A stretch of 64,000 nt of DNA from an uncultured Prevotella sp. (GTDB taxonomy: Bacteria; Bacteroidota; Bacteroidia; Bacteroidales; Bacteroidaceae): NCBI GenBank assembly GCA_902800365.1, contig CADCEF010000022.1:1-64000 (forward strand), written 5' to 3'. How positions within the stretch are numbered: the first letter of the stretch is position 1; the number at the start of each line of letters is the position of its first letter. The notes beneath the pieces are model-generated. The model did not search any database. It was not told the DNA's origin and worked only from the letters and a program-made list of their open reading frames with translations. The translations under genes and the position numbers were made by a program. Shown here in pieces: positions 1 to 64,000 of the stretch.

Positions 1-27
1 GATCGTTTGCTCTGTTACTGTTGTCAT
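1..27 (-). CDS. 5' end of a divergent gene (partial, unidentified)
   Basis: Reading the minus strand, an ATG at 27 opens a frame MTTVTEQTI that runs off the window. A purine-rich stretch (AAGAGAGAA) precedes it and a TATTTTTG promoter element lies at 58-51. Only nine codons are visible, so no function can be given. It would be transcribed divergently from mraZ. Confidence 0.4.
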
Positions 28-169
28 TTCTCTCTTGCACTAACGCGATGCAAAAATAGCACATTTCTTTGAATAATGAGCAAAAATTGAAGAAAAAACT
101 TTGTTTTTAAATGTATTTAGGACAGAATGAGGGTTTTAATCAACAAAAAAAGGTTAAATTCAAAAAAAA

Positions 170-195
170 GTGGGGAATTGTGGTGTAAAGTGGGG
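170..195 (+). promoter_or_regulatory. MraZ operator, three direct repeats
   Basis: GTGGGG (170), GTGGTG (180) and GTGGGG (190) repeat with an exact 10-bp period, so they lie on one DNA face, just upstream of the -7 element of mraZ. MraZ proteins are known to bind TGGGN repeats separated by 5 nt upstream of their own operon. The match in spacing, sequence and place supports autoregulation of the division cluster. Confidence 0.75.
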
Positions 196-204
196 AAAAA
201 TGAG

Positions 205-212
205 TATCTTTG
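205..212 (+). promoter_or_regulatory. -7 element of the mraZ (dcw) promoter
   Basis: TATCTTTG fits the Bacteroidota TAnnTTTG element and sits 28 nt before the mraZ ATG, directly after the three GTGG repeats. No clean TTTG element lies 20 nt upstream, as expected if a bound regulator modulates the site. Confidence 0.6.
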
Positions 213-240
213 CGCCAAATTTATTATTAAATAGGTACGT

Positions 241-696
241 ATGCGATTTATAGGTAATATAGAAGCCAAGATGGACGCTAAGGGAAGAGCCTTCCTGCCA
301 GCCGTTTTCCGTAAGGTGCTACAGGCATCTGGCGAGGAAGGACTGGTACTGAGAAAGGACGTCTTCCAGAACTGTCTGGTTCTATATCCTGAAAGCGTAT
401 GGAACGAGCGACTCGACCTTTTGAAATCACAGCTCCGCCCATGGAAGCAGACGCACCAGCAGATTTTCCGCCAGTTTGTATCCGAGGCGGAAGTAGTGTC
501 TCTTGATGGCAACGGACGATTCTTAATATCAAAGCGACTGATGAAAGTGGCAGAGATAGAACAGGATCTCCAGTTTATCGGAATGGACAATACCATCGAG
601 ATTTGGGCACCAGAGAAACTTAAAGAAACATTGAAGAGCGAAGAGGAATTCGGAATCGAATTTGAGAACATCATGAACGTCAGCGACAATCTATGA
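241..696 (+). CDS. mraZ: MraZ transcriptional regulator of the dcw cluster
   Basis: 151 aa, the usual family length. Two SpoVT/AbrB-like half domains are visible, each with its signature loop: DAKGR at residues 12-16 and DGNGR at 89-93. MraZ forms ring oligomers and represses its own operon by binding repeated TGGG boxes, and such boxes lie upstream at 170-195. It is the first gene of the cluster; its stop TGA overlaps the start of rsmH (ATGA), so the two are translationally coupled. Confidence 0.96.
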   Translation: MRFIGNIEAKMDAKGRAFLPAVFRKVLQASGEEGLVLRKDVFQNCLVLYPESVWNERLDLLKSQLRPWKQTHQQIFRQFVSEAEVVSLDGNGRFLISKRLMKVAEIEQDLQFIGMDNTIEIWAPEKLKETLKSEEEFGIEFENIMNVSDNL

Positions 697-1607
697 TTAT
701 TACTGCCGAAACATATCACGTTCCAGTGCTACTCAACGAGAGCATAGACGGACTTGCCATCAAGCCCGATGGTGTCTATGTTGACGTCACATTCGGAGGT
801 GGCGGACATAGCAAAGAGATTCTGCGCAGACTCGGTAAAAAGGGCCATTTATATAGTTTCGACCAAGACCCTGACGCAGAAAAGAACATTGTAAACGACG
901 ATCGCTTCACCTTTGTAAGAAGCAACTTCAGATATCTGAAGAACTGGATGCGTTATTATGGTGTGGATCATATCGACGGGTTACTTGCCGACCTTGGCGT
1001 GTCGAGCCATCACTTTGATGACGAAACACGCGGATTCTCATTCCGTTTCGACGCTCCGTTAGACATGCGAATGAACAAACGCGCTGGAACTACTGCTGCT
1101 GAGATTCTTAACAACTACGACGAAGAACAACTGGCAGACATATTCTATATATATGGAGAACTGAAAAATGCCAGAAAGATAGCAGCAACTATTACTAAGG
1201 CCCGCAACGAGAAGAGAATAGAGACCACAGATGATTTCCTACACGTGACAGAAAAACTTTTCCAACGTGAGAGAGAAAAAAAAGAGATGGCAAAAATGTT
1301 CCAAGCACTCCGTATAGAGGTGAACCACGAGATGGACGCCCTAAAAGAGATGCTGAACGGAGCTATGGAGTCTCTCTGTGAAGGCGGACGACTCTCTGTA
1401 ATAACCTATCACTCACTTGAAGACCGCATCGTAAAGAACATGATGAAGGCAGGTAATGTGGAAGGTAAGGTAAAGCAGGACTTCTTTGGACGAATCGAGG
1501 CACCATTCCGCTTAGTAAATAATAAGGTAATAGTGCCAAGCGACGAGGAGCAACAACAGAACCCACGAAGCAGAAGTGCAAAGTTGAGAGTTGCTGAGAA
1601 AATTTAA
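693..1607 (+). CDS. rsmH: 16S rRNA m4C1402 methyltransferase RsmH
   Basis: 304 aa. SAM-dependent N4-methylation of C1402 of 16S rRNA. The SAM-binding motif GGGGHS lies at residues 35-40, DLGVSS near residue 100, and the C-terminal signature NPRSRSAKLR is intact. It overlaps mraZ by 4 nt and is followed closely by the ftsL-like gene, the standard mraZ-rsmH-ftsL order. Confidence 0.97.
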   Translation: MIITAETYHVPVLLNESIDGLAIKPDGVYVDVTFGGGGHSKEILRRLGKKGHLYSFDQDPDAEKNIVNDDRFTFVRSNFRYLKNWMRYYGVDHIDGLLADLGVSSHHFDDETRGFSFRFDAPLDMRMNKRAGTTAAEILNNYDEEQLADIFYIYGELKNARKIAATITKARNEKRIETTDDFLHVTEKLFQREREKKEMAKMFQALRIEVNHEMDALKEMLNGAMESLCEGGRLSVITYHSLEDRIVKNMMKAGNVEGKVKQDFFGRIEAPFRLVNNKVIVPSDEEQQQNPRSRSAKLRVAEKI

Positions 1608-1620
1608 GAAGAGAGAACAG

Positions 1621-2112
1621 ATGGAGAATAAAGACGACATAGAGCTGGAGATGCAGGAAATCATAGAGGAAGCACCCGCTACTCTGGAGAAAGTGAGCCT
1701 AAAGGAAGAAGCCTCTGAGATGAAAGAGCATGCCAAGAAGACTATCCAGAAGATTAAAGAGAAGGTTAAGGAGGAGGATACTCGTCCAACATCATCTTTG
1801 AATCTCAGAACCATTCTTGGTGGCGATTTCCTTACTGCAGAGATGGTGCGCAAGCAGATTTGGTTGGTTGTGCTCATGGTGTTCTTTACAATCTTATATG
1901 TAGCCTCAAGATATCAGTGTCAGCAAGATCTCATAGCTATCGACAAGCTGGAAAAGGAATTGCTTGATGCGAAATACAAGGCACTTTCAAGTTCAAGCAC
2001 TCTTACAGAAATGTGCCGCGAGAGTCATGTGCTGGATGCATTGAAGCAGAACAACGACAGTCTACTCCATATTTCAGACCAGCCACCATATATAATTAAT
2101 ATACCAGAATAA
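1621..2112 (+). CDS. ftsL: FtsL-like cell division protein
   Basis: 163 aa from ATG 1621; a TTG start at 1591 would extend back into rsmH and is less likely. An acidic, charged N-terminus of about 80 residues precedes one transmembrane helix (around WLVVLMVFFTILYVA), then a short periplasmic segment with a coiled-coil pattern. Position between rsmH and ftsI, single-pass topology and size fit the Bacteroidota FtsL-like family. FtsL partners FtsB/FtsQ and activates FtsWI. Identification rests mainly on synteny and topology because sequence conservation is low. Confidence 0.85.
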   Translation: MENKDDIELEMQEIIEEAPATLEKVSLKEEASEMKEHAKKTIQKIKEKVKEEDTRPTSSLNLRTILGGDFLTAEMVRKQIWLVVLMVFFTILYVASRYQCQQDLIAIDKLEKELLDAKYKALSSSSTLTEMCRESHVLDALKQNNDSLLHISDQPPYIINIPE

Positions 2113-2121
2113 GAAAAAGAG

Positions 2122-4245
2122 ATGAGTAAGTTCAATAACGATAAGGTCATGCCACGCTACTTCGCCATCGCAGTAGTTCTAACTCTTATTGGTTTTGCCG
2201 TTGTAGGCAAAGCCATGTATATCATGACTGCCAAGAAGGATTATTGGACTCAAGTAGCCTCTCGCCTGAAGCGCGACAGCGTTGTTGTGAAGCCTAATCG
2301 CGGAAACATTCTGAGTTGCGACGGCCAGCTTATGGCAAGTAGTATTCCTGAATACAAGCTCTATATGGACTTCCAGGCAGGAGCAGAAGACTCTGTTGGA
2401 ATGCATAAACGCGACTCTATCTGGGCTGCAAATATCGACACTATCTGCTACGAACTGAGCCAAATATTTCCACAAAGAACAGCAGCGGAGTTTAAAGCAA
2501 ACCTGTTGGAAGGAAAACATAAGGTACAAAAGAACGGAACCGTTGGTGCACGCCACTGGGATATATGGCCAAGACGCGTAGACTACAATACATTCTGCGA
2601 AGTTCACAATCTGCCAATCTTCAAAGAGCGCACCTACAAAGGAGGATTCCATTGGGAAACATACAACTCTCGTCGCAGACCTTTCGGAACATTGGCACGA
2701 CGCACCATCGGAGAGATGTTTGGAGCCAAAGACAGTGCAAAGAACGGTCTGGAGTTATCGCTTGACACCCTGCTACGAGGCAAGAACGGCTTGATGCATC
2801 GCCGTAAGATTCTTAGCAAGTACCTTGACATTCCTGTTCTATCGCCTGAAGACGGTGTTGATGTAGTAACAACCATCGATGTTGGCATGCAGGATTTGGC
2901 TGAACGTGCACTTGTTGATGAGCTTAAGGAAATCAACGGTGAAATGGGTGTTGCCATTCTGATGGAAGTAAAGACAGGCGACGTTAAGGCCATAGTAAAC
3001 ATGTCAAGAGGCCAAGACGGCAACTACTACGAGATGGTAAACAACGCCATAAGCTATCGTTGCGAGCCAGGATCAGTATTCAAGGTCGCTTCGTTCCTTG
3101 TTGCTCTTGACGATGGAGTTATCGATACCACCATGACAATCCCAACAGGATGTGGAGTTATGGAGATGCATGGTCGTCCAATGAAGGATCACAACTGGCG
3201 TCGTGGAGGATATGGAACCATCAACGTGGCTCGAGCACTCGAGGTAAGTTCAAATATCGGAGTGAGCTACCTTATAGATAAGTATTATGGTCACAACCCC
3301 AAGAAATATGTAGAGGGACTATACCGTATAGGTATTCACGAAGACCTAAAGCTCCCATTGGTGGGTTATCACACACCAATGATCCGTATGCCTGACACCA
3401 AGACTACCGATAGAGCAAAATATTGGAGTAAGACAACCCTACCATGGATGAGTATTGGTTACGAGACCCAGATTGCACCTATCAATACCGTAGCATTCTA
3501 TAATGCGATTGCCAACGATGGTAAGATGATGCAGCCACGCTTCATAAAAAAGCTGGTTAAGAATGGTGAGGTTATCAGGGAGTTCGAACCTGTAGTTCTG
3601 AAGGAACGTATTGCCAAGCCACAGACCATTAAGACCATGCAAACCATTCTGGAACACGTGGTAAGTCAGGGATTGGGTAAGAAGGCTGGCTCAAAATCAT
3701 TCAAGGTTGCTGGTAAGACGGGAACAGCTCAGGTTGCTGACCAATACGGAAGCTATCACTCTGGTGTTACACGTTATTGGCTCAGCTTTGCAGGTTTCTT
3801 CCCTGCTGACAATCCTCGATACACATGTATCGTTTGTCTTAAAAAGTCAGGCCTGCCCGCTTCTGGCGGTGGCATGAGCGGTGTAGTATTCCACCATATA
3901 GCAGAAGGTGTGATGGCTCAGAACCTGAAACGTAGTGTAGATGCTGCACGCGATGCATCATCGATAATGACTCCTGACGTAAAGAGGGGTGATAATTCTG
4001 CTGCCAACTATGTTCTTGCAAGCCTTAAGACCAAGGCTTCGTCAAATAGCAGCACCAACTATCGCGAGAGCAGTAAACACATCGTACCTGATGTTACGGG
4101 AATGGGTGCGAAAGATGCCGTATATCTGTTAGAAAGTCGGCATATAAAGGCGCGAGTAAAAGGTAGAGGAAAAGTAAAGTCACAAAGTATCCACGCCGGA
4201 ACTGCAATTAAACAGGGCATGGTGTGCGAACTAATATTAGATTAA
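2122..4245 (+). CDS. ftsI: Penicillin-binding protein (FtsI/PBP3 type) with PASTA domain
   Basis: 707 aa septal transpeptidase that cross-links peptidoglycan in the divisome with FtsW. An N-terminal membrane anchor (about residues 13-33) precedes a dimerisation domain. The transpeptidase motifs are complete: SVFK at 318-321 with the nucleophile Ser318, SSN at 376-378, KTG at 532-534. The last 55 residues form one PASTA domain (begins VPDVTGM), common in Bacteroidota FtsI. Starts 9 nt after ftsL. Confidence 0.96.
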
Positions 4246-4268
4246 TATATATAATAAGGTATAGAGAT

Positions 4269-5720
4269 ATGAGATTAAACGAATTGCTCAAGAATGTTGA
4301 TACACTTAGCATCACTGGTGATGTAGAAGTGGAGATTACAGGTGTCAATATCGACTCTCGTCGAATTGAGAAGGGACACCTATTCGTTGCCATTCCTGGC
4401 ACCGTTACGGATGGACACAAGTTCATTCCAAAAGCCATTGAGCTAGGAGCAACAGCTGTACTGTGCGAGAAAATGCCAGAAGAACAGATTCCTGAAGTTA
4501 CATACGTTCAGGTCGCATCAACCGAAGATGCTGTTGGTAAGGTTGCCACCCTATTCTATGGCGACCCTTCGAGAAAACTTAAGCTTGTAGGTGTAACAGG
4601 AACAAACGGCAAGACCACTATCGCCACCTTATTATATAATATGTTCCGCAAGTTCGGACATAAGTGTGGTCTGCTGTCAACCGTATGTAACTATATCGAA
4701 GACGAGGCCATTCCCGCTGATCATACCACCCCTGACCCAATTGAGCTGAACCGTCTGCTGGCTCAGATGGTTGATGCCGGTTGTGAGTATGCTTTTATGG
4801 AGTGCTCAAGTCACGCCATAGCACAGAAGCGTATCGGAGGTCTGAAGTTTGCTGGTGGATTGTTCACAAACCTTACTCGCGACCATCTTGACTACCATAA
4901 GACATTCGAGAACTACCGCGATGCAAAGAAGGCATTCTTCGATGGTCTCGACAAAGACGCTTTTGCTATTACCAATGCTGATGACAAGAACGGACAGATT
5001 ATGGTACAGAACTGTAAAGCACAGGTTAAGACCTACTCTACCCGCACAATGGCAGATTTCAAGGCAAAGATTATCGAGTGTCACTTTGAGGGAATGTATC
5101 TCGACATCAATGGCAAGGAGGTTGGCGTACAGTTCATTGGAAAATTCAATGTCAGCAACCTATTGGCTGTTTACGGTGCAGCAGTAATGTTGGGCAAGAA
5201 ACCTGAGGATATTCTGTTGATACTCAGCACACTTAAGAGTGTTAACGGACGTCTGGAGCCCATCCACTCACCAGAAGGATATACAGCAATTGTTGACTAT
5301 GCACACACCCCCGATGCGCTTGAAAATGTGCTTAATGCCATCCACGAGGTTCTTAACGGCAAGGGAAAAGTCATCACTGTTTGCGGTGCTGGTGGTAACC
5401 GCGATAAAGGTAAACGTCCACTTATGGCTCAAGAAGCTGTTAAGCAGAGCGATAAGGTAATCATCACATCCGACAACCCACGATTCGAAGAGCCTCAGGA
5501 CATCATCAACGACATGTTGGCAGGTCTCGATCAAAAACAGATGAAGAAGGTAGTTAGCATCGTAGACCGTCGTGAAGCTATACGTACAGCATGCATGCTG
5601 GCCGAGAAGGGTGATGTGATTCTTATCGCAGGTAAGGGTCATGAGGACTATCAGGAGATAAAGGGGGTGAAGCATCACTTCGACGATAAAGAAGTTGTAA
5701 AGGATATTTTTAATTCATAA
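4269..5720 (+). CDS. murE: UDP-MurNAc-tripeptide synthetase MurE
   Basis: 483 aa from ATG 4269; longer starts overlap ftsI without need. Adds the third amino acid to UDP-MurNAc-L-Ala-D-Glu in the cytoplasm using ATP. The ATP-binding loop GTNGKTT is at about residues 111-117. The motif DNPR near residue 404 is the one associated with meso-diaminopimelate specificity, so the substrate is probably meso-DAP, as is usual in Bacteroidota. Confidence 0.97.
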
Positions 5721-5731
5721 TACTATAGCTT

Positions 5732-7003
5732 ATGTTATACTATCTGTTCAGATTCCTCGATCAGTACAATATACCAGGATCACACATGTGGTCTTACATC
5801 TCGTTCCGTTCTCTGCTCACACTTATCCTTTCATTACTCATCTCAGCATGGTTTGGTGAGAGGTTTATCAAGTGGATGAAACGCAGAAGCATCTTCGAGA
5901 CAGAACGCGACCCAAGCATCGATCCATTCGGAGTCGAGAAGAAAGGTGTACCAACCATGGGTGGTATCATCATCATTGTAAGCATACTTGTCCCTGTATT
6001 ACTTTTCGGCCGTATCCGTAACACCTATCTTATCCTGATGGTAATCACAACCATTTGGCTTGGATTCCTTGGATTCCTTGATGACTACATCAAAATCTTC
6101 AAGCGCAATAAGGATGGACTGAAAGGTAAATACAAAATCGTAGGTCAGGTAAGCATAGGCTTCATCGTTGGACTAACACTATGGTTAAGTCCAGATGTAG
6201 TTGTAAGAGAGAATATCAACGTAGCACAGCAGAATCAGGAAGTTGTTGTAAAACACAAAAAGGAAGCTGTAAAGTCATTGCAGACAACCATTCCATTCAT
6301 AAAGAACCACAACCTCAATTACTCTAATGTAATGTCGTTCTTAGGAAAGCATAAAGTAGCAGCAGGTTGGATATTGTTCGTATTCATTACCATATTTGCT
6401 GTAACAGCTATATCAAACGGAGCCAATCTTAATGATGGAATGGACGGAATGTGTGCTGGAAACTCTGCTATTATCGGAGTTGCGTTGGGTATATTAGCCT
6501 ACGTATCATCGCATATAGGATATGCTTCCTATTTCGACATCATGTATATACCCCACTCAGAGGAACTGGTAGTATTCCTATGTGCATTTATAGGAGCTAT
6601 GATCGGATTCCTTTGGTACAATGCTTATCCTGCACAGGTATTCATGGGCGATACAGGCTCACTAACAATTGGCGGAATCATTGGTGTTGCAGCTGTTATT
6701 ATACATAAAGAGCTGCTTTTGCCAATACTTTGTGGAATATTCTTTGTTGAAAACCTTAGCGTTGTCATACAAACACAATGGTTCAAAATACAGAAGCGTA
6801 GGGGTAAGAGAGTTCGCGTGTTCCGTGCTACCCCTATTCACGACACCTTCCGCAAGCTTGATTCACAACTCGATGCTACAAGTCATTATATTCTGAAAAG
6901 CTGGCCTCATCGTCCTTTCCACGAGTCAAAGATTACAATCCGATTCTGGATTACCTCGATTATTCTGGCGGCTCTCACACTCATAACATTAAAGATGCGA
7001 TAA
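5732..7003 (+). CDS. mraY: Phospho-MurNAc-pentapeptide transferase MraY
   Basis: 423 aa polytopic membrane enzyme that transfers phospho-MurNAc-pentapeptide to undecaprenyl phosphate, forming lipid I. The aspartate motifs DDYIKI, NLNDGMDG and FMGDTGSL are present. It is about 60 residues longer than E. coli MraY because of an inserted, charged loop (around NVAQQNQEVVVKHKKEA) before the NLNDGMDG helix, a feature of Bacteroidota MraY. Lies between murE and murD. Confidence 0.97.
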   Translation: MLYYLFRFLDQYNIPGSHMWSYISFRSLLTLILSLLISAWFGERFIKWMKRRSIFETERDPSIDPFGVEKKGVPTMGGIIIIVSILVPVLLFGRIRNTYLILMVITTIWLGFLGFLDDYIKIFKRNKDGLKGKYKIVGQVSIGFIVGLTLWLSPDVVVRENINVAQQNQEVVVKHKKEAVKSLQTTIPFIKNHNLNYSNVMSFLGKHKVAAGWILFVFITIFAVTAISNGANLNDGMDGMCAGNSAIIGVALGILAYVSSHIGYASYFDIMYIPHSEELVVFLCAFIGAMIGFLWYNAYPAQVFMGDTGSLTIGGIIGVAAVIIHKELLLPILCGIFFVENLSVVIQTQWFKIQKRRGKRVRVFRATPIHDTFRKLDSQLDATSHYILKSWPHRPFHESKITIRFWITSIILAALTLITLKMR

Positions 7004-7009
7004 AACAAT

Positions 7010-8341
7010 ATGAAAAGAATTGTAATTTTAGGAGCAGGAGAAAGTGGCGCAGGAGCTGCTGTCCTCGCAAAAAAAGAAGGTTTTGATGTGTTTGTTTCAG
7101 ACATGTCGAAGATTGCCGACAAGTATAAAAAGCAGCTGGACAACCATCATATTGAGTGGGAAGAAGGTCAGCACACAGAAGAGAAGATTCTGAATGCAGA
7201 TGAGATTATCAAGAGTCCTGGTATTCCTGATACAGCTCCTATGATACAGAAAATCATAGCAAAAGGCATCCATATCATCAGCGAGATTGAGTTTGCTGGT
7301 CGCTATACAAACTCTAAGATGATTTGCATCACAGGTTCTAATGGCAAAACCACTACAACCTCTCTTATCTATCACATATTTAAGGAGGCAGGATACGATG
7401 CAGGTTTGGCTGGCAATATCGGAAACTCACTGGCTCTACAGGTGGCAGAGGATCCGCACGAATACTATATCATCGAGTTGAGTTCGTTCCAGCTCGACAA
7501 TATGTACGATTTCCGTGCTGATATTGCCATTTTGCTCAACATCACCCCCGATCATCTTGACCGCTACAATTTCGAGATGCAGAACTACGTAGATGCAAAG
7601 ATGCGCATTATCCAGAATCAGACCCCCAAAGACGCTTTCATCTACTGGGCTGACGATCCAATCATCAAGCGTGAATTAGAAAGATACGACATCAAGTCAA
7701 TCCAATATCCTTTCTCTGAACTTAAAGAAAAAGGTGTAATCGGTTATATCGAGGAAGGTCAGTATAAAATTGAGAAGCCAGAACCATTCAATATGGAGCA
7801 GGAAAGTCTTAGTCTTACAGGCAAGCACAATATCTACAATTCTCTGGCTGCAGGTATCGCTGCTGATATTGCAGGTATCAAGAAAGAGGAGATTCGCAAG
7901 AGTCTTGGCGATTTCCCAGGAGTTGAGCACCGCCTGGAAAAAGTATGTACCGTACGCGGCGTACAGTATATCAACGATTCTAAGGCCACAAACGTAGACG
8001 CATGCTGGTATGCCCTTGAAGCAATGAAAACCAAGGTAATCCTGATTATTGGTGGTAAAGACAAGGGTAACGACTACGACCCTATCAAGCCTCTGGTAAA
8101 AGAGAAGTGCTCAGGCATTGTATATCTTGGTGCAGATAACCAGAAACTGCACGACAACTTTGATAGTTTGGGAATCCCAGTTCGCGATACACACTCTATG
8201 AAAGAGTGTATGGAGGCTTGCTACGAGATGGCACAGCCTGGTGAGACTGTTTTGTTGAGCCCTTGCTGCGCTTCGTTCGATCTCTTTAAGAACATGGAAG
8301 ATCGTGGCGAGCAGTTTAAAACCCTAGCCAGAAGTCTCTAG
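7010..8341 (+). CDS. murD: UDP-MurNAc-L-alanine:D-glutamate ligase MurD
   Basis: 443 aa. ATP-dependent addition of D-glutamate to UDP-MurNAc-L-Ala. An N-terminal Rossmann loop GAGESGAG (residues 8-15), the Mur-ligase ATP loop GSNGKTTT at about 109-116, and the substrate motif NDSKATN (about residue 322) are seen. Begins 6 nt after mraY. Confidence 0.97.
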   Translation: MKRIVILGAGESGAGAAVLAKKEGFDVFVSDMSKIADKYKKQLDNHHIEWEEGQHTEEKILNADEIIKSPGIPDTAPMIQKIIAKGIHIISEIEFAGRYTNSKMICITGSNGKTTTTSLIYHIFKEAGYDAGLAGNIGNSLALQVAEDPHEYYIIELSSFQLDNMYDFRADIAILLNITPDHLDRYNFEMQNYVDAKMRIIQNQTPKDAFIYWADDPIIKRELERYDIKSIQYPFSELKEKGVIGYIEEGQYKIEKPEPFNMEQESLSLTGKHNIYNSLAAGIAADIAGIKKEEIRKSLGDFPGVEHRLEKVCTVRGVQYINDSKATNVDACWYALEAMKTKVILIIGGKDKGNDYDPIKPLVKEKCSGIVYLGADNQKLHDNFDSLGIPVRDTHSMKECMEACYEMAQPGETVLLSPCCASFDLFKNMEDRGEQFKTLARSL

Positions 8342-8372
8342 AGACAACTGGTTTTGTTAGAAAAGATAATAT

Positions 8373-9608
8373 ATGAACAAGAAAATAGGAAACATCTTTA
8401 AAGGAGACAAGGTCATCTGGATGGTATTTTTCTTCCTCTGTATGATCAGTATCGTCGAAGTATTTTCTGCTTCGAGTAACCTGACATACAAGAGTCAGAA
8501 TTATATGGGTCCTATCGTTTTCCATACAGTAACCATTATTCTTGGTGCTGTGGTTGCGGTAGTAACACTCAACATCCCATGCCGATACTTCAAACTGATG
8601 ACGCCTTTCTTGCTCATTATAACAGTGATACTATTGCTATGGGTATTGGCCACAGGCGAGAAGACTGGCGATGCAAGCCGATGGATAAATATCTTCGGAC
8701 TAACCTTCCAACCCTCTGAGATTGCCAAAGGAACCGTTGTATTGGCAACAGCACAGATACTAAGTGCAATGCAAAGAGAGAATGGAGCTGACAAGAAGGC
8801 GTTCAAATACATTCTCTGCATTGTTGCACCTATAGCCATGCTGATTATGGTTGAGAATCTATCTACCGCAGCATTGCTATGTTCTGTGGTATTCCTTATG
8901 ATGTTTATAGGGCGTGTACCACTTATTCAGTTAGGGAAATTAGCAGGAGTCGTTGTAGGTCTTGCATTAGTTGGACTGCTGCTCATTATGGCCGTAGGAA
9001 ACGATAATAATGTTGCCGTAGACAAAGCCAAAACAGAACAAGTATCAGCTCCGAAGGAAAAAAGTAAACTTGAGAAGATTCTCCACCGTGCCGACACATG
9101 GAAGTCACGCATAAAGAAATTCTCAAATAAAGAGGTTATTACCCCCGATCAGTACGACCTTGACAAAGATGCACAGGTGGCTCATGCCAACATCGCCATC
9201 GTATCAAGTAACATCATCGGTAAAGGTCCTGGCCAATCAGTAGAACGTGATTTCCTATCGCAAGCATTCTCCGACTTCATCTTTGCAATTGTCATTGAGG
9301 AGTTAGGTATTATTGGAGCATCATTTGTTGTTCTGCTGTATATCGTGTTACTCTATCGAACAGCACGCATTGCAAGCAGGTGTGAGAACAACTTCCCAGC
9401 ATTCCTTGCAATGGGATTGGCATTGTTGCTAGTCATCCAGGCAGCCTTCAATATGCTAGTAGCAGTAGGCATTGCACCAGTAACAGGACAACCACTACCA
9501 CTCATCAGTAAAGGTGGTACATCAACCATCATCAACTGCGCCTACATTGGTGTTATATTAAGTGTTAGCCGCTCTGCAAAAAAAAGGCAGCCAAAAATAG
9601 CAGAATAA
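8373..9608 (+). CDS. ftsW: FtsW septal peptidoglycan glycosyltransferase (SEDS)
   Basis: 411 aa multi-pass SEDS protein that polymerises lipid II with FtsI. Conserved stretches include the extracytoplasmic KGPGQS segment and the late PLISKGGTS motif. A long hydrophilic loop of about 70 residues, rich in Lys, lies between the central helices (around KEKSKLEKILHRADTWKSR). The C-terminus is short and basic. Confidence 0.95.
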   Translation: MNKKIGNIFKGDKVIWMVFFFLCMISIVEVFSASSNLTYKSQNYMGPIVFHTVTIILGAVVAVVTLNIPCRYFKLMTPFLLIITVILLLWVLATGEKTGDASRWINIFGLTFQPSEIAKGTVVLATAQILSAMQRENGADKKAFKYILCIVAPIAMLIMVENLSTAALLCSVVFLMMFIGRVPLIQLGKLAGVVVGLALVGLLLIMAVGNDNNVAVDKAKTEQVSAPKEKSKLEKILHRADTWKSRIKKFSNKEVITPDQYDLDKDAQVAHANIAIVSSNIIGKGPGQSVERDFLSQAFSDFIFAIVIEELGIIGASFVVLLYIVLLYRTARIASRCENNFPAFLAMGLALLLVIQAAFNMLVAVGIAPVTGQPLPLISKGGTSTIINCAYIGVILSVSRSAKKRQPKIAE

Positions 9609-9621
9609 GAAATTAAATTTG

Positions 9622-9629
9622 TAATTTTG
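9622..9629 (+). promoter_or_regulatory. possible internal promoter before murG
   Basis: TAATTTTG fits TAnnTTTG and lies in the 43-bp ftsW-murG gap, the widest gap in the first half of the operon. No TTTG element is found at the right distance upstream, so this is a weak call. Confidence 0.35.
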
Positions 9630-9651
9630 CACGCAACAATTAAAAAAAGAT

Positions 9652-10758
9652 ATGGAAGAACTTAGAGTAATCATTAGCGGAGGAGGTACTGGGGGACATA
9701 TTTTCCCAGCCATCTCTATAGCGAATGCCGTGAAAGCACTACGTCCCGATGCAAAGATTCTGTTTGTTGGAGCACTCGGACGTATGGAAATGCAGCGTGT
9801 TCCTGCAGCAGGTTATGAGATAAAAGGTTTACCTATCTGCGGTTTCGATCGTAAAAACTTGCTTAAGAACTTCAAGGTTCTGTATAAGATATGGAAGAGT
9901 CAGCGCATGGCAAAGTCAATCATCAAGGACTTTAAGCCACAAGTAGCTGTGGGAGTTGGCGGATATGCCAGCGGTCCAACACTAAACAAGGCCGCAGCTA
10001 TGGGTATTCCCTGCCTCATCCAGGAGCAGAACTCATACGCAGGAGTTACCAACAAGCTTCTTGCTAAAAAAGCAGAGAAAATCTGTGTAGCATACGATGG
10101 AATGGAGCGTTTCTTCCCTGCCGAAAAGATTATTCTTACAGGTAATCCCGTACGTCAGGCTTTGCTCGATACCAAGATATCGCAAGAAGAGGCTATTAAG
10201 ACTTTCGGCCTCGATACATCGAAGAAGACCATTCTGTTGGTAGGAGGTAGCCTTGGCGCAAGAACTATCAATGAGAGTGTGCTACAGCACCTCAATCTTA
10301 TCAAGGCTGCTGATGCTCAGTTCATCTGGCAGACAGGCAAATACTATAGCACAGAAATTGCTGAAAGACTGAAAGGCGAAGACATCCCTAACCTCAAGGT
10401 TACTGATTTCATCACCGATATGGGAGCTGCCTACAAGGCTGCCGACCTGGTTATCAGCCGTGCAGGTGCTAGCAGTATATCTGAGTTCTGTCTTATTGGC
10501 AAACCTGTTATACTTGTACCAAGTCCAAATGTGGCTGAGGATCATCAGACAAAGAATGCATTGGCTCTTGCCAATCGCGATGCAGCTATTTACGTAAAAG
10601 ATGCCGATGCTCCAGCAACCCTTCTTGAGCTTGCTATCAAGACCGTTGCCGACGAACAGAAGCTTAAGTCGCTTAGCGAGAATGTTTTGAAACTCGCCCT
10701 GCCCGATTCAGCCGACATTATTGCAAAAGAAGTCATCAAATTGGCAGAAAAGAAATAA
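9652..10758 (+). CDS. murG: Lipid II synthase MurG (GlcNAc transferase)
   Basis: 368 aa GT28 glycosyltransferase. Transfers GlcNAc from UDP-GlcNAc to lipid I at the cytoplasmic membrane face. The N-terminal glycine loop GGGTGGHIFPA is at residues 10-20, and the C-terminal donor-binding region includes SRAGASSISE. Followed 5 nt later by murC. Confidence 0.97.
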   Translation: MEELRVIISGGGTGGHIFPAISIANAVKALRPDAKILFVGALGRMEMQRVPAAGYEIKGLPICGFDRKNLLKNFKVLYKIWKSQRMAKSIIKDFKPQVAVGVGGYASGPTLNKAAAMGIPCLIQEQNSYAGVTNKLLAKKAEKICVAYDGMERFFPAEKIILTGNPVRQALLDTKISQEEAIKTFGLDTSKKTILLVGGSLGARTINESVLQHLNLIKAADAQFIWQTGKYYSTEIAERLKGEDIPNLKVTDFITDMGAAYKAADLVISRAGASSISEFCLIGKPVILVPSPNVAEDHQTKNALALANRDAAIYVKDADAPATLLELAIKTVADEQKLKSLSENVLKLALPDSADIIAKEVIKLAEKK

Positions 10759-10763
10759 CGATT

Positions 10764-12137
10764 ATGGAATTAAAAGATATCAAAGCAGTATATTTCGTAG
10801 GAGCAGGTGGTATTGGTATGAGTGCCATCGCTCGCTATTTTATTAAGAAGGGACTTGTTGTAGCTGGTTATGACAAGACACCATCTGACCTTACAAAGAG
10901 ACTCGAAACCGAGGGAATGCTCATTCATTACGAAGAGAATGTTGATGAGATTCCACACGAGTGCAAGAAGAAAGAGTCATGCCTGGTAATCTACACACCA
11001 GCCATACCCGCAGAGCATAAGGAACTTAAGTTCTTCCGTGAGAACGGTTTCGAGATTCAGAAGCGTGCCCAGGTTCTTGGCACACTGACTCAGAGCCACA
11101 AAGGCCTCTGTGTAGCTGGAACACATGGAAAAACCACTACTTCAACCATGTGTGCCCACATCATGCATCAGAGTCATCTCGACTGTAATGCTTTCCTTGG
11201 AGGAATCTCTAAGAACTACGGCACCAACTATATCCTGTCAGATTCAGACTACGTAGTAATCGAGGCCGACGAATTCGACCGTTCATTCCACTGGCTCCGT
11301 CCTTGGATGAGCGTCATAACATCCAGCGACCCCGATCATCTGGATATCTACGGAACAAAAGAGGCTTATCTTGAGAGCTTCCGTCATTACACCGAACTCA
11401 TCCAGCCAGGTGGTGCCCTTATCATCCATCGCGGCCTTGAGATGAAAGAGAATATACTGCCAGGTGTACGCCGTTATGACTATAGCCTGAACGAAGGCGA
11501 TTTCCATGCAGAGAATATCGTAATAGAGAATGGCGAGATCACATTTGACTTCATCTCTCCCATCGAGAGTGTAAAAGGCGTACAGCTTGGTCAGCCTGTT
11601 CCCATCAACATAGAAAATGGTATTGCTGCAATGGCAATGGCTCAGCTTAACGGTTGTACTGCCGAAGAGCTGAAGTATGGCATGCAGACATACGGAGGTG
11701 TTGACCGTCGCTTTGATTTCAAAATCAAAAACGACAAGGTGGTGTTCCTTAGCGACTATGCCCATCATCCCAAGGAGATTTATCAGAGCGCCAAGAGCAT
11801 TCGTGAGCTTTATAAGAACAAGCATATAACAGCTATCTTCCAGCCTCACCTCTACACCCGAACTCGCGATTTCTACAAGGATTTCGCCGATGCTCTGAGT
11901 CAGCTTGACGAGGTAATACTTACCGAGATTTACCCTGCCCGTGAGTTACCTATCGAAGGAGTTACATCTAAACTCATCTACGATAACCTGAAGCCAGGTG
12001 TCAAAAAGGAGATGATACAGAAAGCTGAGGTACTCGACTACGTCAAGAATCACGACTTCGAAGTGCTTATAGTACTTGGTGCCGGTGACTTGGACAATCA
12101 GGTTCCTCAAATAACAAAGATATTAAACAGCAAATAA
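10764..12137 (+). CDS. murC: UDP-MurNAc:L-alanine ligase MurC
   Basis: 457 aa. First Mur ligase, adding L-alanine to UDP-MurNAc. Rossmann loop GAGGIGMSA at residues 13-21, ATP loop GTHGKTTTS starting near residue 119, and a DYAHHP motif in the C-terminal half. Pathway neighbour of murG and ftsQ as in other dcw clusters. Confidence 0.97.
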   Translation: MELKDIKAVYFVGAGGIGMSAIARYFIKKGLVVAGYDKTPSDLTKRLETEGMLIHYEENVDEIPHECKKKESCLVIYTPAIPAEHKELKFFRENGFEIQKRAQVLGTLTQSHKGLCVAGTHGKTTTSTMCAHIMHQSHLDCNAFLGGISKNYGTNYILSDSDYVVIEADEFDRSFHWLRPWMSVITSSDPDHLDIYGTKEAYLESFRHYTELIQPGGALIIHRGLEMKENILPGVRRYDYSLNEGDFHAENIVIENGEITFDFISPIESVKGVQLGQPVPINIENGIAAMAMAQLNGCTAEELKYGMQTYGGVDRRFDFKIKNDKVVFLSDYAHHPKEIYQSAKSIRELYKNKHITAIFQPHLYTRTRDFYKDFADALSQLDEVILTEIYPARELPIEGVTSKLIYDNLKPGVKKEMIQKAEVLDYVKNHDFEVLIVLGAGDLDNQVPQITKILNSK

Positions 12138-12143
12138 TAACAG

Positions 12144-12899
12144 ATGACCTTTAACTTCAACTGGAAACAGATCCTCATCGTAGCCTGCAACGTTATCGTT
12201 GGCATCTACTTGGTACTAGCCGTCACAGCTTTCAACAATCCTGACGAGGCTATGGCCAAGGAATGCACCGAGGTAAAGATTGACATCGAGAAGGAGTCAA
12301 TGGAGGGTTTCCTGAATCCTGGTGAAGTAAAGAAGCTACTCTCACAATATAAACTATACCCTCTCTCACAGACTATGAGTTCTATATCTCCACGAAAGAT
12401 TGAAGAGACTCTGATAAAAAGTCCGTTTGTAGAGAAGGCAGAATGTTACAAGACACTGAGCGGACACGTATGCATAAATATCAAGCAGCGCATACCTGTA
12501 ATCAGAATCATGGCTGTTAATGGCGACAACTACTATCTCGACCATCACGGCAATATAATGCCTGAGTCAGGATATGCCACTGATATACTGGTAGCTACTG
12601 GCAACATCAGCAAGAGATATGCTCAGAACGTTTTGTCAAAGGTAGCAAACAAAATTGTAAGCAACAGTTTCTGGCGTAACCAGACTGTACAACTTAATGT
12701 CCTACCCAATCAGACTCTCGAGATGGTACCACGTGTTGGCGACCACATAGTTTTTCTTGGCAGTCCTAACAATATCGAAAACAAACTCGAACGCCTTCGC
12801 AAGTTCTACATTTACGGACTGAACAAGGCTGGTTGGAACAAATATAATTATATTAATGTTGAGTTCAACAACCAGATTATATGTAAAAGAAACAAATGA
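12144..12899 (+). CDS. ftsQ: Cell division protein FtsQ
   Basis: 251 aa. A short cytoplasmic N-terminus, one transmembrane helix at about residues 8-28, then a periplasmic POTRA/FtsQ-like domain (PFVEKAECYKTLSGHVCINI region). FtsQ scaffolds FtsB/FtsL in the divisome. Sequence is divergent, but topology, size and the murC-ftsQ-ftsA order make the call firm. Confidence 0.9.
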   Translation: MTFNFNWKQILIVACNVIVGIYLVLAVTAFNNPDEAMAKECTEVKIDIEKESMEGFLNPGEVKKLLSQYKLYPLSQTMSSISPRKIEETLIKSPFVEKAECYKTLSGHVCINIKQRIPVIRIMAVNGDNYYLDHHGNIMPESGYATDILVATGNISKRYAQNVLSKVANKIVSNSFWRNQTVQLNVLPNQTLEMVPRVGDHIVFLGSPNNIENKLERLRKFYIYGLNKAGWNKYNYINVEFNNQIICKRNK

Positions 12900-12916
12900 T
12901 AATATTATAATAAAAG

Positions 12917-14371
12917 ATGGCAGCAAAGGATTTTATTGTAGCAATTGAACTCGGTTCATCCAAAGTAACCGGAATCGCGGGACAGAAGAATCTCGACGGT
13001 AGCATCAACGTGCTTGCTATGGTCAAGGAAGAGTCTTCTTCGTTCATCCGCAAGGGTGTGGTTTACAATATCGACAAAACCGCACAATGCCTTACCAGTA
13101 TAATAAAAAAACTGGAGAATCAGCTCAAGACACAGATCACACAGGTTTACGTTGGTGTAGGTGGACAGTCTATCCGCAGCGTAAAGAATGTTGTGACTAA
13201 AGACCTTCCCGGCGAAACCATCATCACTCAGGATATGGTGATAGAACTGATGGATGCTAACCGCAACATGACCTATCAAGATCAGGAAATCCTAGATGCT
13301 GCCGTACAGGAATACAAGGTAGGAACCCAGTTCCAACTTGATCCTGTTGGCATTCAGGCCACACACCTTGAGGGTCACTTCCTGAATATTCTAGAGCGTA
13401 AGGCCTTCTATCGTAACCTTAACAAATGCTTCGAAACAGCAGGTATAAATGTTGCTGAGATGTATCTGGCTCCACTTGCACTTGCCGATAGTGTTCTTAC
13501 TGAGGTTGAGAAGCGTTCGGGATGTGCACTTGTTGATATGGGTTACGACACCACAACTGTATCTGTTTATTCTAAGAATATCCTCCGCCATCTTGCAGTC
13601 ATTCCCCTTGGCAGTAACAATATCACCAAGGACATTGCATCGCTCCAGATGGAAGAGAGTGATGCAGAACGCATGAAGCTGAAATACGGTTCGGCCTATA
13701 CAGAAAACAACGAGATTGACAACGAACTAAAATACTCTATCGACCCAGAGCGTCAGGTAGAGAGCCGCAAGTTCATTGAGATTGTCGAGGGTCGCCTCGA
13801 GGAGATTATTGAGAATGTTTGGTATCAGATTCCATCTGAATACTATGACAAGTTGCTAGGCGGTATCATTCTTACCGGTGGCGGCTCAAATATGAAGAAT
13901 ATCGAGAAGGCATTTATCAATCACACTCACGTAGACAAAATTCGCATCGCCAAGTTCGTATCACAAACCATCATCTCTAACAACGAAGAAATCAAAGCAC
14001 ATAATGGTATGCTGAATACGTTGTTAGGTCTGTTGGCCAAAGGCGATATCAACTGCGCAGGCGATGCATTCGATCCAAATGGTGACCTGTTTGCAAGTCT
14101 CAAGCCACAGACAATTCACCCCACTAACGACCAGCGCCCAGCACGTCAGACCACTGATCTTCCCGCCGGTGTAATCCGAACCGAAGCTGAAAAACAGAAA
14201 GCCGAAGAGGAAAAACGTCGTCAGCAGGAGGAAGAAGAGCGTGCTCGTCAGGAAGAAGAGCGCATAAAGAAAGAGGAAGAAGCACGTATCCGCAAGGAGA
14301 ATAGCACTTGGAACAAACTGAAGAAGGGAATCCTTAAGTTTGGTAAGTCGATTGTCGAAGAAGAAGATTAA
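12917..14371 (+). CDS. ftsA: Cell division protein FtsA with a charged C-terminal extension
   Basis: 484 aa actin-like ATPase that tethers FtsZ to the membrane. The actin-fold nucleotide motifs are present (AIELGSSKVTG near residue 10; ILTGGGSNM near residue 318). Between the ATPase core and the end lies a linker of about 35 residues made of Glu/Arg/Lys/Gln repeats, predicted helical, ending in an amphipathic helix (WNKLKKGILKFGKSIV) that should be the membrane-targeting sequence. Confidence 0.95.
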   Translation: MAAKDFIVAIELGSSKVTGIAGQKNLDGSINVLAMVKEESSSFIRKGVVYNIDKTAQCLTSIIKKLENQLKTQITQVYVGVGGQSIRSVKNVVTKDLPGETIITQDMVIELMDANRNMTYQDQEILDAAVQEYKVGTQFQLDPVGIQATHLEGHFLNILERKAFYRNLNKCFETAGINVAEMYLAPLALADSVLTEVEKRSGCALVDMGYDTTTVSVYSKNILRHLAVIPLGSNNITKDIASLQMEESDAERMKLKYGSAYTENNEIDNELKYSIDPERQVESRKFIEIVEGRLEEIIENVWYQIPSEYYDKLLGGIILTGGGSNMKNIEKAFINHTHVDKIRIAKFVSQTIISNNEEIKAHNGMLNTLLGLLAKGDINCAGDAFDPNGDLFASLKPQTIHPTNDQRPARQTTDLPAGVIRTEAEKQKAEEEKRRQQEEEERARQEEERIKKEEEARIRKENSTWNKLKKGILKFGKSIVEEED

Positions 14372-14385
14372 AAAAGTAGAAGATT

Positions 14386-15720
14386 ATGGAGAACAATATG
14401 AATATGGATATCCTTGACTTCGGAGCACCGGAGAAGGAGCACAGCATCATCAAAGTTATCGGTGTTGGCGGTGGCGGCGGTAATGCAGTAAACCACATGT
14501 ACCGCGAGGGCATTCACGATGTAACATTCGTGCTATGTAACACTGACAACCAGGCCCTTAACGATTCACCCGTGCCCGTACATCTCCAGTTGGGTAAGGA
14601 AGGACTTGGTGCTGGTAATAAGCCAGAAAAAGCACGCCAGGCTGCCGAAGAAAGCATAGAGGACATTCGCACAATGCTTAGCGACGGAACCCGTATGGCA
14701 TTCATCACTGCCGGAATGGGTGGTGGAACAGGAACAGGTGCTGCACCAGTCATCGCTCGTGTCTCTAAAGAGTTAGGAATCCTTACCGTAGGTATCGTTA
14801 CCATCCCGTTCCGTTTCGAAGGCGATCGCAAGATTGACCAAGCACTGGACGGTGTTGAAGAAATGTCTAAACACGTTGATGCTCTGCTTGTTATCAACAA
14901 CGAGCGCCTTCGTGAGATATATCCTGAGCTCTCTGTTCTTGATGCTTTCGGAAAAGCTGACGACACACTTAGCATTGCTGCAAAGTCTATTGCCGAGATT
15001 ATCACAGTACACGGTCTTATCAACCTCGACTTCAACGATGTTAAGACCGTGCTCAAGGATGGTGGAGTAGCAATAATGTCAACAGGTTATGGTGAAGGCG
15101 AAGGCCGTGTTAAGAAGGCTATCGAGGATGCACTTAACTCACCTCTGCTTAACGACAACGACATCTTTAACTCTAAGAAGATTCTGCTTTCTATCTCGTT
15201 TGCAGGTTCTAAGGACGGTCAGGCATCGCTGATGATGGAAGAGATGAATGATATAAACGACTTCATGGCTAAGTTCGGCAATGATTTTGAAATCAAGTGG
15301 GGTCTTGCCACCGATCTCGAACTCGGTAAGAAAGTAAAGGTAACCATTCTGGCCACCGGCTTCGGCATTGAGAATGTTGACGGAATGAACGGCCACCTCA
15401 AGAAGCATAGTCAGGAAGACATCAACCGCATAGCAGCCGAACAGGAGAAAGCTGCCGAGCGCCAGGATCGTCGTAACCGCTACTATGGCGGCGAAGGGGC
15501 AACTAAACGTTACAAGCGTCGTCCAAATATCTACTTATTCCGCCCTGAAGACCTTGATAACGATGATGTTATCTCTGCTGTAGAGCAGACACCTACTTAC
15601 AAGCGTACCCGCGAGATCTTAGACAGCATTAACTCGCAGGCAAGCAACGAGGTGGTAGTAATTGACGAACCCGCACAGGATCCACAGGAGCCAATACAGG
15701 GGACCATAAAGTTTATGTAA
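14386..15720 (+). CDS. ftsZ: Cell division GTPase FtsZ
   Basis: 444 aa tubulin-like GTPase forming the Z-ring. The tubulin signature GGGTGTGAAP begins at residue 112 and the T7 catalytic loop NLDFND is at 213-218. The tail after residue 345 is a variable basic linker ending in a short conserved peptide. It is the last gene of the plus-strand cluster and faces recO. Confidence 0.98.
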   Translation: MENNMNMDILDFGAPEKEHSIIKVIGVGGGGGNAVNHMYREGIHDVTFVLCNTDNQALNDSPVPVHLQLGKEGLGAGNKPEKARQAAEESIEDIRTMLSDGTRMAFITAGMGGGTGTGAAPVIARVSKELGILTVGIVTIPFRFEGDRKIDQALDGVEEMSKHVDALLVINNERLREIYPELSVLDAFGKADDTLSIAAKSIAEIITVHGLINLDFNDVKTVLKDGGVAIMSTGYGEGEGRVKKAIEDALNSPLLNDNDIFNSKKILLSISFAGSKDGQASLMMEEMNDINDFMAKFGNDFEIKWGLATDLELGKKVKVTILATGFGIENVDGMNGHLKKHSQEDINRIAAEQEKAAERQDRRNRYYGGEGATKRYKRRPNIYLFRPEDLDNDDVISAVEQTPTYKRTREILDSINSQASNEVVVIDEPAQDPQEPIQGTIKFM

Positions 15721-15727
15721 ACCTGCC

Positions 15728-15745
15728 GCCTTATTGATATAAGGC
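15728..15745. terminator. hairpin between ftsZ and recO
   Basis: GCCTTAT-TGAT-ATAAGGC is a perfect 7-bp stem lying between the convergent ftsZ and recO genes and overlapping the recO stop codon. It lacks a clear T tract, so it is a modest terminator candidate. Confidence 0.4.
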
Positions 15746-16456
15746 TTGCAATACCTCTATCGACTTCATCTCTGGGAAATCCGGCAGATGGAGTCGATAA
15801 TATTTTATTGATATTTCAAGCAGTCGGTTCCTGTCGTTATGTGACATACGGAACAAATGCATAGTGGGGAAATCCATTCGCATCATAAGCTGTACTTTCT
15901 GTGCCTCTTCTGGATGCAGAAAATCACGATGCACAGGCGGATTCCTCATAAACTCGCTTTCACGTAAATCAAAGTAATCACCATCCTCATAGTCATCTAA
16001 GTTAGGATAGAAACCCAGAAAGCGCGTAAGCCTCAACAAGAAAACAATATGGAAATTAGCGAAGTTGGCTTGCTGACCGTCGAGCCACATTATACTATAC
16101 TCCAGATAATCATAAAGCAACTCATTTCGCTGTTCTGATCTCAAAGCGTAATACAAAAACTCTGCAACAAAAAGCGAAATAGCCAACTTATCAGGCTCAA
16201 AAGGGATTGATGCAAAAGGAGTAAGCAGTCTTACATCGTTAAGCTTTTGCAACTGCAACTTGGGGCGGATGTCTGTTTCTATCTCCAACAATGTTAGAGG
16301 CTGGAAGAACTGCTTTTTTATCTTACCTTTTGATGTTTTTGGTATGCTGACGATAAACGATTGTCTACCAAACGTTCTGGTAAACATATCTACAATAAGC
16401 CTCGACTCGCCATACTTCAGCGAATGCAGCACAATTGCCTGAGTTTTCGTCAACAT
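15731..16456 (-). CDS. recO: DNA repair protein RecO
   Basis: 241 aa from ATG 16456. RecO loads RecA with RecR at SSB-coated gaps. The N-terminal OB fold (TQAIVLHSLKYGES) is followed by a helical domain; the zinc-binding cysteines found in many RecO proteins are absent, as in other Bacteroidota. A longer reading from 16474 would start inside the promoter element at 16471-16464. The chosen ATG lies only 7 nt after that element, so the mRNA may be nearly leaderless. Confidence 0.9.
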   Translation of the reverse strand: MLTKTQAIVLHSLKYGESRLIVDMFTRTFGRQSFIVSIPKTSKGKIKKQFFQPLTLLEIETDIRPKLQLQKLNDVRLLTPFASIPFEPDKLAISLFVAEFLYYALRSEQRNELLYDYLEYSIMWLDGQQANFANFHIVFLLRLTRFLGFYPNLDDYEDGDYFDLRESEFMRNPPVHRDFLHPEEAQKVQLMMRMDFPTMHLFRMSHNDRNRLLEISIKYYRLHLPDFPEMKSIEVLQALYQ

Positions 16457-16463
16457 AACGGTG

Positions 16464-16471
16464 CAAAGATA
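16464..16471 (-). promoter_or_regulatory. recO promoter -7 element
   Basis: The minus strand reads TATCTTTG, the consensus Bacteroidota element, 7 nt before the recO ATG. Confidence 0.6.
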
Positions 16472-16510
16472 CACATTTTATTCATAATATGTTATTTTTT
16501 ACTAAAAAAA

Positions 16511-16542
16511 TTTGGTAGAATGGAAAAATAGTAGTACTTTTG
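16511..16542 (+). promoter_or_regulatory. tRNA-Glu promoter
   Basis: TTTG at 16511-16514, exactly 20 nt, then TACTTTTG at 16535-16542: a full Bacteroidota promoter. The tRNA-Asn promoter at 62158-62189 has the same parts, spacing and following GCACCCGC. Confidence 0.8.
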
Positions 16543-16560
16543 CACCCGCATTTCGTGAGC

Positions 16561-16632
16561 GGTCCCTTCGTCTATCGGTTAGGACGAGAGATTTTCATTC
16601 TCTAAAGAGGAGTTCGACTCTCCTAGGGACTA
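16561..16632 (+). tRNA. tRNA-Glu (anticodon TTC)
   Basis: Cloverleaf folds by eye: acceptor GGTCCCT with AGGGACT (first pair G-T), D stem GTCT/GGAC, anticodon stem AGAGA/TCTCT with loop TTTTCAT giving TTC, T stem AGGAG/CTCCT with TTCGACT loop. No CCA is encoded. It shares the upstream region of rpsT. Confidence 0.93.
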
Positions 16633-16652
16633 CAAATTTAAATCTTCCATCT

Positions 16653-16788
16653 GCACAGCCATGTGCTACCAAGCCTGAAGGAGTGGGATAAGGTGGTAGA
16701 GGGCTCCTGAAAAGAAGCCCGCCCAGGGCAGCCATTACGACGTAAGACCCATAAGCTTTATAATTAACAATTTAAAATTTTAAAAAAC
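16653..16788 (+). promoter_or_regulatory. structured leader of rpsT (candidate S20 autoregulatory element)
   Basis: The 156 nt between tRNA-Glu and rpsT hold no ORF but three successive stems: GCACA/TGTGC (16653-16666), CTACCA/TGGTAG (16666-16671 with 16694-16699) and GGGCT/AGCCC (16701-16705 with 16716-16720). No separate promoter is evident, so the leader may be co-transcribed with the tRNA. S20 is known to autoregulate in other bacteria; a similar role here is an inference. Confidence 0.45.
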
Positions 16789-17043
16789 ATGGCAAATCAC
16801 AAGTCATCAGTGAAGAGAATCCGTCAGGAGAAGAAAAGAGCACTTCACAACCACTACTACGCAAAGACAATGCGTAACGCAGTTCGCAAGCTTCGTGCTA
16901 CAACAAACAAGGAAGAGGCTGTAGCTCTGTATCCAAAAGTACAGAAGATGCTGGATAAGCTGGCTAAGACCAACATCATCCACAAGAACAAGGCAGCTAA
17001 CCTGAAGTCTAGCCTTGCACTGCACGTTAATCAGCTGGGATAA
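16789..17043 (+). CDS. rpsT: 30S ribosomal protein S20
   Basis: 84 aa, very basic, starting [13 protein letters not shown], the family's N-terminal signature, and all-helical by composition. Binds 16S rRNA in the body of the 30S subunit. It stands alone between tRNA-Glu and gyrB, with its own leader and terminator. Confidence 0.97.
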
Positions 17044-17066
17044 TATTTCTACCCAATGATAAACTC

Positions 17067-17104
17067 AAGCCGTAGCCCGATAAGGGTTGCGGCTTTATTT
17101 TTTG
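17067..17104 (+). terminator. rpsT terminator
   Basis: AAGCCGTAGCCC and GGGTTGCGGCTT form a 12-bp stem with G-U pairs around a GATAA loop, followed by ATTTTTTT. Placed 24 nt after the rpsT stop. Confidence 0.85.
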
Positions 17105-17114
17105 GGTTTTTTAG

Positions 17115-17146
17115 CAGATAAACTACGTTTATCTGAAGTTTTTTTT
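17115..17146 (+). terminator. perfect 9-bp inverted repeat with T-run upstream of gyrB
   Basis: CAGATAAAC-TAC-GTTTATCTG is followed by AAG and eight T. It could be a second rpsT terminator or, since it ends 12 nt before the gyrB -7 element, an operator. The sequence alone does not decide. Confidence 0.5.
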
Positions 17147-17147
17147 G

Positions 17148-17155
17148 TATCTTTG
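17148..17155 (+). promoter_or_regulatory. gyrB promoter -7 element
   Basis: TATCTTTG 27 nt before the chosen gyrB start. It also argues against the longer reading of the gene from 17087, which would cover promoter and terminator. Confidence 0.65.
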
Positions 17156-17182
17156 CAACCAATTAGTGCAATTAAGAACAAA

Positions 17183-19159
17183 ATGACAGAAGAACAACTG
17201 AACCAAGAACAGAATTACTCCGCGAGTAACATTCAGGTACTCGAGGGTCTGGAAGCCGTACGTAAGCGTCCTGCTATGTACATTGGCGACATCAGCGAGA
17301 AAGGTCTCCACCATCTGGTAAACGAAACCGTCGACAACTCTATCGACGAGGCGATGGCTGGCTATTGTACTCACATTGAGGTAACTATCAACGAAGATAA
17401 CTCTATCACCGTACAGGACAATGGTCGTGGTATCCCTGTAGATGAGCACGAGAAAATGCACAAGAGTGCACTCGAGGTTGTAATGACAGTGCTCCACGCA
17501 GGTGGTAAATTCGACAAGGGTTCCTACAAGGTATCTGGAGGTCTGCACGGTGTAGGTGTAAGCTGTGTTAACGCTCTCTCTACCCACATGATGTCGCAGG
17601 TATTCCGCAATGGTCACATCTACCAGCAGGAATATGAGAAGGGAAAGCCCCTCTACGACGTTAAGATTGTAGGCGATACCGACAAGACAGGTACCCGCCA
17701 GCAGTTCTGGCCCGACGGCAGCATCTTTACTACTACCGAGTATAAGTACGACATCATCGCTAAGCGTATGCGCGAGCTGGCATATCTTAATGCCGGTATC
17801 ACCATCACTCTTACCGACCTGCGTCCCGATGAGGAGGGTAATCTCCGCCAGCCCGAGGTATTCCACGCCAAGGAGGGACTAAAGGAGTTCGTTCGCTACG
17901 TCGATCGTCATCGCACCTCAATCATTGGTGATCCTATCTGCTTGAAGACAGAAAAGGACGGTGTGCCCATCGAGGTAGCTCTGCTCTACAACAGCGATTA
18001 TTCAGAGAACATTCACTCTTACGTTAATAATATCAACACTATCGAGGGTGGTACCCACCTCACAGGTTTCCGCATCGCTCTGGCTCGTGCTCTTAAGAAG
18101 TATGCCGATGATGATGATCAGCTGCGCAAGCAGATTGAGAAGGCCAAGATTGAGGTAGCACAGGACGACTTCCGCGAGGGTCTCACAGCTATCATCTCTG
18201 TAAAGGTAGCCGAGCCTCAGTTCGAAGGCCAGACAAAAACCAAGCTTGGTAACAGCGAGGTGAACGGTGCCGTACAGAAGGCCGTAGGCGAGGCTATGAC
18301 CAACTACCTGGAGGAACACCCAAAAGAGGCTCACACCATCTGTGAGAAGGTTATTCTGGCCGCTACAGCACGTATTGCAGCCCGCAAGGCCCGTGAGAGT
18401 GTACAGCGTAAGAATCCCATGACTGGTGGTGGTCTGCCTGGTAAGCTGGCCGACTGCTCTAATAAGGATCCAAAGGAGTGCGAGATTTTCCTCGTCGAGG
18501 GAGACTCGGCCGGTGGTTCAGCCAAGCAGGGTCGCGACCGTCACTTCCAGGCCATCCTGCCTCTGCGTGGTAAGATTCTTAACGTAGAGAAGGTACAGTG
18601 GCACCGTGTGTTCGAGGCCGAGTCGGTGATGAACATCATCCAGAGTATCGGCGTTCGCTTCGGCGTTGACGGCGAGGACTCAAAGGATGCCAATATCGAT
18701 AAGCTGCGTTACGATAAGATTATCATCATGACCGACGCCGACGTCGATGGTTCTCACATCGACACACTGATCATGACACTCTTCTATCGTTTCATGCCTC
18801 AGGTTATTCAGGGCGGTCATCTCTACATCGCCACCCCACCACTCTACAAGTGTACTTACAAGAAGACCTCAGAGTACTGCTACACCGAGCAGCAGCGCCA
18901 GGCATTCATCGATAAGTACGTGGCTGGTAACGGCGACGACAAGGCTCTGCACACCCAGCGTTACAAAGGTCTTGGTGAGATGAACCCAGAGCAGCTTTGG
19001 GAGACCACTATGAATCCCGAGAACCGCTTGCTCAAGCAGGTAACCATCGAGAATGCCGCCGAGGCCGACGAGATATTCTCAATGCTGATGGGCGACGACG
19101 TAGAACCACGCCGCGAGTTCATCGAGAAGAACGCCACCTACGCCAACATCGACGCGTAA
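17183..19159 (+). CDS. gyrB: DNA gyrase subunit B
   Basis: 658 aa from ATG 17183. ATPase subunit of gyrase, which introduces negative supercoils with GyrA. Domains: GHKL ATPase (residues 20-230, with ETVDNSIDEA), transducer, TOPRIM (EGDSAGG near 440 and DADVDGSHI near 517) and the C-terminal tail with QRYKGLGEMNPEQLWETTM. Length and motifs fit GyrB better than ParE. Its 3' half shows higher GC at wobble positions than the dcw genes. Confidence 0.96.
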   Translation: MTEEQLNQEQNYSASNIQVLEGLEAVRKRPAMYIGDISEKGLHHLVNETVDNSIDEAMAGYCTHIEVTINEDNSITVQDNGRGIPVDEHEKMHKSALEVVMTVLHAGGKFDKGSYKVSGGLHGVGVSCVNALSTHMMSQVFRNGHIYQQEYEKGKPLYDVKIVGDTDKTGTRQQFWPDGSIFTTTEYKYDIIAKRMRELAYLNAGITITLTDLRPDEEGNLRQPEVFHAKEGLKEFVRYVDRHRTSIIGDPICLKTEKDGVPIEVALLYNSDYSENIHSYVNNINTIEGGTHLTGFRIALARALKKYADDDDQLRKQIEKAKIEVAQDDFREGLTAIISVKVAEPQFEGQTKTKLGNSEVNGAVQKAVGEAMTNYLEEHPKEAHTICEKVILAATARIAARKARESVQRKNPMTGGGLPGKLADCSNKDPKECEIFLVEGDSAGGSAKQGRDRHFQAILPLRGKILNVEKVQWHRVFEAESVMNIIQSIGVRFGVDGEDSKDANIDKLRYDKIIIMTDADVDGSHIDTLIMTLFYRFMPQVIQGGHLYIATPPLYKCTYKKTSEYCYTEQQRQAFIDKYVAGNGDDKALHTQRYKGLGEMNPEQLWETTMNPENRLLKQVTIENAAEADEIFSMLMGDDVEPRREFIEKNATYANIDA

Positions 19160-19180
19160 ACTATCACAATCCCCTCTATA

Positions 19181-19226
19181 TTCGGGCGGAACCCTCCCCT
19201 TTTCACCAAGGCAGGTTCCGCCCGAA
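19181..19226 (+). terminator. gyrB terminator hairpin
   Basis: Perfect 13-bp inverted repeat TTCGGGCGGAACC / GGTTCCGCCCGAA with a 20-nt loop, 21 nt after the gyrB stop. The T tract is poor (ATTGTGTT). Confidence 0.7.
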
Positions 19227-19250
19227 ATTGTGTTACAGATTCAAAGGTTA

Positions 19251-19273
19251 GGTTCTTTGTTTAGCAAAGAACC
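19251..19273. terminator. second hairpin between convergent genes
   Basis: GGTTCTTTG-TTTAG-CAAAGAACC is a perfect 9-bp stem between gyrB and the convergent minus-strand gene. It probably serves as a terminator for that gene or for both. Confidence 0.5.
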
Positions 19274-19290
19274 GACCCCATGATCCTCTC

Positions 19291-19728
19291 TTACCACAAC
19301 CAGTCTTCCTGTTCGCCATCGTAGTTGATGGGGCCTTGCCAACCGTTGGCACGACAGACATTAAGGATGGTTTGCTGCTGCGCAGGGGTGATCAAACGAT
19401 CGCCTTTTCGCATTTCGAAATATATACGGCGCCCAAAACTGGCAATAAGCTGCCAGCGGATTCGACGCTCCATATAGCCGGGCATATCGTGATACATATT
19501 CTTGAAACCACGCTTCATCATCGCACGCTTGTTGGGGCGGAACATCTCGCAATGCTCATTGCCATACATGGGATTGCGCTGGTTGATGGTGGTAAACATC
19601 ACGCGAGTGGTGTCGGCATACTGGCCTACAAGCCAACGGAGACACTGCTCGCGAAGGGGGCAATGGTCGATAAAGCATACTTCGTAGTGATCTACCTTTT
19701 CGCGGAACACATCTTCCTGGGTCTTCAT
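19291..19728 (-). CDS. DUF6078-like small protein
   Basis: 145 aa from ATG 19728, which has AAGAAAAG upstream; another ATG at 19746 lies only 5 nt after the promoter element TAACTTTG (19759-19752). The protein is rich in Arg, Met and Tyr, with a CPLREQCLRW motif near residue 24 that could hold two cysteines, and ends in an acidic WLW tail. It resembles the DUF6078 family of Bacteroidota from memory; function unknown. No neighbour gives a clue. Confidence 0.65.
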   Translation of the reverse strand: MKTQEDVFREKVDHYEVCFIDHCPLREQCLRWLVGQYADTTRVMFTTINQRNPMYGNEHCEMFRPNKRAMMKRGFKNMYHDMPGYMERRIRWQLIASFGRRIYFEMRKGDRLITPAQQQTILNVCRANGWQGPINYDGEQEDWLW

Positions 19729-19816
19729 ATTCTTTTCTTGTTTCATGGGGACAAAGTTATGTAAAAAATGTGATATAAGCAAATTTTGCAAAAAGAAATT
19801 TTATAAAAAGTATCTA

Positions 19817-20216
19817 AAGCCGTCACTTTGGTATATATATTATTGGTTTTCAGAATGTTAGATAGTGACAGCTTGCCTTTTTAGCCGTCACCTTGTCGTC
19901 ACTTTACCGTCATTATCTCCGAAATTCACGCCATAATGAGTACCTAACTTGTGCTATCACGCTGATTATCAATAAGTTCGTGAATAGTAACGCGAAGTGG
20001 AACTGTCAGTTCCTTCAGGCGGAACTATCAGTTCCCTCCAATGGAACTGATAGTTCCACCATGTTAAACGTGTTGAAACTACTATCTGAATAATTTTGAA
20101 ATATACGGACATTCTGATAAAAAGCCCCAAAAAGTGACGGCAAGGTGACGGCTAAAAAGGGAAGTCGTCACCGGTTAACTACCTCATTATTAATAGGTTA
20201 ACTAAGAAAGTGACGG
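19817..20216. repeat. iteron-like repeat region upstream of the primase/helicase gene
   Basis: The 523-bp gene-free stretch before 20315 holds about eight copies of GTGACGG or its complement (at about 19817, 19883, 19894, 19906, 20132, 20143, 20164, 20209), often extended as GTGACGGCTAAA. Two copies are part of a 30-bp inverted repeat (19876-19905 and 20131-20160, 29/30 matches). Between the arms sit three spaced palindromes. Together with the adjoining gene this looks like a replication-origin or iteron array. Confidence 0.7.
19999..20057. repeat. three palindromes at exact 22-bp period
   Basis: GGAACTGTCAGTTCC (19999), GGAACTATCAGTTCC (20021) and GGAACTGATAGTTCC (20043) are each a 6-bp inverted repeat with a 3-nt centre. 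The 22-bp period is about two helical turns, so a bound dimer would line up on one face. They lie inside the 30-bp inverted repeat. Confidence 0.85.
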
Positions 20217-20256
20217 CTAAAGCCACTATTGAAGAAAAAAATTCCAAAAAAAATCG

Positions 20257-20288
20257 CTTGCACATTTCATGGGATTTTCGTATCTTTG
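20257..20288 (+). promoter_or_regulatory. promoter of the VirE-type gene
   Basis: CTTG at 20257-20260, 20 nt, then TATCTTTG at 20281-20288, giving a leader of about 20 nt. A near-consensus Bacteroidota promoter. Confidence 0.7.
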
Positions 20289-20314
20289 CACAGAATTCTT
20301 AAACAACTAAATTT

Positions 20315-22447
20315 ATGACACCTAAAGTTACTATCATCAAGAACTATAGAAACAAGGAAACGCTGAGAACCAGCGAGTTACAAGAGTTGGCCAGTATGAT
20401 GCGAAGCGGCGAGTATCAGGAACAGGTCAGCGAGTTTCGGCATGTGTATCCATTGGCCGACTTCAAGAGTCGCCATGCTGATGGCACACTCGACTCACTA
20501 CCCGAGTGGACCAAGAACCTACCGCGCATCTGTTTCGCACTCGAACAGGAGCATCGCAACCACGAACGTATCACCAAGCAATACAACGGACTGGTTCTAC
20601 TCGAGGTGAACAACCTGACTGGGCACGACGAGGCTGCAGCAGTACGTCATGGCGCCAGCGAGATGCCACAGACGCTGATGGCGTTTGTGGGTGCCGATGG
20701 CGGATCGGTGAAGATTATATGTCGCGGCGAACTGTTTTCAGGCTGTCTTCCTGAAAATCAAGCAGAAATCACACTCTTTCACGAAAACCTCTACGAGCGT
20801 GCCCGTCTCATCTACAACGGACAGTTGGGCGTGACCATCGAGAAGCTGGAACCACTCACCCAGCGTATCTGCTACATGAGCTACGACCCTGAACTGGCGT
20901 ACAATCCGATGGCTACACCCATCTACGCCAAAGCCGAGAAACCCACCGAAGCCATCGCCCACACAACCTCTCAACTGGAGCAGACTGAGGGGCAATATGG
21001 CATCGAACGCTATCAGCAGATGCACACCGTGTTCGAGTTCAACCTCTCGAAGGCATACGATGACACGGTGGGCATAGCCGATAAAGACGAGCGCCGCCAC
21101 GCCACACTCTCACGACTGGCACAATACTGCATGGAAACAGGACTATCGATGGGGCCGGCCATGCGCCAAGCGATGATGAAGACACCATTCTGGGAGGAAA
21201 AAGAACTGGTAAAGAAGGTGTTCGAGAATGCCTATCGCGAGGAACTGGTAGAGAAATACATGCAGCGAAAGGGCATTCAGCGAACTAAGAACATCCCACA
21301 GGAAACGTTGCTCACAATGAAAATCAACCTGTTTCTGAACTCGAACTACGAACTGCGAAAGAACGTGATGCGAGGGGTGGCCGAGTATCGTATGAGAACG
21401 GGTGTGGGATTCTCGTTCCAGGACCTCACCGAGGAGGCCCGCAACTCTATCACGATGCGAGCCATGGAGCAGGGCATCAAGTGCTGGGATAAGGACATCC
21501 GCCGCTACGTGAACAGCGACGACATCGAGCGCTACGACCCTATGAACGACTTTCTGGAGCATCTGCCCCAGTGGGACGGTCGCGATCGCATCACTCCCCT
21601 AGCCCATCGCATACCAACCCAGTGGCAGGCGTTTCCACACCTATTTAATATATGGATGCGATCGATGGTGGCCATGTGGCTGGGCAAGGGACAGCTGACG
21701 GGTAATGCGCTGGTGCCACTACTGATAGGTCGCCAGGGTTGCGGCAAGTCGAGCTTCTGCCGTATCCTCCTGCCTCGCGAACTACAGGATTACTACAACG
21801 ACCGCATCAACTTCAAGAACGAACAAGACCTGAACCTGGGACTGAGCTCGTTCGGACTCATCAACCTCGATGAGTTCGATAAGATTACCCAGCGCCAGCA
21901 GATTGTGCTGAAGTATCTCGTATCGACAGCCGACCTGAAGTATCGTCCGCCCTACGGCAAGGCCTATACCTCCAACCGTCGCTACGCCTCGTTTATCGGC
22001 ACTACCAACGAGCAGACGCCACTCACCGACCCATCAGGTTCGCGACGATTCCTCTGCGTGAGCATCGATGGCGACATCGACTTCGAGACGCCCGTTGACC
22101 ACCAGCAACTCTATGCCCAGCTGATGTACGAGATACAACACGGCGAGCGCTACTGGTTGTCGAAGGACGAGGAGCGTGCGCTGATGGAGCACAATCTGGC
22201 CTACCAGCGACTGAACGGACTGGGCGAGATGCTGATGAGCCTCATCGCCAAGCCTCGCAGCAACGAAGACAGCGAATGGCTCAGTCTGAAGGACCTGTCA
22301 GCCCTATTGAAGAAGCACTTCAAGGGTTACAAGGAAGACACCACAGCATTCCAGAAAATAGGCAGCTATCTTCGCCGTCCTGAGTACAAGTTCCAATCGC
22401 GCCACACCAACAACGGCACACTATACCTTATAAAAAGGAGAGTATAG
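20315..22447 (+). CDS. BT4734/VirE-type primase-helicase protein
   Basis: 710 aa. The N-terminal third (to about residue 180) resembles the BT4734-like domain, an archaeo-eukaryotic primase relative. The middle carries a VirE/VapE-type P-loop ATPase: Walker A GRQGCGKSS near residues 472-480 and LINLDEFDK near 515-523, followed by GTTNEQTPLTDPSGSRRF. The C-terminal part resembles DUF3874. Such proteins occur in integrated elements and as single chromosomal genes in Bacteroidota. No integrase, capsid or mobilisation gene is seen nearby. The iteron-like region directly upstream suggests a replication role. Confidence 0.85.
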   Translation: MTPKVTIIKNYRNKETLRTSELQELASMMRSGEYQEQVSEFRHVYPLADFKSRHADGTLDSLPEWTKNLPRICFALEQEHRNHERITKQYNGLVLLEVNNLTGHDEAAAVRHGASEMPQTLMAFVGADGGSVKIICRGELFSGCLPENQAEITLFHENLYERARLIYNGQLGVTIEKLEPLTQRICYMSYDPELAYNPMATPIYAKAEKPTEAIAHTTSQLEQTEGQYGIERYQQMHTVFEFNLSKAYDDTVGIADKDERRHATLSRLAQYCMETGLSMGPAMRQAMMKTPFWEEKELVKKVFENAYREELVEKYMQRKGIQRTKNIPQETLLTMKINLFLNSNYELRKNVMRGVAEYRMRTGVGFSFQDLTEEARNSITMRAMEQGIKCWDKDIRRYVNSDDIERYDPMNDFLEHLPQWDGRDRITPLAHRIPTQWQAFPHLFNIWMRSMVAMWLGKGQLTGNALVPLLIGRQGCGKSSFCRILLPRELQDYYNDRINFKNEQDLNLGLSSFGLINLDEFDKITQRQQIVLKYLVSTADLKYRPPYGKAYTSNRRYASFIGTTNEQTPLTDPSGSRRFLCVSIDGDIDFETPVDHQQLYAQLMYEIQHGERYWLSKDEERALMEHNLAYQRLNGLGEMLMSLIAKPRSNEDSEWLSLKDLSALLKKHFKGYKEDTTAFQKIGSYLRRPEYKFQSRHTNNGTLYLIKRRV

Positions 22448-22487
22448 CAATTTAAAAAAACAAATATTGTTTTAACAAACTAGGCTC

Positions 22488-24098
22488 ATGGAATATATAA
22501 AACCAGCCACTATTGTTATTGTTTCAGCTACATTGCTCGTCTTTGCAGCATGCAGTGGTGGTAATACTTCTAAAAACCCAGCAAAAATCGACTCTACGAT
22601 CATATTCAACTATAGGAAAGCCTATGACTACGACTTTAAAACCCAGCAAAAGAAACTGGCTGAGGTATATTATAAAAAGGTGTACGACGCACTGAAAGAC
22701 GACCCTGATATGAACAGAGAGCTCTATACAAGAGCAGGTTACAGCCTGGCAGCACTCAAAAGCATGCGTATGGACTTTGAAGGCTCGATGGTCATCGCCC
22801 TGGAGATGTACAAAACGATGGAAGCAAATGACAGCTTTAAACCTGCACAGCGCGAAACAATCCTGTCACTTATTGCTGCCAACCAGTCAGAATTGAATCA
22901 GAATGCAGAGGCCGAACGTACGTACCTGAAGTGCTATGATATACTGAAGTCGCTATATGGCGGCCCCGAGAATAACGGATTGGATTTCATCATTCATGGT
23001 GCCAACGTCATCGATTTGTATTATCAGATGGGCCAATATGACAAGATGACCGACTGGATAGCCAGAACCGAATCAGCACTGAAAATATACGAGCAGTATG
23101 GCGACTCGTCACTCATTAATGAGTACAAGGGTCATTTAGCCATCTGGCGTGCTATACTCCTGCAGAATACTGGTCGCCAGCATGAGGCTGCCAGTGTATA
23201 TAACGCTATTCCCCATAGTTGTTTTGTAAACCAATTCGTCGTTAGTTCGGCTATAACATACCTGCATGATGCTGGGCGTAACGCCGAAATTGCCGAGCTG
23301 TACGACCTGTTGGACAGCACCTATTATTCTAATGATGGGGCGAAAATGAATTTCGACAACATCTGCTATCGTCTCACTCCACGCTATATGGCCAATCTGA
23401 AGGCTGGACGTATAGACGATGCCCTGAAGATAGGTTCAGAAATATGCGAGGCTATCGACTCGGCAGTAGTATGGCAAAGAAAAGATGAAGCTGCCGAGCT
23501 GGCTGTGATATACCAGACCCACGAAAAGGAAATGGCACTAGAGGAGTCGAAAGCCGAGACACGCATCCACCGACTATTACTCATAGGAATAACCCTGATC
23601 TGCATGCTTATAGGCTATCTGTTATGGCGCTCCCATAGGTATAACAGGATTCTAGCCTCGAAAAACCGCAAACTATTTGCCGAGATAGAGTTGAATCGCC
23701 ACGAGCAGCAGCAAGAGATAGCTCAGCTACAAGCTGCACCACTAGAGGAACTTAGCACCGAACAACAGCTATATCGCCGAATATGCACGCTGATGGACGA
23801 ACAAAAGCCTTATACTGATGTAACGCTGAATCGCGATGCGCTGGCACAGATGCTGGGCACTAATGCCAAATATGTGGAGCAAGCCATACGCCAATGTTCT
23901 AAGGGTGAGACTGTAAGCGACTATATCAACCGCTATCGTCTGGAACATGTAGCCCGACTGCTTAAAAACACCAATCATCCAATAGCCGTCATCGGCGAAA
24001 TCTCAGGCATCCCAAGCCGCGCTACCTTGGGGCGACTTTTCCGCATTGCCTATGGTATGACACCTAGCGAATATCGAAGTACAACCCCAAAATACTAG
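22488..24098 (+). CDS. Membrane-tethered TPR sensor with AraC-type DNA-binding domain
   Basis: 536 aa. The N-terminus looks like a lipoprotein or signal-anchor sequence (LLVFAAC, Cys22). Residues 40-350 are helical, TPR-like repeats; a transmembrane helix spans about 363-380; a coiled segment follows; residues 435-530 form an AraC-type HTH (ending AYGMTPSEYR). The layout suggests a periplasmic TPR sensor passing a signal across the membrane to a cytoplasmic DNA-binding domain, without a kinase. A direct-repeat site 15 nt downstream of the gene suggests it controls the following lipoprotein/C11 operon. Confidence 0.85.
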   Translation: MEYIKPATIVIVSATLLVFAACSGGNTSKNPAKIDSTIIFNYRKAYDYDFKTQQKKLAEVYYKKVYDALKDDPDMNRELYTRAGYSLAALKSMRMDFEGSMVIALEMYKTMEANDSFKPAQRETILSLIAANQSELNQNAEAERTYLKCYDILKSLYGGPENNGLDFIIHGANVIDLYYQMGQYDKMTDWIARTESALKIYEQYGDSSLINEYKGHLAIWRAILLQNTGRQHEAASVYNAIPHSCFVNQFVVSSAITYLHDAGRNAEIAELYDLLDSTYYSNDGAKMNFDNICYRLTPRYMANLKAGRIDDALKIGSEICEAIDSAVVWQRKDEAAELAVIYQTHEKEMALEESKAETRIHRLLLIGITLICMLIGYLLWRSHRYNRILASKNRKLFAEIELNRHEQQQEIAQLQAAPLEELSTEQQLYRRICTLMDEQKPYTDVTLNRDALAQMLGTNAKYVEQAIRQCSKGETVSDYINRYRLEHVARLLKNTNHPIAVIGEISGIPSRATLGRLFRIAYGMTPSEYRSTTPKY

Positions 24099-24112
24099 TG
24101 TTTTTCCTGATT

Positions 24113-24141
24113 TGATACATACTTTTCCGCCTGTGATACAT
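24113..24141 (+). promoter_or_regulatory. direct-repeat operator for an AraC-type regulator
   Basis: TGATACAT occurs at 24113 and again at 24134, a 21-bp period typical of AraC-family half sites. A second symmetry, GCCTG-N16-CAGGC (24129-24154), overlaps it. The pair ends 19 nt before the -7 element at 24161, where an activator would replace the missing TTTG box. Confidence 0.6.
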
Positions 24142-24160
24142 CTGTTTCGCAGGCAATATG

Positions 24161-24168
24161 TACTTTTG
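24161..24168 (+). promoter_or_regulatory. promoter of the lipoprotein/C11 operon
   Basis: TACTTTTG, 29 nt before the start of the 122-aa gene. No TTTG element lies 20 nt upstream; the TGATACAT repeats occupy that region, fitting an activator-dependent promoter. Confidence 0.65.
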
Positions 24169-24197
24169 CTCCCAAAATCTTACAAAACTAAATTGAA

Positions 24198-24566
24198 ATG
24201 AAAAAGATGATGATGACGTTCGCAGCCGTCCTTTGCTGCGCAATGATTTCTACAGTGTTCACCTCTTGCAGTAAAGACGATGCTGACAGTAATAACCTCT
24301 ATTATTATCGTGCCAACGGCAGCATTACTGGAACTGGCGGTTTCGGAGGGCTATTCGTTATCACCGACTATACCACGGCGATTGAATCGGCAGTAGGTAC
24401 AGGGTTTACCAATCAGCAAGACCAGAAGGTTATTCAGGCTTGCGATGCTGTATATGCCAAGCATAAGGCAGAGTATGGCACAACCGTTTCAGGAAAAGTT
24501 GTGATTAACCGTTATAAGCAGGGCGATGACAATGACGAAAAAGTAATTAAGGAGTATCAATACTAA
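24198..24566 (+). CDS. small secreted lipoprotein, unknown function
   Basis: 122 aa with a lipoprotein signal peptide (MKKMMMTFAAVLCC then VFTSC; lipid-anchored Cys near residue 24). The mature part begins with Asp/Ser/Asn, has a YYYRANGSITG segment and a Gly-rich stretch, and ends in a charged tail. The first 43 nt are the same as those of the C11 gene at 25438 except for one base. First gene of a three-gene operon. No family recognised. Confidence 0.75.
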   Translation: MKKMMMTFAAVLCCAMISTVFTSCSKDDADSNNLYYYRANGSITGTGGFGGLFVITDYTTAIESAVGTGFTNQQDQKVIQACDAVYAKHKAEYGTTVSGKVVINRYKQGDDNDEKVIKEYQY

Positions 24567-24580
24567 ACCAAACACCGACA

Positions 24581-25435
24581 ATGAAGAATATTATGATGGC
24601 TGCAGCAGCCTTATGCTGCATGATAATGAGTCTTTCATCGTGTACAAACAGTGATAACCCTGTAGAGACACAACCGCAAGAGCCAGAGGCTACTGTTAAT
24701 ATGGCCGATGCTGTTAAGCTATATATGGTGCCACAGTCGCTCTACGAGTACAACACTAACAACATTCTGCCCATCTACGTGATGGTTGACAACTCTTACG
24801 AAGAGAATGGCAAAACGAAACACTACGACCTGTCAACAATCACGGATGTGCAGATCGGTAAATATTATAACAAGGAAATGTTTGTTATCGATGCTTCGAC
24901 TTTGGTAGACTATGGCTACATCAAACTCACACCTAATCTTAATAACCAGGAGATTCAGTTCTTTTTAGAGGACTTGGCTGTAACAGAGATGTATGGAGGA
25001 ATAGGCCTTACACTGGCACTTACCAACAAGAAAGGTGAGACGGTAGAGTATCCATTCATGACCACCTATGTGTATCCTACCAAATTGGATATCAAAAAGA
25101 CCATCAAGCTGGCCGACCTCGACAATAAGAATTGCTATATGATTGATCTTAGTGCAGAATTGCCTAGCTATTTCGACTTTGGGAAGTGGCCACTCGAGCG
25201 TTACAACGACACTGTACAGACTGATTGCAAAAACGGCATCTGGAGTGCAAAAATCAAAGAAGACGGAAACTTATACATTACCACCGATGGTGCTCCAAGC
25301 GATGAGGGCGAGCCAGGTACAGCGGTATACAACTTCTCACGCAGACTTGTTGGCATTCCAAATATGGTTGTACCCGAAGGCGATGGCCTGATGGTTAACT
25401 TCCAAATCAACGTAGAACTAACTATTACAGATTAA
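24581..25435 (+). CDS. secreted lipoprotein, beta-rich, unknown function
   Basis: 284 aa with a lipoprotein signal (MKNIMMAAAALCC then SLSSC). The mature part is a probable two-domain beta protein with alternating hydrophobic strands and a DGxPSDEG loop near residue 247. It resembles the many DUF lipoproteins of Bacteroidota, but I cannot name the family. It starts 14 nt after the previous gene and ends 2 nt before the C11 gene, so the three are co-transcribed. Confidence 0.7.
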   Translation: MKNIMMAAAALCCMIMSLSSCTNSDNPVETQPQEPEATVNMADAVKLYMVPQSLYEYNTNNILPIYVMVDNSYEENGKTKHYDLSTITDVQIGKYYNKEMFVIDASTLVDYGYIKLTPNLNNQEIQFFLEDLAVTEMYGGIGLTLALTNKKGETVEYPFMTTYVYPTKLDIKKTIKLADLDNKNCYMIDLSAELPSYFDFGKWPLERYNDTVQTDCKNGIWSAKIKEDGNLYITTDGAPSDEGEPGTAVYNFSRRLVGIPNMVVPEGDGLMVNFQINVELTITD

Positions 25436-25437
25436 AT

Positions 25438-26712
25438 ATGAAAAAGATGATGATGACGTTCGCAACCGTCCTTTGCTGCGTAGCCACATTCATTCTATCA
25501 TCGTGTAATACTAACGATGACATTCCTGTAAACAATGATGATACAGAACAGTTGGCCGATTATACCATTATTTATTATGCCAATGGTGGCGGAAATGCTG
25601 ATGAGTATCAAATGCCGATGATAGGCGACTTCTACGGTGCCAGCGCTGAAGCATATGAGTGGGTGAATGTGGTGGTACAATATCAGTACTCTTCTGCAGA
25701 GAATATGAAAAAACAGAGCTTATTCCAGGACGAGTTCTGCGATGAATGGGGCAGCAAGACGGTTCGCTGGGCTATAGATCCTCAAAAGAATCTGTCATCA
25801 CAAATGGGAGACCAGGAAAATATCTATGGTACCGACAATGCCGACTGTACCTGCCCTGACTCGCTCACCAACTTTATCAACTGGGCTGCCAAGAACTATC
25901 CTGCTAAGAACTACATGTTGATTCTTAACGATCATAGTAACGGCTATACGCCTGACGACGAGCTAGCCGGACACTTTACAGCCAAAAGTTTGAAACGCGC
26001 CATTGCTAACGCTAACGTGCGCTTACAGACCATCTATATGCAGTCAAGCCTGATGAATAATCTGGAGTATCAGTTTGAGCTGAAAGACCTATGCGACTAT
26101 ATGATGGCCTCAACATACGTGATGCCAGACGACGTTGGCACACTTGGTCTGATGGTCGAAATACTTAATGCGTTTTACAACGATATAGAAGCGGGGTTGT
26201 CGACATATTGTAGTATCAATGTGGAGACTAGTGAATACGGTTTTGATCCAGAAACACCTATTTATACCGACCTCACAGTAACCCGTACGGCCAATCTTGA
26301 CAAACTGGGCGAGATGATGCGAGAGTTTACCGATCGCCTTTGCGACACCTACACCAACGGGACAGAACAGCAGAAACAGCTTATCGACAACTGCACAAAG
26401 CAAGCCGTAAAGATAGACGCCACACAGCCTTCCTACGATGCAACCAAATATATGGCAAGCATCATGAACGCACTGCCTGAGGTTTACGACGATGATTTTG
26501 TCCAGAAAATGGCCGATACTATCAATAGTTGTATTCTTGCCCAGAACTTCAGCAGCTATCTAATCAACCACAATTATATAGTTGACTATAGTGTGCTGCT
26601 TGGCGTTGAGGGTTCACTTGCCCCTTGGAAATCAACCTTCGATGACACATACGGGCAGTTGGAGTTCGACCGCCTTGTTGGTTGGAGCCGTTGGATCAAG
26701 CTCAACTTTTAG
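25438..26712 (+). CDS. clostripain-like (peptidase C11) lipoprotein, probably catalytically inactive
   Basis: 424 aa with a lipoprotein signal (FILSSC, Cys23). The C11 fold is recognisable: YTIIYYANGGGNADEY near the start, LILNDHSNG at residues 161-169 in place of the usual DHGSG, and the strand-helix that normally reads DACLM. Here it is QSSLM (202-206), so the nucleophile Cys is replaced by Ser204 (codon AGC). The general-base His166 remains. It is likely a pseudoenzyme, a binding protein, or possibly a serine variant. Last gene of the operon and convergent with the peptide-export locus. Confidence 0.8.
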   Translation: MKKMMMTFATVLCCVATFILSSCNTNDDIPVNNDDTEQLADYTIIYYANGGGNADEYQMPMIGDFYGASAEAYEWVNVVVQYQYSSAENMKKQSLFQDEFCDEWGSKTVRWAIDPQKNLSSQMGDQENIYGTDNADCTCPDSLTNFINWAAKNYPAKNYMLILNDHSNGYTPDDELAGHFTAKSLKRAIANANVRLQTIYMQSSLMNNLEYQFELKDLCDYMMASTYVMPDDVGTLGLMVEILNAFYNDIEAGLSTYCSINVETSEYGFDPETPIYTDLTVTRTANLDKLGEMMREFTDRLCDTYTNGTEQQKQLIDNCTKQAVKIDATQPSYDATKYMASIMNALPEVYDDDFVQKMADTINSCILAQNFSSYLINHNYIVDYSVLLGVEGSLAPWKSTFDDTYGQLEFDRLVGWSRWIKLNF

Positions 26713-26852
26713 CAACCTAACATAGCATGTCCGTCGGCATCACCATAGCTGTAGAAACACTTGAAAAGATGCTATAAGGAATGTTTCGTTTGGTTCCGCT
26801 CCCAATCGAGCAAGAACTGATGCTATTTTCTATTTTAGAGAAAGAAAATAAA

Positions 26853-28310
26853 TTATCGCTTATTATGGGATATAGTTTGGCGACGCTGATAATCGTAAAG
26901 AGTTAAGCGGCGGAGGTGATAGTAAGCGAGCCAGTAGTTCTGGAGCGATGAAATCTGATTTTGGCGGGCAGTCTGCCAATGGCTCTGGGCTATGGAGAGG
27001 CTGTAGGCATCGGCTTGGGCCTTGATGAAGCGTTGGAGAGTCTGGGCATAGGCATCCTCGGCGATGGTCAGGGCTTCGCGGGCAGTCTCTACGATGGTCT
27101 GACGCTCGTTGAATTCAGCAACGGTCAGGGCTACATCGAGTTCGGTATCTCGGGCTATTTCTTGTTCGGCACGCTCAGCAGTCTCCACTGTGCTGCGGGC
27201 AGCGAGCCAGGCATTCTTACGTTTTCCCCAGTCTTTCAGGGGTATGGAGAGTGTGATGGTAGCTTTGTCCTGTGAAAGCAGATGGCGATAGGCATCTACA
27301 AACTCGTCTGCCACTTGGTTCAAACCCACAGAGGCATCGAGGCTAACACTCAGATTCTTCTCCACTCGGGCACGCTCGGCATCACGCCGGGCTTCGGTAA
27401 CGGCCTTTCGTGAAGAGAGGTATTGCGGGTTGTTCTCTCTGGCATACTGGATAGCCTCTGCTGCATCGATGTGTAGACTCTGCATGACGGTGGGGATGAC
27501 CAATTCTATGTCGGTTGTGCGTTCCATGCCGAGATAGATAGCCAATTCTTGTGCTGCTCTTTGTCGTGAGATGCGAGCATTGGCCAGTGTAGTACGGGCA
27601 TTGGTTTTCTCGAGTTCCAAGATACTCAACTCGGCCTTGGAGATGCTGGCAATCTTAAACCTCCGTTGGGCAATGGCATAGATGGTATCGCACGAGGCCA
27701 GATACTCCTCAGCCATGCGCAACTGGTCCTGAGCCAGAGCCAGCGTAAAGAACTTGGAAACAGCCTTCTCGCTAATGGTCTCAATGCCATAAGTGAGATT
27801 TTTCTCGGCCAGCGTCAACTTCAGCGGTTCTATCTGCTTCGCCCATTTCAAGGGATTATAGAACATCAGTTCCTGTTTGTAACCGACGGCAATGGGGACA
27901 GACATAAACTGTGTCTGGTTTTGGTCACCGAAGGTTCTCAGGTAGCCCAACTGCGTGGAACCGTAGAATTGTCCGCCCCAGCGTTCCATCGTCTGGGTGG
28001 CTGAGATACCAGCCTGCGAATAGAGCATACGTTGCTGACGATACACGTCAATGTCTTCCATCGAGAGATAGCGCTGAGTCATATAGCGTTCATACATGAC
28101 GGGCGTTGAATTGAGCGAGAACTGGGGCTTTCTGGTAGCCTGCCACGATAGGTACTGATAGCGAGAGGCATTATAGGTACTCTGGTATTTCTGTGCTGCC
28201 AAAGTACTGTCTGTAGCCAGCCTGACCGTGCGGTCAAGGTCGAGCGTCACCTTCTGCTGAGCCGAAGCAGAGAATATCACCAATAGAGCGAGATAAACAA
28301 TTCGTCTCAT
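26853..28310 (-). CDS. TolC-type outer-membrane efflux protein
   Basis: 485 aa. An N-terminal signal peptide (IVYLALLVIFSASA) is followed by two outer-membrane efflux protein repeats rich in long alpha helices. It should form the outer-membrane duct for the exporters encoded just upstream. It is the last gene of the peptide-export operon, 3 nt after the lipoprotein adaptor. Downstream is a 140-bp gap to the convergent C11 gene with no clear terminator. Confidence 0.9.
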   Translation of the reverse strand: MRRIVYLALLVIFSASAQQKVTLDLDRTVRLATDSTLAAQKYQSTYNASRYQYLSWQATRKPQFSLNSTPVMYERYMTQRYLSMEDIDVYRQQRMLYSQAGISATQTMERWGGQFYGSTQLGYLRTFGDQNQTQFMSVPIAVGYKQELMFYNPLKWAKQIEPLKLTLAEKNLTYGIETISEKAVSKFFTLALAQDQLRMAEEYLASCDTIYAIAQRRFKIASISKAELSILELEKTNARTTLANARISRQRAAQELAIYLGMERTTDIELVIPTVMQSLHIDAAEAIQYARENNPQYLSSRKAVTEARRDAERARVEKNLSVSLDASVGLNQVADEFVDAYRHLLSQDKATITLSIPLKDWGKRKNAWLAARSTVETAERAEQEIARDTELDVALTVAEFNERQTIVETAREALTIAEDAYAQTLQRFIKAQADAYSLSIAQSHWQTARQNQISSLQNYWLAYYHLRRLTLYDYQRRQTISHNKR

Positions 28311-28313
28311 GGG

Positions 28314-29192
28314 CTACTTCAGTATTACTTCCACGTTCATCCCGTCAAAGAGCCCCTGCGCGTCTGAGAGTCTGGCGCGGAGGGTGACAGCTCCCTGTTC
28401 ATCAACGACCGGGTTGATGACATTGACGACGGCAGTGTATTGTTTACCCTTGTCGGCCACGGGAATGACGTTGACACCCATACCTATCTTATATCTGCAG
28501 AGGTCAGCCTCCATCACGCGGAACTCCACTTCCATGTCGCCAGTGGCAATCACCCGGCATACTGTCTGTCCTGGCTGTGCCAACTGATGGGCCTGTATCT
28601 TGAGGTTTGCCGCCACACCGTCGAAGGGCGCTGTGAGCACACCGCTCCTTAACTCATGCTGGGCAACTGCTAGCGCAGTGCGAGCCGTGGCAAGCTGACT
28701 CTTGGACAAAGCGTAGCCCGACTTCACGTCAGCGTTATGCTTGACGTCGGCAGGTATGGCAGAAGCCTTGTCGGGGTCATAGCCCTGCGAGATAATCACA
28801 TCCTGCATCTGCAAGTAAGCCTGTTCAATCTGTAGTTGTGCCTGTTCGACAGCTCGCTGCTGCTTTTCGATGGCGTTACGCAACTTGAACAGGTCGAGCT
28901 GTGCCAGTACCTGACCACGACGTACCCTCTGACCATTCCTGACCAACACCCTTTCTATGGGCAATGCCGTCTCAAAGGAGAGATCGGCGAAGCGGGCGGT
29001 CACCACCTTGCCCATAGTCTTGATAAATCCCGCTGGGGCAAGGCTGTCGAGAGAGGTTATAGGTGTGGGCGCACTCGTAGTGACCGAGTCCATCACCGTC
29101 TGGATCGAGTCATTGGCAGGCGAACTCTGCCCTGTTTGTCCACAACAGGCAGTCAAGACTAACGCTGCTGTTATGATGATTGTCTTTCTCAT
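28314..29192 (-). CDS. periplasmic adaptor lipoprotein (membrane fusion protein)
   Basis: 292 aa. Lipoprotein signal LVLTAC (Cys16), then a beta-barrel/lipoyl half (RVLVRNGQRVRRGQVLAQLD), a coiled hairpin rich in Gln/Glu, the second lipoyl half (LTAPFDGVAANL) and a final barrel domain. The type pairs with RND or ABC exporters and a TolC channel. Within this operon it is a second adaptor besides the HlyD-like one at 33468, and lies directly before the TolC gene, so it probably bridges to the outer membrane. Confidence 0.88.
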   Translation of the reverse strand: MRKTIIITAALVLTACCGQTGQSSPANDSIQTVMDSVTTSAPTPITSLDSLAPAGFIKTMGKVVTARFADLSFETALPIERVLVRNGQRVRRGQVLAQLDLFKLRNAIEKQQRAVEQAQLQIEQAYLQMQDVIISQGYDPDKASAIPADVKHNADVKSGYALSKSQLATARTALAVAQHELRSGVLTAPFDGVAANLKIQAHQLAQPGQTVCRVIATGDMEVEFRVMEADLCRYKIGMGVNVIPVADKGKQYTAVVNVINPVVDEQGAVTLRARLSDAQGLFDGMNVEVILK

Positions 29193-29201
29193 ATCGCGTA
29201 A

Positions 29202-31370
29202 TTAAAGTTGTCGTAAACTCATTTCATAGAAGAAGCCCTTGCGCTCCATCAGTTCGTCGAAGGTGCCCTGCTCTACAATCTTGCCTTTGTCGAGCACGAT
29301 GATCCGGTCGCAGTGACGAATGGTCGATAGCCGGTGGGCTATTACCACGCGGGTACACTTCAGTTTGTCGAGGTTGTCGCTGACGGCCTTCTGCGAGATA
29401 TTGTCGAGTGCCGATGTCGCCTCATCGAAGAAGATGATGTTAGGCTTCGAGATGAGGGCACGGGCGATGAGGATGCGCTGCTTCTGTCCTCCACTAAAGC
29501 CACTGCCACCTTCTGTGACGATGGTGTGAAGCCCCATCGGCATCTTTCTGACATCTTCTTCAAGACAAGCCATGCGCAGGGCCTCCCACGCATCGTCATG
29601 GGTGGCCCACGGAGCGGTGATGGTGATGTTGTGGAACAGGTCGCCCGTAAACAAGCTGCCGCTCTGCAGACAACAGCCGATCTTCCTGCGCAGCGAAGCC
29701 TTATCCACCTTCGCCAAGTCATAGTTGTCGTAGGAGATACCACCAGTCAGCGGTTGTTCGAATCCAAGCATCAGGCGCATCAACGTTGATTTGCCGCAGC
29801 CCGACTTACCCACAATGCCCACATATTCGCCCGGCTTAATCTTCAGCGACAGGTCGTCGATAACCATTGGCCCGTCTTCCTGATAGCGGAACGACACACC
29901 ACTCAGTTCGATACTTCCAAGGAGTGCATTAACCTGCGGTGCTTTCTCTTCCATTTCAGGTACGGCTTCCAAGATAGGCCTTACGCTCTCCAACAGCGGT
30001 TTAATCTGTGCCAGACTCGGTACCACAGTGTTCAGCTGGGTTATCGAGGCGGTTATCATGCCAAAAGCAGAACTGAAGGCAATATAGTCGGAAGAGGAAA
30101 CCCCGTTCGACAATGTGCTCCAGAAGAGGAGCATCGTGCCGCCAAACCCCAGTAAGGCAGTGAGTGCAGGACAAAGCAGACGGGCGAAATCTGGATTATA
30201 GACCAGATAGGTAGCTTTGCTATAGTTGTCGAGCCAACGGATAAATGCACGGTTCTCACTACCAGTAAGTTTCAGTTTGTGGATACCCGCAAAGAGATTG
30301 TATTCCAGACCGCTCAGCTTCGCCATTTCCTCAGTATATTTCTTCTGAACCCCGACAATGCGAAGATAGTACAAAAAGATGACGAGCACCTGCAGGGCAA
30401 TGATACCGAGCGCAGGCCAGAGCAATGCACCACCATAAATATAGACCTGCACCAGATAGATGATACTGAGCACGGCTGAGAGCAACGCGCCGACGATGCT
30501 CTCATTGCAGAGCGAGGCCACTGTCGTTATATTCTGTATCTTTGCCGTCAGTTCACCACTGGAATGATGGCTGAAGAAAGTGGGGCTCAAGAGGAACGTG
30601 CGGGCCACAACGGCATTCTGCACGTGCAGCTCTATGATGTGCTGCAAACGGATGATATAGAGATTTCTTGTCAGCGTAAGCAATAGAGAGCCTATGGTAA
30701 TACCGATAAGAAGCCCGGTAATAGGCAACAGATCGGAGGAGTCGCCGGTAGGGATAACCGTGTCGAAGATCAGTTTGTTGGCCATCGGGGTAAACATGCC
30801 AAGCAGCACCACTACAAGGGCACACACCGTAAGCAGCACGGCATTAGGCCCTGACACCACACGCCACGTGAACCTGACAAGGTCCTTAATCTTCAGCGCT
30901 CTTAGCGGCAAGGCTTTGGTGAAAGTGATGGCCGTCGGTTCCAGCTCTTCAGTCATCTCGCGTTTACCCACCTGCCTGACTATACCGTCCTCTTTGCGGT
31001 ATTGGTAGCCCAGCCCGGTCTTCGTCGGGGTCAGCGCCACCAGTCTTCCGTCCTTGGTATAGCCCAACAGTGGCCCGACACACTCACGCCACCATTCTCC
31101 AGTCAGATGAATATCGCGCATCATGATACCACGCGGACGAAGGATGCCTGTCAGTTGTTCCTCAACCGATAACACATCATCATAATCCAGCTGGTAGTCT
31201 GTGATGCCGAGTGCCTCAAGCACCTGTCGCAACGCACTTTGGTCGTTCTGAGGCACCACGCGCCTGCCTCCCTGAAGTCCCAGGCGCTGATGGGTTTTCT
31301 CGTTCACCTCGGCCATTGCTGCTTGCTCAGCTGCCCTGCGCTTATTAATCTGATTAATATAGATTTCCAT
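29202..31370 (-). CDS. NHLP-type ABC exporter without peptidase (second ABC protein)
   Basis: 722 aa. A non-catalytic N-terminal region of about 180 residues (the place of a peptidase in C39 exporters, but lacking the Cys/His signature), six transmembrane helices, then an ATPase: Walker A GKSGCGKST near residue 520, signature SGGQKQR, and DEATSAL. It resembles the NHLM_micro_ABC2 type (TIGR03797) that accompanies a peptidase-bearing ABC protein in NHLP peptide systems. It follows that gene by 2 nt, which suggests a heterodimeric exporter. Confidence 0.88.
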   Translation of the reverse strand: MEIYINQINKRRAAEQAAMAEVNEKTHQRLGLQGGRRVVPQNDQSALRQVLEALGITDYQLDYDDVLSVEEQLTGILRPRGIMMRDIHLTGEWWRECVGPLLGYTKDGRLVALTPTKTGLGYQYRKEDGIVRQVGKREMTEELEPTAITFTKALPLRALKIKDLVRFTWRVVSGPNAVLLTVCALVVVLLGMFTPMANKLIFDTVIPTGDSSDLLPITGLLIGITIGSLLLTLTRNLYIIRLQHIIELHVQNAVVARTFLLSPTFFSHHSSGELTAKIQNITTVASLCNESIVGALLSAVLSIIYLVQVYIYGGALLWPALGIIALQVLVIFLYYLRIVGVQKKYTEEMAKLSGLEYNLFAGIHKLKLTGSENRAFIRWLDNYSKATYLVYNPDFARLLCPALTALLGFGGTMLLFWSTLSNGVSSSDYIAFSSAFGMITASITQLNTVVPSLAQIKPLLESVRPILEAVPEMEEKAPQVNALLGSIELSGVSFRYQEDGPMVIDDLSLKIKPGEYVGIVGKSGCGKSTLMRLMLGFEQPLTGGISYDNYDLAKVDKASLRRKIGCCLQSGSLFTGDLFHNITITAPWATHDDAWEALRMACLEEDVRKMPMGLHTIVTEGGSGFSGGQKQRILIARALISKPNIIFFDEATSALDNISQKAVSDNLDKLKCTRVVIAHRLSTIRHCDRIIVLDKGKIVEQGTFDELMERKGFFYEMSLRQL

Positions 31371-31372
31371 GG

Positions 31373-33466
31373 TTATTCGCTCTTCATCAGTTTCTGATAG
31401 AATCCTTCCTGCGCAATGAGTTCCTCATGTCGTCCGCGTTGTAGGATCTTACCCTGGTCCATGACGATAATCTCGTCGCAGTCACGGATGGTACTCAGTC
31501 GGTGTGCCACGATAATCTGCGCCGGTCCCATGCTCCGGATGCGCTTCATGACCTCATCCTCGGTCTTCGGGTCTAAGGCACTCGTAGCCTCATCCATGAT
31601 GAGCACGATCGGCTCTCTGGCCAGTGCAGTAGCTATTTCAAAGCGCTGTCGCTGACCGCCGCTGAAATTCTGTCCACCCTTGACAATCTTCGTATCAAAG
31701 CCTTCTGGACGACTCACGATGTCAGCACGTATCTCTGCATCGTTGCAGGCCATCATCAGCGTGAAATCCTCGATGCTGGGGTCCCACATGCGGATATTCT
31801 GTGCGATGGTGTCATCAAAGAGCACCACGTTCTGGTCAATCACCGCCACAGAGTTCGTCAGCTCTTCATCGGGGATGCTCTCGATGGGTCTGCCGTCAAA
31901 AAGGATTTCCCCACTCCACGGTTTATAGAGACCGCTGATCAGTTTTGCCAGTGTCGATTTACCACAGCCGCTGGGGCCTACCAGAGCCACAGAATGACCA
32001 GGCTCCACCCTGAGGTTGAAGTCCTCAATGAGCGGAGGCTGCAAAGGTGAGTAACCGAAGGTGACATGCTTCATTTCCAAAAGACCGCCAAGTTTCCCTT
32101 GCTGTATCTCCTGTTTCGAGTCCCGATGGTCTTCGGGATATTTCATCACGTCCTCCACACGCTCCATCTGGCTTCGCATCTCCACAATTTTCTGAGAGCC
32201 GTTCACCAGCTCGTTCACTGGTGCCAGAAACGACCCCATGAAACCCTGGAAGGCCATGAGCATACCCACAGTCAGATCGCCCTGAAGAATGAGGTAGGCA
32301 CCAAGCACGAGTACGGCCACAGAGCAAAGCGCGTTGGCCAGCACAGGCAACAGAGCCATCTGCGCTTGTTGCTTGTCGGCGTTGGCGTTCACGTTGAACT
32401 TATGCGCCCACAGACCACTCCAATACTTGAAGAAGCCTGTCTCAGCACCTGCCGCCTTGATGCTCTCCATGTTGTCGATACATGAGACAGTGGCAGAGAA
32501 GTACTGACCCTCACTTTGTTCCATCGAACGGATGAGGTTAATGCGAAAATTGGCGAAATAATGAACGATAGCCAGGTTGACACCCGCAGCCACGAATCCT
32601 ATGATTGTCAGCCAGAAGGAATACGAGAACATCAGAAACAGGTAGAAGGAGTTGGTAATCTCCTGGTTCAGATGCATACGCTGCTGCAAATCGCCCACAT
32701 GGCGCATGGCGAAATACGACATGGGCAGGCGCAGCAAGTGGCGCAGATAGTCCTTGTTGCTTTTTAATGCCAGCGCACCTGCCACACGCTTGGTATAGCG
32801 GCTTTGCAGCAGTACCACGAAGAACTGGAAAACGGCCAGTGCGCCCATGCCTATGAAGAACCACTTAACCCAATCGGCATTCTTGCCCGACAGAATCTCG
32901 TCGAGGAAGATGCGGGTGAACAGCGGCGACAGTAGTGCCACGAATGCACCCATCAGCGCAAAGGAGAAGGTGAGCCAGAAAGCCTCGCTCACACCGTTGA
33001 GATTCTTCTTCATATAAGAAAGGATGCTGGTCTGCTGTCCGCCCTTCTCAAACTTCTCCGTCGGCTCAAAGGTCAGGCACACGCCCGTGTAGTGCTTGCG
33101 GAACTCCTCCATCGGCCATTTCACGGGTCCTATGCCAGGATCGTTGATGCAGGCGCGCCCCTTACGGTCGAAGCCCCGGAACACGACGAAGTGCTCGAAA
33201 TTCCAGTGGATGATGGCAGGCTGCTTGCCTTCCAGCGCCTCGGGCGACATACGGAAGCCCTTGGCATCAAGACCGTAGTTACGGGCAGCCTGCAGAATCA
33301 TCTTCGCCGATGAGCCGTCGCGCGACACACCACAGGCTGCACGTACCTCTTCCAGTGGCAACCACTTGCCGTAATGCGCTAAGATCATCGTCAACGATGC
33401 AGCACCGCACTCCACGACCTCCATCTGCATCACCTGCGGCACCTTAGCCAATTTACTCTTGCCCAT
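31373..33466 (-). CDS. NHLP-type peptidase-containing ABC exporter (C39)
   Basis: 697 aa. The N-terminal C39 peptidase domain (1-130) has its catalytic set: Cys20 in VECGAASL, His92 in EHFVV, Asp109 in INDPG. Six transmembrane helices follow, then the ATPase with Walker A GPSGCGKST near residue 495, SGGQRQR and DEATSAL. This enzyme class cuts GG leaders and exports the cargo through the inner membrane. The two GG-leader genes at 34548 and 34860 are the obvious substrates. Confidence 0.93.
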   Translation of the reverse strand: MGKSKLAKVPQVMQMEVVECGAASLTMILAHYGKWLPLEEVRAACGVSRDGSSAKMILQAARNYGLDAKGFRMSPEALEGKQPAIIHWNFEHFVVFRGFDRKGRACINDPGIGPVKWPMEEFRKHYTGVCLTFEPTEKFEKGGQQTSILSYMKKNLNGVSEAFWLTFSFALMGAFVALLSPLFTRIFLDEILSGKNADWVKWFFIGMGALAVFQFFVVLLQSRYTKRVAGALALKSNKDYLRHLLRLPMSYFAMRHVGDLQQRMHLNQEITNSFYLFLMFSYSFWLTIIGFVAAGVNLAIVHYFANFRINLIRSMEQSEGQYFSATVSCIDNMESIKAAGAETGFFKYWSGLWAHKFNVNANADKQQAQMALLPVLANALCSVAVLVLGAYLILQGDLTVGMLMAFQGFMGSFLAPVNELVNGSQKIVEMRSQMERVEDVMKYPEDHRDSKQEIQQGKLGGLLEMKHVTFGYSPLQPPLIEDFNLRVEPGHSVALVGPSGCGKSTLAKLISGLYKPWSGEILFDGRPIESIPDEELTNSVAVIDQNVVLFDDTIAQNIRMWDPSIEDFTLMMACNDAEIRADIVSRPEGFDTKIVKGGQNFSGGQRQRFEIATALAREPIVLIMDEATSALDPKTEDEVMKRIRSMGPAQIIVAHRLSTIRDCDEIIVMDQGKILQRGRHEELIAQEGFYQKLMKSE

Positions 33467-33467
33467 A

Positions 33468-34304
33468 TTAATTGCCTGCTATCGTTTGGATGGAATTGTC
33501 CAGTGTGCCGACAAGGACTCGCCAGACGGGCTTCTTCCGTGTGATAATCTGGATGTTGCATAAGGCACCGTTGCCCACCTTCACATGGCGGCTCTTCTCA
33601 CGACTCCATACCAGATTACCGTTCTGTTCGTCAAACGTTACGCGCACCTCGTACGCCGCCTGTCCGTCCTTGATGAATGCCGCCAGCGGGTCGAGTTTCA
33701 CACGGCTCACAATCTCCTGTCGCGTGGTCGGATACTGTTCGATGCCAACCACCTGTCCGTAGGCATATCCCCAGTTCTCGCGCTCCAAATTGGCAGGCGT
33801 GGCCTGCACCTGCTGACCGATCTTCAGTTTGCGCAGATCGTTGTAGGTCACATAGCAGAGCATCTCGCGGCCTGCCATCTGCTGCGTCTGCGGTAGCAGC
33901 CACGCCACGGGTTCGCCTGCCTTGAACTGTGCGCCAAGGGGCAGCGTCTGTATCAACACGCCGTCGCGCGGCACCCTGACAGCTGTCGTCGAAAGGGCAT
34001 TGCGAATCTCCATCACTGCCACACCATTGGCAACGGTGGCACCGTGACTCACCAACAAACGGCTAACGGCTCCATCATAGGGCAAACTAATAGGCGTGGC
34101 CTCTCCAAAAGGAAATACCACGCCCTGCGCTGTAACCTTGTAATTGATGGTTCCGAAGATGCACCAATAGATGACCACCACCATCATCGCCACCATGGCG
34201 GCAATCACAATCCGAATCCTCGGAGATGCCACTCGCGCCATCTCCTTGGCTTCGCTATGGTCGTCGAGTGCCTCCAGTGCCTCCTTATTGAATATCTCTG
34301 CCAT
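33468..34304 (-). CDS. NHLP-type HlyD family secretion protein
   Basis: 278 aa. A cytoplasmic N-terminus, one transmembrane helix (about residues 30-50), then a periplasmic lipoyl/barrel part without the long coiled hairpin of classic HlyD. Sequence and order fit the NHLM_micro_HlyD type (TIGR03794), which always lies next to the C39 and ABC2 exporters. It has its own promoter element (34361-34354) and starts the exporter block. Confidence 0.88.
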   Translation of the reverse strand: MAEIFNKEALEALDDHSEAKEMARVASPRIRIVIAAMVAMMVVVIYWCIFGTINYKVTAQGVVFPFGEATPISLPYDGAVSRLLVSHGATVANGVAVMEIRNALSTTAVRVPRDGVLIQTLPLGAQFKAGEPVAWLLPQTQQMAGREMLCYVTYNDLRKLKIGQQVQATPANLERENWGYAYGQVVGIEQYPTTRQEIVSRVKLDPLAAFIKDGQAAYEVRVTFDEQNGNLVWSREKSRHVKVGNGALCNIQIITRKKPVWRVLVGTLDNSIQTIAGN

Positions 34305-34353
34305 AATCTTAAATTTGAAAGTGACAATAATGGTATAGTCTTAATTTCGGTGG

Positions 34354-34361
34354 CAAAAATA
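34354..34361 (-). promoter_or_regulatory. promoter of the exporter genes
   Basis: The minus strand reads TATTTTTG about 50 nt before the HlyD start. It is part of a 27-nt block (34352-34378) that recurs with one mismatch upstream of the small membrane protein gene (35384-35410). Confidence 0.65.
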
Positions 34362-34416
34362 CAAAAATAATTGGAAATAAAAAAGAAAATCGTGTGTTTT
34401 TTCACTCCTTTGCTCG

Positions 34417-34548
34417 TTAATACGCAGCCAGTTCTGCATAGAAACGGCTCACTTCTTTCTGCATGCCCTCTGGCGAGGCGCCGTGATCACGGGGGCTGAC
34501 CCCAGTGATCACGGAGATGGAATAGCAGAGGTAGATAATGGGCCTCAT
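34417..34548 (-). CDS. 43-aa ORF coupled to precursor peptide 1
   Basis: An ATG at 34548 overlaps the stop of the precursor gene in the arrangement TGATG, and the frame runs 43 codons to TAA (34419-34417). It begins MRPIIYLCYSISVITG, continues with a polar segment (SPRDHGASPEG) and ends in a helix (EVSRFYAELAAY). It could be a third small protein (with one Cys), a fragment of a lost gene, or only a frame over the hairpin at 34481-34514. No family recognised. Confidence 0.45.
   Translation of the reverse strand: MRPIIYLCYSISVITGVSPRDHGASPEGMQKEVSRFYAELAAY
34481..34514. promoter_or_regulatory. strong 34-nt hairpin between precursor genes and exporter genes
   Basis: CCGTGATCAC and GTGATCACGG form a 10-bp stem, extended by one mismatch and four G-C pairs to a CTGA tetraloop. 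There is no T-run. In this position it could partly stop transcription or protect the upstream RNA, raising precursor over exporter levels. The arms are also palindromes, so a DNA-binding role is possible. Confidence 0.65.
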
Positions 34549-34790
34549 CACATTATAGGATCGCTATGGTATAGGTCTTCAACAGGATTGGATTCGGTTA
34601 TAGGAGTTCTATTTAGAGGATTTAAGTGACTTATATTAGGAACGCCTCCTGCGGCATTGTCGAGGTCGTCATCGTCGAGTGGCCATGCGCCGGCCTCCAC
34701 GAGTTCGTCCTTCAGCGCCTTCACTTCCTCAGCCAGTTGCTTCAACTGTTGCTTCTTCTGCTCAATCTGTTCTGCTGTTAATGTTGCCAT
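34548..34790 (-). CDS. GG-leader precursor peptide 1
   Basis: 80 aa. The leader (1-49) is a Lys/Gln/Glu-rich helix followed by GAWPLDDDDLDNAAGG, an NHLP-type double-glycine site after the acidic helix. Cleavage after Gly49 would release a 31-residue core, VPNISHLNPLNRTPITES then a short acidic end with no Cys, so lanthionine or disulfide formation is ruled out. The leader is nearly the same as that of the neighbouring precursor; the cores are unrelated. Confidence 0.85.
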   Translation of the reverse strand: MATLTAEQIEQKKQQLKQLAEEVKALKDELVEAGAWPLDDDDLDNAAGGVPNISHLNPLNRTPITESNPVEDLYHSDPIM

Positions 34791-34859
34791 AATAATAATT
34801 ATTAAATGTTTGTTTCAGAATTTGTTGCATTCACTTGTTGAATCTACCAGAGAAACCAT

Positions 34860-35045
34860 TTATTCTCCGGCTCTCTTGATTAAATCAAATAGAGGTATTC
34901 CTCCTGCCGCCTGGTCGAGGTCGGCTTCGTCGAGTGGCCATGCGCCGGCCTCCTGCAATTCCTTGATGATTGCATTCTTCTCCTCAGAGAGCTGCTTCAA
35001 CTGCTGCTTCTTCTGCTCAATCTGTTCTGCTGTCATTGTTGCCAT
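34860..35045 (-). CDS. GG-leader precursor peptide 2
   Basis: 61 aa. Same leader plan as precursor 1 (starts MATMTAEQIEQKKQQLKQL; GG at 48-49 preceded by LDEADLDQAA). The predicted core is only 12 residues, IPLFDLIKRAGE, amphipathic and without Cys. It is 69 bp upstream of precursor 1 and clearly a duplicate of it. Such a short core fits a signalling peptide better than a typical bacteriocin, but that is inference. Confidence 0.85.
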   Translation of the reverse strand: MATMTAEQIEQKKQQLKQLSEEKNAIIKELQEAGAWPLDEADLDQAAGGIPLFDLIKRAGE

Positions 35046-35080
35046 ATTACTAAATATTTAATGGGTTATACCTTATTACA

Positions 35081-35356
35081 TTATTTGATTGTAGGATCCT
35101 GTACCTTGCGCTGGTGAGAGCGCCGCTCGCGCTGGCCGCCCGTCACCACCTCCAACTCTTCATTGAGTACGTTGTTCTCGTCCTGAAGCTGCTCGATTTC
35201 GTCTTTCAGTTTCAGGTTCTCACGGATGAAAGCAGAGAAGTTGACCAGCAACTCCTGATTGCGCCAGTGGTAGTAGAAGAGCACAACGACCAATGCCACT
35301 ATGGCCAGCGCCACAATAGTCGAGATGATGATTGAAATGATAACTGTCGTATCCAT
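35081..35356 (-). CDS. small membrane protein with coiled coil, head of the peptide operon
   Basis: 91 aa from ATG 35356; the longer frame would include the promoter. One transmembrane helix (residues 5-27, rich in Ile/Val), then YYHWRNQ and a coiled-coil stretch (ENLKLKDEIEQLQDENNVLNEEL trimmed to the heptad core), ending in a basic tail with RERRSHQRK. Not an export substrate by its look, as no GG leader is present; it might be an immunity or scaffold protein. No family recognised. First gene after a consensus promoter. Confidence 0.65.
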   Translation of the reverse strand: MDTTVIISIIISTIVALAIVALVVVLFYYHWRNQELLVNFSAFIRENLKLKDEIEQLQDENNVLNEELEVVTGGQRERRSHQRKVQDPTIK

Positions 35357-35385
35357 AATTACCGTTCTAGTTTTGATTTCTGGGG

Positions 35386-35393
35386 CAAAGATA
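35386..35393 (-). promoter_or_regulatory. promoter of the peptide operon
   Basis: TATCTTTG on the minus strand, about 30 nt before the ATG at 35356, inside the 27-nt block shared with the exporter promoter. Confidence 0.7.
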
Positions 35394-35472
35394 CAAAAAT
35401 AATTGGAAATCGTAAAGAAAAAACAATATTTTTTAGGCTTTTCATTTAATATAGAAACCCCACTAACCATAA

Positions 35473-35655
35473 AGGGAGTTTCTTGCCGATGGGGATCATA
35501 TCATAGGGGGTTCCACGCTGACCGACACCTACGAGCAATTGGCTTTCGACAAAGTCGTGGGCTGGAACCGCTGGCTGCGCCTAAACAACCAGCATCCCAA
35601 CTTGTTCTGCCCGATATCCAGAAATGGTGTAAAAAAGAGGATGTGCCTATTTTGA
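35473..35655 (+). pseudogene. remnant of a clostripain-like (C11) 3' end
   Basis: On the plus strand 35509-35589 reads GSTLTDTYEQLAFDKVVGWN then RWLRLNN, matching the end of the C11 protein at 25438 (DDTYGQLEFDRLVGWSRW then IKLNF). The frame is open from 35473 to a stop at 35653 but has no start codon and none of the catalytic part. DNA identity to the intact gene is moderate, so it derives from a diverged paralogue rather than a recent copy. Confidence 0.8.
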
Positions 35656-35666
35656 CACATCCTCTT
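35631..35666 (-). terminator. terminator of the ABC importer gene
   Basis: AAGAGGATGTG and CACATCCTCTT form a perfect 11-bp stem with a 10-nt loop; read on the minus strand it is followed by a run of T. It lies 124 nt after the stop of the 907-aa importer. Confidence 0.85.
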
Positions 35667-35789
35667 GTTCAATACCCATGCAAGAGGTCAGTTCACCAAA
35701 TAAAGCGATCAAGGGGACTGGTCCATGATTGCTCGTTTCGGGATGATTCCAAGAAAATCCACGAATTTTTCTCTCATTTGTAGCGACTT

Positions 35790-38513
35790 TTACTTTATGT
35801 CAATGCGGAGATTATTGCCGTCTACATTTATATCTCGACAGAAGTTGCGCAGAATAGTCACGGCCAGATCATCACGTTCAGCATCGAAGGCATCGCTGCC
35901 GATGGCCTGCTGACTCTTTATGCTCAATTGCAAAGAGTCGTCACGTTCTGTATACGCCAGTGTGAGAACCGTATTAGGGCTGATGACCCTTCCGCCAGAA
36001 CCCAGGATTGCAAGTGATTCGTCTATCACATGAAGCACATTGGTAGTCCTCTGGTGCGACAGGTTGTATTGATGACAGAACTGTTCCATCTGCGACATCA
36101 TGGCAAACCAGTCGAAGTACTCACTCTCAATGATGAATGTCGTCTCATGTATCTGCTGGATGAATTGCTTGGTGCGTTCACGCTGCGGGTTATCGAAGAG
36201 TTGGTCAGGTGTACCGTCCTCGTATACCACACCATCAGCGAAGAAGAGTACTCGGCTACTAACCTGTCGGGCAAAACGCATCTCATGGGTTACCACAAGC
36301 ATCGTCATGCCTTGACGTGCCAAACGTGTCATAACGCCAAGAACCTCGTTCACCATAGTAGGATCAAGGGCCGAAGTGGGTTCATCAAAGAGCAGTATCT
36401 CTGGATCCATGGCCAACGCACGGGCAATGGCTATACGCTGTTTCTGTCCACCAGACAGTTGATCTGGCAAGGCTTCTGCGCGTTCGGCCATTCCAACCAT
36501 CTGCAGCAATTCCAAGGCTCGCTTTTCTGCATCCTCACGGCTCTTACCAAGTAGCTGCATGGGTGCCAGACATAAATTATCAAGCACCGTCATGCCGTTG
36601 AACAGGTTGAACGACTGGAACACCATGCCCATACGGCGACGAAGCAGAGGCACATCGGCATCGGGCGACAATATATCTTGCCCGTTAATAAGAATGCTGC
36701 CACTGGTGGGCTGCTCAAGCAGATTCAGGCATCGCAGGAACGTACTCTTTCCCGTACCCGACGGACCGATAATGGATATTACCTCGCCCTTATGCACATC
36801 AAGGTTAATATCGCGCAGCACATCAAACGAACCATAACTCTTCTTCATGCCAGAGATACGTATGATAGGAGAGTCGGAATCAGAGGATGTGATAGTATGA
36901 GAAGCAGAGGAAACTAAAGTGTGAGATTGTTTGCGGCGAATGAACAGCCATACACATCCACCTATAACAATAAGTATAGCCACAATCCATGCCCATTGGA
37001 TCTCTTCATCAGCAGTAGATGATGGCTGTAAAGGATTGGTTAAGATATCTGCCTCGCCTTTTCGTGTAACCATCACGATGTGTGAATCAATATATCCATC
37101 GGAAAACAGTACCTGTTTCTGTCGCTCCTCAGTACAGCTGATTGAGCCCATAGCCATGTCGGCCTTACCAGTCTGTACAGCAGGTATCTGCGCGGCAAAA
37201 TCCATAACAAGAAACTCCAGTTGCCAATTACGCCGGTTGGCCCACTCTGTCAATAATTCCGGTTCCATACCCGAAGGTTTACCTGAACAGATGAAGTTTA
37301 ACGGTGGCATTACCGGGTTGGTAGCAACTCGCAGAGTGCGCCCCGTACCTTGCTGTTGAGGGAGTGTCATAGCCGTTGGGTCTTCAGACTTCTGCCAACG
37401 ATCGTATATCTTCTGATAGGTTCCATCACGACGTATGTCAGCCAAAAAGCTATTAAAGTCCTGTTGCAACTCAGCATTGCCCAGTTTGAAACAGGCTCCT
37501 ATCGGAATCGGAGCGAGCTCTGAATTAACAGAATCAACCTTTGACATCAGATCTTTACTAAATATCAATGTAAGACTTTCATCGCCTACCACATCAACTT
37601 TGCCATTCTCTAAAGCTGCCAACATATCGGTAAGGGTAGCCATGCGCAATATGTTGGCATCGGGAGCCATATTGGTTACAGCAATATCTTGTATGCTGCC
37701 GATAATTACAGCTACGTTTTTCCCTTTAAGTGCCTTGAATACAGGTGGAACGGTTGATTGAGCGGTAGCATTAGTAGCGTCCGTTTCGTTGGTCGACAGC
37801 AATCCTGCAACTCCAAGCAACGCCAATGCCACAGCAGCAGCGATGGTCTTCATTCGCTTTCGATAAACAAGACTCTGAAGCAACATTCCGATGAGCCACG
37901 CCATTAGGAAATATATTATGGCCGTAACAATGAGTGGGAAGAAGGCATCGAATGTTCGAGAGCGTATCAGGTCGGAAGCTCGCGTCATGTCGGCCACAGC
38001 TATATAACCAACTATACTCGTGCCTTTAAGCAGACTTATCACCTCACCCTGATATACAGGCAACACCGACTTTATTACCTGAGGCATAACAATCCTAAAG
38101 AATGTCTGCCTCTGCGTAAAACCTAATGCCAGTCCTGCCTCGGTCTGGCCTCGGTCTATTCCCTGAATAGCAGTTCGAAGCATCTCACTGATGTAGGCAG
38201 CAGTGTTCATGGCAAAAGTAACAATGGCCACCACTATACCCGTAGCATCTACCGGCGCCATCACCACATAATACATAATCATAAGCAACACCAGCACTGG
38301 TGTGCCACGCATAAGGTCGATATACACCTTGGCAATTTGTCGTAACCATGCTCGGTGGTTCATACGCATCCAGCACACCAGTCCACCCAGCATTGTGCCT
38401 AATAATGCTGCGCAGATTGTGATAATAAGCGTCACCTGCAGACCGTCGAGAATCATTCTATATCGATCCTCGGCTATCAAATTATTATAAAAACTCTCTA
38501 TTATACTATTCAT
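35790..38513 (-). CDS. single-chain polar amino-acid ABC importer (permease, permuted binding domain, ATPase)
   Basis: 907 aa. Residues 1-215: HisM/GlnP-type permease with the EAA loop (EAGLALGF at 125-132). 223-239: another membrane helix. 256-375: the C-terminal half of a family-3 binding protein (LKGKNVAVIIGS through DGTYQKIYDRW). 390-485: the N-terminal half (GRTLRVATNPVMPP through VLFSDGYIDS). 506-525: membrane helix. 550-795: GlnQ-like ATPase (Walker A GPSGTGKS 583-590, LSGGQ, DEPTSALD). 800-907: unassigned tail. A whole importer in one polypeptide, with the binding lobes in swapped order. Confidence 0.88.
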   Translation of the reverse strand: MNSIIESFYNNLIAEDRYRMILDGLQVTLIITICAALLGTMLGGLVCWMRMNHRAWLRQIAKVYIDLMRGTPVLVLLMIMYYVVMAPVDATGIVVAIVTFAMNTAAYISEMLRTAIQGIDRGQTEAGLALGFTQRQTFFRIVMPQVIKSVLPVYQGEVISLLKGTSIVGYIAVADMTRASDLIRSRTFDAFFPLIVTAIIYFLMAWLIGMLLQSLVYRKRMKTIAAAVALALLGVAGLLSTNETDATNATAQSTVPPVFKALKGKNVAVIIGSIQDIAVTNMAPDANILRMATLTDMLAALENGKVDVVGDESLTLIFSKDLMSKVDSVNSELAPIPIGACFKLGNAELQQDFNSFLADIRRDGTYQKIYDRWQKSEDPTAMTLPQQQGTGRTLRVATNPVMPPLNFICSGKPSGMEPELLTEWANRRNWQLEFLVMDFAAQIPAVQTGKADMAMGSISCTEERQKQVLFSDGYIDSHIVMVTRKGEADILTNPLQPSSTADEEIQWAWIVAILIVIGGCVWLFIRRKQSHTLVSSASHTITSSDSDSPIIRISGMKKSYGSFDVLRDINLDVHKGEVISIIGPSGTGKSTFLRCLNLLEQPTSGSILINGQDILSPDADVPLLRRRMGMVFQSFNLFNGMTVLDNLCLAPMQLLGKSREDAEKRALELLQMVGMAERAEALPDQLSGGQKQRIAIARALAMDPEILLFDEPTSALDPTMVNEVLGVMTRLARQGMTMLVVTHEMRFARQVSSRVLFFADGVVYEDGTPDQLFDNPQRERTKQFIQQIHETTFIIESEYFDWFAMMSQMEQFCHQYNLSHQRTTNVLHVIDESLAILGSGGRVISPNTVLTLAYTERDDSLQLSIKSQQAIGSDAFDAERDDLAVTILRNFCRDINVDGNNLRIDIK

Positions 38514-38546
38514 CGTTCCATTTATTTTCCGTTTGTATTTTTCTTA

Positions 38547-38945
38547 CTATGACACCCCTAACAACTCAATCTCAAAGATAAGAGTTGAACCGCCGGGGAT
38601 TCCTGGTTGCGAGAATTTGCCGTACCCCATTTCGGCTGGGATATAGACTTCCCACTTGTCTCCAACATGCATCTGCTGCATGGCAATTATCCATCCCTCA
38701 ATAAGATCGCACAGTCTGCAGGCCAGAGGCACTCCCCCACGACTACTATCAAACTGTTTCCCGTCGATGGTCTTGCCAGTATAATGGGCAGTAATGATAT
38801 TCCTTACTGTAGGATGGGCACTCGTAGCATTACCTTCTGCCAGTACCTTATAATAAATACCCTTTGGAAGAGCCTTTACCCCTTCCTCTTTCGACTTGGC
38901 CTCGAGCCAATCCTTGTTAGCTTGTAAATAATCCTTTTTACTCAT
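38547..38945 (-). CDS. FKBP-type peptidyl-prolyl isomerase
   Basis: 132 aa from ATG 38945. A short helical N-terminus precedes the FKBP domain (AHYTGKTIDGKQFDSS, EGWIIAMQQMHVGDKWEVYIP, GYGKFSQPGIPGGSTLIFEI). No signal peptide, so cytoplasmic. It assists protein folding by proline isomerisation. Promoter element TATATTTG at 38974-38967, divergent from the next gene. Confidence 0.92.
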   Translation of the reverse strand: MSKKDYLQANKDWLEAKSKEEGVKALPKGIYYKVLAEGNATSAHPTVRNIITAHYTGKTIDGKQFDSSRGGVPLACRLCDLIEGWIIAMQQMHVGDKWEVYIPAEMGYGKFSQPGIPGGSTLIFEIELLGVS

Positions 38946-38996
38946 AAACAAATATAAATTTGATTGCAAATATACAAAAAAAAAAGAAATAATGAG

Positions 38997-39004
38997 TACT
39001 TTTG
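38997..39004 (+). promoter_or_regulatory. promoter of the DUF4250 gene
   Basis: TACTTTTG, 17 nt before the ATG at 39021, divergent from the FKBP promoter. Confidence 0.6.
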
Positions 39005-39020
39005 CAAATAAATTTGCAAT

Positions 39021-39221
39021 ATGGAATATTTACCCAAAGACCCGGCGATTCTGGTTTCGAGCGTAAACATGCTACTAAGAGACGAGGAATTTGATACGTT
39101 GGAAGCACTTTGCTATGCTTTCAATAAGGAGCCAAAAGATATAAAAGACTACCTCTATAAAAGAGGATTTGTATGGAGTGAACAACAGAAACAATTCCGT
39201 CCCATCGGCTACGACCAATGA
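39021..39221 (+). CDS. DUF4250 protein
   Basis: 66 aa. Starts MEYLPKDPAILVSSVNMLLRD, the family hallmark (LPKDPxILxSxxNxxLRD), and has a short helical body ending GFVWSEQQKQF. Function unknown; a small cytoplasmic protein widespread in gut bacteria. Its stop overlaps the start of the next gene (ATGA), so the two are coupled. Confidence 0.85.
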   Translation: MEYLPKDPAILVSSVNMLLRDEEFDTLEALCYAFNKEPKDIKDYLYKRGFVWSEQQKQFRPIGYDQ

Positions 39222-39472
39222 TTACGAAGCATAGTATAGAGACTGCATATAGTTTTCTGCATCAGAAGCGGAACGTATATATCCATTCTTCTCTCGATTG
39301 GCAGAAGGACGATATAGAGTATGCCATCAGCTGCTATGTGGACGATATGAGTAAAGAGCTATACGAATCCATATCCGACGGCAGAGCTGACTTTCTTAGA
39401 GACCACAAACGGTTTGGTGACGATATCACACAGGCAGTAGAAAGATTAGAGACTTACCTAACTAAAGTGTAA
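39218..39472 (+). CDS. hypothetical protein coupled to the DUF4250 gene
   Basis: 84 aa, no signal or membrane segment, helical, with Trp/Tyr residues in the middle (LDWQKDDIEYAISCYVDD) and a charged C-terminal helix. Overlaps the DUF4250 gene by 4 nt upstream and the bcp gene by 11 nt at its convergent 3' end. No family recognised. Confidence 0.7.
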   Translation: MITKHSIETAYSFLHQKRNVYIHSSLDWQKDDIEYAISCYVDDMSKELYESISDGRADFLRDHKRFGDDITQAVERLETYLTKV

Positions 39473-39914
39473 GTATCTGATCGGCGTGTTCTTTGGTTTT
39501 AACCTGCTTGCCTACGAAGATCTTTTCAATGATGCCATCTTCGTTTATGACGAAGGTTGTGCGGATAGTGCCCATAGTTTTCTTGCCGTACATCGACTTC
39601 TCACCCCATGCACCCATAGCCTCTAGCAAAGTATGGTCTACATCGGCAATCAGAGGGAAAGGCAGCTCGTGTTTTTCCTTGAACTTCACGTGTGATGCGG
39701 CAGAATCCTTACTAACACCTACCACCTCATAGCCAGCTCCCTGCAATTCGTTGTAACGGTCACGCAGACTGCAAGCCTCGGCAGTACAGCCACTGGTATT
39801 GTCCTTTGGATAAAAATACAACACCAGCTTACGTCCCTTAAAATCACTCAGACGTATATCACGTCCCTGCTCGTCCTTGCCCAGAATCTCAGGCGCCTTG
39901 TCTCCAATATTCAT
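39462..39914 (-). CDS. bcp: thioredoxin-dependent peroxiredoxin (BCP/PrxQ)
   Basis: 150 aa. Reduces peroxides with thioredoxin. The peroxidatic Cys lies in DNTSGCTAEACSLRD, with the second Cys five residues later, the PrxQ pattern. FYPKDNTSGC and the C-terminal domain are intact. Confidence 0.95.
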   Translation of the reverse strand: MNIGDKAPEILGKDEQGRDIRLSDFKGRKLVLYFYPKDNTSGCTAEACSLRDRYNELQGAGYEVVGVSKDSAASHVKFKEKHELPFPLIADVDHTLLEAMGAWGEKSMYGKKTMGTIRTTFVINEDGIIEKIFVGKQVKTKEHADQILTL

Positions 39915-39929
39915 ACCAATATCATATTA

Positions 39930-41000
39930 TTATTTATATTCTTTGGCCTTACGCTTGCCACGCAAAACAGCAAGAGCATTAAGTGCCAGAGCCTCCATCT
40001 CATCCTCACCTGGGAAACAGCGAATAGGAGCAAGGAACCCCACCCTCTTACGGATGCGGCTTACCACATATTCGCTACGTGCCAAACCACCTGTAAGCAG
40101 TATGGCATCAATCTGTCCGCAGAGCACGGCCGACTCCGATGCGATGGTCTTTGCCACATGGTATATCATAGCATCGAGAATCAATCGGGCATGCTCATCG
40201 CCATAATCCTCTATGCGACGGATAATCTCCTTCACATCATTAGTACCAAGATGAGCATTAAGTCCTGCCTTACCGGCAATGCGCTTAAGCAACTGCTTCT
40301 CGTTATACTTTCCACTGAAACAGAGACGAATCAAGTCGGCTGCAGGTAATGAGCCTGCACGTTCCGGCGAGAAAGGCCCCTCACCGTCAAGAGCGTTGTT
40401 TGCATCAACAGCACGTCCCTTTTCGTGTGCAGCAACTGAAATACCTCCACCCATATGGCAGATAATAAGATTCAGATCCTCGTACTCTTTACCTATCTCA
40501 GCTGCATAACGGCGGGCTATGGCTCGCTGGTTCAAGGCATGCCAGATACAGATACGGTTCATCAGTGGCGAACCTGATATGCGGGCATAGTCATTAAGCT
40601 CGTCAACAACACCTGGGTCGGCTATAAATGAACGGCATCCAGGAATGGTGGCGGCTATCTCATGGGCTATCAGGCACCCCAGATTACAGGCATGGTTATG
40701 CAAAGCGATACCGCTGTGGGTATCACGAATCATCAGGTCGTTAATCTCATACACACCACCCTCAAGAGGCTTTACCAGTCCGCCTCGACCTATCACGGCA
40801 TCGAAATCCACAGGTATATCAGCCTTCTGCAACTCATCGAGCACTAACTGGCGACGATAATCCTGCTGTTCGATAACATCATCGAAGCCAGCAAGGTCAT
40901 CGGGCGAGTGTACGATATTACGGACGAGAACGGATGTTTCGTCATCGAACACGGCCATTTTAGTAGAAGTAGAGCCTGGGTTGATAACAAGTATCTTCAT
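39930..41000 (-). CDS. buk: butyrate kinase
   Basis: 356 aa acetokinase-family enzyme converting butyryl phosphate and ADP to butyrate and ATP. The phosphate loop INPGSTSTKMAVFDD is at the start and the C-terminal domain carries LTGGLARSEYVV. It overlaps ptb by 4 nt, forming the classic ptb-buk pair. Branched-chain acyl phosphates are possible substrates as well. Confidence 0.93.
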   Translation of the reverse strand: MKILVINPGSTSTKMAVFDDETSVLVRNIVHSPDDLAGFDDVIEQQDYRRQLVLDELQKADIPVDFDAVIGRGGLVKPLEGGVYEINDLMIRDTHSGIALHNHACNLGCLIAHEIAATIPGCRSFIADPGVVDELNDYARISGSPLMNRICIWHALNQRAIARRYAAEIGKEYEDLNLIICHMGGGISVAAHEKGRAVDANNALDGEGPFSPERAGSLPAADLIRLCFSGKYNEKQLLKRIAGKAGLNAHLGTNDVKEIIRRIEDYGDEHARLILDAMIYHVAKTIASESAVLCGQIDAILLTGGLARSEYVVSRIRKRVGFLAPIRCFPGEDEMEALALNALAVLRGKRKAKEYK

Positions 41001-41833
41001 ATAGCAGCCAGAGCCAGAGAGTAATACTTAGAGTCAGGACTGTCGGCACGCGAAGGCAGCACACAACAGCACTGGGTGCCCTGAAGCACACCTGCAGTCT
41101 TGGCATAGCCAAATAATGTCAGGGTTTTATAGAACACGTTACCTGCCACTATGTCTGGGAAGATAAGTGCATCGGCTTGTCCGTCGATAACGCTGTGGAT
41201 ACCCTTTTCACGAAGGCTGACACTATCGAGCGAGGTCTTGAGGTCAAGCGGACCATCGATAATACAGCGACCGAACTTGCCTGTCTGTGCCTCAGCAATA
41301 ATTTCAAGATAATCCACGGTATAAGGGAACGTCTTGGCACTAACCTTCTCAGCACAATGAATCAACGAAATGCGTGGTTCATCAATGCCAAGAGCATGGC
41401 AGATATAGTTTACATAATGAATCTGCTGGCGACGCTGAGCCTCGGTAGGTACAGGTATAACAGCTGCATCAGTGAAGAATAGCAGCTTCTCGTACTTGGG
41501 TATCTCGGCCATTGCCACGTGGGTGAGTACATGGCCTGGACGCATAATTCCATTTTCCTTATCTAATATAGCGCGTAGCAACACATCGGTATTGATAAGC
41601 CCCTTCATCAGGATGTCGGCCTCACCATTCTTACATAATGCAACAGCACGGCGGGCACACTCTTCCTTATCGTCGCCATCAACATATACAGGCTCGATAA
41701 ATCCCATCTCCTTACCCTTTTCAACAGCATATCTGGTCGAAGCATCGTTAGCGCAAACCACCGCTACTCGCTTACGGTCTCCCCTCTGTTGCAGGAAGAC
41801 AATCATATCATTCAGATTCCTAATTGATTGCAT
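40997..41833 (-). CDS. ptb: phosphate butyryltransferase
   Basis: 278 aa of the phosphotransacetylase/phosphate butyryltransferase family. Converts butyryl-CoA and phosphate to butyryl phosphate, used by Buk. Family stretches ILMKGLINTDVLLRA and VLTHVAMAEIPKY are present. First gene of the ptb-buk unit; its promoter overlaps that of the divergent GH95 gene. Confidence 0.92.
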   Translation of the reverse strand: MQSIRNLNDMIVFLQQRGDRKRVAVVCANDASTRYAVEKGKEMGFIEPVYVDGDDKEECARRAVALCKNGEADILMKGLINTDVLLRAILDKENGIMRPGHVLTHVAMAEIPKYEKLLFFTDAAVIPVPTEAQRRQQIHYVNYICHALGIDEPRISLIHCAEKVSAKTFPYTVDYLEIIAEAQTGKFGRCIIDGPLDLKTSLDSVSLREKGIHSVIDGQADALIFPDIVAGNVFYKTLTLFGYAKTAGVLQGTQCCCVLPSRADSPDSKYYSLALAAI

Positions 41834-41864
41834 AGGTCATTCATTTTTTTATTGTTTTATGCCG

Positions 41865-41896
41865 CAAATATACAAACTTTTTCGTATCTTTGCAAA
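41865..41896 (-). promoter_or_regulatory. ptb promoter, overlapping the GH95 promoter
   Basis: On the minus strand TTTG (41896-41893), 20 nt, TATATTTG (41872-41865): a full consensus. The plus-strand element TATCTTTG of the GH95 gene (41885-41892) lies inside the spacer, so the two promoters compete for the same DNA. Confidence 0.75.
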
Positions 41897-41910
41897 CAGA
41901 AACCGATAAA

Positions 41911-44298
41911 ATGATAAAAATTATGAGGAATTACCTACTATTATCAGCTTTGCTATGTCAGATGGCAATGGCACAGGAACAGGCGCCAATGGTGCTACAA
42001 TATGACAAGCCTGCCACTTATTTCGAAGAATCGCTACCTATCGGAAACGGTAAGCTGGGAGCGCTCGTATATGGCGGAACTGATGATAATATTATCTATC
42101 TTAACGACATCACGCTGTGGACAGGAAAACCTGTCGACCGCAATCTTGATGCCGATGCCCACAAATGGATACCTGCTATTCGCGAAGCACTGTTCAACGA
42201 AGATTATAAGTTGGCCGACTCACTTCAGTTGCACGTTCAGGGGCCTAACTCACAGTACTATCAGCCACTTGGCACTCTACATATCAAGGACTTAGGAATT
42301 GGTGAGATTACCAAATACCAGCGAACACTCGATATCGACTCTGCTATAGTACGTGACAGCTATAAACGAAACGGCAAACTGATAACAAGAGAGTACTTCG
42401 CATCTAACCCCGACAAGTTGATTGCCATCCGTTTGCGTGGCGACATCAACTGTCAGATAGCTCTTACAGCCCAGGTGCCTCATCAGGTTAAAAGCACACT
42501 GGGACAGCTAACCATGACCGGACATGCCACAGGCAATCCACAGGAGAGCACTCACTTCTGTACTATGATAAGTGTAAAGACCGATGGTGAAATGGCAGCC
42601 AGCGACTCCTCGCTTACCATCAGCAAGGCAAAAGAGGCTATTATCTACATCGTCAACGAGACCAGCTTTAACGGTTTCAACAAGCATCCTGTTCGCGAGG
42701 GCGCCAACTATCTGGAAGCTGTAACCAACGATATGTGGCACACACAGAACATGACGTACGAAGAGTTCTATGCCCGCCATCTGGCTGACTACAAGTCAAT
42801 CTACGATCGTGTAAAGATTTGTCTGAACAAGGAGGGCCGCAATCCTAACGACCTGCCAGGAGCCAAGGAACGCAGACTTACCGACCAGCTGCTGCTCGAC
42901 TATACCAACGGCAACGACCAGACACCATATCTTGAGGAGCTGTACTTCCAGTTCGGACGCTACTTGCTCATATCATCATCACGCACCAAGAATGTTCCAG
43001 CCAATCTGCAGGGTCTTTGGGCGCCTCAGCTTTGGTCGCCATGGCGTGGAAACTATACTGTAAACATCAATCTTGAAGAGAACTACTGGCCTGCATTCGT
43101 AGCTAATATGGCTGAGATGGCAGAGCCTCTCGACGGATTCATTGCAGGTCTTGCTGCCAATGGAAAGTACACCGCAAAGAACTATTATAACATTACCGAA
43201 GGATGGTGCTCAAGCCACAACAGCGACATCTGGGCAATGACCAATCCTGTGGGCGAGAAGAACGAGAGTCCAGAGTGGTCAAACTGGAACCTTGGTGGAG
43301 CATGGCTTGTAAACACACTTTGGGAGCGCTATCAGTTCACTCAGGACAAGGAGTATCTTAAGAATACTGCTTATCCACTGATGAAGGGCGCAGCCCAGTT
43401 CTGTCTGCGTTGGCTCATCGATAACCCCAAACAGCCTGGCGAGTTGATTACAGCCCCAAGTACATCGCCAGAGAACGAGTATAAGACAGACAAGGGCTAT
43501 CACGGCACAACGTGCTATGGCGGTACTGCCGACCTTGCTATCATCCGCGAACTGTTTATCAACACCATCGCTGCTGGTAAGATTCTCGGACAGAAGAATA
43601 AAGAGATGGAGCAGGCATTGGCTAAGCTACATCCATATACAATCGGACACATGGGCGACCTGAACGAGTGGTACTACGACTGGGACGACTGGGATTTCCA
43701 GCATCGCCACCAGAGTCACCTCATCGGGCTCTATCCTGGCAATCATCTTACTGATGCCACCTTGCAAAAGGCTGCAGAACGTTCTTTGGAGATAAAGGGC
43801 GACAAGACCACAGGCTGGAGCACAGGTTGGCGTATAAACCTCTGGGCTCGTCTGCATAACCCCAAGCAGGCTTATCATATCTACCAGAAACTGCTCACGC
43901 CTATCGCTCCTCGCGGTTCAAAGAAACACAACTGGAAGGAGTGGCACAAGGGAGGCGGCACATATCCAAACCTGTTTGATGCTCACCCGCCATTCCAGAT
44001 CGACGGAAACTTTGGTGGCACAGCTGGTGTGTGCGAGATGCTGATGCAGTCGACATTAAAGAACAATCAGGCTGTTATAGAGCTTATGCCAGCAGTACCT
44101 GAGGCGTGGAAAGAGGGCCACGTGAGCGGACTTTGTGCTCGTGGCGGATACGAGGTAAGCTTTGAATGGAAAGATGGTTATGTGCGCAATTGTACCATCA
44201 AAGCCAAGAAGGCAGGAACCATCACCCTATTATATAATGGTCAGCAGAAGACTGTAAAGTTCAAGGCAGGACAAACTCAGAACATTAAAACATGGTAA
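41911..44298 (+). CDS. GH95 alpha-L-fucosidase/galactosidase, secreted
   Basis: 795 aa from ATG 41911; the longer frame would begin inside the promoter. Signal peptide ending MAMAQ. The N-terminal domain starts with the family pattern YFEESLPIGNGKLGALVYGG; the catalytic barrel carries SSHNSDIWAMTNPVG and HRHQSHLIGLYPGNHL. GH95 removes terminal fucose (or L-galactose) from host or plant glycans, most likely in the periplasm or at the surface. Its last codons overlap the start of an AraC-type regulator gene. Confidence 0.92.
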   Translation: MIKIMRNYLLLSALLCQMAMAQEQAPMVLQYDKPATYFEESLPIGNGKLGALVYGGTDDNIIYLNDITLWTGKPVDRNLDADAHKWIPAIREALFNEDYKLADSLQLHVQGPNSQYYQPLGTLHIKDLGIGEITKYQRTLDIDSAIVRDSYKRNGKLITREYFASNPDKLIAIRLRGDINCQIALTAQVPHQVKSTLGQLTMTGHATGNPQESTHFCTMISVKTDGEMAASDSSLTISKAKEAIIYIVNETSFNGFNKHPVREGANYLEAVTNDMWHTQNMTYEEFYARHLADYKSIYDRVKICLNKEGRNPNDLPGAKERRLTDQLLLDYTNGNDQTPYLEELYFQFGRYLLISSSRTKNVPANLQGLWAPQLWSPWRGNYTVNINLEENYWPAFVANMAEMAEPLDGFIAGLAANGKYTAKNYYNITEGWCSSHNSDIWAMTNPVGEKNESPEWSNWNLGGAWLVNTLWERYQFTQDKEYLKNTAYPLMKGAAQFCLRWLIDNPKQPGELITAPSTSPENEYKTDKGYHGTTCYGGTADLAIIRELFINTIAAGKILGQKNKEMEQALAKLHPYTIGHMGDLNEWYYDWDDWDFQHRHQSHLIGLYPGNHLTDATLQKAAERSLEIKGDKTTGWSTGWRINLWARLHNPKQAYHIYQKLLTPIAPRGSKKHNWKEWHKGGGTYPNLFDAHPPFQIDGNFGGTAGVCEMLMQSTLKNNQAVIELMPAVPEAWKEGHVSGLCARGGYEVSFEWKDGYVRNCTIKAKKAGTITLLYNGQQKTVKFKAGQTQNIKTW

Positions 44299-45176
44299 AG
44301 AAACAAAAGACATTGATACTCGATTCCGACCTTTCCAAGGCACAGGCTTGGGAAGGCTCGGTATCGCTCGATAACGATCTGATGTTGTCAGACTGTATCA
44401 ACAAGGCCCCCATGCCCAAAGACCCACGAAAGATGACATTCATCCTGATAGGTCTCTGCACAAAGGGTCAGCTGAGATACCGTATAGACGGCAAAGAACA
44501 GGTGATAAACGAAGGTGACATACTGATAGTCAGCGAGCATCAGGTGATAGACGGCTACAAGCTATCGCCAACGATGGAGGGACTGTGTATCATGATGAGC
44601 GTCAATTTCTTCCACGAGATTATCAAGTCTGTTCACGATGTAAGTTCGCTCTTTGTCTTTGCCCGAACCCAACCTGTTTTGAAACTTGAGCAGAGAGAGT
44701 GTGATGCGTTTAAAGAGTTCTTCTATGTCATCAAGAAAAAGATAACCGACACGAACAATTTCTTCAGAAAGGACCTGATTCGCACGTTGCTGTTGGCTAT
44801 GTTCTACGATGTTGGCAACATCATCTATAGAGTAAGGAACTTTGGCGAGGTTCAGGTTCCTTCAGAAAAACTGTTTACCCGATTCCTGCGATTGGTACAG
44901 ACAAACTGCAAGCGCGAACGTCGCGTTAGTTGGTATGCCCGGCAACTTTGCATCTCGCCCAAGTATCTGTCGCTGGTGGTAAAGCGCATCAGCGGACGTA
45001 CGGCCCTTGAATGGATTGAGAACTACGTCACGATGGAGTTACGAGTGGCACTTAAGAACTCAACAAGGTCGATTAAGGAGATTGCTGAGGACATGAACTT
45101 CCCCAACCAGAGTTTCTTAGGTAAATACTTTAAGGAACATGTGGGCATGACACCCTCAGAATACAGGAAATCATAG
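44292..45176 (+). CDS. AraC-family transcriptional regulator
   Basis: 294 aa. N-terminal cupin-like sensor domain (RYRIDGKEQVINEGDILIVS) and C-terminal double HTH (ISPKYLSLVVKRISGRTALEWI; ending KEHVGMTPSEYRKS). It overlaps the GH95 gene by 7 nt, so it is translationally coupled and probably senses a product of that glycan. It lacks a membrane segment, unlike the TPR regulator at 22488. Ends 6 nt into the convergent DUF3109 gene. Confidence 0.9.
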   Translation: MVKKQKTLILDSDLSKAQAWEGSVSLDNDLMLSDCINKAPMPKDPRKMTFILIGLCTKGQLRYRIDGKEQVINEGDILIVSEHQVIDGYKLSPTMEGLCIMMSVNFFHEIIKSVHDVSSLFVFARTQPVLKLEQRECDAFKEFFYVIKKKITDTNNFFRKDLIRTLLLAMFYDVGNIIYRVRNFGEVQVPSEKLFTRFLRLVQTNCKRERRVSWYARQLCISPKYLSLVVKRISGRTALEWIENYVTMELRVALKNSTRSIKEIAEDMNFPNQSFLGKYFKEHVGMTPSEYRKS

Positions 45177-45803
45177 GTAGCCTTGCTTCTTCAGCTCGTC
45201 TACCATATCCAACAATTCCTGATACCACGCTTCGCCAAACCTACGGATAAGCGGATCGCGGAGGAACTGGTAAAGTAAGAGATTCTCCTGGATACCTTTA
45301 GCGATGGCCATCTTGCATACACTCCAACGGTTGTAGTTAAGTCCAACCAGACCCTCGCCAAGTTTCTTTTCACGAATAGGATATAAAGCACAACTAATAG
45401 GCTTGCAGAAATGGGATTTTCCTGCTCTGTAAGCCTTTTCTAATGCACACAGACAGCAGTTCTTAATGGGCAGATGAGTATTCCAGTCCTCTATGTCGCC
45501 ATAATAGGTAAACACGCAGTCCTTTCCACCAACAATACTTGTAACCAAATCACCTTCCTTATCGGTATAGGCTACTCCTTGTTTGTCGATGACAGCCTGA
45601 GCCGAAGCCGAGAGATCGTCCCACACAGTATCAACACACTCTTCAATCTCAGCTATTTCCTCCATCGTCACAGGAGCTCCAGCATCGCCTTCAACACAGC
45701 ATTCGCCTTTGCAAACGCTAAGATCACAACAAAACTTCTCCGTCAGGATTTCCGACGAGAGCAACACATCACCTACTTGTATAATGGGAGGAAGAGTATT
45801 CAT
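45171..45803 (-). CDS. DUF3109 family protein
   Basis: 210 aa from ATG 45803. The N-terminal motif CCDLSVCKGECCVEGDAGAPV carries the closely spaced cysteines of the family, and further Cys pairs (CCLCALEKA; CKPISCALYPI) suggest a metal or Fe-S site. The role is unknown, though homologues are sometimes annotated as zinc/iron-chelating. A longer start at 45824 is possible. Confidence 0.88.
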   Translation of the reverse strand: MNTLPPIIQVGDVLLSSEILTEKFCCDLSVCKGECCVEGDAGAPVTMEEIAEIEECVDTVWDDLSASAQAVIDKQGVAYTDKEGDLVTSIVGGKDCVFTYYGDIEDWNTHLPIKNCCLCALEKAYRAGKSHFCKPISCALYPIREKKLGEGLVGLNYNRWSVCKMAIAKGIQENLLLYQFLRDPLIRRFGEAWYQELLDMVDELKKQGYL

Positions 45804-45878
45804 CTGTTTGATATATTTAGGCACGAATTACGCGAATCTCACGAATTTACTATTTCGTGTTAATTCGTGCCTTTAATT

Positions 45879-46544
45879 TTACCATTGAATGGGAGTCATA
45901 CCATTTTGTTCGAGATAGGCATTGCAGCGGGAGAACTGATGCTGACCGAACCAGCCGCCACGATTGGCGCTTAAGGGCGATGGGTGAACAGACTCGAGTA
46001 CCAGGTTACGATTCTTGTCAATCATATAGGCCTTGCTGCGGGCATATCCTCCCCAAAGCATATACACCAGATGTTCACGATTGGTAGCAAGGGCCTGGAT
46101 AGCGGCATCGGTAAACTTCTGCCAACCTAATGCCGAGTGACTGTTTGCCTGATGGGCACGAACAGTGAGCGAAGCATTGAGAAGCAGCACACCTTGCTCA
46201 GCCCAACGGGTAAGATTGCCCGATGTTGGTATCTCCTTGCCCAAATCAGCCTGTATCTCTTTAAAGATATTCTGCAGCGAGGGTGGGAACTGTATACCGT
46301 CCTGTACCGAGAAACTCAGGCCGTGAGCCTGTCCTGGCTCATGATATGGGTCTTGTCCGATAATCACCACTTTTACTTTGTCAAACGGACACAGGTTAAA
46401 AGCATTGAAAATCAGTTTACCCGGAGGATAGCAGGTAGCAGTCTGATATTCCTGTCGCACAGCTGCTGTGAGCTGCGCAAAGTAAGGTTTATCAAACTCG
46501 TTCTGCAAATACTGCTTCCACGATTCTTCTATCTGCACATTCAT
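45879..46544 (-). CDS. ung: uracil-DNA glycosylase
   Basis: 221 aa family-1 UDG. Removes uracil from DNA. Catalytic motif GQDPYHEPGQAHGLSFSV and the C-terminal HPSPLSANRG are intact. Overlaps the HD-domain gene by 4 nt; the two are co-transcribed. Confidence 0.97.
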   Translation of the reverse strand: MNVQIEESWKQYLQNEFDKPYFAQLTAAVRQEYQTATCYPPGKLIFNAFNLCPFDKVKVVIIGQDPYHEPGQAHGLSFSVQDGIQFPPSLQNIFKEIQADLGKEIPTSGNLTRWAEQGVLLLNASLTVRAHQANSHSALGWQKFTDAAIQALATNREHLVYMLWGGYARSKAYMIDKNRNLVLESVHPSPLSANRGGWFGQHQFSRCNAYLEQNGMTPIQW

Positions 46545-47149
46545 AACTGCTTATATATCTCGTCAATCATTACCTGTGGAAGAAGCTTTCGCGGGTCGTC
46601 ACTATGAGGATTGATAGACTCCAGGAAATGAGGAAGTTCATTCTTATACACTTCCTTCATGTGATTATTGATTCTGTTCGACATCGAACACGAATAAGTG
46701 ATGTTAGCCAGACGATCGGCCAGTTTCAGGAACGGAGCGTATGGTGTTTCGCGAATGCCGGCATAATAGCGGTCGTTACTTCTCTCAGCACGTGTCCTAC
46801 CCTTCTCGTTAGTCAGTGCATAAACCATCTCGGCAGCCTGATAGGCCTGCTCGTCGCTCATAAAGAGAGCTGCGCCTTTCTTAACATCATTATAGGTCAT
46901 ACGCGCATCTTCGATACTATCGTGATAGAATGCGCCAAATAACAACGGCAGGACATCAGCCTCCTGCTGGCAGACCAGGTGTCCGTATTTCAACACCAAG
47001 TCTGCCACCATGTCGAGGTGAACACTATATGGATGATTCTCGTCGTAACGCTGGTTTACACTATCATGAAGCATGTGAGCATGCTCCCTTATCTCTTCGA
47101 TAGTATCCGAGTATTTCTCCAGATAGTTCTGATAGTCCTGCTGTGTCAT
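46541..47149 (-). CDS. HD-domain protein (alarmone hydrolase-like)
   Basis: 202 aa. HD metal-site motifs in order: YSVHLDMV, FYHDSIEDA, then ALTNEKGRTR, NDRYYAGIRE and LKLADRLANI. These follow the pattern of RelA/SpoT and Mesh1-type (p)ppGpp hydrolases, without synthetase, TGS or ACT domains. Activity as a small alarmone hydrolase is inferred. Confidence 0.75.
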   Translation of the reverse strand: MTQQDYQNYLEKYSDTIEEIREHAHMLHDSVNQRYDENHPYSVHLDMVADLVLKYGHLVCQQEADVLPLLFGAFYHDSIEDARMTYNDVKKGAALFMSDEQAYQAAEMVYALTNEKGRTRAERSNDRYYAGIRETPYAPFLKLADRLANITYSCSMSNRINNHMKEVYKNELPHFLESINPHSDDPRKLLPQVMIDEIYKQL

Positions 47150-47159
47150 AATCTATATC

Positions 47160-48680
47160 TTAGTCCTGAATAAGGTTCTCACCAGTCATGTCTGCAGGCT
47201 GCTCCAGACCCATAATGTGGAGAATTGAAGGAGCAACGTCAGCCAGACGACCATCCTTAACTGTAGCCGAATTGTTATTGGTTACGTAGATGAATGGAAC
47301 TGGGTTCAGTGAGTGAGCTGTGTTAGGAGTACCATCAGGGTTGATAGCGTTGTCAGCATTACCGTGGTCGGCAATGATGATAGCCTCGTAGTCGTTAGCC
47401 TTAGCAGCCTCGATTACGTCCTTCACGCAGTTGTCAACAGCCCATACAGCCTTAGCAATAGCGTTGTAGATACCAGTGTGACCAACCATATCACCGTTAG
47501 CAAAGTTAACTACGATGAAGTCGTACTTAGCCTCGTTGATAGCAGCAACCAGCTTATCCTTAACCTCGAAAGCGCTCATCTCAGGCTTCAGGTCGTAGGT
47601 AGCAACCTTAGGCGAAGGAACCAGGATACGATCCTCACCCTCGTATGGAGCCTCACGACCACCATTGAAGAAGAATGTTACGTGAGCATACTTCTCAGTC
47701 TCAGCAGTGTGCAGCTGCTTCTTGCCCTGCTTGCTCAGATACTCGCCCAGAGTGTTCTCAACGTTCTCCTTAGGGAACAGGATGTTTACACCCTTGAAGT
47801 TTGCATCGTATGGAGTCATGCAGTAGTACTGCAGGCCAGGGATAGTCTTCATGCCCTGCTCTGGCATATCCTCCTGAGTCAGTGCGATGGTCATCTCCTT
47901 AGCACGGTCGTTACGGAAGTTGATGAAGATAACAACATCACCCTCTTCTACGCAACCGTTAACTGCTGCATTGTGGATTGGCTTGATGAACTCATCGGTA
48001 ACGCCCTCGTCATAGCTCTCCTGCATAGCAGCAACCATATCAGTGCTCTGCTTACCAGTACCGTTTACAATCAGGTCGTAACCCTCTTTTACGCGCTCCC
48101 AACGCTTATCGCGGTCCATAGCGTAGAAACGACCTACGATGCTTGCGATAGCAGCCTCATTGTCGGCACATACCTTTGAAACCTGCTCGATGAAGCCCTT
48201 ACCGCTCTTTGGGTCGGTATCACGACCGTCCATAAAGCAATGAACAAACACCTGATTCTTCAGACCGTAAGCCTTACCAATCTCGATGAGCTTAAAGAGG
48301 TGATCGAGTGAAGAGTGTACACCACCGTCAGAAGTCAGACCCATGAGGTGCAGCTTCTTATTGTTCTCCTTAGCGTATGTGTATGCAGCCTTTACCTGAG
48401 GATTCTCCATGATAGAGCCATCCTTGCAGGCACGGTTAATCTTAACAAGGTCCTGATAAACGATGCGACCAGCACCGATATTGAGGTGACCCACCTCAGA
48501 GTTACCCATCTGTCCGTCGGGCAGACCAACATCTTCACCAGATGCCATCAGCTGAGAATGAGCTGAAGTTGCAGTCAACAGATCGAGGTAAGGAGTTGGA
48601 GTATTGAAGATAACATCACCCTTACCATGCTTACCGATTCCCCATCCATCGAGAATCATCAAAAGTGCTTTCTTTGCCAT
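47160..48680 (-). CDS. gpmI: 2,3-bisphosphoglycerate-independent phosphoglycerate mutase
   Basis: 506 aa. Interconverts 3- and 2-phosphoglycerate using two metal ions. DGWGIG near the start, the catalytic serine in [17 protein letters not shown], and metal ligands in ADHGNAD are present. Codon use is strongly biased, fitting a highly expressed glycolytic gene. It has its own promoter and stands apart from the rnhB gene upstream. Confidence 0.97.
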
Positions 48681-48723
48681 AATCTTATTACTAATTTTAA
48701 ACGTACGTTCTTATTTTGCGCTG

Positions 48724-48748
48724 CAAAGATACAAAAATATTTTGTATC
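48724..48748 (-). promoter_or_regulatory. gpmI promoter within a 9-bp inverted repeat
   Basis: TATCTTTG on the minus strand (48731-48724). The same DNA holds GATACAAAA-ATA-TTTTGTATC (48728-48748), which overlaps the -7 element and reaches the rnhB stop codon. It may serve as a promoter-overlapping operator or be chance symmetry. Confidence 0.6.
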
Positions 48749-49373
48749 ATTCACCAAAATCTATACTTAATTGTCCATCACCCAGCAGATTATAACTTTT
48801 TCTGTGATAGGGTGTGATACCAAATTGTTTGATTGCCTCACGATGCTTTTTCGTGGGGTAGCCCTTGTTCGAGAGCCAGTCGTATTGGGAGTATTCCTTG
48901 GCTAGCTCGTTCATATAGTCATCACGATAGGTCTTAGCAAGAATGCTGGCAGCAGCTATGGCCAGATATTTGCCATCACCCTTAACTATCGTGGTAGAAG
49001 GCAGTGCTTTGCCATCAGAAGGATCCTTGTAGGGCTTAAAACGATTTCCATCAACGATGATAGCCTCAGGACGAACCTTGAGTTGGTCAAGGGCGCGATG
49101 CATCGCTAATATCGAGGCGTTCAGAATGTTAATCTTGTCAATTTCTTCAGGTGTAACAATGCCTACAGCCCATGCCACAGCATCTCGCTCGATAATCTCA
49201 CGCAGCTGATAGCGTTTCTTCTCTGAGAGCTGCTTTGAGTCGTTGAGCAACTCGTTCTGATAACCTTCGGGCAGGATAACAGCGGCAGCATAGACGCTAC
49301 CTGCCAAGCAGCCACGACCAGCTTCGTCGCAGCCTGCTTCTATCTTGCCTTCGTAGTATTTATTGAGTAGCAT
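48747..49373 (-). CDS. rnhB: ribonuclease HII
   Basis: 208 aa. Cleaves RNA in RNA-DNA hybrids. The signature CDEAGRG (Asp/Glu metal ligands) near residue 15 and the later acidic sites (IVDGNRF, AAASILAKTYRD) are intact. Starts 3 nt after the sufS stop, so it ends the long minus-strand operon. Confidence 0.96.
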   Translation of the reverse strand: MLLNKYYEGKIEAGCDEAGRGCLAGSVYAAAVILPEGYQNELLNDSKQLSEKKRYQLREIIERDAVAWAVGIVTPEEIDKINILNASILAMHRALDQLKVRPEAIIVDGNRFKPYKDPSDGKALPSTTIVKGDGKYLAIAAASILAKTYRDDYMNELAKEYSQYDWLSNKGYPTKKHREAIKQFGITPYHRKSYNLLGDGQLSIDFGE

Positions 49374-49376
49374 AGC

Positions 49377-50597
49377 TTAAAACATTTGCGATACTCTGCG
49401 GATACCTGCCACAAGTGCATCAATCTCTTCCTTGGTGTTATAAAGTGCAAACGATGCACGAACAGTGCCGCTGATACTAAGGCGATCCATCAAAGGCTGA
49501 GCACAATGGTGACCAGTACGGACAGCAATACCGAGTCGGTCAAGCAGGGTGCCCATATCCAAGTGGTGAATATTGCCAACATTGAAGCTTACCACAGCGT
49601 CCTTTTTCGCAGCATCCATCGGACCGTAGATTTTCATGCCATCTATGGTTTGGAGCTGCTCCATGCAGTATCGGGTAAGCTCTTGCTCGTGCTGCTGGAT
49701 AGCATCAAAACCAATAGCGTCGATGTATTCGATAGCCTTGGCCAGTCCGTGAGTAGCTACGTAATCAGGGGTACCTGCCTCGAACTTGAATGGCAGGCGC
49801 TCAAAAGTGGTCTTCTCCCAAGTAACCTTGTCAATCATCTCACCACCACCCTGATAAGGAGGCAACTTCTCGAGCCACTCTTCCTTGCCATAAAGCACTC
49901 CAATGCCGGTAGGACCGTACATCTTATGACCGCTGAAGGCGAAGAAGTCGCAGTCCATGGCCTGAACGTCCACTTTGAAATGAGGTGCACTCTGGGCTCC
50001 ATCAACCAGCACGGGAATACCATGGGCATGAGCTATCTTGATGATTTCCTCAACAGGATTAATCGTACCCAGCACGTTGCTCACATGAGCCACGCTGATA
50101 ATCTTGGTACGAGGAGTAATGAGTGTTTCCAACTGGTCGAGACAGAGAATTCCATCATCAGTGATGGGAATATGCTTCACTACAATGCCTCGCTTCATGG
50201 CTTGTAACTGCCATGAAACAATGTTTGAGTGATGCTCCATCTCGGTAACTATCACCTCGTCGCCCTCCTGCATCTGACTCTCGCAGAATGAGCTGGCTAC
50301 CAGGTTGATAGCTTCGGTGGTTCCACGGGTAAAGATTATCTCCTCTATCTTGCTGGCGTTGATAAATCCACGAACTTTCTCGCGTGCAGCCTCATGCAGG
50401 TCGGTGGCTTGCTGACTTAGGTAGTGAACGCCACGATGCACGTTGGCATTAACGTTAAGATACTCGTCCCTCATGGCATCAAGCACCATAAGCGGTTTCT
50501 GTGTGGTAGCCGCGTTGTCAAGATAAACCAGCGGCTTCTTGTAAACCTCACGAGACAGGATAGGAAAATCTTCCCTGATTTTGTTTATATTAAACAT
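49377..50597 (-). CDS. sufS: cysteine desulfurase SufS
   Basis: 406 aa PLP enzyme supplying sulfur for Fe-S clusters. PLP lysine in FSGHKMYGPTG; the active-site Cys in RTGHHCAQPLM, the class-II (SufS) pattern. The start codon lies inside a 7-bp tandem repeat (50589-50619). Confidence 0.95.
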   Translation of the reverse strand: MFNINKIREDFPILSREVYKKPLVYLDNAATTQKPLMVLDAMRDEYLNVNANVHRGVHYLSQQATDLHEAAREKVRGFINASKIEEIIFTRGTTEAINLVASSFCESQMQEGDEVIVTEMEHHSNIVSWQLQAMKRGIVVKHIPITDDGILCLDQLETLITPRTKIISVAHVSNVLGTINPVEEIIKIAHAHGIPVLVDGAQSAPHFKVDVQAMDCDFFAFSGHKMYGPTGIGVLYGKEEWLEKLPPYQGGGEMIDKVTWEKTTFERLPFKFEAGTPDYVATHGLAKAIEYIDAIGFDAIQQHEQELTRYCMEQLQTIDGMKIYGPMDAAKKDAVVSFNVGNIHHLDMGTLLDRLGIAVRTGHHCAQPLMDRLSISGTVRASFALYNTKEEIDALVAGIRRVSQMF

Positions 50598-50619
50598 TAA
50601 ACGTTAAACATTAAACATT
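50589..50619 (-). repeat. 7-bp tandem repeat covering the sufS start
   Basis: On the minus strand GTTTAAT/GTTTAAC units repeat four times, each with an ATG across the junction. The sufS ATG (50597) is one of these, directly after the sufD stop at 50621. Confidence 0.75.
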
Positions 50620-50620
50620 A

Positions 50621-51976
50621 TTACTTGCAGAGTTTGCAACCTGAGCATTTGTTAAGCTCGCCACGGAATCGCTTTTCTACCAGATAGTGCAGGCGATCGC
50701 GGAGTGGTTCAAGCTGCATGTGGTCGATAACCTCGTTGATAAACGCATTCTGCAGCAGTACCTTAGCCTCCTGCAGAGAGATTCCACGCTGACGCATGTA
50801 GAACAGGGCAGCATCATTAAGCTGACCAACGGTTGAACCATGAGCACACTTCACGTCGTCAGCATATATCTCAAGCATAGGCTGAGTGTACATACGAGCC
50901 TCCTTGGTGGCCGTCAGATTCTGATTGGTCATCTGCGATGTGGTCTTCTGAGCACCATGCTCTACCAGCACACGACCAGCAAAAGCACCTGTAGCCTTAT
51001 CGTCGAGCACATACTTATATAACTCCTGACTGGTGCAGTGTGGCACCTTGTGAACAATGAGCGTGTTATTATCAACATGCTGCTGCTTGTCGGCAATCAC
51101 ACAGCCGTAGCACTGGCACTCAGCACCTTCACCACTGAAGGTAAGGTCGAGTTTATTGCGGGTAATACCGTTGTGCAGAGTAATGACGTTGTGGTTTACA
51201 CGACTGTTTGCCTGCTGAACGATGTATACATTGCTAAGACGCACGTTCTTATTATGTGTCTCCTCCATGCAATAGAGGTCAAGAGATGCATTCTCGCCGA
51301 CATAAGCCTCAATAACCTGTGTAGCCAGGAAGTTACGATCGTCGGCAGCATGGTCGCAGAACAGCATTTTTATCTCAGCACTCTCTTCGAGCACAATAAG
51401 CACACGACGATTTACCATCAGGTCGGGCACTACACGCTGAGCGTTCTGTGGAGTAGCTTTCAGTATGTTTATTACCTGGATAGCACGATCCACCTTTGTA
51501 TTTTTGGGCACGTAAACCAGCAGTCCATCCTGTGCCAGCATGGTGTTAAGAGCAGTAATTGCATCCTCACTGGTCTTAGCAAGCTTGGTATAGTATTTTG
51601 CCACCAGTTCAGGATAATCACGCATAGAGCCGATAATCACACCCTCAGGCAGATGTCCCTTTGGCTTGTCATCGTGGAAGAACATATCGTTAACCACGAA
51701 ATACAGGCTTGTTGAGAGGTTGGGCACGTCGCAACGGAAAGCCTCATAGGGATCCACAGGAATCTGCAGGCGACTTAGGTTTACACCATAATCGGGCTCA
51801 AAGAGCTTCTGAATATCGGTGTACTTGTATCGCTCAACCTTTTTCGTTGGGAAGCCTTGCTTGCGGAAGTCCTCGAAAGCCGTATCGCGCACCACGTTCA
51901 TAGACTCTGGCGCATGATCAAAGATCATCTGCCGAGCCTGCTCGTAGAGTTCAATATATTGTTTTTCGCTACCCAT
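50621..51976 (-). CDS. sufD: Fe-S assembly scaffold SufD with cysteine tail
   Basis: 451 aa. Partner of SufB in the SufBC2D complex, beta-helix core. N-terminal helical region (KVERYKYTDIQ) and core are as in the family. The last residues are NKCSGCKLCK, a CxxCxxC pattern that could bind a metal or cluster. Overlaps sufC by one nucleotide. Confidence 0.93.
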   Translation of the reverse strand: MGSEKQYIELYEQARQMIFDHAPESMNVVRDTAFEDFRKQGFPTKKVERYKYTDIQKLFEPDYGVNLSRLQIPVDPYEAFRCDVPNLSTSLYFVVNDMFFHDDKPKGHLPEGVIIGSMRDYPELVAKYYTKLAKTSEDAITALNTMLAQDGLLVYVPKNTKVDRAIQVINILKATPQNAQRVVPDLMVNRRVLIVLEESAEIKMLFCDHAADDRNFLATQVIEAYVGENASLDLYCMEETHNKNVRLSNVYIVQQANSRVNHNVITLHNGITRNKLDLTFSGEGAECQCYGCVIADKQQHVDNNTLIVHKVPHCTSQELYKYVLDDKATGAFAGRVLVEHGAQKTTSQMTNQNLTATKEARMYTQPMLEIYADDVKCAHGSTVGQLNDAALFYMRQRGISLQEAKVLLQNAFINEVIDHMQLEPLRDRLHYLVEKRFRGELNKCSGCKLCK

Positions 51977-52731
51977 TACTCTTCTCCGATTTCTTCTTTA
52001 ATCCAATCGTAGCCGTGCTCCTGAATCTGGACAGCCAGCTCAGGACCGCCAGTCTTTACGATTCTGCCCTTGTAAAGCACATGTACAAACTGAGGCTTGA
52101 TCATCTCGAGCAGACGGTCGTAGTGAGTAATGACGATGCACGAAGTCTCGGGTGTCTGCAACTTGTTTACACCCTCGGCCACGATACGCATAGCATCAAC
52201 GTCAAGACCAGAGTCGGTCTCGTCAAGAATGCTCAGTTTTGGCTCCAGCATAGCCATCTGGAATATCTCATTGCGCTTCTTCTCACCACCGCTAAAGCCC
52301 TCGTTTACAGAGCGGTTAGCCAGTTTTGAGTCGAGCTCTACAATTTTTCTTTTTTCACGCTGAAGCTTCAGGAACTCTGCAGCGTTCATTGGCTCCAAGC
52401 CCTGATACTTGCGCTTCTCGTTGATGGCTGCCTTCATAAAGTTGGTCATCGACACACCAGGAATCTCAACGGGATACTGGAACGAGAGGAACAGTCCCTC
52501 GTGGGCACGATCCTCAGGCTTCATCTCCAGCAGGTTCTTGCCATTGAAATAAGCCTCACCCTCGGTAACCTCGTAGAGCGGATTACCAACAAGTACGGCA
52601 CTCAAGGTTGACTTACCAGAGCCATTGGGTCCCATAATAGCATGTGTCTCGCCATCGTTAATCACGAGGTCGATGCCTTTCAGTATTTCTTTGTCGCCAA
52701 TCTTGGCGTGTAAGTTCTTTACTTCTAACAT
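51976..52731 (-). CDS. sufC: Fe-S assembly ATPase SufC
   Basis: 251 aa ABC-type ATPase of SufBC2D. Walker A GPNGSGKSTL, signature FSGGEKKRNEI and DETDSGLD are intact. It is separated from sufB by the purine permease gene. Confidence 0.97.
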   Translation of the reverse strand: MLEVKNLHAKIGDKEILKGIDLVINDGETHAIMGPNGSGKSTLSAVLVGNPLYEVTEGEAYFNGKNLLEMKPEDRAHEGLFLSFQYPVEIPGVSMTNFMKAAINEKRKYQGLEPMNAAEFLKLQREKRKIVELDSKLANRSVNEGFSGGEKKRNEIFQMAMLEPKLSILDETDSGLDVDAMRIVAEGVNKLQTPETSCIVITHYDRLLEMIKPQFVHVLYKGRIVKTGGPELAVQIQEHGYDWIKEEIGEE

Positions 52732-52741
52732 TTATATATTT

Positions 52742-52771
52742 TACTATTTGACAATTTACTAATTGACAATT
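52742..52771 (-). repeat. 15-bp tandem repeat between permease and sufC
   Basis: Two 15-bp units, AATTGTCAATTAGTA and AATTGTCAAATAGTA (minus strand), fill the gap and overlap the permease stop codon. The nusA-infB gap has the same design. Confidence 0.75.
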
Positions 52772-54077
52772 ACAGGAATGCGTAACGGCAAATAAACAGA
52801 GCAGCCAAGAGAATGGTACCCCAGTTCATATTGTTACGCTCGTCTGTATCTTTTATTGTTCCTGACAACAGATGTATCAGCACATAAGAAATAACACCCA
52901 TGAGAATACCGTCAGATATACTGTAGGTAAGTGGCATGAGTACTATACATACAAAACAAGGTATAGCTGTTACATAATTAGAGAAATCAACCTTGCGGAT
53001 GTCGTGCATCATCATAACACCCACCAGAATCAGCGCAGCAGCTGTGGCCTGTGCAGGGATAGCAAGGAATAGCGGTGCGAAGAGCAGTGCTATGAGAAAG
53101 CAGATGGCTGTAGTGAAACTGGTCACACCCGAACGTCCACCTACATTCACACCCGATGCACTCTCAACGTAAGTTGTTACGGTTGATGTACCAAGCATTG
53201 CTCCAACGGTTGTACCGATGGCATCAGCCATAAAGGCCTGATTCAGATTCTTCACGTTACCATTGTCGTCAACCATACCAGCACGGTTTGATACACCGAT
53301 AAGGGTACCGATGGTGTCAAACATATCAATAAACAAGAATGTAAGTACCACAACAACCATATCTACCGATAAGATGTTATGCCATTCAAACTGCCAGAAG
53401 ATAGGGGCTATTGATGGAGGTGTAGACATGATACCTGTATAATTGGTAACACCAAGAGGTATACCAACGATGGTAGTCACCAGGATACCGATAAGCAAAG
53501 CGCCTGTAACCTTTCTTACCAACAGGGCTGCAGTCAGAATGATGCCGAAAATACTCAGCAGCACAGCAGGGTTATGCAAATCGCCTAATGTGATAAAAGT
53601 TGATTCCGATGAGGTTACGATACCAGCACCCTTCAGTCCTACAAAGGCGATAAACAATCCGATGCCAGGGCTGATGGCTCGACGCATAACCAAAGGTATG
53701 GCATTAACAATATGCTTGCGCAGACCTGTAATGGTGAGAAGGATAAATATCAGTCCCTCTATCAACACAGCGGTAAGTGCAAACTGCCATGTATAACCCA
53801 TAGTAAGCACTACGGTAAATGCAAAGAATGCATTCAATCCCATACCAGGAGCCAGTGCAAATGGCAACTTTGCATAGATAGCCATCACCAGCGTACCTAC
53901 TACTGCAGCAATACATGTGGTTGTGAACACTGCACCAGCATCCATACCTGTAGCAGAAAGGATGTTGGGGTTAACGGCTAAGATGTAAGCCATCGTCAAG
54001 AAAGTGGTGATACCACCAATAACTTCCTTGCGCAAAGTCATCTTTGAGGAATCAAATCCAAATAGTTTCTCTAACAT
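52770..54077 (-). CDS. NCS2-type purine permease (AzgA/PbuG-like)
   Basis: 435 aa, about 12-14 transmembrane helices. The N-terminal stretch GGITTFLTMAYILAVNP and ALAPGMGLNAFFAF identify the AzgA/PbuG branch of proton-coupled adenine/guanine/hypoxanthine permeases. It sits between sufB and sufC in the same direction, an unusual place for it, and has no promoter of its own that I can see. Confidence 0.92.
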   Translation of the reverse strand: MLEKLFGFDSSKMTLRKEVIGGITTFLTMAYILAVNPNILSATGMDAGAVFTTTCIAAVVGTLVMAIYAKLPFALAPGMGLNAFFAFTVVLTMGYTWQFALTAVLIEGLIFILLTITGLRKHIVNAIPLVMRRAISPGIGLFIAFVGLKGAGIVTSSESTFITLGDLHNPAVLLSIFGIILTAALLVRKVTGALLIGILVTTIVGIPLGVTNYTGIMSTPPSIAPIFWQFEWHNILSVDMVVVVLTFLFIDMFDTIGTLIGVSNRAGMVDDNGNVKNLNQAFMADAIGTTVGAMLGTSTVTTYVESASGVNVGGRSGVTSFTTAICFLIALLFAPLFLAIPAQATAAALILVGVMMMHDIRKVDFSNYVTAIPCFVCIVLMPLTYSISDGILMGVISYVLIHLLSGTIKDTDERNNMNWGTILLAALFICRYAFL

Positions 54078-54089
54078 AGTTATTATTGT

Positions 54090-55538
54090 TTATCCTACAG
54101 TTCCTTCTAATGATACACTAAGTAATTTCTGAGCCTCAACGGCAAACTCCATTGGCAGCTTCTGCAGTACCTCCTTGGCGTAGCCGTTTACGATAAGTCC
54201 TACAGCCTGCTCTGTGGGTATGCCTCGCTGATTGCAATAGAACAGCTGATCCTCTGAGATCTTCGAGGTGGTAGCCTCGTGCTCGAATACGGCTGTGTCG
54301 TTGTGCACATCCATATATGGGAATGTGTGTGCGCCACAATCAGAGCCCAAGAGCAGAGAGTCGCACGATGAGTAGTTACGTGCATTGTCGGCAGTTGATG
54401 CTGCACGAACCAGTCCGCGGTATGAGTTCTGTGAGTGACCAGCCGATATACCCTTAGAGATGATTGTCGACTTGGTGTTCTTACCAATATGTATCATCTT
54501 GGTACCAGTGTCGGCCTCCTGATAGTTGTTGGTAACAGCAACCGAGTAGAACTCAGCCACGCTGTTATCACCACGCAGGATACAAGATGGATACTTCCAT
54601 GTGATGGCCGAACCTGTCTCAACCTGAGTCCACGACAGCTTTGAGTCAACACCACGCAGATCGCCACGCTTTGTTACCAGATTAAGCACACCACCCTTTC
54701 CGTTCTCATCGCCAGGATACCAGTTCTGAACGGTTGAGTACTTCACCTCAGCACGATTCATCACGATAATCTCTACGATAGCAGCATGCAACTGGTTCTC
54801 GTCGCGCATCGGGGCTGTACAACCCTCAAGATACGATACATATGCATCGTCGTCGGCAATAATCAATGTACGCTCAAACTGACCTGTATTCCTTGCATTG
54901 ATACGGAAATAAGAGCTGAGCTCCATTGGACAGCGAACACCCTTTGGGATATATACAAACGAACCATCGCTGAACACTGCCGAGTTGAGTGCTGCAAAGA
55001 AGTTATCCTTGTAAGGCACCACGGTTCCCAGATACTGACGCACCAGGTCGCCATGCTCCTTGATAGCCTCACCGATAGAGCAGAAGATTACTCCCTTCTC
55101 GCGCAGTTTCTCCTTGAAGGTGGTCTTTACGCTCACCGAGTCCATGATGGCATCAACGGCAGTATTGCCGCTAAGAGCCAGTCTCTCCTCGAGGGGGATA
55201 CCCAGCTTGTCGAAAGTCTTCTCCAGCTCAGGGTCAATCTTTCCATCGCCCTCCGGCTTCTTTGCCAGCGGGTCTGCATAGTAGCTAATAGCCTGATAAT
55301 CAATCTCGGGCACATGCACATGTCCCCATTTTGGCTCCGTCTGCTCTTTCCAGTAACGGAACGCTTTAAGGCGGAACTCGAGCATCCACTCGGGCTCCCC
55401 TTTCTTAGCAGAGATGAGCCGAACGATATCCTCGTTCAGCCCCTTCTCTATTATCTCAGTATGTACATCCGTGGTAAAGCCAAACTCGTATTTCTGTTCA
55501 GCCACCTGGCGTACAAATTCATTCTTTTGTTCTGACAT
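54090..55538 (-). CDS. sufB: Fe-S assembly scaffold SufB
   Basis: 482 aa beta-helix scaffold on which SufS-derived sulfur and iron are joined. Family features: [32 protein letters not shown] and [16 protein letters not shown]. It follows infB by 2 nt, linking translation initiation and Fe-S assembly in one operon. Confidence 0.97.
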
Positions 55539-55540
55539 TA

Positions 55541-58375
55541 TTAAAGTTTCTGTTCTACCTCGATCTCTGTGAAGGTCTCGATGATATCACCTACCTGGAT
55601 ATCGTTGAAGTTAACCAGTGAGATACCACACTCCAGTCCGGTTGCCACTTCCTTGGCATCGTCCTTGTAGCGCTTCAGGGCATCGATAGGAGCAGTGTGG
55701 ATCACGATACCATCGCGGATAACGCGAGCCTTGTCCTTGTTGTGAACCTTACCATTGGTAACCAGACCACCGGCAACGGTACCAACCTTCGATATCTTGA
55801 ATACCTGCTTAACCTCGATTTCACCAGCAAGAATCTCCTTCTTAACCTTATCAAGCATACCCTGCATGGTCTGCTTCACATCGTCGATAGCATCGTAGAT
55901 GATAGAGTATGTGTTGATTTCAACGCCCTCACGATCGGCAGCCTTACGGGCATCGGCCGAAGGTCGAACCTGGAATCCGATGATGATAGCCTCAGAAGCT
56001 GATGCCAACATAACATCGTTCTCTGAAATCTGACCCACAGCCTTGTTGATAACGTTTACCTGAACCTTCTCGGTAGAAAGCTTGATGAACGAATCAGACA
56101 GAGCCTCGATAGATCCGTCGGTATCACCCTTAACGATGATGTTAAGCTCGTGGAACTCACCCAGAGCAATACGGTGTGACAGCTCATCAAGACCAAGCTT
56201 GGTTGTGGTACGCAGGCTCTGCTCACGCTGAAGCTGGATACGCTTGTTAGCGATTTCGCGGGCCTCCTGCTCACTCTCCATAACATGGAACGAGTCACCG
56301 GCTGTTGGAGCACCGTTCAGACCAAGGATGATTGCTGGCTCGGCTGGGCCTGCCTCATCAATGCGCTGGTTACGCTCATTGAACATAGCCTTAACCTTAC
56401 CCCAGGCTGTACCTGCGATAACTACGTCGCCTACCTTCAGTGTACCATTTGATACAAGTACGGTAGAAACATATCCACGACCCTTGTCGAGCGAACTCTC
56501 GATGATAGAACCTGTAGCCTTACGGTTAGGATTAGCCTTCAGGTCGAGCATCTCGGCCTCGAGCAGCACCTTCTCAAGCAGCTCGTCAACGCCGATACCC
56601 TTCTTGGCACTAATCTCCTGGCACTGGTACTTACCACCCCACTCCTCAACAAGCAGGTTCATGTTTGCCAGGTCCTCACGAATCTTATCAGGGTTAGCAC
56701 CTGGCTTATCTATCTTGTTGATAGCGAATACCATTGGTACGTTTGCAGCCTGTGCGTGAGCGATGGCCTCTTTGGTAGTAGGCATCACAGAGTCATCAGC
56801 TGCAACAATGATGATGGCGATATCGGTTACCTGAGCACCACGGGCACGCATGGCGGTAAATGCCTCGTGACCTGGGGTATCAAGGAATGTAATCTGTCGG
56901 CCATCCTTCAGCTTCACGTTGTAAGCACCGATGTGCTGTGTGATACCACCAGCCTCACCAGCGATAACGTTAGTGTTGCGAATATGGTCGAGCAGAGATG
57001 TCTTACCGTGGTCAACATGTCCCATCACTGTAACGATAGGAGCGCGGCTGATCAGATCGTTCTCATCATCATCCTCCTCGGTAATAGCGTTCTGTACCTC
57101 AGCACTTACATATTCTGTTGTGAATCCAAACTCCTCAGCAACGATGTTGATGGTCTCAGCATCCAGACGCTGATTGATTGATACCATGATACCGATGCTC
57201 ATACATGTACCGATAACCTGGTTAACACCAACGTTCATCATGGTAGCCAACTCAGAAACAGTAACGAACTCGGTAAGCTTAAGTACCTTGCTCTGTGCTG
57301 CCTCAGCTGCCATCTCCTCGTTCATACGCTCTGCAACAGCATCACGCTTCTCACGACGATACTTGGCACCCTTCTTGTTCTGGTTCTTCGATGTCAGGCG
57401 GGCCAGAGTCTCCTTAACCTGGCGTGCTACTGCCTCATCGTCAACCTCAAGTGGTTTCTGGAACGAGCGGTTCTTCTTGTTCTTCTTACCGCCGCCCTGG
57501 TTGCCACCATCCTGGAAGTTCTGGTTGCCACCCTTATTCTTCTTATTATTATTGTTGCCGCCCTTGTTGTTATTCTCATTGGCTGCAGCCTCGATGTCAA
57601 CACGCTCCTTACCACCATGAATGCGCTCGCGCTTCTTCTTCTCGCCGTTGTGCATCTGAGCCTGCTTCTCCTCACGCTCCTTACGACGCTCCTCCTTTGA
57701 CTTCTTCTTAGGACGAGTGCTCTGGTTCAGTGAGTCGAGGTCGATCTTACCAACAACGTTGAAGTTAGGAGCCATCTTCTTCTCGCTCTTCAGAGTGAAG
57801 ATCGATGAGTCGTCAGCGGGCTTCTGCTCAGCCTTAGGCTGTTCAGCAACAGGCTGTGGTTTTGGCTCGGGCTTTACCTCAGCTTTTGGCTGTGGCTTGG
57901 GTTCGGGCTTAACCTCTGGCTTTGGCTCGGGCTTTGGGGCAACTGGCTGTGGCTTTGGCTCAGGCTTAACCTCTGGTTTGGGTTGAGGCTTTGGCTCGGG
58001 CTTTGGCTGTACAGCTGCAGGTGCCTTGGGCTTTTCTTCCTGAGTCTTGTTTGGCTTGCCAACAGAACTCAGGTCAATCTTTCCTAATGGAGTGAAAGTC
58101 TGCTTAGCCTCCTCCTTAGTCTGTGCCACTGCTGGCTCCGACTTGTGTTCTGGCTTTGCTTTCTTATCCTTTTTGGGGAACATCATACCGGCCTGGGTCT
58201 TAACATCCTTGTCGCCCTTGAACTCCTTAACCAGCGCGTTGTACTGCTCGTCACTGATTTTAGTGTTTACGGTGGCGTCGGTAATGTCGCCCAAGTTCTT
58301 CTTCTTCAGATAGTCAACTGCTGTCTGAAGTCCGATATTCAGTTCTGTTAATACTTTATTTAATCTTACACCCAT
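55541..58375 (-). CDS. infB: translation initiation factor IF-2
   Basis: 944 aa. GTPase that places initiator tRNA on the 30S subunit. N-terminal IF2N domain (1-55), a long disordered linker with Pro/Lys/Glu repeats (124-186) and basic/Asn-Gly stretches, a second IF2N segment near 370, then the G domain ([23 protein letters not shown]) and C-terminal domains. Starts after a 15-bp repeat spacer following nusA. Confidence 0.97.
57818..58006 (-). repeat. IF-2 linker with [17 protein letters not shown] repeats
   Basis: Codons 124-186 of infB encode repeats of the type KPEPKPQP and [10 protein letters not shown]. The DNA is repetitive enough to change length by slippage without loss of frame when the units are multiples of three. 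Confidence 0.8.
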
Positions 58376-58380
58376 CTAAT

Positions 58381-58410
58381 TTACAATTTGACAATTTACA
58401 ATTTGACAAT
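58381..58410 (-). repeat. 15-bp tandem repeat between nusA and infB
   Basis: Two exact 15-bp units (ATTGTCAAATTGTAA on the minus strand) fill the whole spacer and touch the nusA stop codon, matching the design at 52742-52771. Confidence 0.8.
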
Positions 58411-59669
58411 TACTCAAACTCCGCACGGAGTACATCCAGCAGTTGGTCGACGGTCTCTTCCTCGAGGTCGGCCTTTTCAATCAGCATCTCACGTGGAGCA
58501 TTGAGCACAGCCTTAGCTGTATCCAGACCGATAGCCTTGATGGCATCGATAACCCACTGGTCGATCTCGTCAGAGAACTCATCCAGATAGATATCCTCAT
58601 CGGCCTCACCTTCGTTCAATACACGGAATACGTCGATGGTATACTCAGTAAGCATAGAAGCCAGCTTGATGTTCATACCGCCACGACCGATAGCCAGTGA
58701 AACCTCCTCAGGCTGCAGATAAACCTCTGCCTTGTGGTTCTCGGCATCAATGTTGATGCTTGAGATCTTAGCTGGACTCAGAGCACGCTGGATGAACAGC
58801 TGTGTATTGCTTGAGTAGTTGATAACATCGATATTCTCGTTGCACAGCTCGCGAACGATACCATGCACACGACTACCCTTAACACCTACGCAGGCTCCTA
58901 CAGGATCGATACGATCATCATAGCTCTCAACGGCAACCTTAGCACGATCGCCAGGGATACGAGCCACGCGCTTGATAGTGATCAGACCGTCCTGAATCTC
59001 AGGAACCTCAGCCTCGAGCAGACGCTCCAGGAACTCTGGGCTTGTACGGCTCAGGATGATGCGTGGGTTGTTGTTCTCGTTCTGTACCTCCTTAACGATG
59101 GCACGTACAGTCTCACCCTTGTGATAGTTGTCTGAAGGAATCTGCTCCTGCTTTGGCAAGTGCAGCTCATTACCCTCGTCGTCAATCAGCAGCACCTCAC
59201 GCTTCCAGATCTGGTAAACCTCACCGCTTACAACAGTGTGTACCTTATCCTTATACTTCTGGTAGAGTGAATCGTGCTCTAGCTCAAGAATCTTCGAAGC
59301 CAGAGTCTGACGCAGGTTCAGAATAGCACGGCGACCGAACTTCTGGAAGTTAACCTCCTCAGATACCTCCTCGCCAACCTCGTAGTCGGGCTCAATCTTC
59401 TGAGCCTCACTCAGCTCTATCTCCTTGTTCTCATCTACCACCTCACCATCGGCTACTACCACACGGTTACGGTGAATCTCAAAGTCGCCCTTGTCGGGGT
59501 TAACGATCACGTCAAAATTCTCGTCCGAACCAAAGATCTTAGCGATAACGTTACGGAAGCTTTCTTCCAGCACGCTCACCAAAGTGGTACGATCGATGTT
59601 TTTTGTTTCCTTAAATTCCTGAAAGGTCTCAATCATTGAGGGGCCCTTCTCTTCTTTCTTGATAGCCAT
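58410..59669 (-). CDS. nusA: transcription factor NusA
   Basis: 419 aa. N-terminal RNA-polymerase-binding domain, S1 domain, then two KH domains (VGACVGVKGSRV; IGRGGMNIKLASML). It is shorter than E. coli NusA because the C-terminal acidic repeats are missing, though a short helical tail follows the KH domains. A start at Met12 is also possible. Lies in the usual rimP-nusA-infB order. Confidence 0.96.
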   Translation of the reverse strand: MAIKKEEKGPSMIETFQEFKETKNIDRTTLVSVLEESFRNVIAKIFGSDENFDVIVNPDKGDFEIHRNRVVVADGEVVDENKEIELSEAQKIEPDYEVGEEVSEEVNFQKFGRRAILNLRQTLASKILELEHDSLYQKYKDKVHTVVSGEVYQIWKREVLLIDDEGNELHLPKQEQIPSDNYHKGETVRAIVKEVQNENNNPRIILSRTSPEFLERLLEAEVPEIQDGLITIKRVARIPGDRAKVAVESYDDRIDPVGACVGVKGSRVHGIVRELCNENIDVINYSSNTQLFIQRALSPAKISSINIDAENHKAEVYLQPEEVSLAIGRGGMNIKLASMLTEYTIDVFRVLNEGEADEDIYLDEFSDEIDQWVIDAIKAIGLDTAKAVLNAPREMLIEKADLEEETVDQLLDVLRAEFE

Positions 59670-59700
59670 TGATATATTTTTTTATTTTACTATTTCATTA

Positions 59701-60168
59701 TTATTTGAATGCCAATAGATACTTAGCATACTTCACCTCGTCCATCTGGTATGTCTTGTCAACATCTACCAGCACGGGGCGCTTCTTGCCTTCCTGCTTC
59801 TGCTTTTCCTGTACGGTAATAGTAAAGCTTGGAGCGTCAACAGCCTTAAGCACACCCTGCACCTTCTTACCATCGGCCTGCAGCACCTCGAGAGTGTCGC
59901 CAATGTGGTTGATGTACTGCTGGGCTACCTTGAAGGGCTGACCCAGTCCGGCACTGCCAACTTCCAGTTCAAATTCTCCGAGTTCCTCACCCAGGCGCTC
60001 CTGGAGGAAACGACTCAGTTCTGCACAATCCTCGATCCATACGCCGTCTGCGTGGTCGATTTCGATTACGATACGGTCATCAGCCGCAAAGTTTACGTCT
60101 ACAAGGAAGTACTCGTTGCCCTGCAACCACTCTTCCGTTAATGTCTGAATAATCTCTTTATTTATCAT
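59701..60168 (-). CDS. rimP: ribosome maturation factor RimP
   Basis: 155 aa. Assists 30S maturation. N-terminal alpha/beta domain with DCAELSRFLQERLGE and LEVGSAGLGQPFK (the conserved EVSSPGLxRPL region), then a C-terminal SH3-like domain. First gene of the operon. Confidence 0.93.
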   Translation of the reverse strand: MINKEIIQTLTEEWLQGNEYFLVDVNFAADDRIVIEIDHADGVWIEDCAELSRFLQERLGEELGEFELEVGSAGLGQPFKVAQQYINHIGDTLEVLQADGKKVQGVLKAVDAPSFTITVQEKQKQEGKKRPVLVDVDKTYQMDEVKYAKYLLAFK

Positions 60169-60188
60169 CTATCAGTTATTAAATATAA

Positions 60189-60239
60189 GAATGAGAGACT
60201 CTTGCGAGCCCCTCATTCCGCTGAACGGGTGCAAAATTA
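60189..60239 (-). promoter_or_regulatory. promoter and leader hairpin of the rimP-nusA-infB-suf operon
   Basis: TAATTTTG on the minus strand at 60239-60232, about 64 nt before the rimP start. The leader contains a 7-bp stem GAATGAG/CTCATTC (arms near 60223-60217 and 60196-60190). Confidence 0.6.
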
Positions 60240-60278
60240 CGAATATTTCCGCAATCCGCCAAATTTTTCGCCACTTTT

Positions 60279-62048
60279 TTATGCTAAATCGCTAAAAATC
60301 ATCTGTTTAGGTGCAGTTTTAGTGATATTTACGGGCGATTTCTTCTGTAGCTGTATCAGCTGGGCTGTCTGCTTCTGTTTCTTAGGCTGCAGCACTTTCT
60401 TGTACTCATCAGGATTCTTCAGCAAGCGTATGGCCTCTTTTACTTGCTTGTCGTAATTCAAGCCAGCCTCTATGGTGCCACGCTGATAATAGTAGGCAGC
60501 AATAATCTCACTCTCCAGAACCTGACGCAGCACACGCTCATGCTTGTCAAGATCGGTAGCCACGTTGTGGTTAAGCTGCTTCTCCAACTCGTCGAATGTC
60601 TTCTTGGCATCATCGTAGTAGCCCTCGAACTTAGCTGTCTTCACCAGTTCGACCAACTGCTTCTTGCTCACTGGGTCGTAGGTAAAGCCGCTCTTTATCA
60701 CGCGGTTCTTGAAATCCTGCCAGTCAGCATCGCTAATATGGAACTCTGGAGCAGCTGCTATTGCGGGGTGCTTGGCGATGTACTCAACCACATAGTCGAA
60801 CATTACCTCGGTACTGTCCTGACCGCTGGCGCTCAGATAGAAGGCTATGTTTGGAATAGTGTCGCCCTTAAGCTCTACATCAGGCATAATGCCGCCGCCA
60901 TCACGAACCTCACGACCATTGCGGGTATAGAACACCTTGGTAAGTGAGTCGGGTATATGCTCCTGATATCCTACTCCGCGCTTGTAGTTGTAAGCCTGAA
61001 TGCAACGACCGCTTGGAATGTAGTATTTAGATGTTGTTACCTTCATATTAGTATTGTATGGCAGGTCGATAGGAATCTGAACCAATCCCTTGCCGTACGT
61101 ACGCGTACCTAATATAATGGCACGATCAAGGTCTTGCAGTGCGCCACTCGATATCTCGCTGGCCGATGCTGTCTCGCCATTCACAAGCACAACCATTGGC
61201 ATCAGTGTGTCTACAGGTTCAATGCGAGTCTGGTATTCCTTGTTTGCCTGACGTATCTTTCCGCGGTTCTCAACCACCTTCAATCCCTTGGGCAACCAGA
61301 TATTCAGAATATCGACAGCCTCTTGTTCCGATCCACCGCCATTGCCACGCAAATCGAATATCAGCGATGTAGCTCCCTGCTTCTTCAGGTCAACAAAAGC
61401 ACGGCGCACCTCCTTGGCGCATCCCTCGGTAAACTGGTTCAGCACGATGTAGCCTACTCCGTCCTTTATTCCGTAGTAAGGCATCTCGGGCAATTTGATG
61501 TTGCGGCGGGTAATCTTAAAGTTCATCATCTTTCCTGTGCTGGGGCGCATCACCTTCAGCACGAAGGTAGTTCCTGGCTCGCCACGCAGATGACTGCTTA
61601 CATAGTTTACCTCTTTATTTGTCATCATCGAGTCGTCGATACTCAGTATCACATCGCCCTTCTTCAGCCCGGCCTCAGCGGCAGGCATGTTCTCATAGGG
61701 CTCGTCGATAACCACTCTATCCAGTTTCTGGTGCTTGCGTACTATGGCTCCTATACCGGCATACTTACCAGTAAGCATCTGGCGCAGATTCTTTGTATCC
61801 TCCTGCGCATAATATTCGGTATAGGGATCCAGACTGCGCAGCATGGCATTGATGGCCGTTCCCACAGTCTCCTTTGGGTTCAGCGTATCAACATACAGCA
61901 AATCCAGATTCTTATATACGTGGTTCAGAATATCCAACTGCTTGGCCACCTCGAAATTGTGGTCGTTAGGTTTCTGAGCCATCGTTGTGCTGGCCGACAT
62001 TGCCATCGCACATAGAGCTATGATTATCTGCTTCTTCATCATCATCAA
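60279..62048 (-). CDS. S41 (C-terminal processing type) protease with PDZ domain
   Basis: 589 aa. Signal peptide (MMMMKKQIIIALCAMAMSASTTMAQ), then a helical N-terminus, a PDZ domain (YENMPAAEAGLKKGDVILSID) and the S41 core with the catalytic Ser in GETASASEISSGALQD and Lys in TRTYGKGLVQ. The C-terminal 200 residues are helical with a basic end. Exported; likely a periplasmic tail-specific protease. Confidence 0.93.
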   Translation of the reverse strand: MMMMKKQIIIALCAMAMSASTTMAQKPNDHNFEVAKQLDILNHVYKNLDLLYVDTLNPKETVGTAINAMLRSLDPYTEYYAQEDTKNLRQMLTGKYAGIGAIVRKHQKLDRVVIDEPYENMPAAEAGLKKGDVILSIDDSMMTNKEVNYVSSHLRGEPGTTFVLKVMRPSTGKMMNFKITRRNIKLPEMPYYGIKDGVGYIVLNQFTEGCAKEVRRAFVDLKKQGATSLIFDLRGNGGGSEQEAVDILNIWLPKGLKVVENRGKIRQANKEYQTRIEPVDTLMPMVVLVNGETASASEISSGALQDLDRAIILGTRTYGKGLVQIPIDLPYNTNMKVTTSKYYIPSGRCIQAYNYKRGVGYQEHIPDSLTKVFYTRNGREVRDGGGIMPDVELKGDTIPNIAFYLSASGQDSTEVMFDYVVEYIAKHPAIAAAPEFHISDADWQDFKNRVIKSGFTYDPVSKKQLVELVKTAKFEGYYDDAKKTFDELEKQLNHNVATDLDKHERVLRQVLESEIIAAYYYQRGTIEAGLNYDKQVKEAIRLLKNPDEYKKVLQPKKQKQTAQLIQLQKKSPVNITKTAPKQMIFSDLA

Positions 62049-62068
62049 TAATTATTGTTTTATGGGTG

Positions 62069-62076
62069 CAAAATTA
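62069..62076 (-). promoter_or_regulatory. promoter of the S41 protease gene
   Basis: The minus strand reads TAATTTTG followed by CACCC, the same as the rimP promoter, 20 nt before the start codon. Confidence 0.6.
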
Positions 62077-62157
62077 AATGATTCTTGCCAAAAAACATGC
62101 AATTTTGTAGGAAAAATGAAAAAAATTAAGGTTTATAGTGATTTTTTTCCAAAAAAG

Positions 62158-62189
62158 TTTGGTAGTTTCGAAAAAACGTCGTACTTTTG
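62158..62189 (+). promoter_or_regulatory. tRNA-Asn promoter
   Basis: TTTG (62158-62161), 20 nt, TACTTTTG (62182-62189), followed by CACCCGC, as in the tRNA-Glu promoter. Confidence 0.8.
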
Positions 62190-62211
62190 CACCCGCTTAA
62201 CAGCAATGACT

Positions 62212-62285
62212 GCTTCAGTAGCTCAGTTGGTTAGAGCACCTGACTGTTAATCAGGGGGTCGTTGGTTCAAGCCCATCCTGAAGCG
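62212..62285 (+). tRNA. tRNA-Asn (anticodon GTT)
   Basis: Acceptor GCTTCAG/CTGAAGC with discriminator G, D stem GCTC/GAGC, anticodon stem CCTGA/TCAGG with loop CTGTTAA giving GTT, T arm GTTGG-TTCAAGC-CCATC (one T-T mismatch). No encoded CCA. Confidence 0.92.
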
Positions 62286-62394
62286 CTCTTTTTCTCACAT
62301 TTCATAATTGCACTCATTTTCCACCCAAATCCCTAAATATAGGCATTTATGATTATTTAACCACGAAAAATAGGTATTCAACTTATGTTTGTAT

Positions 62395-62402
62395 TATATT
62401 TG
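62395..62402 (+). promoter_or_regulatory. promoter of the superoxide dismutase gene
   Basis: TATATTTG 28 nt before the ATG at 62431. No clear TTTG element 20 nt upstream. Confidence 0.5.
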
Positions 62403-62430
62403 CAACGGATTAACTAAAAACAAATAAGGT

Positions 62431-63012
62431 ATGGGAAAATTTGAATTGATGGCATTGCCGTATGCGATGGAGGCGCTGGAACCTGTTATTAGTAAACAGA
62501 CACTGGAGTTTCATCATGGTAAGCACTTGGCTGCTTATGTAAACAACCTGAATGGTCTGCTGCCTGGAAGCGGGTTTGAGGACGTTGCACTTGAGGAGAT
62601 AGTATGCAGGGCTATGGGAGGAATACTTAACAATGCAGGACAGATACTGAACCACGAGTTGTACTTTAAGCAGTTTACAGGCAAGCCTGATAAGACAGAG
62701 CCAACGGGAGCGTTAGCTGAGGCTATAGTACGCGACTTCGGATCGTTCGATGCTTTCAAAGAGGCTTTCCAAAAATCTGGTGCAACTCTTTTTGGCAGCG
62801 GATGGGTTTGGCTTTCGGCCGATAAAGATGGAAAACTCGTGATTACCCAAGAAACGAATGCCTCTAACCCCATTCAGAAAGGATTGAAACCGCTACTCAC
62901 GTTCGATGTTTGGGAACATGCCTACTATCTGGACTATCAGAACCGTCGTCCCGACCACCTTGCTGCCTTGTGGCAGATTGTTGATTGGGACGTGATAGAG
63001 AAGCGGTATTAA
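62431..63012 (+). CDS. sodB: Fe/Mn superoxide dismutase
   Basis: 193 aa cytoplasmic enzyme of Fe/Mn type. The metal ligands are in LEFHHGKHLAAYVNNLN (His), ELYFKQF region (His in LNHELY) and DVWEHAYYLDYQNRR (Asp, His). Bacteroidota enzymes of this type often use either metal; which one cannot be read here. It ends 4 nt into the convergent DUF4130 gene. Confidence 0.96.
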   Translation: MGKFELMALPYAMEALEPVISKQTLEFHHGKHLAAYVNNLNGLLPGSGFEDVALEEIVCRAMGGILNNAGQILNHELYFKQFTGKPDKTEPTGALAEAIVRDFGSFDAFKEAFQKSGATLFGSGWVWLSADKDGKLVITQETNASNPIQKGLKPLLTFDVWEHAYYLDYQNRRPDHLAALWQIVDWDVIEKRY

Positions 63013-63788
63013 TTCTTCTCCGTCATGTATTTCCAGTAACGGCGCGGCATATCGTTGAGTTGTTTCTTGGGATTCATACGCTCTTTAATGCAGATGGCCT
63101 TAAAGTAGGTACGCCAAAGATCCTGAAACATCTTATCGTTATCGCTTAACACGTCGGCATCGAGTTTACCGTTACTCAGGTCGAATGGTACGGCAGCCTC
63201 ATTCTCAAAGGTGATACGGATGGGGGCTGCCGTACCATCGTAATAGTATCCGTAGTGGCGATGGGCATCGTAAATGAGCCAGGGCTGATCGTTGAAGCGG
63301 TCTTGAAAGTGGTCGATAATGAGCGGCAACACATTGTGATCGGGCGACACCACGGCCAGATAGGTACCGTCCTTCGCCTTCTGAAATCGGATGAACTGCT
63401 TCATGCGCAGTTGCTCGTGCAGCACGCGCCTACAACTGTTGCGCACCTCAAGCACATCAGGATCGCTGGCATTTCGCTCTAACTCCCGAACTTTCGTGCG
63501 AAACACCTTGCAGATAAAGTTGAACAACGGCTGATTGAGCGTGCGCTCCTCCGACTGCCAACTAACAGAAATCATGCGCATTCCATCTTTAGAAAGGTAT
63601 TTCTCCAGTCCTTTCCAAACGCGTTCGGCATGCTCGCTATCTGTTATCACATGGTGGGGCTCATCGGCAAACAAGGGCAGTTGGTCGCCCTCTGCCAACA
63701 GGTATTCTGGCTGTTGTTTCAGAAAGAAACTGTCGAACACAGCCGTCAACAGTCCATCAAGGGTATTATCAAAAACGTAAACCGTCAT
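63009..63788 (-). CDS. probable DNA metabolism protein (DUF4130/TIGR03915-like)
   Basis: 259 aa. Contains the pattern of the DUF4130 family, with the C-terminal region DMPRRYWKYMTE and a WLIYDAHRHYGYYYDG motif near residue 177. The family is linked to a radical-SAM protein proposed to repair or modify DNA; the next gene upstream on this strand fits that partner. The enzyme activity is unknown. Start overlaps the partner's stop by 4 nt. Confidence 0.88.
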   Translation of the reverse strand: MTVYVFDNTLDGLLTAVFDSFFLKQQPEYLLAEGDQLPLFADEPHHVITDSEHAERVWKGLEKYLSKDGMRMISVSWQSEERTLNQPLFNFICKVFRTKVRELERNASDPDVLEVRNSCRRVLHEQLRMKQFIRFQKAKDGTYLAVVSPDHNVLPLIIDHFQDRFNDQPWLIYDAHRHYGYYYDGTAAPIRITFENEAAVPFDLSNGKLDADVLSDNDKMFQDLWRTYFKAICIKERMNPKKQLNDMPRRYWKYMTEKN

Positions 63789-64000
63789 TGTCCTTCCTCG
63801 TTGTCATCCTTGAAATCCAGCATCAGCTGTTGTTCGGCAGCAGCCCGTTTCTGCTGAGCTTTTGAGAGCAGCATGGGGCGCAGACGCTCTGGGCGAATCT
63901 CGTTAATGCCGATGATGGGCTGCGAGAAACTTGAAGTAAGTTCGCCGCAGGTTATGAAATACTTGGCTTTCTTCAGCACCACACCCATCTTTTTAAGATG
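63785..64000 (-). CDS. radical-SAM DNA modification/repair protein, C-terminal part (partial)
   Basis: Only the last 71 codons are visible; the frame is open to the window edge (reading HLKKMGVVLKKAKYFITCGE). The end is rich in Arg, Gln and Lys. The pairing with the DUF4130 gene and the KKAKYFITC stretch suggest the TIGR03916 protein. The SAM cluster motif lies outside the window, so the call rests on context. Confidence 0.7.
   Translation of the reverse strand, partial: HLKKMGVVLKKAKYFITCGELTSSFSQPIIGINEIRPERLRPMLLSKAQQKRAAAEQQLMLDFKDDNEEGQ

What the first reader, a model, noticed from the sequence alone, without database searches (positions are those of the whole stretch)
26853..35356. Self-contained NHLP-type peptide secretion locus with no modification enzyme
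Seen: two duplicated precursors with nearly the same GG leaders but unrelated cores of 31 and 12 residues; a C39 exporter with intact Cys20/His92/Asp109; an ABC2-type exporter without peptidase; an NHLP HlyD; a second lipoprotein adaptor; a TolC channel; a small coiled-coil membrane protein. NHLP loci usually carry enzymes that modify the core; none is seen here, and neither core has Cys. Inference: the locus secretes short unmodified peptides, perhaps signals or bacteriocins.
Basis: partly seen in the sequence, partly recalled or inferred. Interest (0 to 1): 0.85.

Follow-up and report, generated by a model that had tools for sequence, protein, structure and literature searches.

The report
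Prevotella short-peptide exporter with shuffled precursors
A gut Prevotella gene cluster appears to cut and export a set of very short peptides; the part first read as a small membrane protein looks like a third peptide precursor tethered to the membrane, and relatives swap the exported part between carriers and sometimes carry peptide-modifying enzymes.

Summary
In detail: two GG-leader precursors, a C39 ABC exporter with Cys20/His92/Asp109, a peptidase-less ABC exporter, a short HlyD, a lipoprotein adaptor and a TolC lie together, with no modification enzyme among the neighbours scanned. Four corrections. (1) The 'coiled-coil membrane protein' (35081-35356) ends in a C39 recognition motif, VLNEELEVVTGG|QRERRSHQRKVQDPTIK, and is probably a membrane-anchored third precursor: of 58 window ORFs scanned only it and the two precursors carry the motif; one relative has the identical 17-residue tail on the ordinary soluble leader, another the same motif before a different tail. 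(2) 'No modification enzyme' does not extend to the family: relatives have radical SAM or GT8 genes beside exporter or precursors, so the exporter looks like a hub and this copy a stripped version. (3) The precursors match no NHLP or Nif11 model; only the exporter resembles the NHLP cassette, below curated cut-offs. (4) This C39 gene alone of 46 compared lacks 16 membrane-domain residues and may be impaired. Across 47 precursors leaders are 63% identical and cores no more alike than shuffled ones, yet some cores recur between genomes. Whether the cargo are signals or bacteriocins is unresolved. New variant of a known kind.

The parts
35084..35134 (-). core QRERRSHQRKVQDPTIK (17 aa) of the TM/coiled-coil precursor
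   Evidence: identical 17 aa (54/54 nt with stop) after a soluble leader in L187
35135..35356 (-). membrane-anchored leader of the putative third precursor: TM helix, coiled coil, VLNEELEVVTGG
   Evidence: C39 recognition pattern in only 3 of 58 window ORFs; 5 of 20000 shuffles of the protein carry it; homologues with the same motif in L092, L103, L221
34899..35045 (-). leader of precursor 1 (49 aa)
34863..34898 (-). core of precursor 1, IPLFDLIKRAGE (12 aa)
   Evidence: identical in L053, 10/12 in L187
34644..34790 (-). leader of precursor 2 (49 aa)
34551..34643 (-). core of precursor 2 (31 aa)
   Evidence: homologous core on an 80%-identical leader in L092
34481..34514 (-). RNA hairpin between precursors and exporter genes
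   Evidence: 71-nt stretch folds at -26.1 kcal/mol, z -4.8; motif also in L053 and L187
33468..34304 (-). short HlyD-type inner-membrane adaptor (278 aa)
   Evidence: TIGR03794 106.4 bits, best stretch covers profile 253-416 of 421
31373..33466 (-). C39 peptidase / ABC exporter (697 aa) lacking 16 residues of the membrane domain after residue 273
   Evidence: TIGR03796, PF03412, catalytic residues, deletion
29202..31370 (-). second ABC exporter half without peptidase (722 aa)
   Evidence: TIGR03797 702.6 bits
28314..29192 (-). lipoprotein periplasmic adaptor (292 aa)
   Evidence: TIGR01730; lipobox LTAC read by eye in the translation
26853..28310 (-). TolC-type outer-membrane channel (485 aa)
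   Evidence: PF02321 1.8e-22

Best explanation
This is a type I, C39-processed short-peptide secretion locus of Prevotella built on the NHLP-type exporter cassette. It exports a small set of linear, Cys-free peptides after cutting behind Gly-Gly. Three precursors, not two, stand at its head: two with a soluble 49-residue leader and one whose leader is a transmembrane helix plus coiled coil that would hold the core at the cytoplasmic face beside the C39 domain. The C39 exporter, with the second ABC half, cuts the cores and passes them to a short HlyD; a lipoprotein adaptor and TolC carry them out. Leaders are conserved carriers, while cores are exchanged between leaders, loci and species by recombination at the leader/core junction. 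In relatives the same exporter or leader type sits beside radical SAM or GT8 enzymes, so it is a general outlet to which modification enzymes can be added; here none was found. Shown: anatomy, motif, core swap, recurring cores, neighbours. Inferred: cleavage site, membrane topology, export, absence of modification, and function as inter-bacterial signals or toxins.
For: Genes and families; catalytic residues. The motif pattern hits 3 of 58 window ORFs and fits the published C39 rule, L(-12), E(-8), L(-7), V(-4) (PMC6363468 passages), with Val at -12 in CC and Asp at -8 in the two precursors. Leader swap: L187 carries the CC core, 54/54 nt identical, behind the soluble leader, identity starting at the codons for ELEVVTGG. 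One 520-bp segment shared with L187 (502/520) begins at the GG motif of the CC gene and ends at the leader/core junction of precursor 2, where the cores differ. The L221 homologue has the same motif and another core. 5 of 140 distinct small ORFs with a GG motif carry a TM segment before it; all five lie beside an exporter (three of them are near-identical copies of CC). Leaders average 63% identity and cores 11%, equal to shuffled (11%), over 1035 pairs from 46 of 47 precursors; 12 pairs share a core at 60% or more, 11 of them between genomes. No modification enzyme in the window proteins scanned.
Against: The C39 exporter of this genome lacks 16 membrane-domain residues that the other 45 of 46 homologues compared keep, and it is the only C39 gene found in this genome at E 1e-5 (genome 92.8% complete), so this copy may not export. 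CC look-alikes without a GG tail occur away from exporters (L222, L223, L228), each after an AraC-type gene, as do the GG-tailed CCs of L103 and L221; the TM/coiled-coil part may thus be a partner of a regulator. The L187 chimera could be a deletion product rather than a functional swap. Relatives do carry modification enzymes. No cleavage, export or activity data exist.
Confidence: 0.57

Rival explanations
1. The TM/coiled-coil protein is not a precursor but a membrane tether or regulator partner: its GG-like tail docks on the C39 domain, or is cut to report exporter activity, and no peptide is released for use outside.
For: Similar TM/coiled-coil proteins without a GG tail exist away from exporters, each right after an AraC-type (HTH_18) gene (L222, L223, L228); in L103 and L221 an AraC-type gene also precedes the GG-tailed CC.
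Against: The identical tail is carried by an ordinary soluble leader in L187. In L221 the motif is kept and the tail changed, as expected of a core. The window CC has no AraC gene beside it.
Confidence: 0.28
2. The cores are modified in trans by enzymes encoded elsewhere in the genome, so the products are RiPPs after all.
For: Radical SAM and GT8 genes accompany related precursors, in G103 and G291 away from any exporter; precursors are dispersed over contigs in 5 of 9 genomes.
Against: No GT8 or radical SAM tag beside the precursor genes of this genome (window, L005, L006). In L088 the leader type differs and 4 of 5 cores hold Cys; the window cores have no Cys and no Tyr-Gly. The rest of the genome was not searched for such enzymes.
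Confidence: 0.15
3. The locus is decaying and exports nothing in this strain.
For: 16-residue deletion in the C39 membrane domain; a split C39 gene in the relative L092; a degenerate C11-peptidase gene on one side and a C11 remnant on the other.
Against: The deletion is in frame and the catalytic residues are intact; the other genes are open; the CC gene differs from that of L103 by one synonymous change. A binning or assembly artefact cannot be excluded.
Confidence: 0.25
4. The cargo are bacteriocins (class II microcin-like) rather than signals.
For: GG-leader unmodified antimicrobial peptides with an ABC transporter/peptidase are known in Bacteroidales (bacteroidetocins, PMC6671954 passages); they can inhibit their own producer and so need no immunity gene (PMC10352776 passage); cores are hypervariable.
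Against: Cores are short (median 18.5), near-neutral (mean net charge +0.28) and 39 of 46 lack Cys; no immunity gene recognised among scanned neighbours; about 11 different precursors in one array (L087).
Confidence: 0.35

Closest known systems
NHLP/Nif11 three-gene exporter cassette (TIGR03794, TIGR03796, TIGR03797)
   Same: C39-ABC, peptidase-less ABC and HlyD in one operon
   Different: all three models score below the curated cut-off; HlyD is short; leaders match neither NHLP nor Nif11 models; extra lipoprotein adaptor and TolC
Synechococcus elongatus PteB / EbfG1-4 (PMC4997328, passages seen)
   Same: C39 exporter secreting small GG proteins; the TIGR03797 search also rings in the S. elongatus control genome
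   Different: a cyanobacterial system that promotes biofilm; HlyD is not mentioned in the text (0 occurrences); cargo sizes were not compared here
Bacteroidetocins (PMC6671954, passages seen)
   Same: unmodified GG peptides of Bacteroidales with an ABC transporter/peptidase
   Different: 15-16 aa leaders, 42-48 aa cores with Cys; here 49- or 74-aa leaders and 12-, 17- and 31-aa Cys-free cores
Bacteroidales RiPP clusters with PCAT and radical SAM (PMC10352776, passages seen)
   Same: PCAT plus GG precursors, some with MFP and outer-membrane protein
   Different: a survey for clusters with modification enzymes; none found here
TMcins (PMC13252029, abstract, outline and passages seen)
   Same: a precursor integrated in the membrane by a TM helix
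   Different: Gram-positive; the TM helix stays in the mature toxin and an S2P-type protease cuts; here the TM helix would be in the discarded leader, cut by C39

Membership tests
NHLP bacteriocin export cassette | TIGR03796 C39-ABC over curated cut-off | tested here: not met
   851.4 vs 853.3 bits, missed by 2 bits
NHLP bacteriocin export cassette | TIGR03797 ABC2 over curated cut-off | tested here: not met
   702.6 vs 709.4; 0 of 150 genus genomes pass
NHLP bacteriocin export cassette | TIGR03794 HlyD over curated cut-off | tested here: not met
   106.4 vs 156.2
NHLP bacteriocin export cassette | three-gene operon of C39-ABC, ABC2 and HlyD | tested here: met
NHLP/Nif11 precursor family | nitrile-hydratase-like or Nif11-like leader | tested here: not met
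   no such NCBIfam hit at E up to 1; leaders 49 aa against 66-85 aa in PMC4289311 (passage)
C39-processed GG peptides (PCAT substrates) | hydrophobic -12, acidic -8, Leu -7, hydrophobic -4, Gly-Gly | tested here: met
   pre1, pre2 and CC; rule from PMC6363468 passages
C39-processed GG peptides (PCAT substrates) | cleavage after GG and export | not testable with these tools
   needs protease assay and mass spectrometry
RiPP | modification enzyme with the precursor | tested here: not met
   none among window proteins scanned; present in some relatives
Bacteroidetocins | 15-16 aa leader and Cys-containing core of 42-48 aa | tested here: not met
   cores 12, 17 and 31 aa without Cys; definition from PMC6671954 passages
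TMcins | TM helix in mature product, TmcP (DUF3267) protease | tested here: not met
   TM lies before the GG; no DUF3267 hit in scanned window proteins

The most novel reading that the evidence does not exclude
Prevotella owns a modular peptide-export economy: one C39 hub exports cores that are shuffled between interchangeable carriers, soluble leaders and membrane-anchored coiled-coil leaders, with optional radical SAM or GT8 (perhaps tyrosine-glycosylating) modules and, at many loci, a HATPase/STAS partner-switch. The membrane-anchored leader cut by C39 would be a new kind of carrier.
Probability: 0.4. Interest if true: 0.78.

Novelty: new variant of a known kind. Interest (0 to 1): 0.6.

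Why it matters
Few secreted peptides of rumen and gut Prevotella are characterised (my knowledge). The locus and its relatives give a defined, testable set of cores, including a natural swap of the same core between a soluble and a membrane-anchored leader. That makes three questions directly testable: what a C39 exporter needs in a leader, whether membrane tethering can replace it, and how strains diversify and share a secreted-peptide repertoire.

Tried and rejected
Rejected or not borne out: 'NHLP precursor' (no model match). 'Coiled-coil accessory protein' as the main reading, though it stays a rival. Phage carriage of the leader: 600 pattern stretches in viral contigs, none encoding a relative. 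The TTTG-N17-22-TAnnTTTG promoter pattern (recalled Bacteroidetes consensus): 7 matches in the window against 1.17 expected, none in the locus. Rfam: no match at gathering score in 26000-36500. CC similarity in 43 of 398 genus genomes is mostly weak TM/coiled-coil likeness and is not counted as CC presence. For the radical SAM tag of L019 I first scanned the wrong gene (only a weak HIRAN hit); the tagged ORF is the start of a gene that runs into L020, where Pfam gives Radical_SAM 3.8e-15. SpoIIE-type tags are not enriched at exporters (10 of 29 and 3 of 21 against 7 of 27 loci without exporter), so only STAS/HATPase are counted for the partner-switch. The Tyr-Gly pattern (4 of 6 GT8-linked cores against 0 of 41 others) was noticed before it was tested and is exploratory; the cores of L193 and L194 lack it. 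The GT8 count (5 of 25 against 0 of 67) was made by hand and missed one leader locus; one search recounts it.
Full report
WHAT IS THERE. From the head: a TM/coiled-coil protein ('CC', 35081-35356), precursor 1 (34860-35045), precursor 2 (34548-34790), HlyD, C39-ABC, ABC2, lipoprotein adaptor and TolC. From HlyD to TolC the gaps are 1 to 9 bp; a 243-bp gap with a strong RNA hairpin (-26.1 kcal/mol, z -4.8) parts the precursors from the exporter genes. The exporter proteins resemble the NHLP cassette but each scores below its curated cut-off (851.4 of 853.3, 702.6 of 709.4, 106.4 of 156.2), and the precursors have no leader model among their NCBIfam hits. The HlyD is 278 aa against 421 profile positions, its best stretch covering positions 253-416; the lipoprotein adaptor probably supplies the missing reach to TolC (inference).

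A THIRD PRECURSOR. CC ends VLNEELEVVTGG|QRERRSHQRKVQDPTIK. This fits the published C39 rule, Leu -12, Glu -8, Leu -7 and Val -4 (PMC6363468, passages), with Val instead of Leu at -12. A pattern for the rule hits 3 of 58 window ORFs, the two precursors and this one; 5 of 20000 shuffles of the protein have it. Three comparisons speak for a precursor. First, L187 (unnamed same-genus genome G269) carries the same 17 residues, 54 of 54 nt with the stop, behind the ordinary soluble leader; identity begins at the codons for ELEVVTGG. Second, L221, the exporter locus of the same genome G269, has a 43%-identical protein before HlyD with the same ELEVVTGG and a different tail, KRGPNTRKF. Third, of 140 distinct small ORFs with a GG motif in the held loci, 5 have a TM segment before the GG (window, L064, L092, L103, L221), all beside an exporter; window, L092 and L103 are near-identical. 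A more distant relative in L087 ends LDEDELGYVAAAG, a variant of the motif. Against this: TM/coiled-coil look-alikes without a GG tail exist away from exporters (L222, L223, L228), each after an AraC-type gene, and AraC-type genes also precede the GG-tailed CC in L103 and L221. So the TM/coiled-coil part may come from, or still serve as, a partner of a regulator. The inside-facing topology (charged HWRNQ after the helix) is an inference.

SHUFFLED CORES. The 520-bp segment shared by the window and L187 (502 of 520 identical) starts at the GG motif of the CC gene and ends at the leader/core junction of precursor 2; beyond it the leader on one side and the core on the other differ. Over 47 distinct precursors with this leader (46 with a core of 5 aa or more, 1035 pairs), leaders average 63% identity and cores 11%, the same as shuffled cores. 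Yet 12 pairs share a core at 60% or more, 11 of them between genomes: IPLFDLIKRAGE is identical in L053, the core of precursor 2 recurs in L092, and the core of the orphan precursor of this genome (C17 start, L005) recurs in L190 and L188. Leaving out one core cut by a contig end, core length is 5-40, median 18.5; 39 of 46 lack Cys; mean net charge is +0.28. L087, from a MAG titled uncultured Prevotellaceae RUG13388, has about 11 precursors before HlyD. The exporter genes of window, L053 and L103 are 97% identical in DNA, but the adaptor and TolC genes only 71-72%, which suggests that the head of the locus moved as a block.

DISTRIBUTION. The leader was found in 3 of 150 and, with a profile, 9 of 398 genomes of the genus, own genome included; the two samples overlap. 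Copies per genome run from 1 to 8, on more than one contig in 5 of the 9. ABC2-type proteins at E up to 1e-120 occur in 25 of 150. The named relatives at 62-96% C39 identity (L084-L112, 29 loci) are Bacteroidales MAGs; 10 of 29 titles name rumen, reticulum or omasum. The relatives at 48-50% (L115-L163) are Clostridia (best 80 of at least 550).

MODIFICATION ENZYMES. None among the window proteins scanned (not every ORF of the 64 kb was scanned). In relatives: L088 has two radical SAM proteins after a five-precursor array, one with SPASM over its cut-off, one below. In G103 a radical SAM gene (3.8e-15; start in L019, rest in L020, the gene cut by the contig end) runs divergently from a precursor with the window-type leader and the core IVMPDAYICQQQCSHRD. 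GT8 genes adjoin precursors with this leader at 5 of 26 loci against 0 of 62 Bacteroidota loci without it (p 0.0017, five doubly fetched loci dropped); in L193 the GT8 is only a fragment, under the Pfam cut-off, and loci differ in length. In Clostridia, radical SAM proteins were confirmed in 3 of 5 neighbours scanned (L130, L126, L162 yes; L127, L129 no). L053, whose exporter is 96-99% identical, has a third precursor of the leader type found in L088.

REGULATION. STAS or RsbW-like HATPase genes lie near the exporter in 10 of 29 named Bacteroidota loci, 7 of 21 genus loci and 19 of 49 Clostridia loci, against 1 of 13 peptidase-less exporter loci, 0 of 2 Bacteroides-type loci and 1 of 27 loci without exporter. 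SpoIIE-type tags do not show this contrast (10 of 29, 3 of 21, 20 of 49, against 1 of 13 and 7 of 27). These are BLAST tags; Pfam confirmed SpoIIE, NMT1, STAS and HATPase in L052, the first two and HATPase in L065, and SpoIIE in L084, L088, L184 and L185. The window locus shows none nearby. L089/L052, L100/L055, L105/L082, L106/L057 and L103/L195 look like the same contigs fetched twice, so counts are not independent.

IS THIS COPY WORKING? The window's C39 exporter lacks 16 residues of the ABC membrane domain; 45 of 46 homologues at 60% or more, the window being the 46th, keep them (some are duplicates). It is the only C39 gene found in this genome. The deletion is in frame; whether it is real or an assembly fault is unknown.

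KNOWN OR NEW. Papers seen only as abstracts, listings or passages: bacteroidetocins, Bacteroidales RiPP mining with PCAT and GG motifs, cyanobacterial C39 clusters, PteB/EbfG, NHLP mining in anaerobes with no Bacteroidetes entry in its table, and TMcins, whose abstract says known precursors had been characterised as soluble. Ten library searches listed no paper that I recognised as describing a GG leader with a transmembrane anchor cut by C39, this leader family, or GT8 beside GG precursors; listings were partly capped and are not proof of absence. Verdict: a new variant of C39/GG peptide secretion.

Noticed in passing
L084:534-5535, L085:2214-8027, L018:9975-11538, L194:4000-7528, L193:384-1087: GT8 glycosyltransferases (plus GT2 and UDP-galactopyranose mutase in L085; only a fragment in L193) adjoin precursors with the window-type leader; 4 of 6 of their cores hold Tyr-Gly against 0 of 41 others: possible glycogenin-like tyrosine glycosylation.
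   Followed up: partly
L019:19409-20000 and L020:3-887: A radical SAM gene runs divergently from a precursor with the window-type leader and a two-Cys core in G103.
   Followed up: partly
L052, L065, L084, L085, L086, L089 and Clostridia loci: RsbW-like HATPase and STAS, often with a SpoIIE phosphatase and NMT1-type binding protein, near the exporter: a partner-switch module.
   Followed up: partly
L222:6979-7515, L223:6697-7029, L228:6863-7201: Small TM/coiled-coil proteins like CC but without a GG tail, each after an AraC-type gene: perhaps an undescribed sensor-regulator pair.
   Followed up: partly
window 25438-26712 (+) and 35509-35613 (+): A C11 clostripain-like gene with the presumed catalytic Cys (position recalled) replaced by Ser and an internal deletion, and the C-terminal remnant of a second one, flank the locus. 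C11 genes are few (1-5 in each of 8 genomes) yet adjoin precursors in L021, L184 and L185 and lie 3.4 kb off in L196.
   Followed up: partly
L069 (own genome C15) and L070-L081: A second, peptidase-less version of the double-ABC exporter (about 571-585 aa instead of 700) with HlyD, TolC and adaptor; no convincing GG precursor in the listing.
   Followed up: no
L006 end and L005 start: Contigs C4 and C17 of the own genome share 99 exact bases inside a precursor leader, suggesting an assembly-graph break and possibly further unassembled copies.
   Followed up: no
L055, L082, L099, L102; L058, L095-L097; L054, L056: Other exporter subclades each keep a conserved short core of their own: AQ...RPSW.R, VTA.S.SS...PPY.S, K.VLAGLNTGAKKVP.PEILKTIKV.
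   Followed up: no
window 34481-34514; L053:15906-15925; L187:6471-6490: The same GTGATCAC...GGGGTCAG.CCC hairpin lies beside precursors in three genomes; one copy found in the own genome.
   Followed up: partly
L103:4733-7204, L187:7390-9855: C10 streptopain-like peptidase gene with Spi propeptide near the precursor array in two genomes.
   Followed up: no
L113:1489-7120: A Bacteroides sp. MAG (roe deer colon) has seven GG precursor ORFs with Cys-containing cores near a 51%-identical exporter.
   Followed up: no
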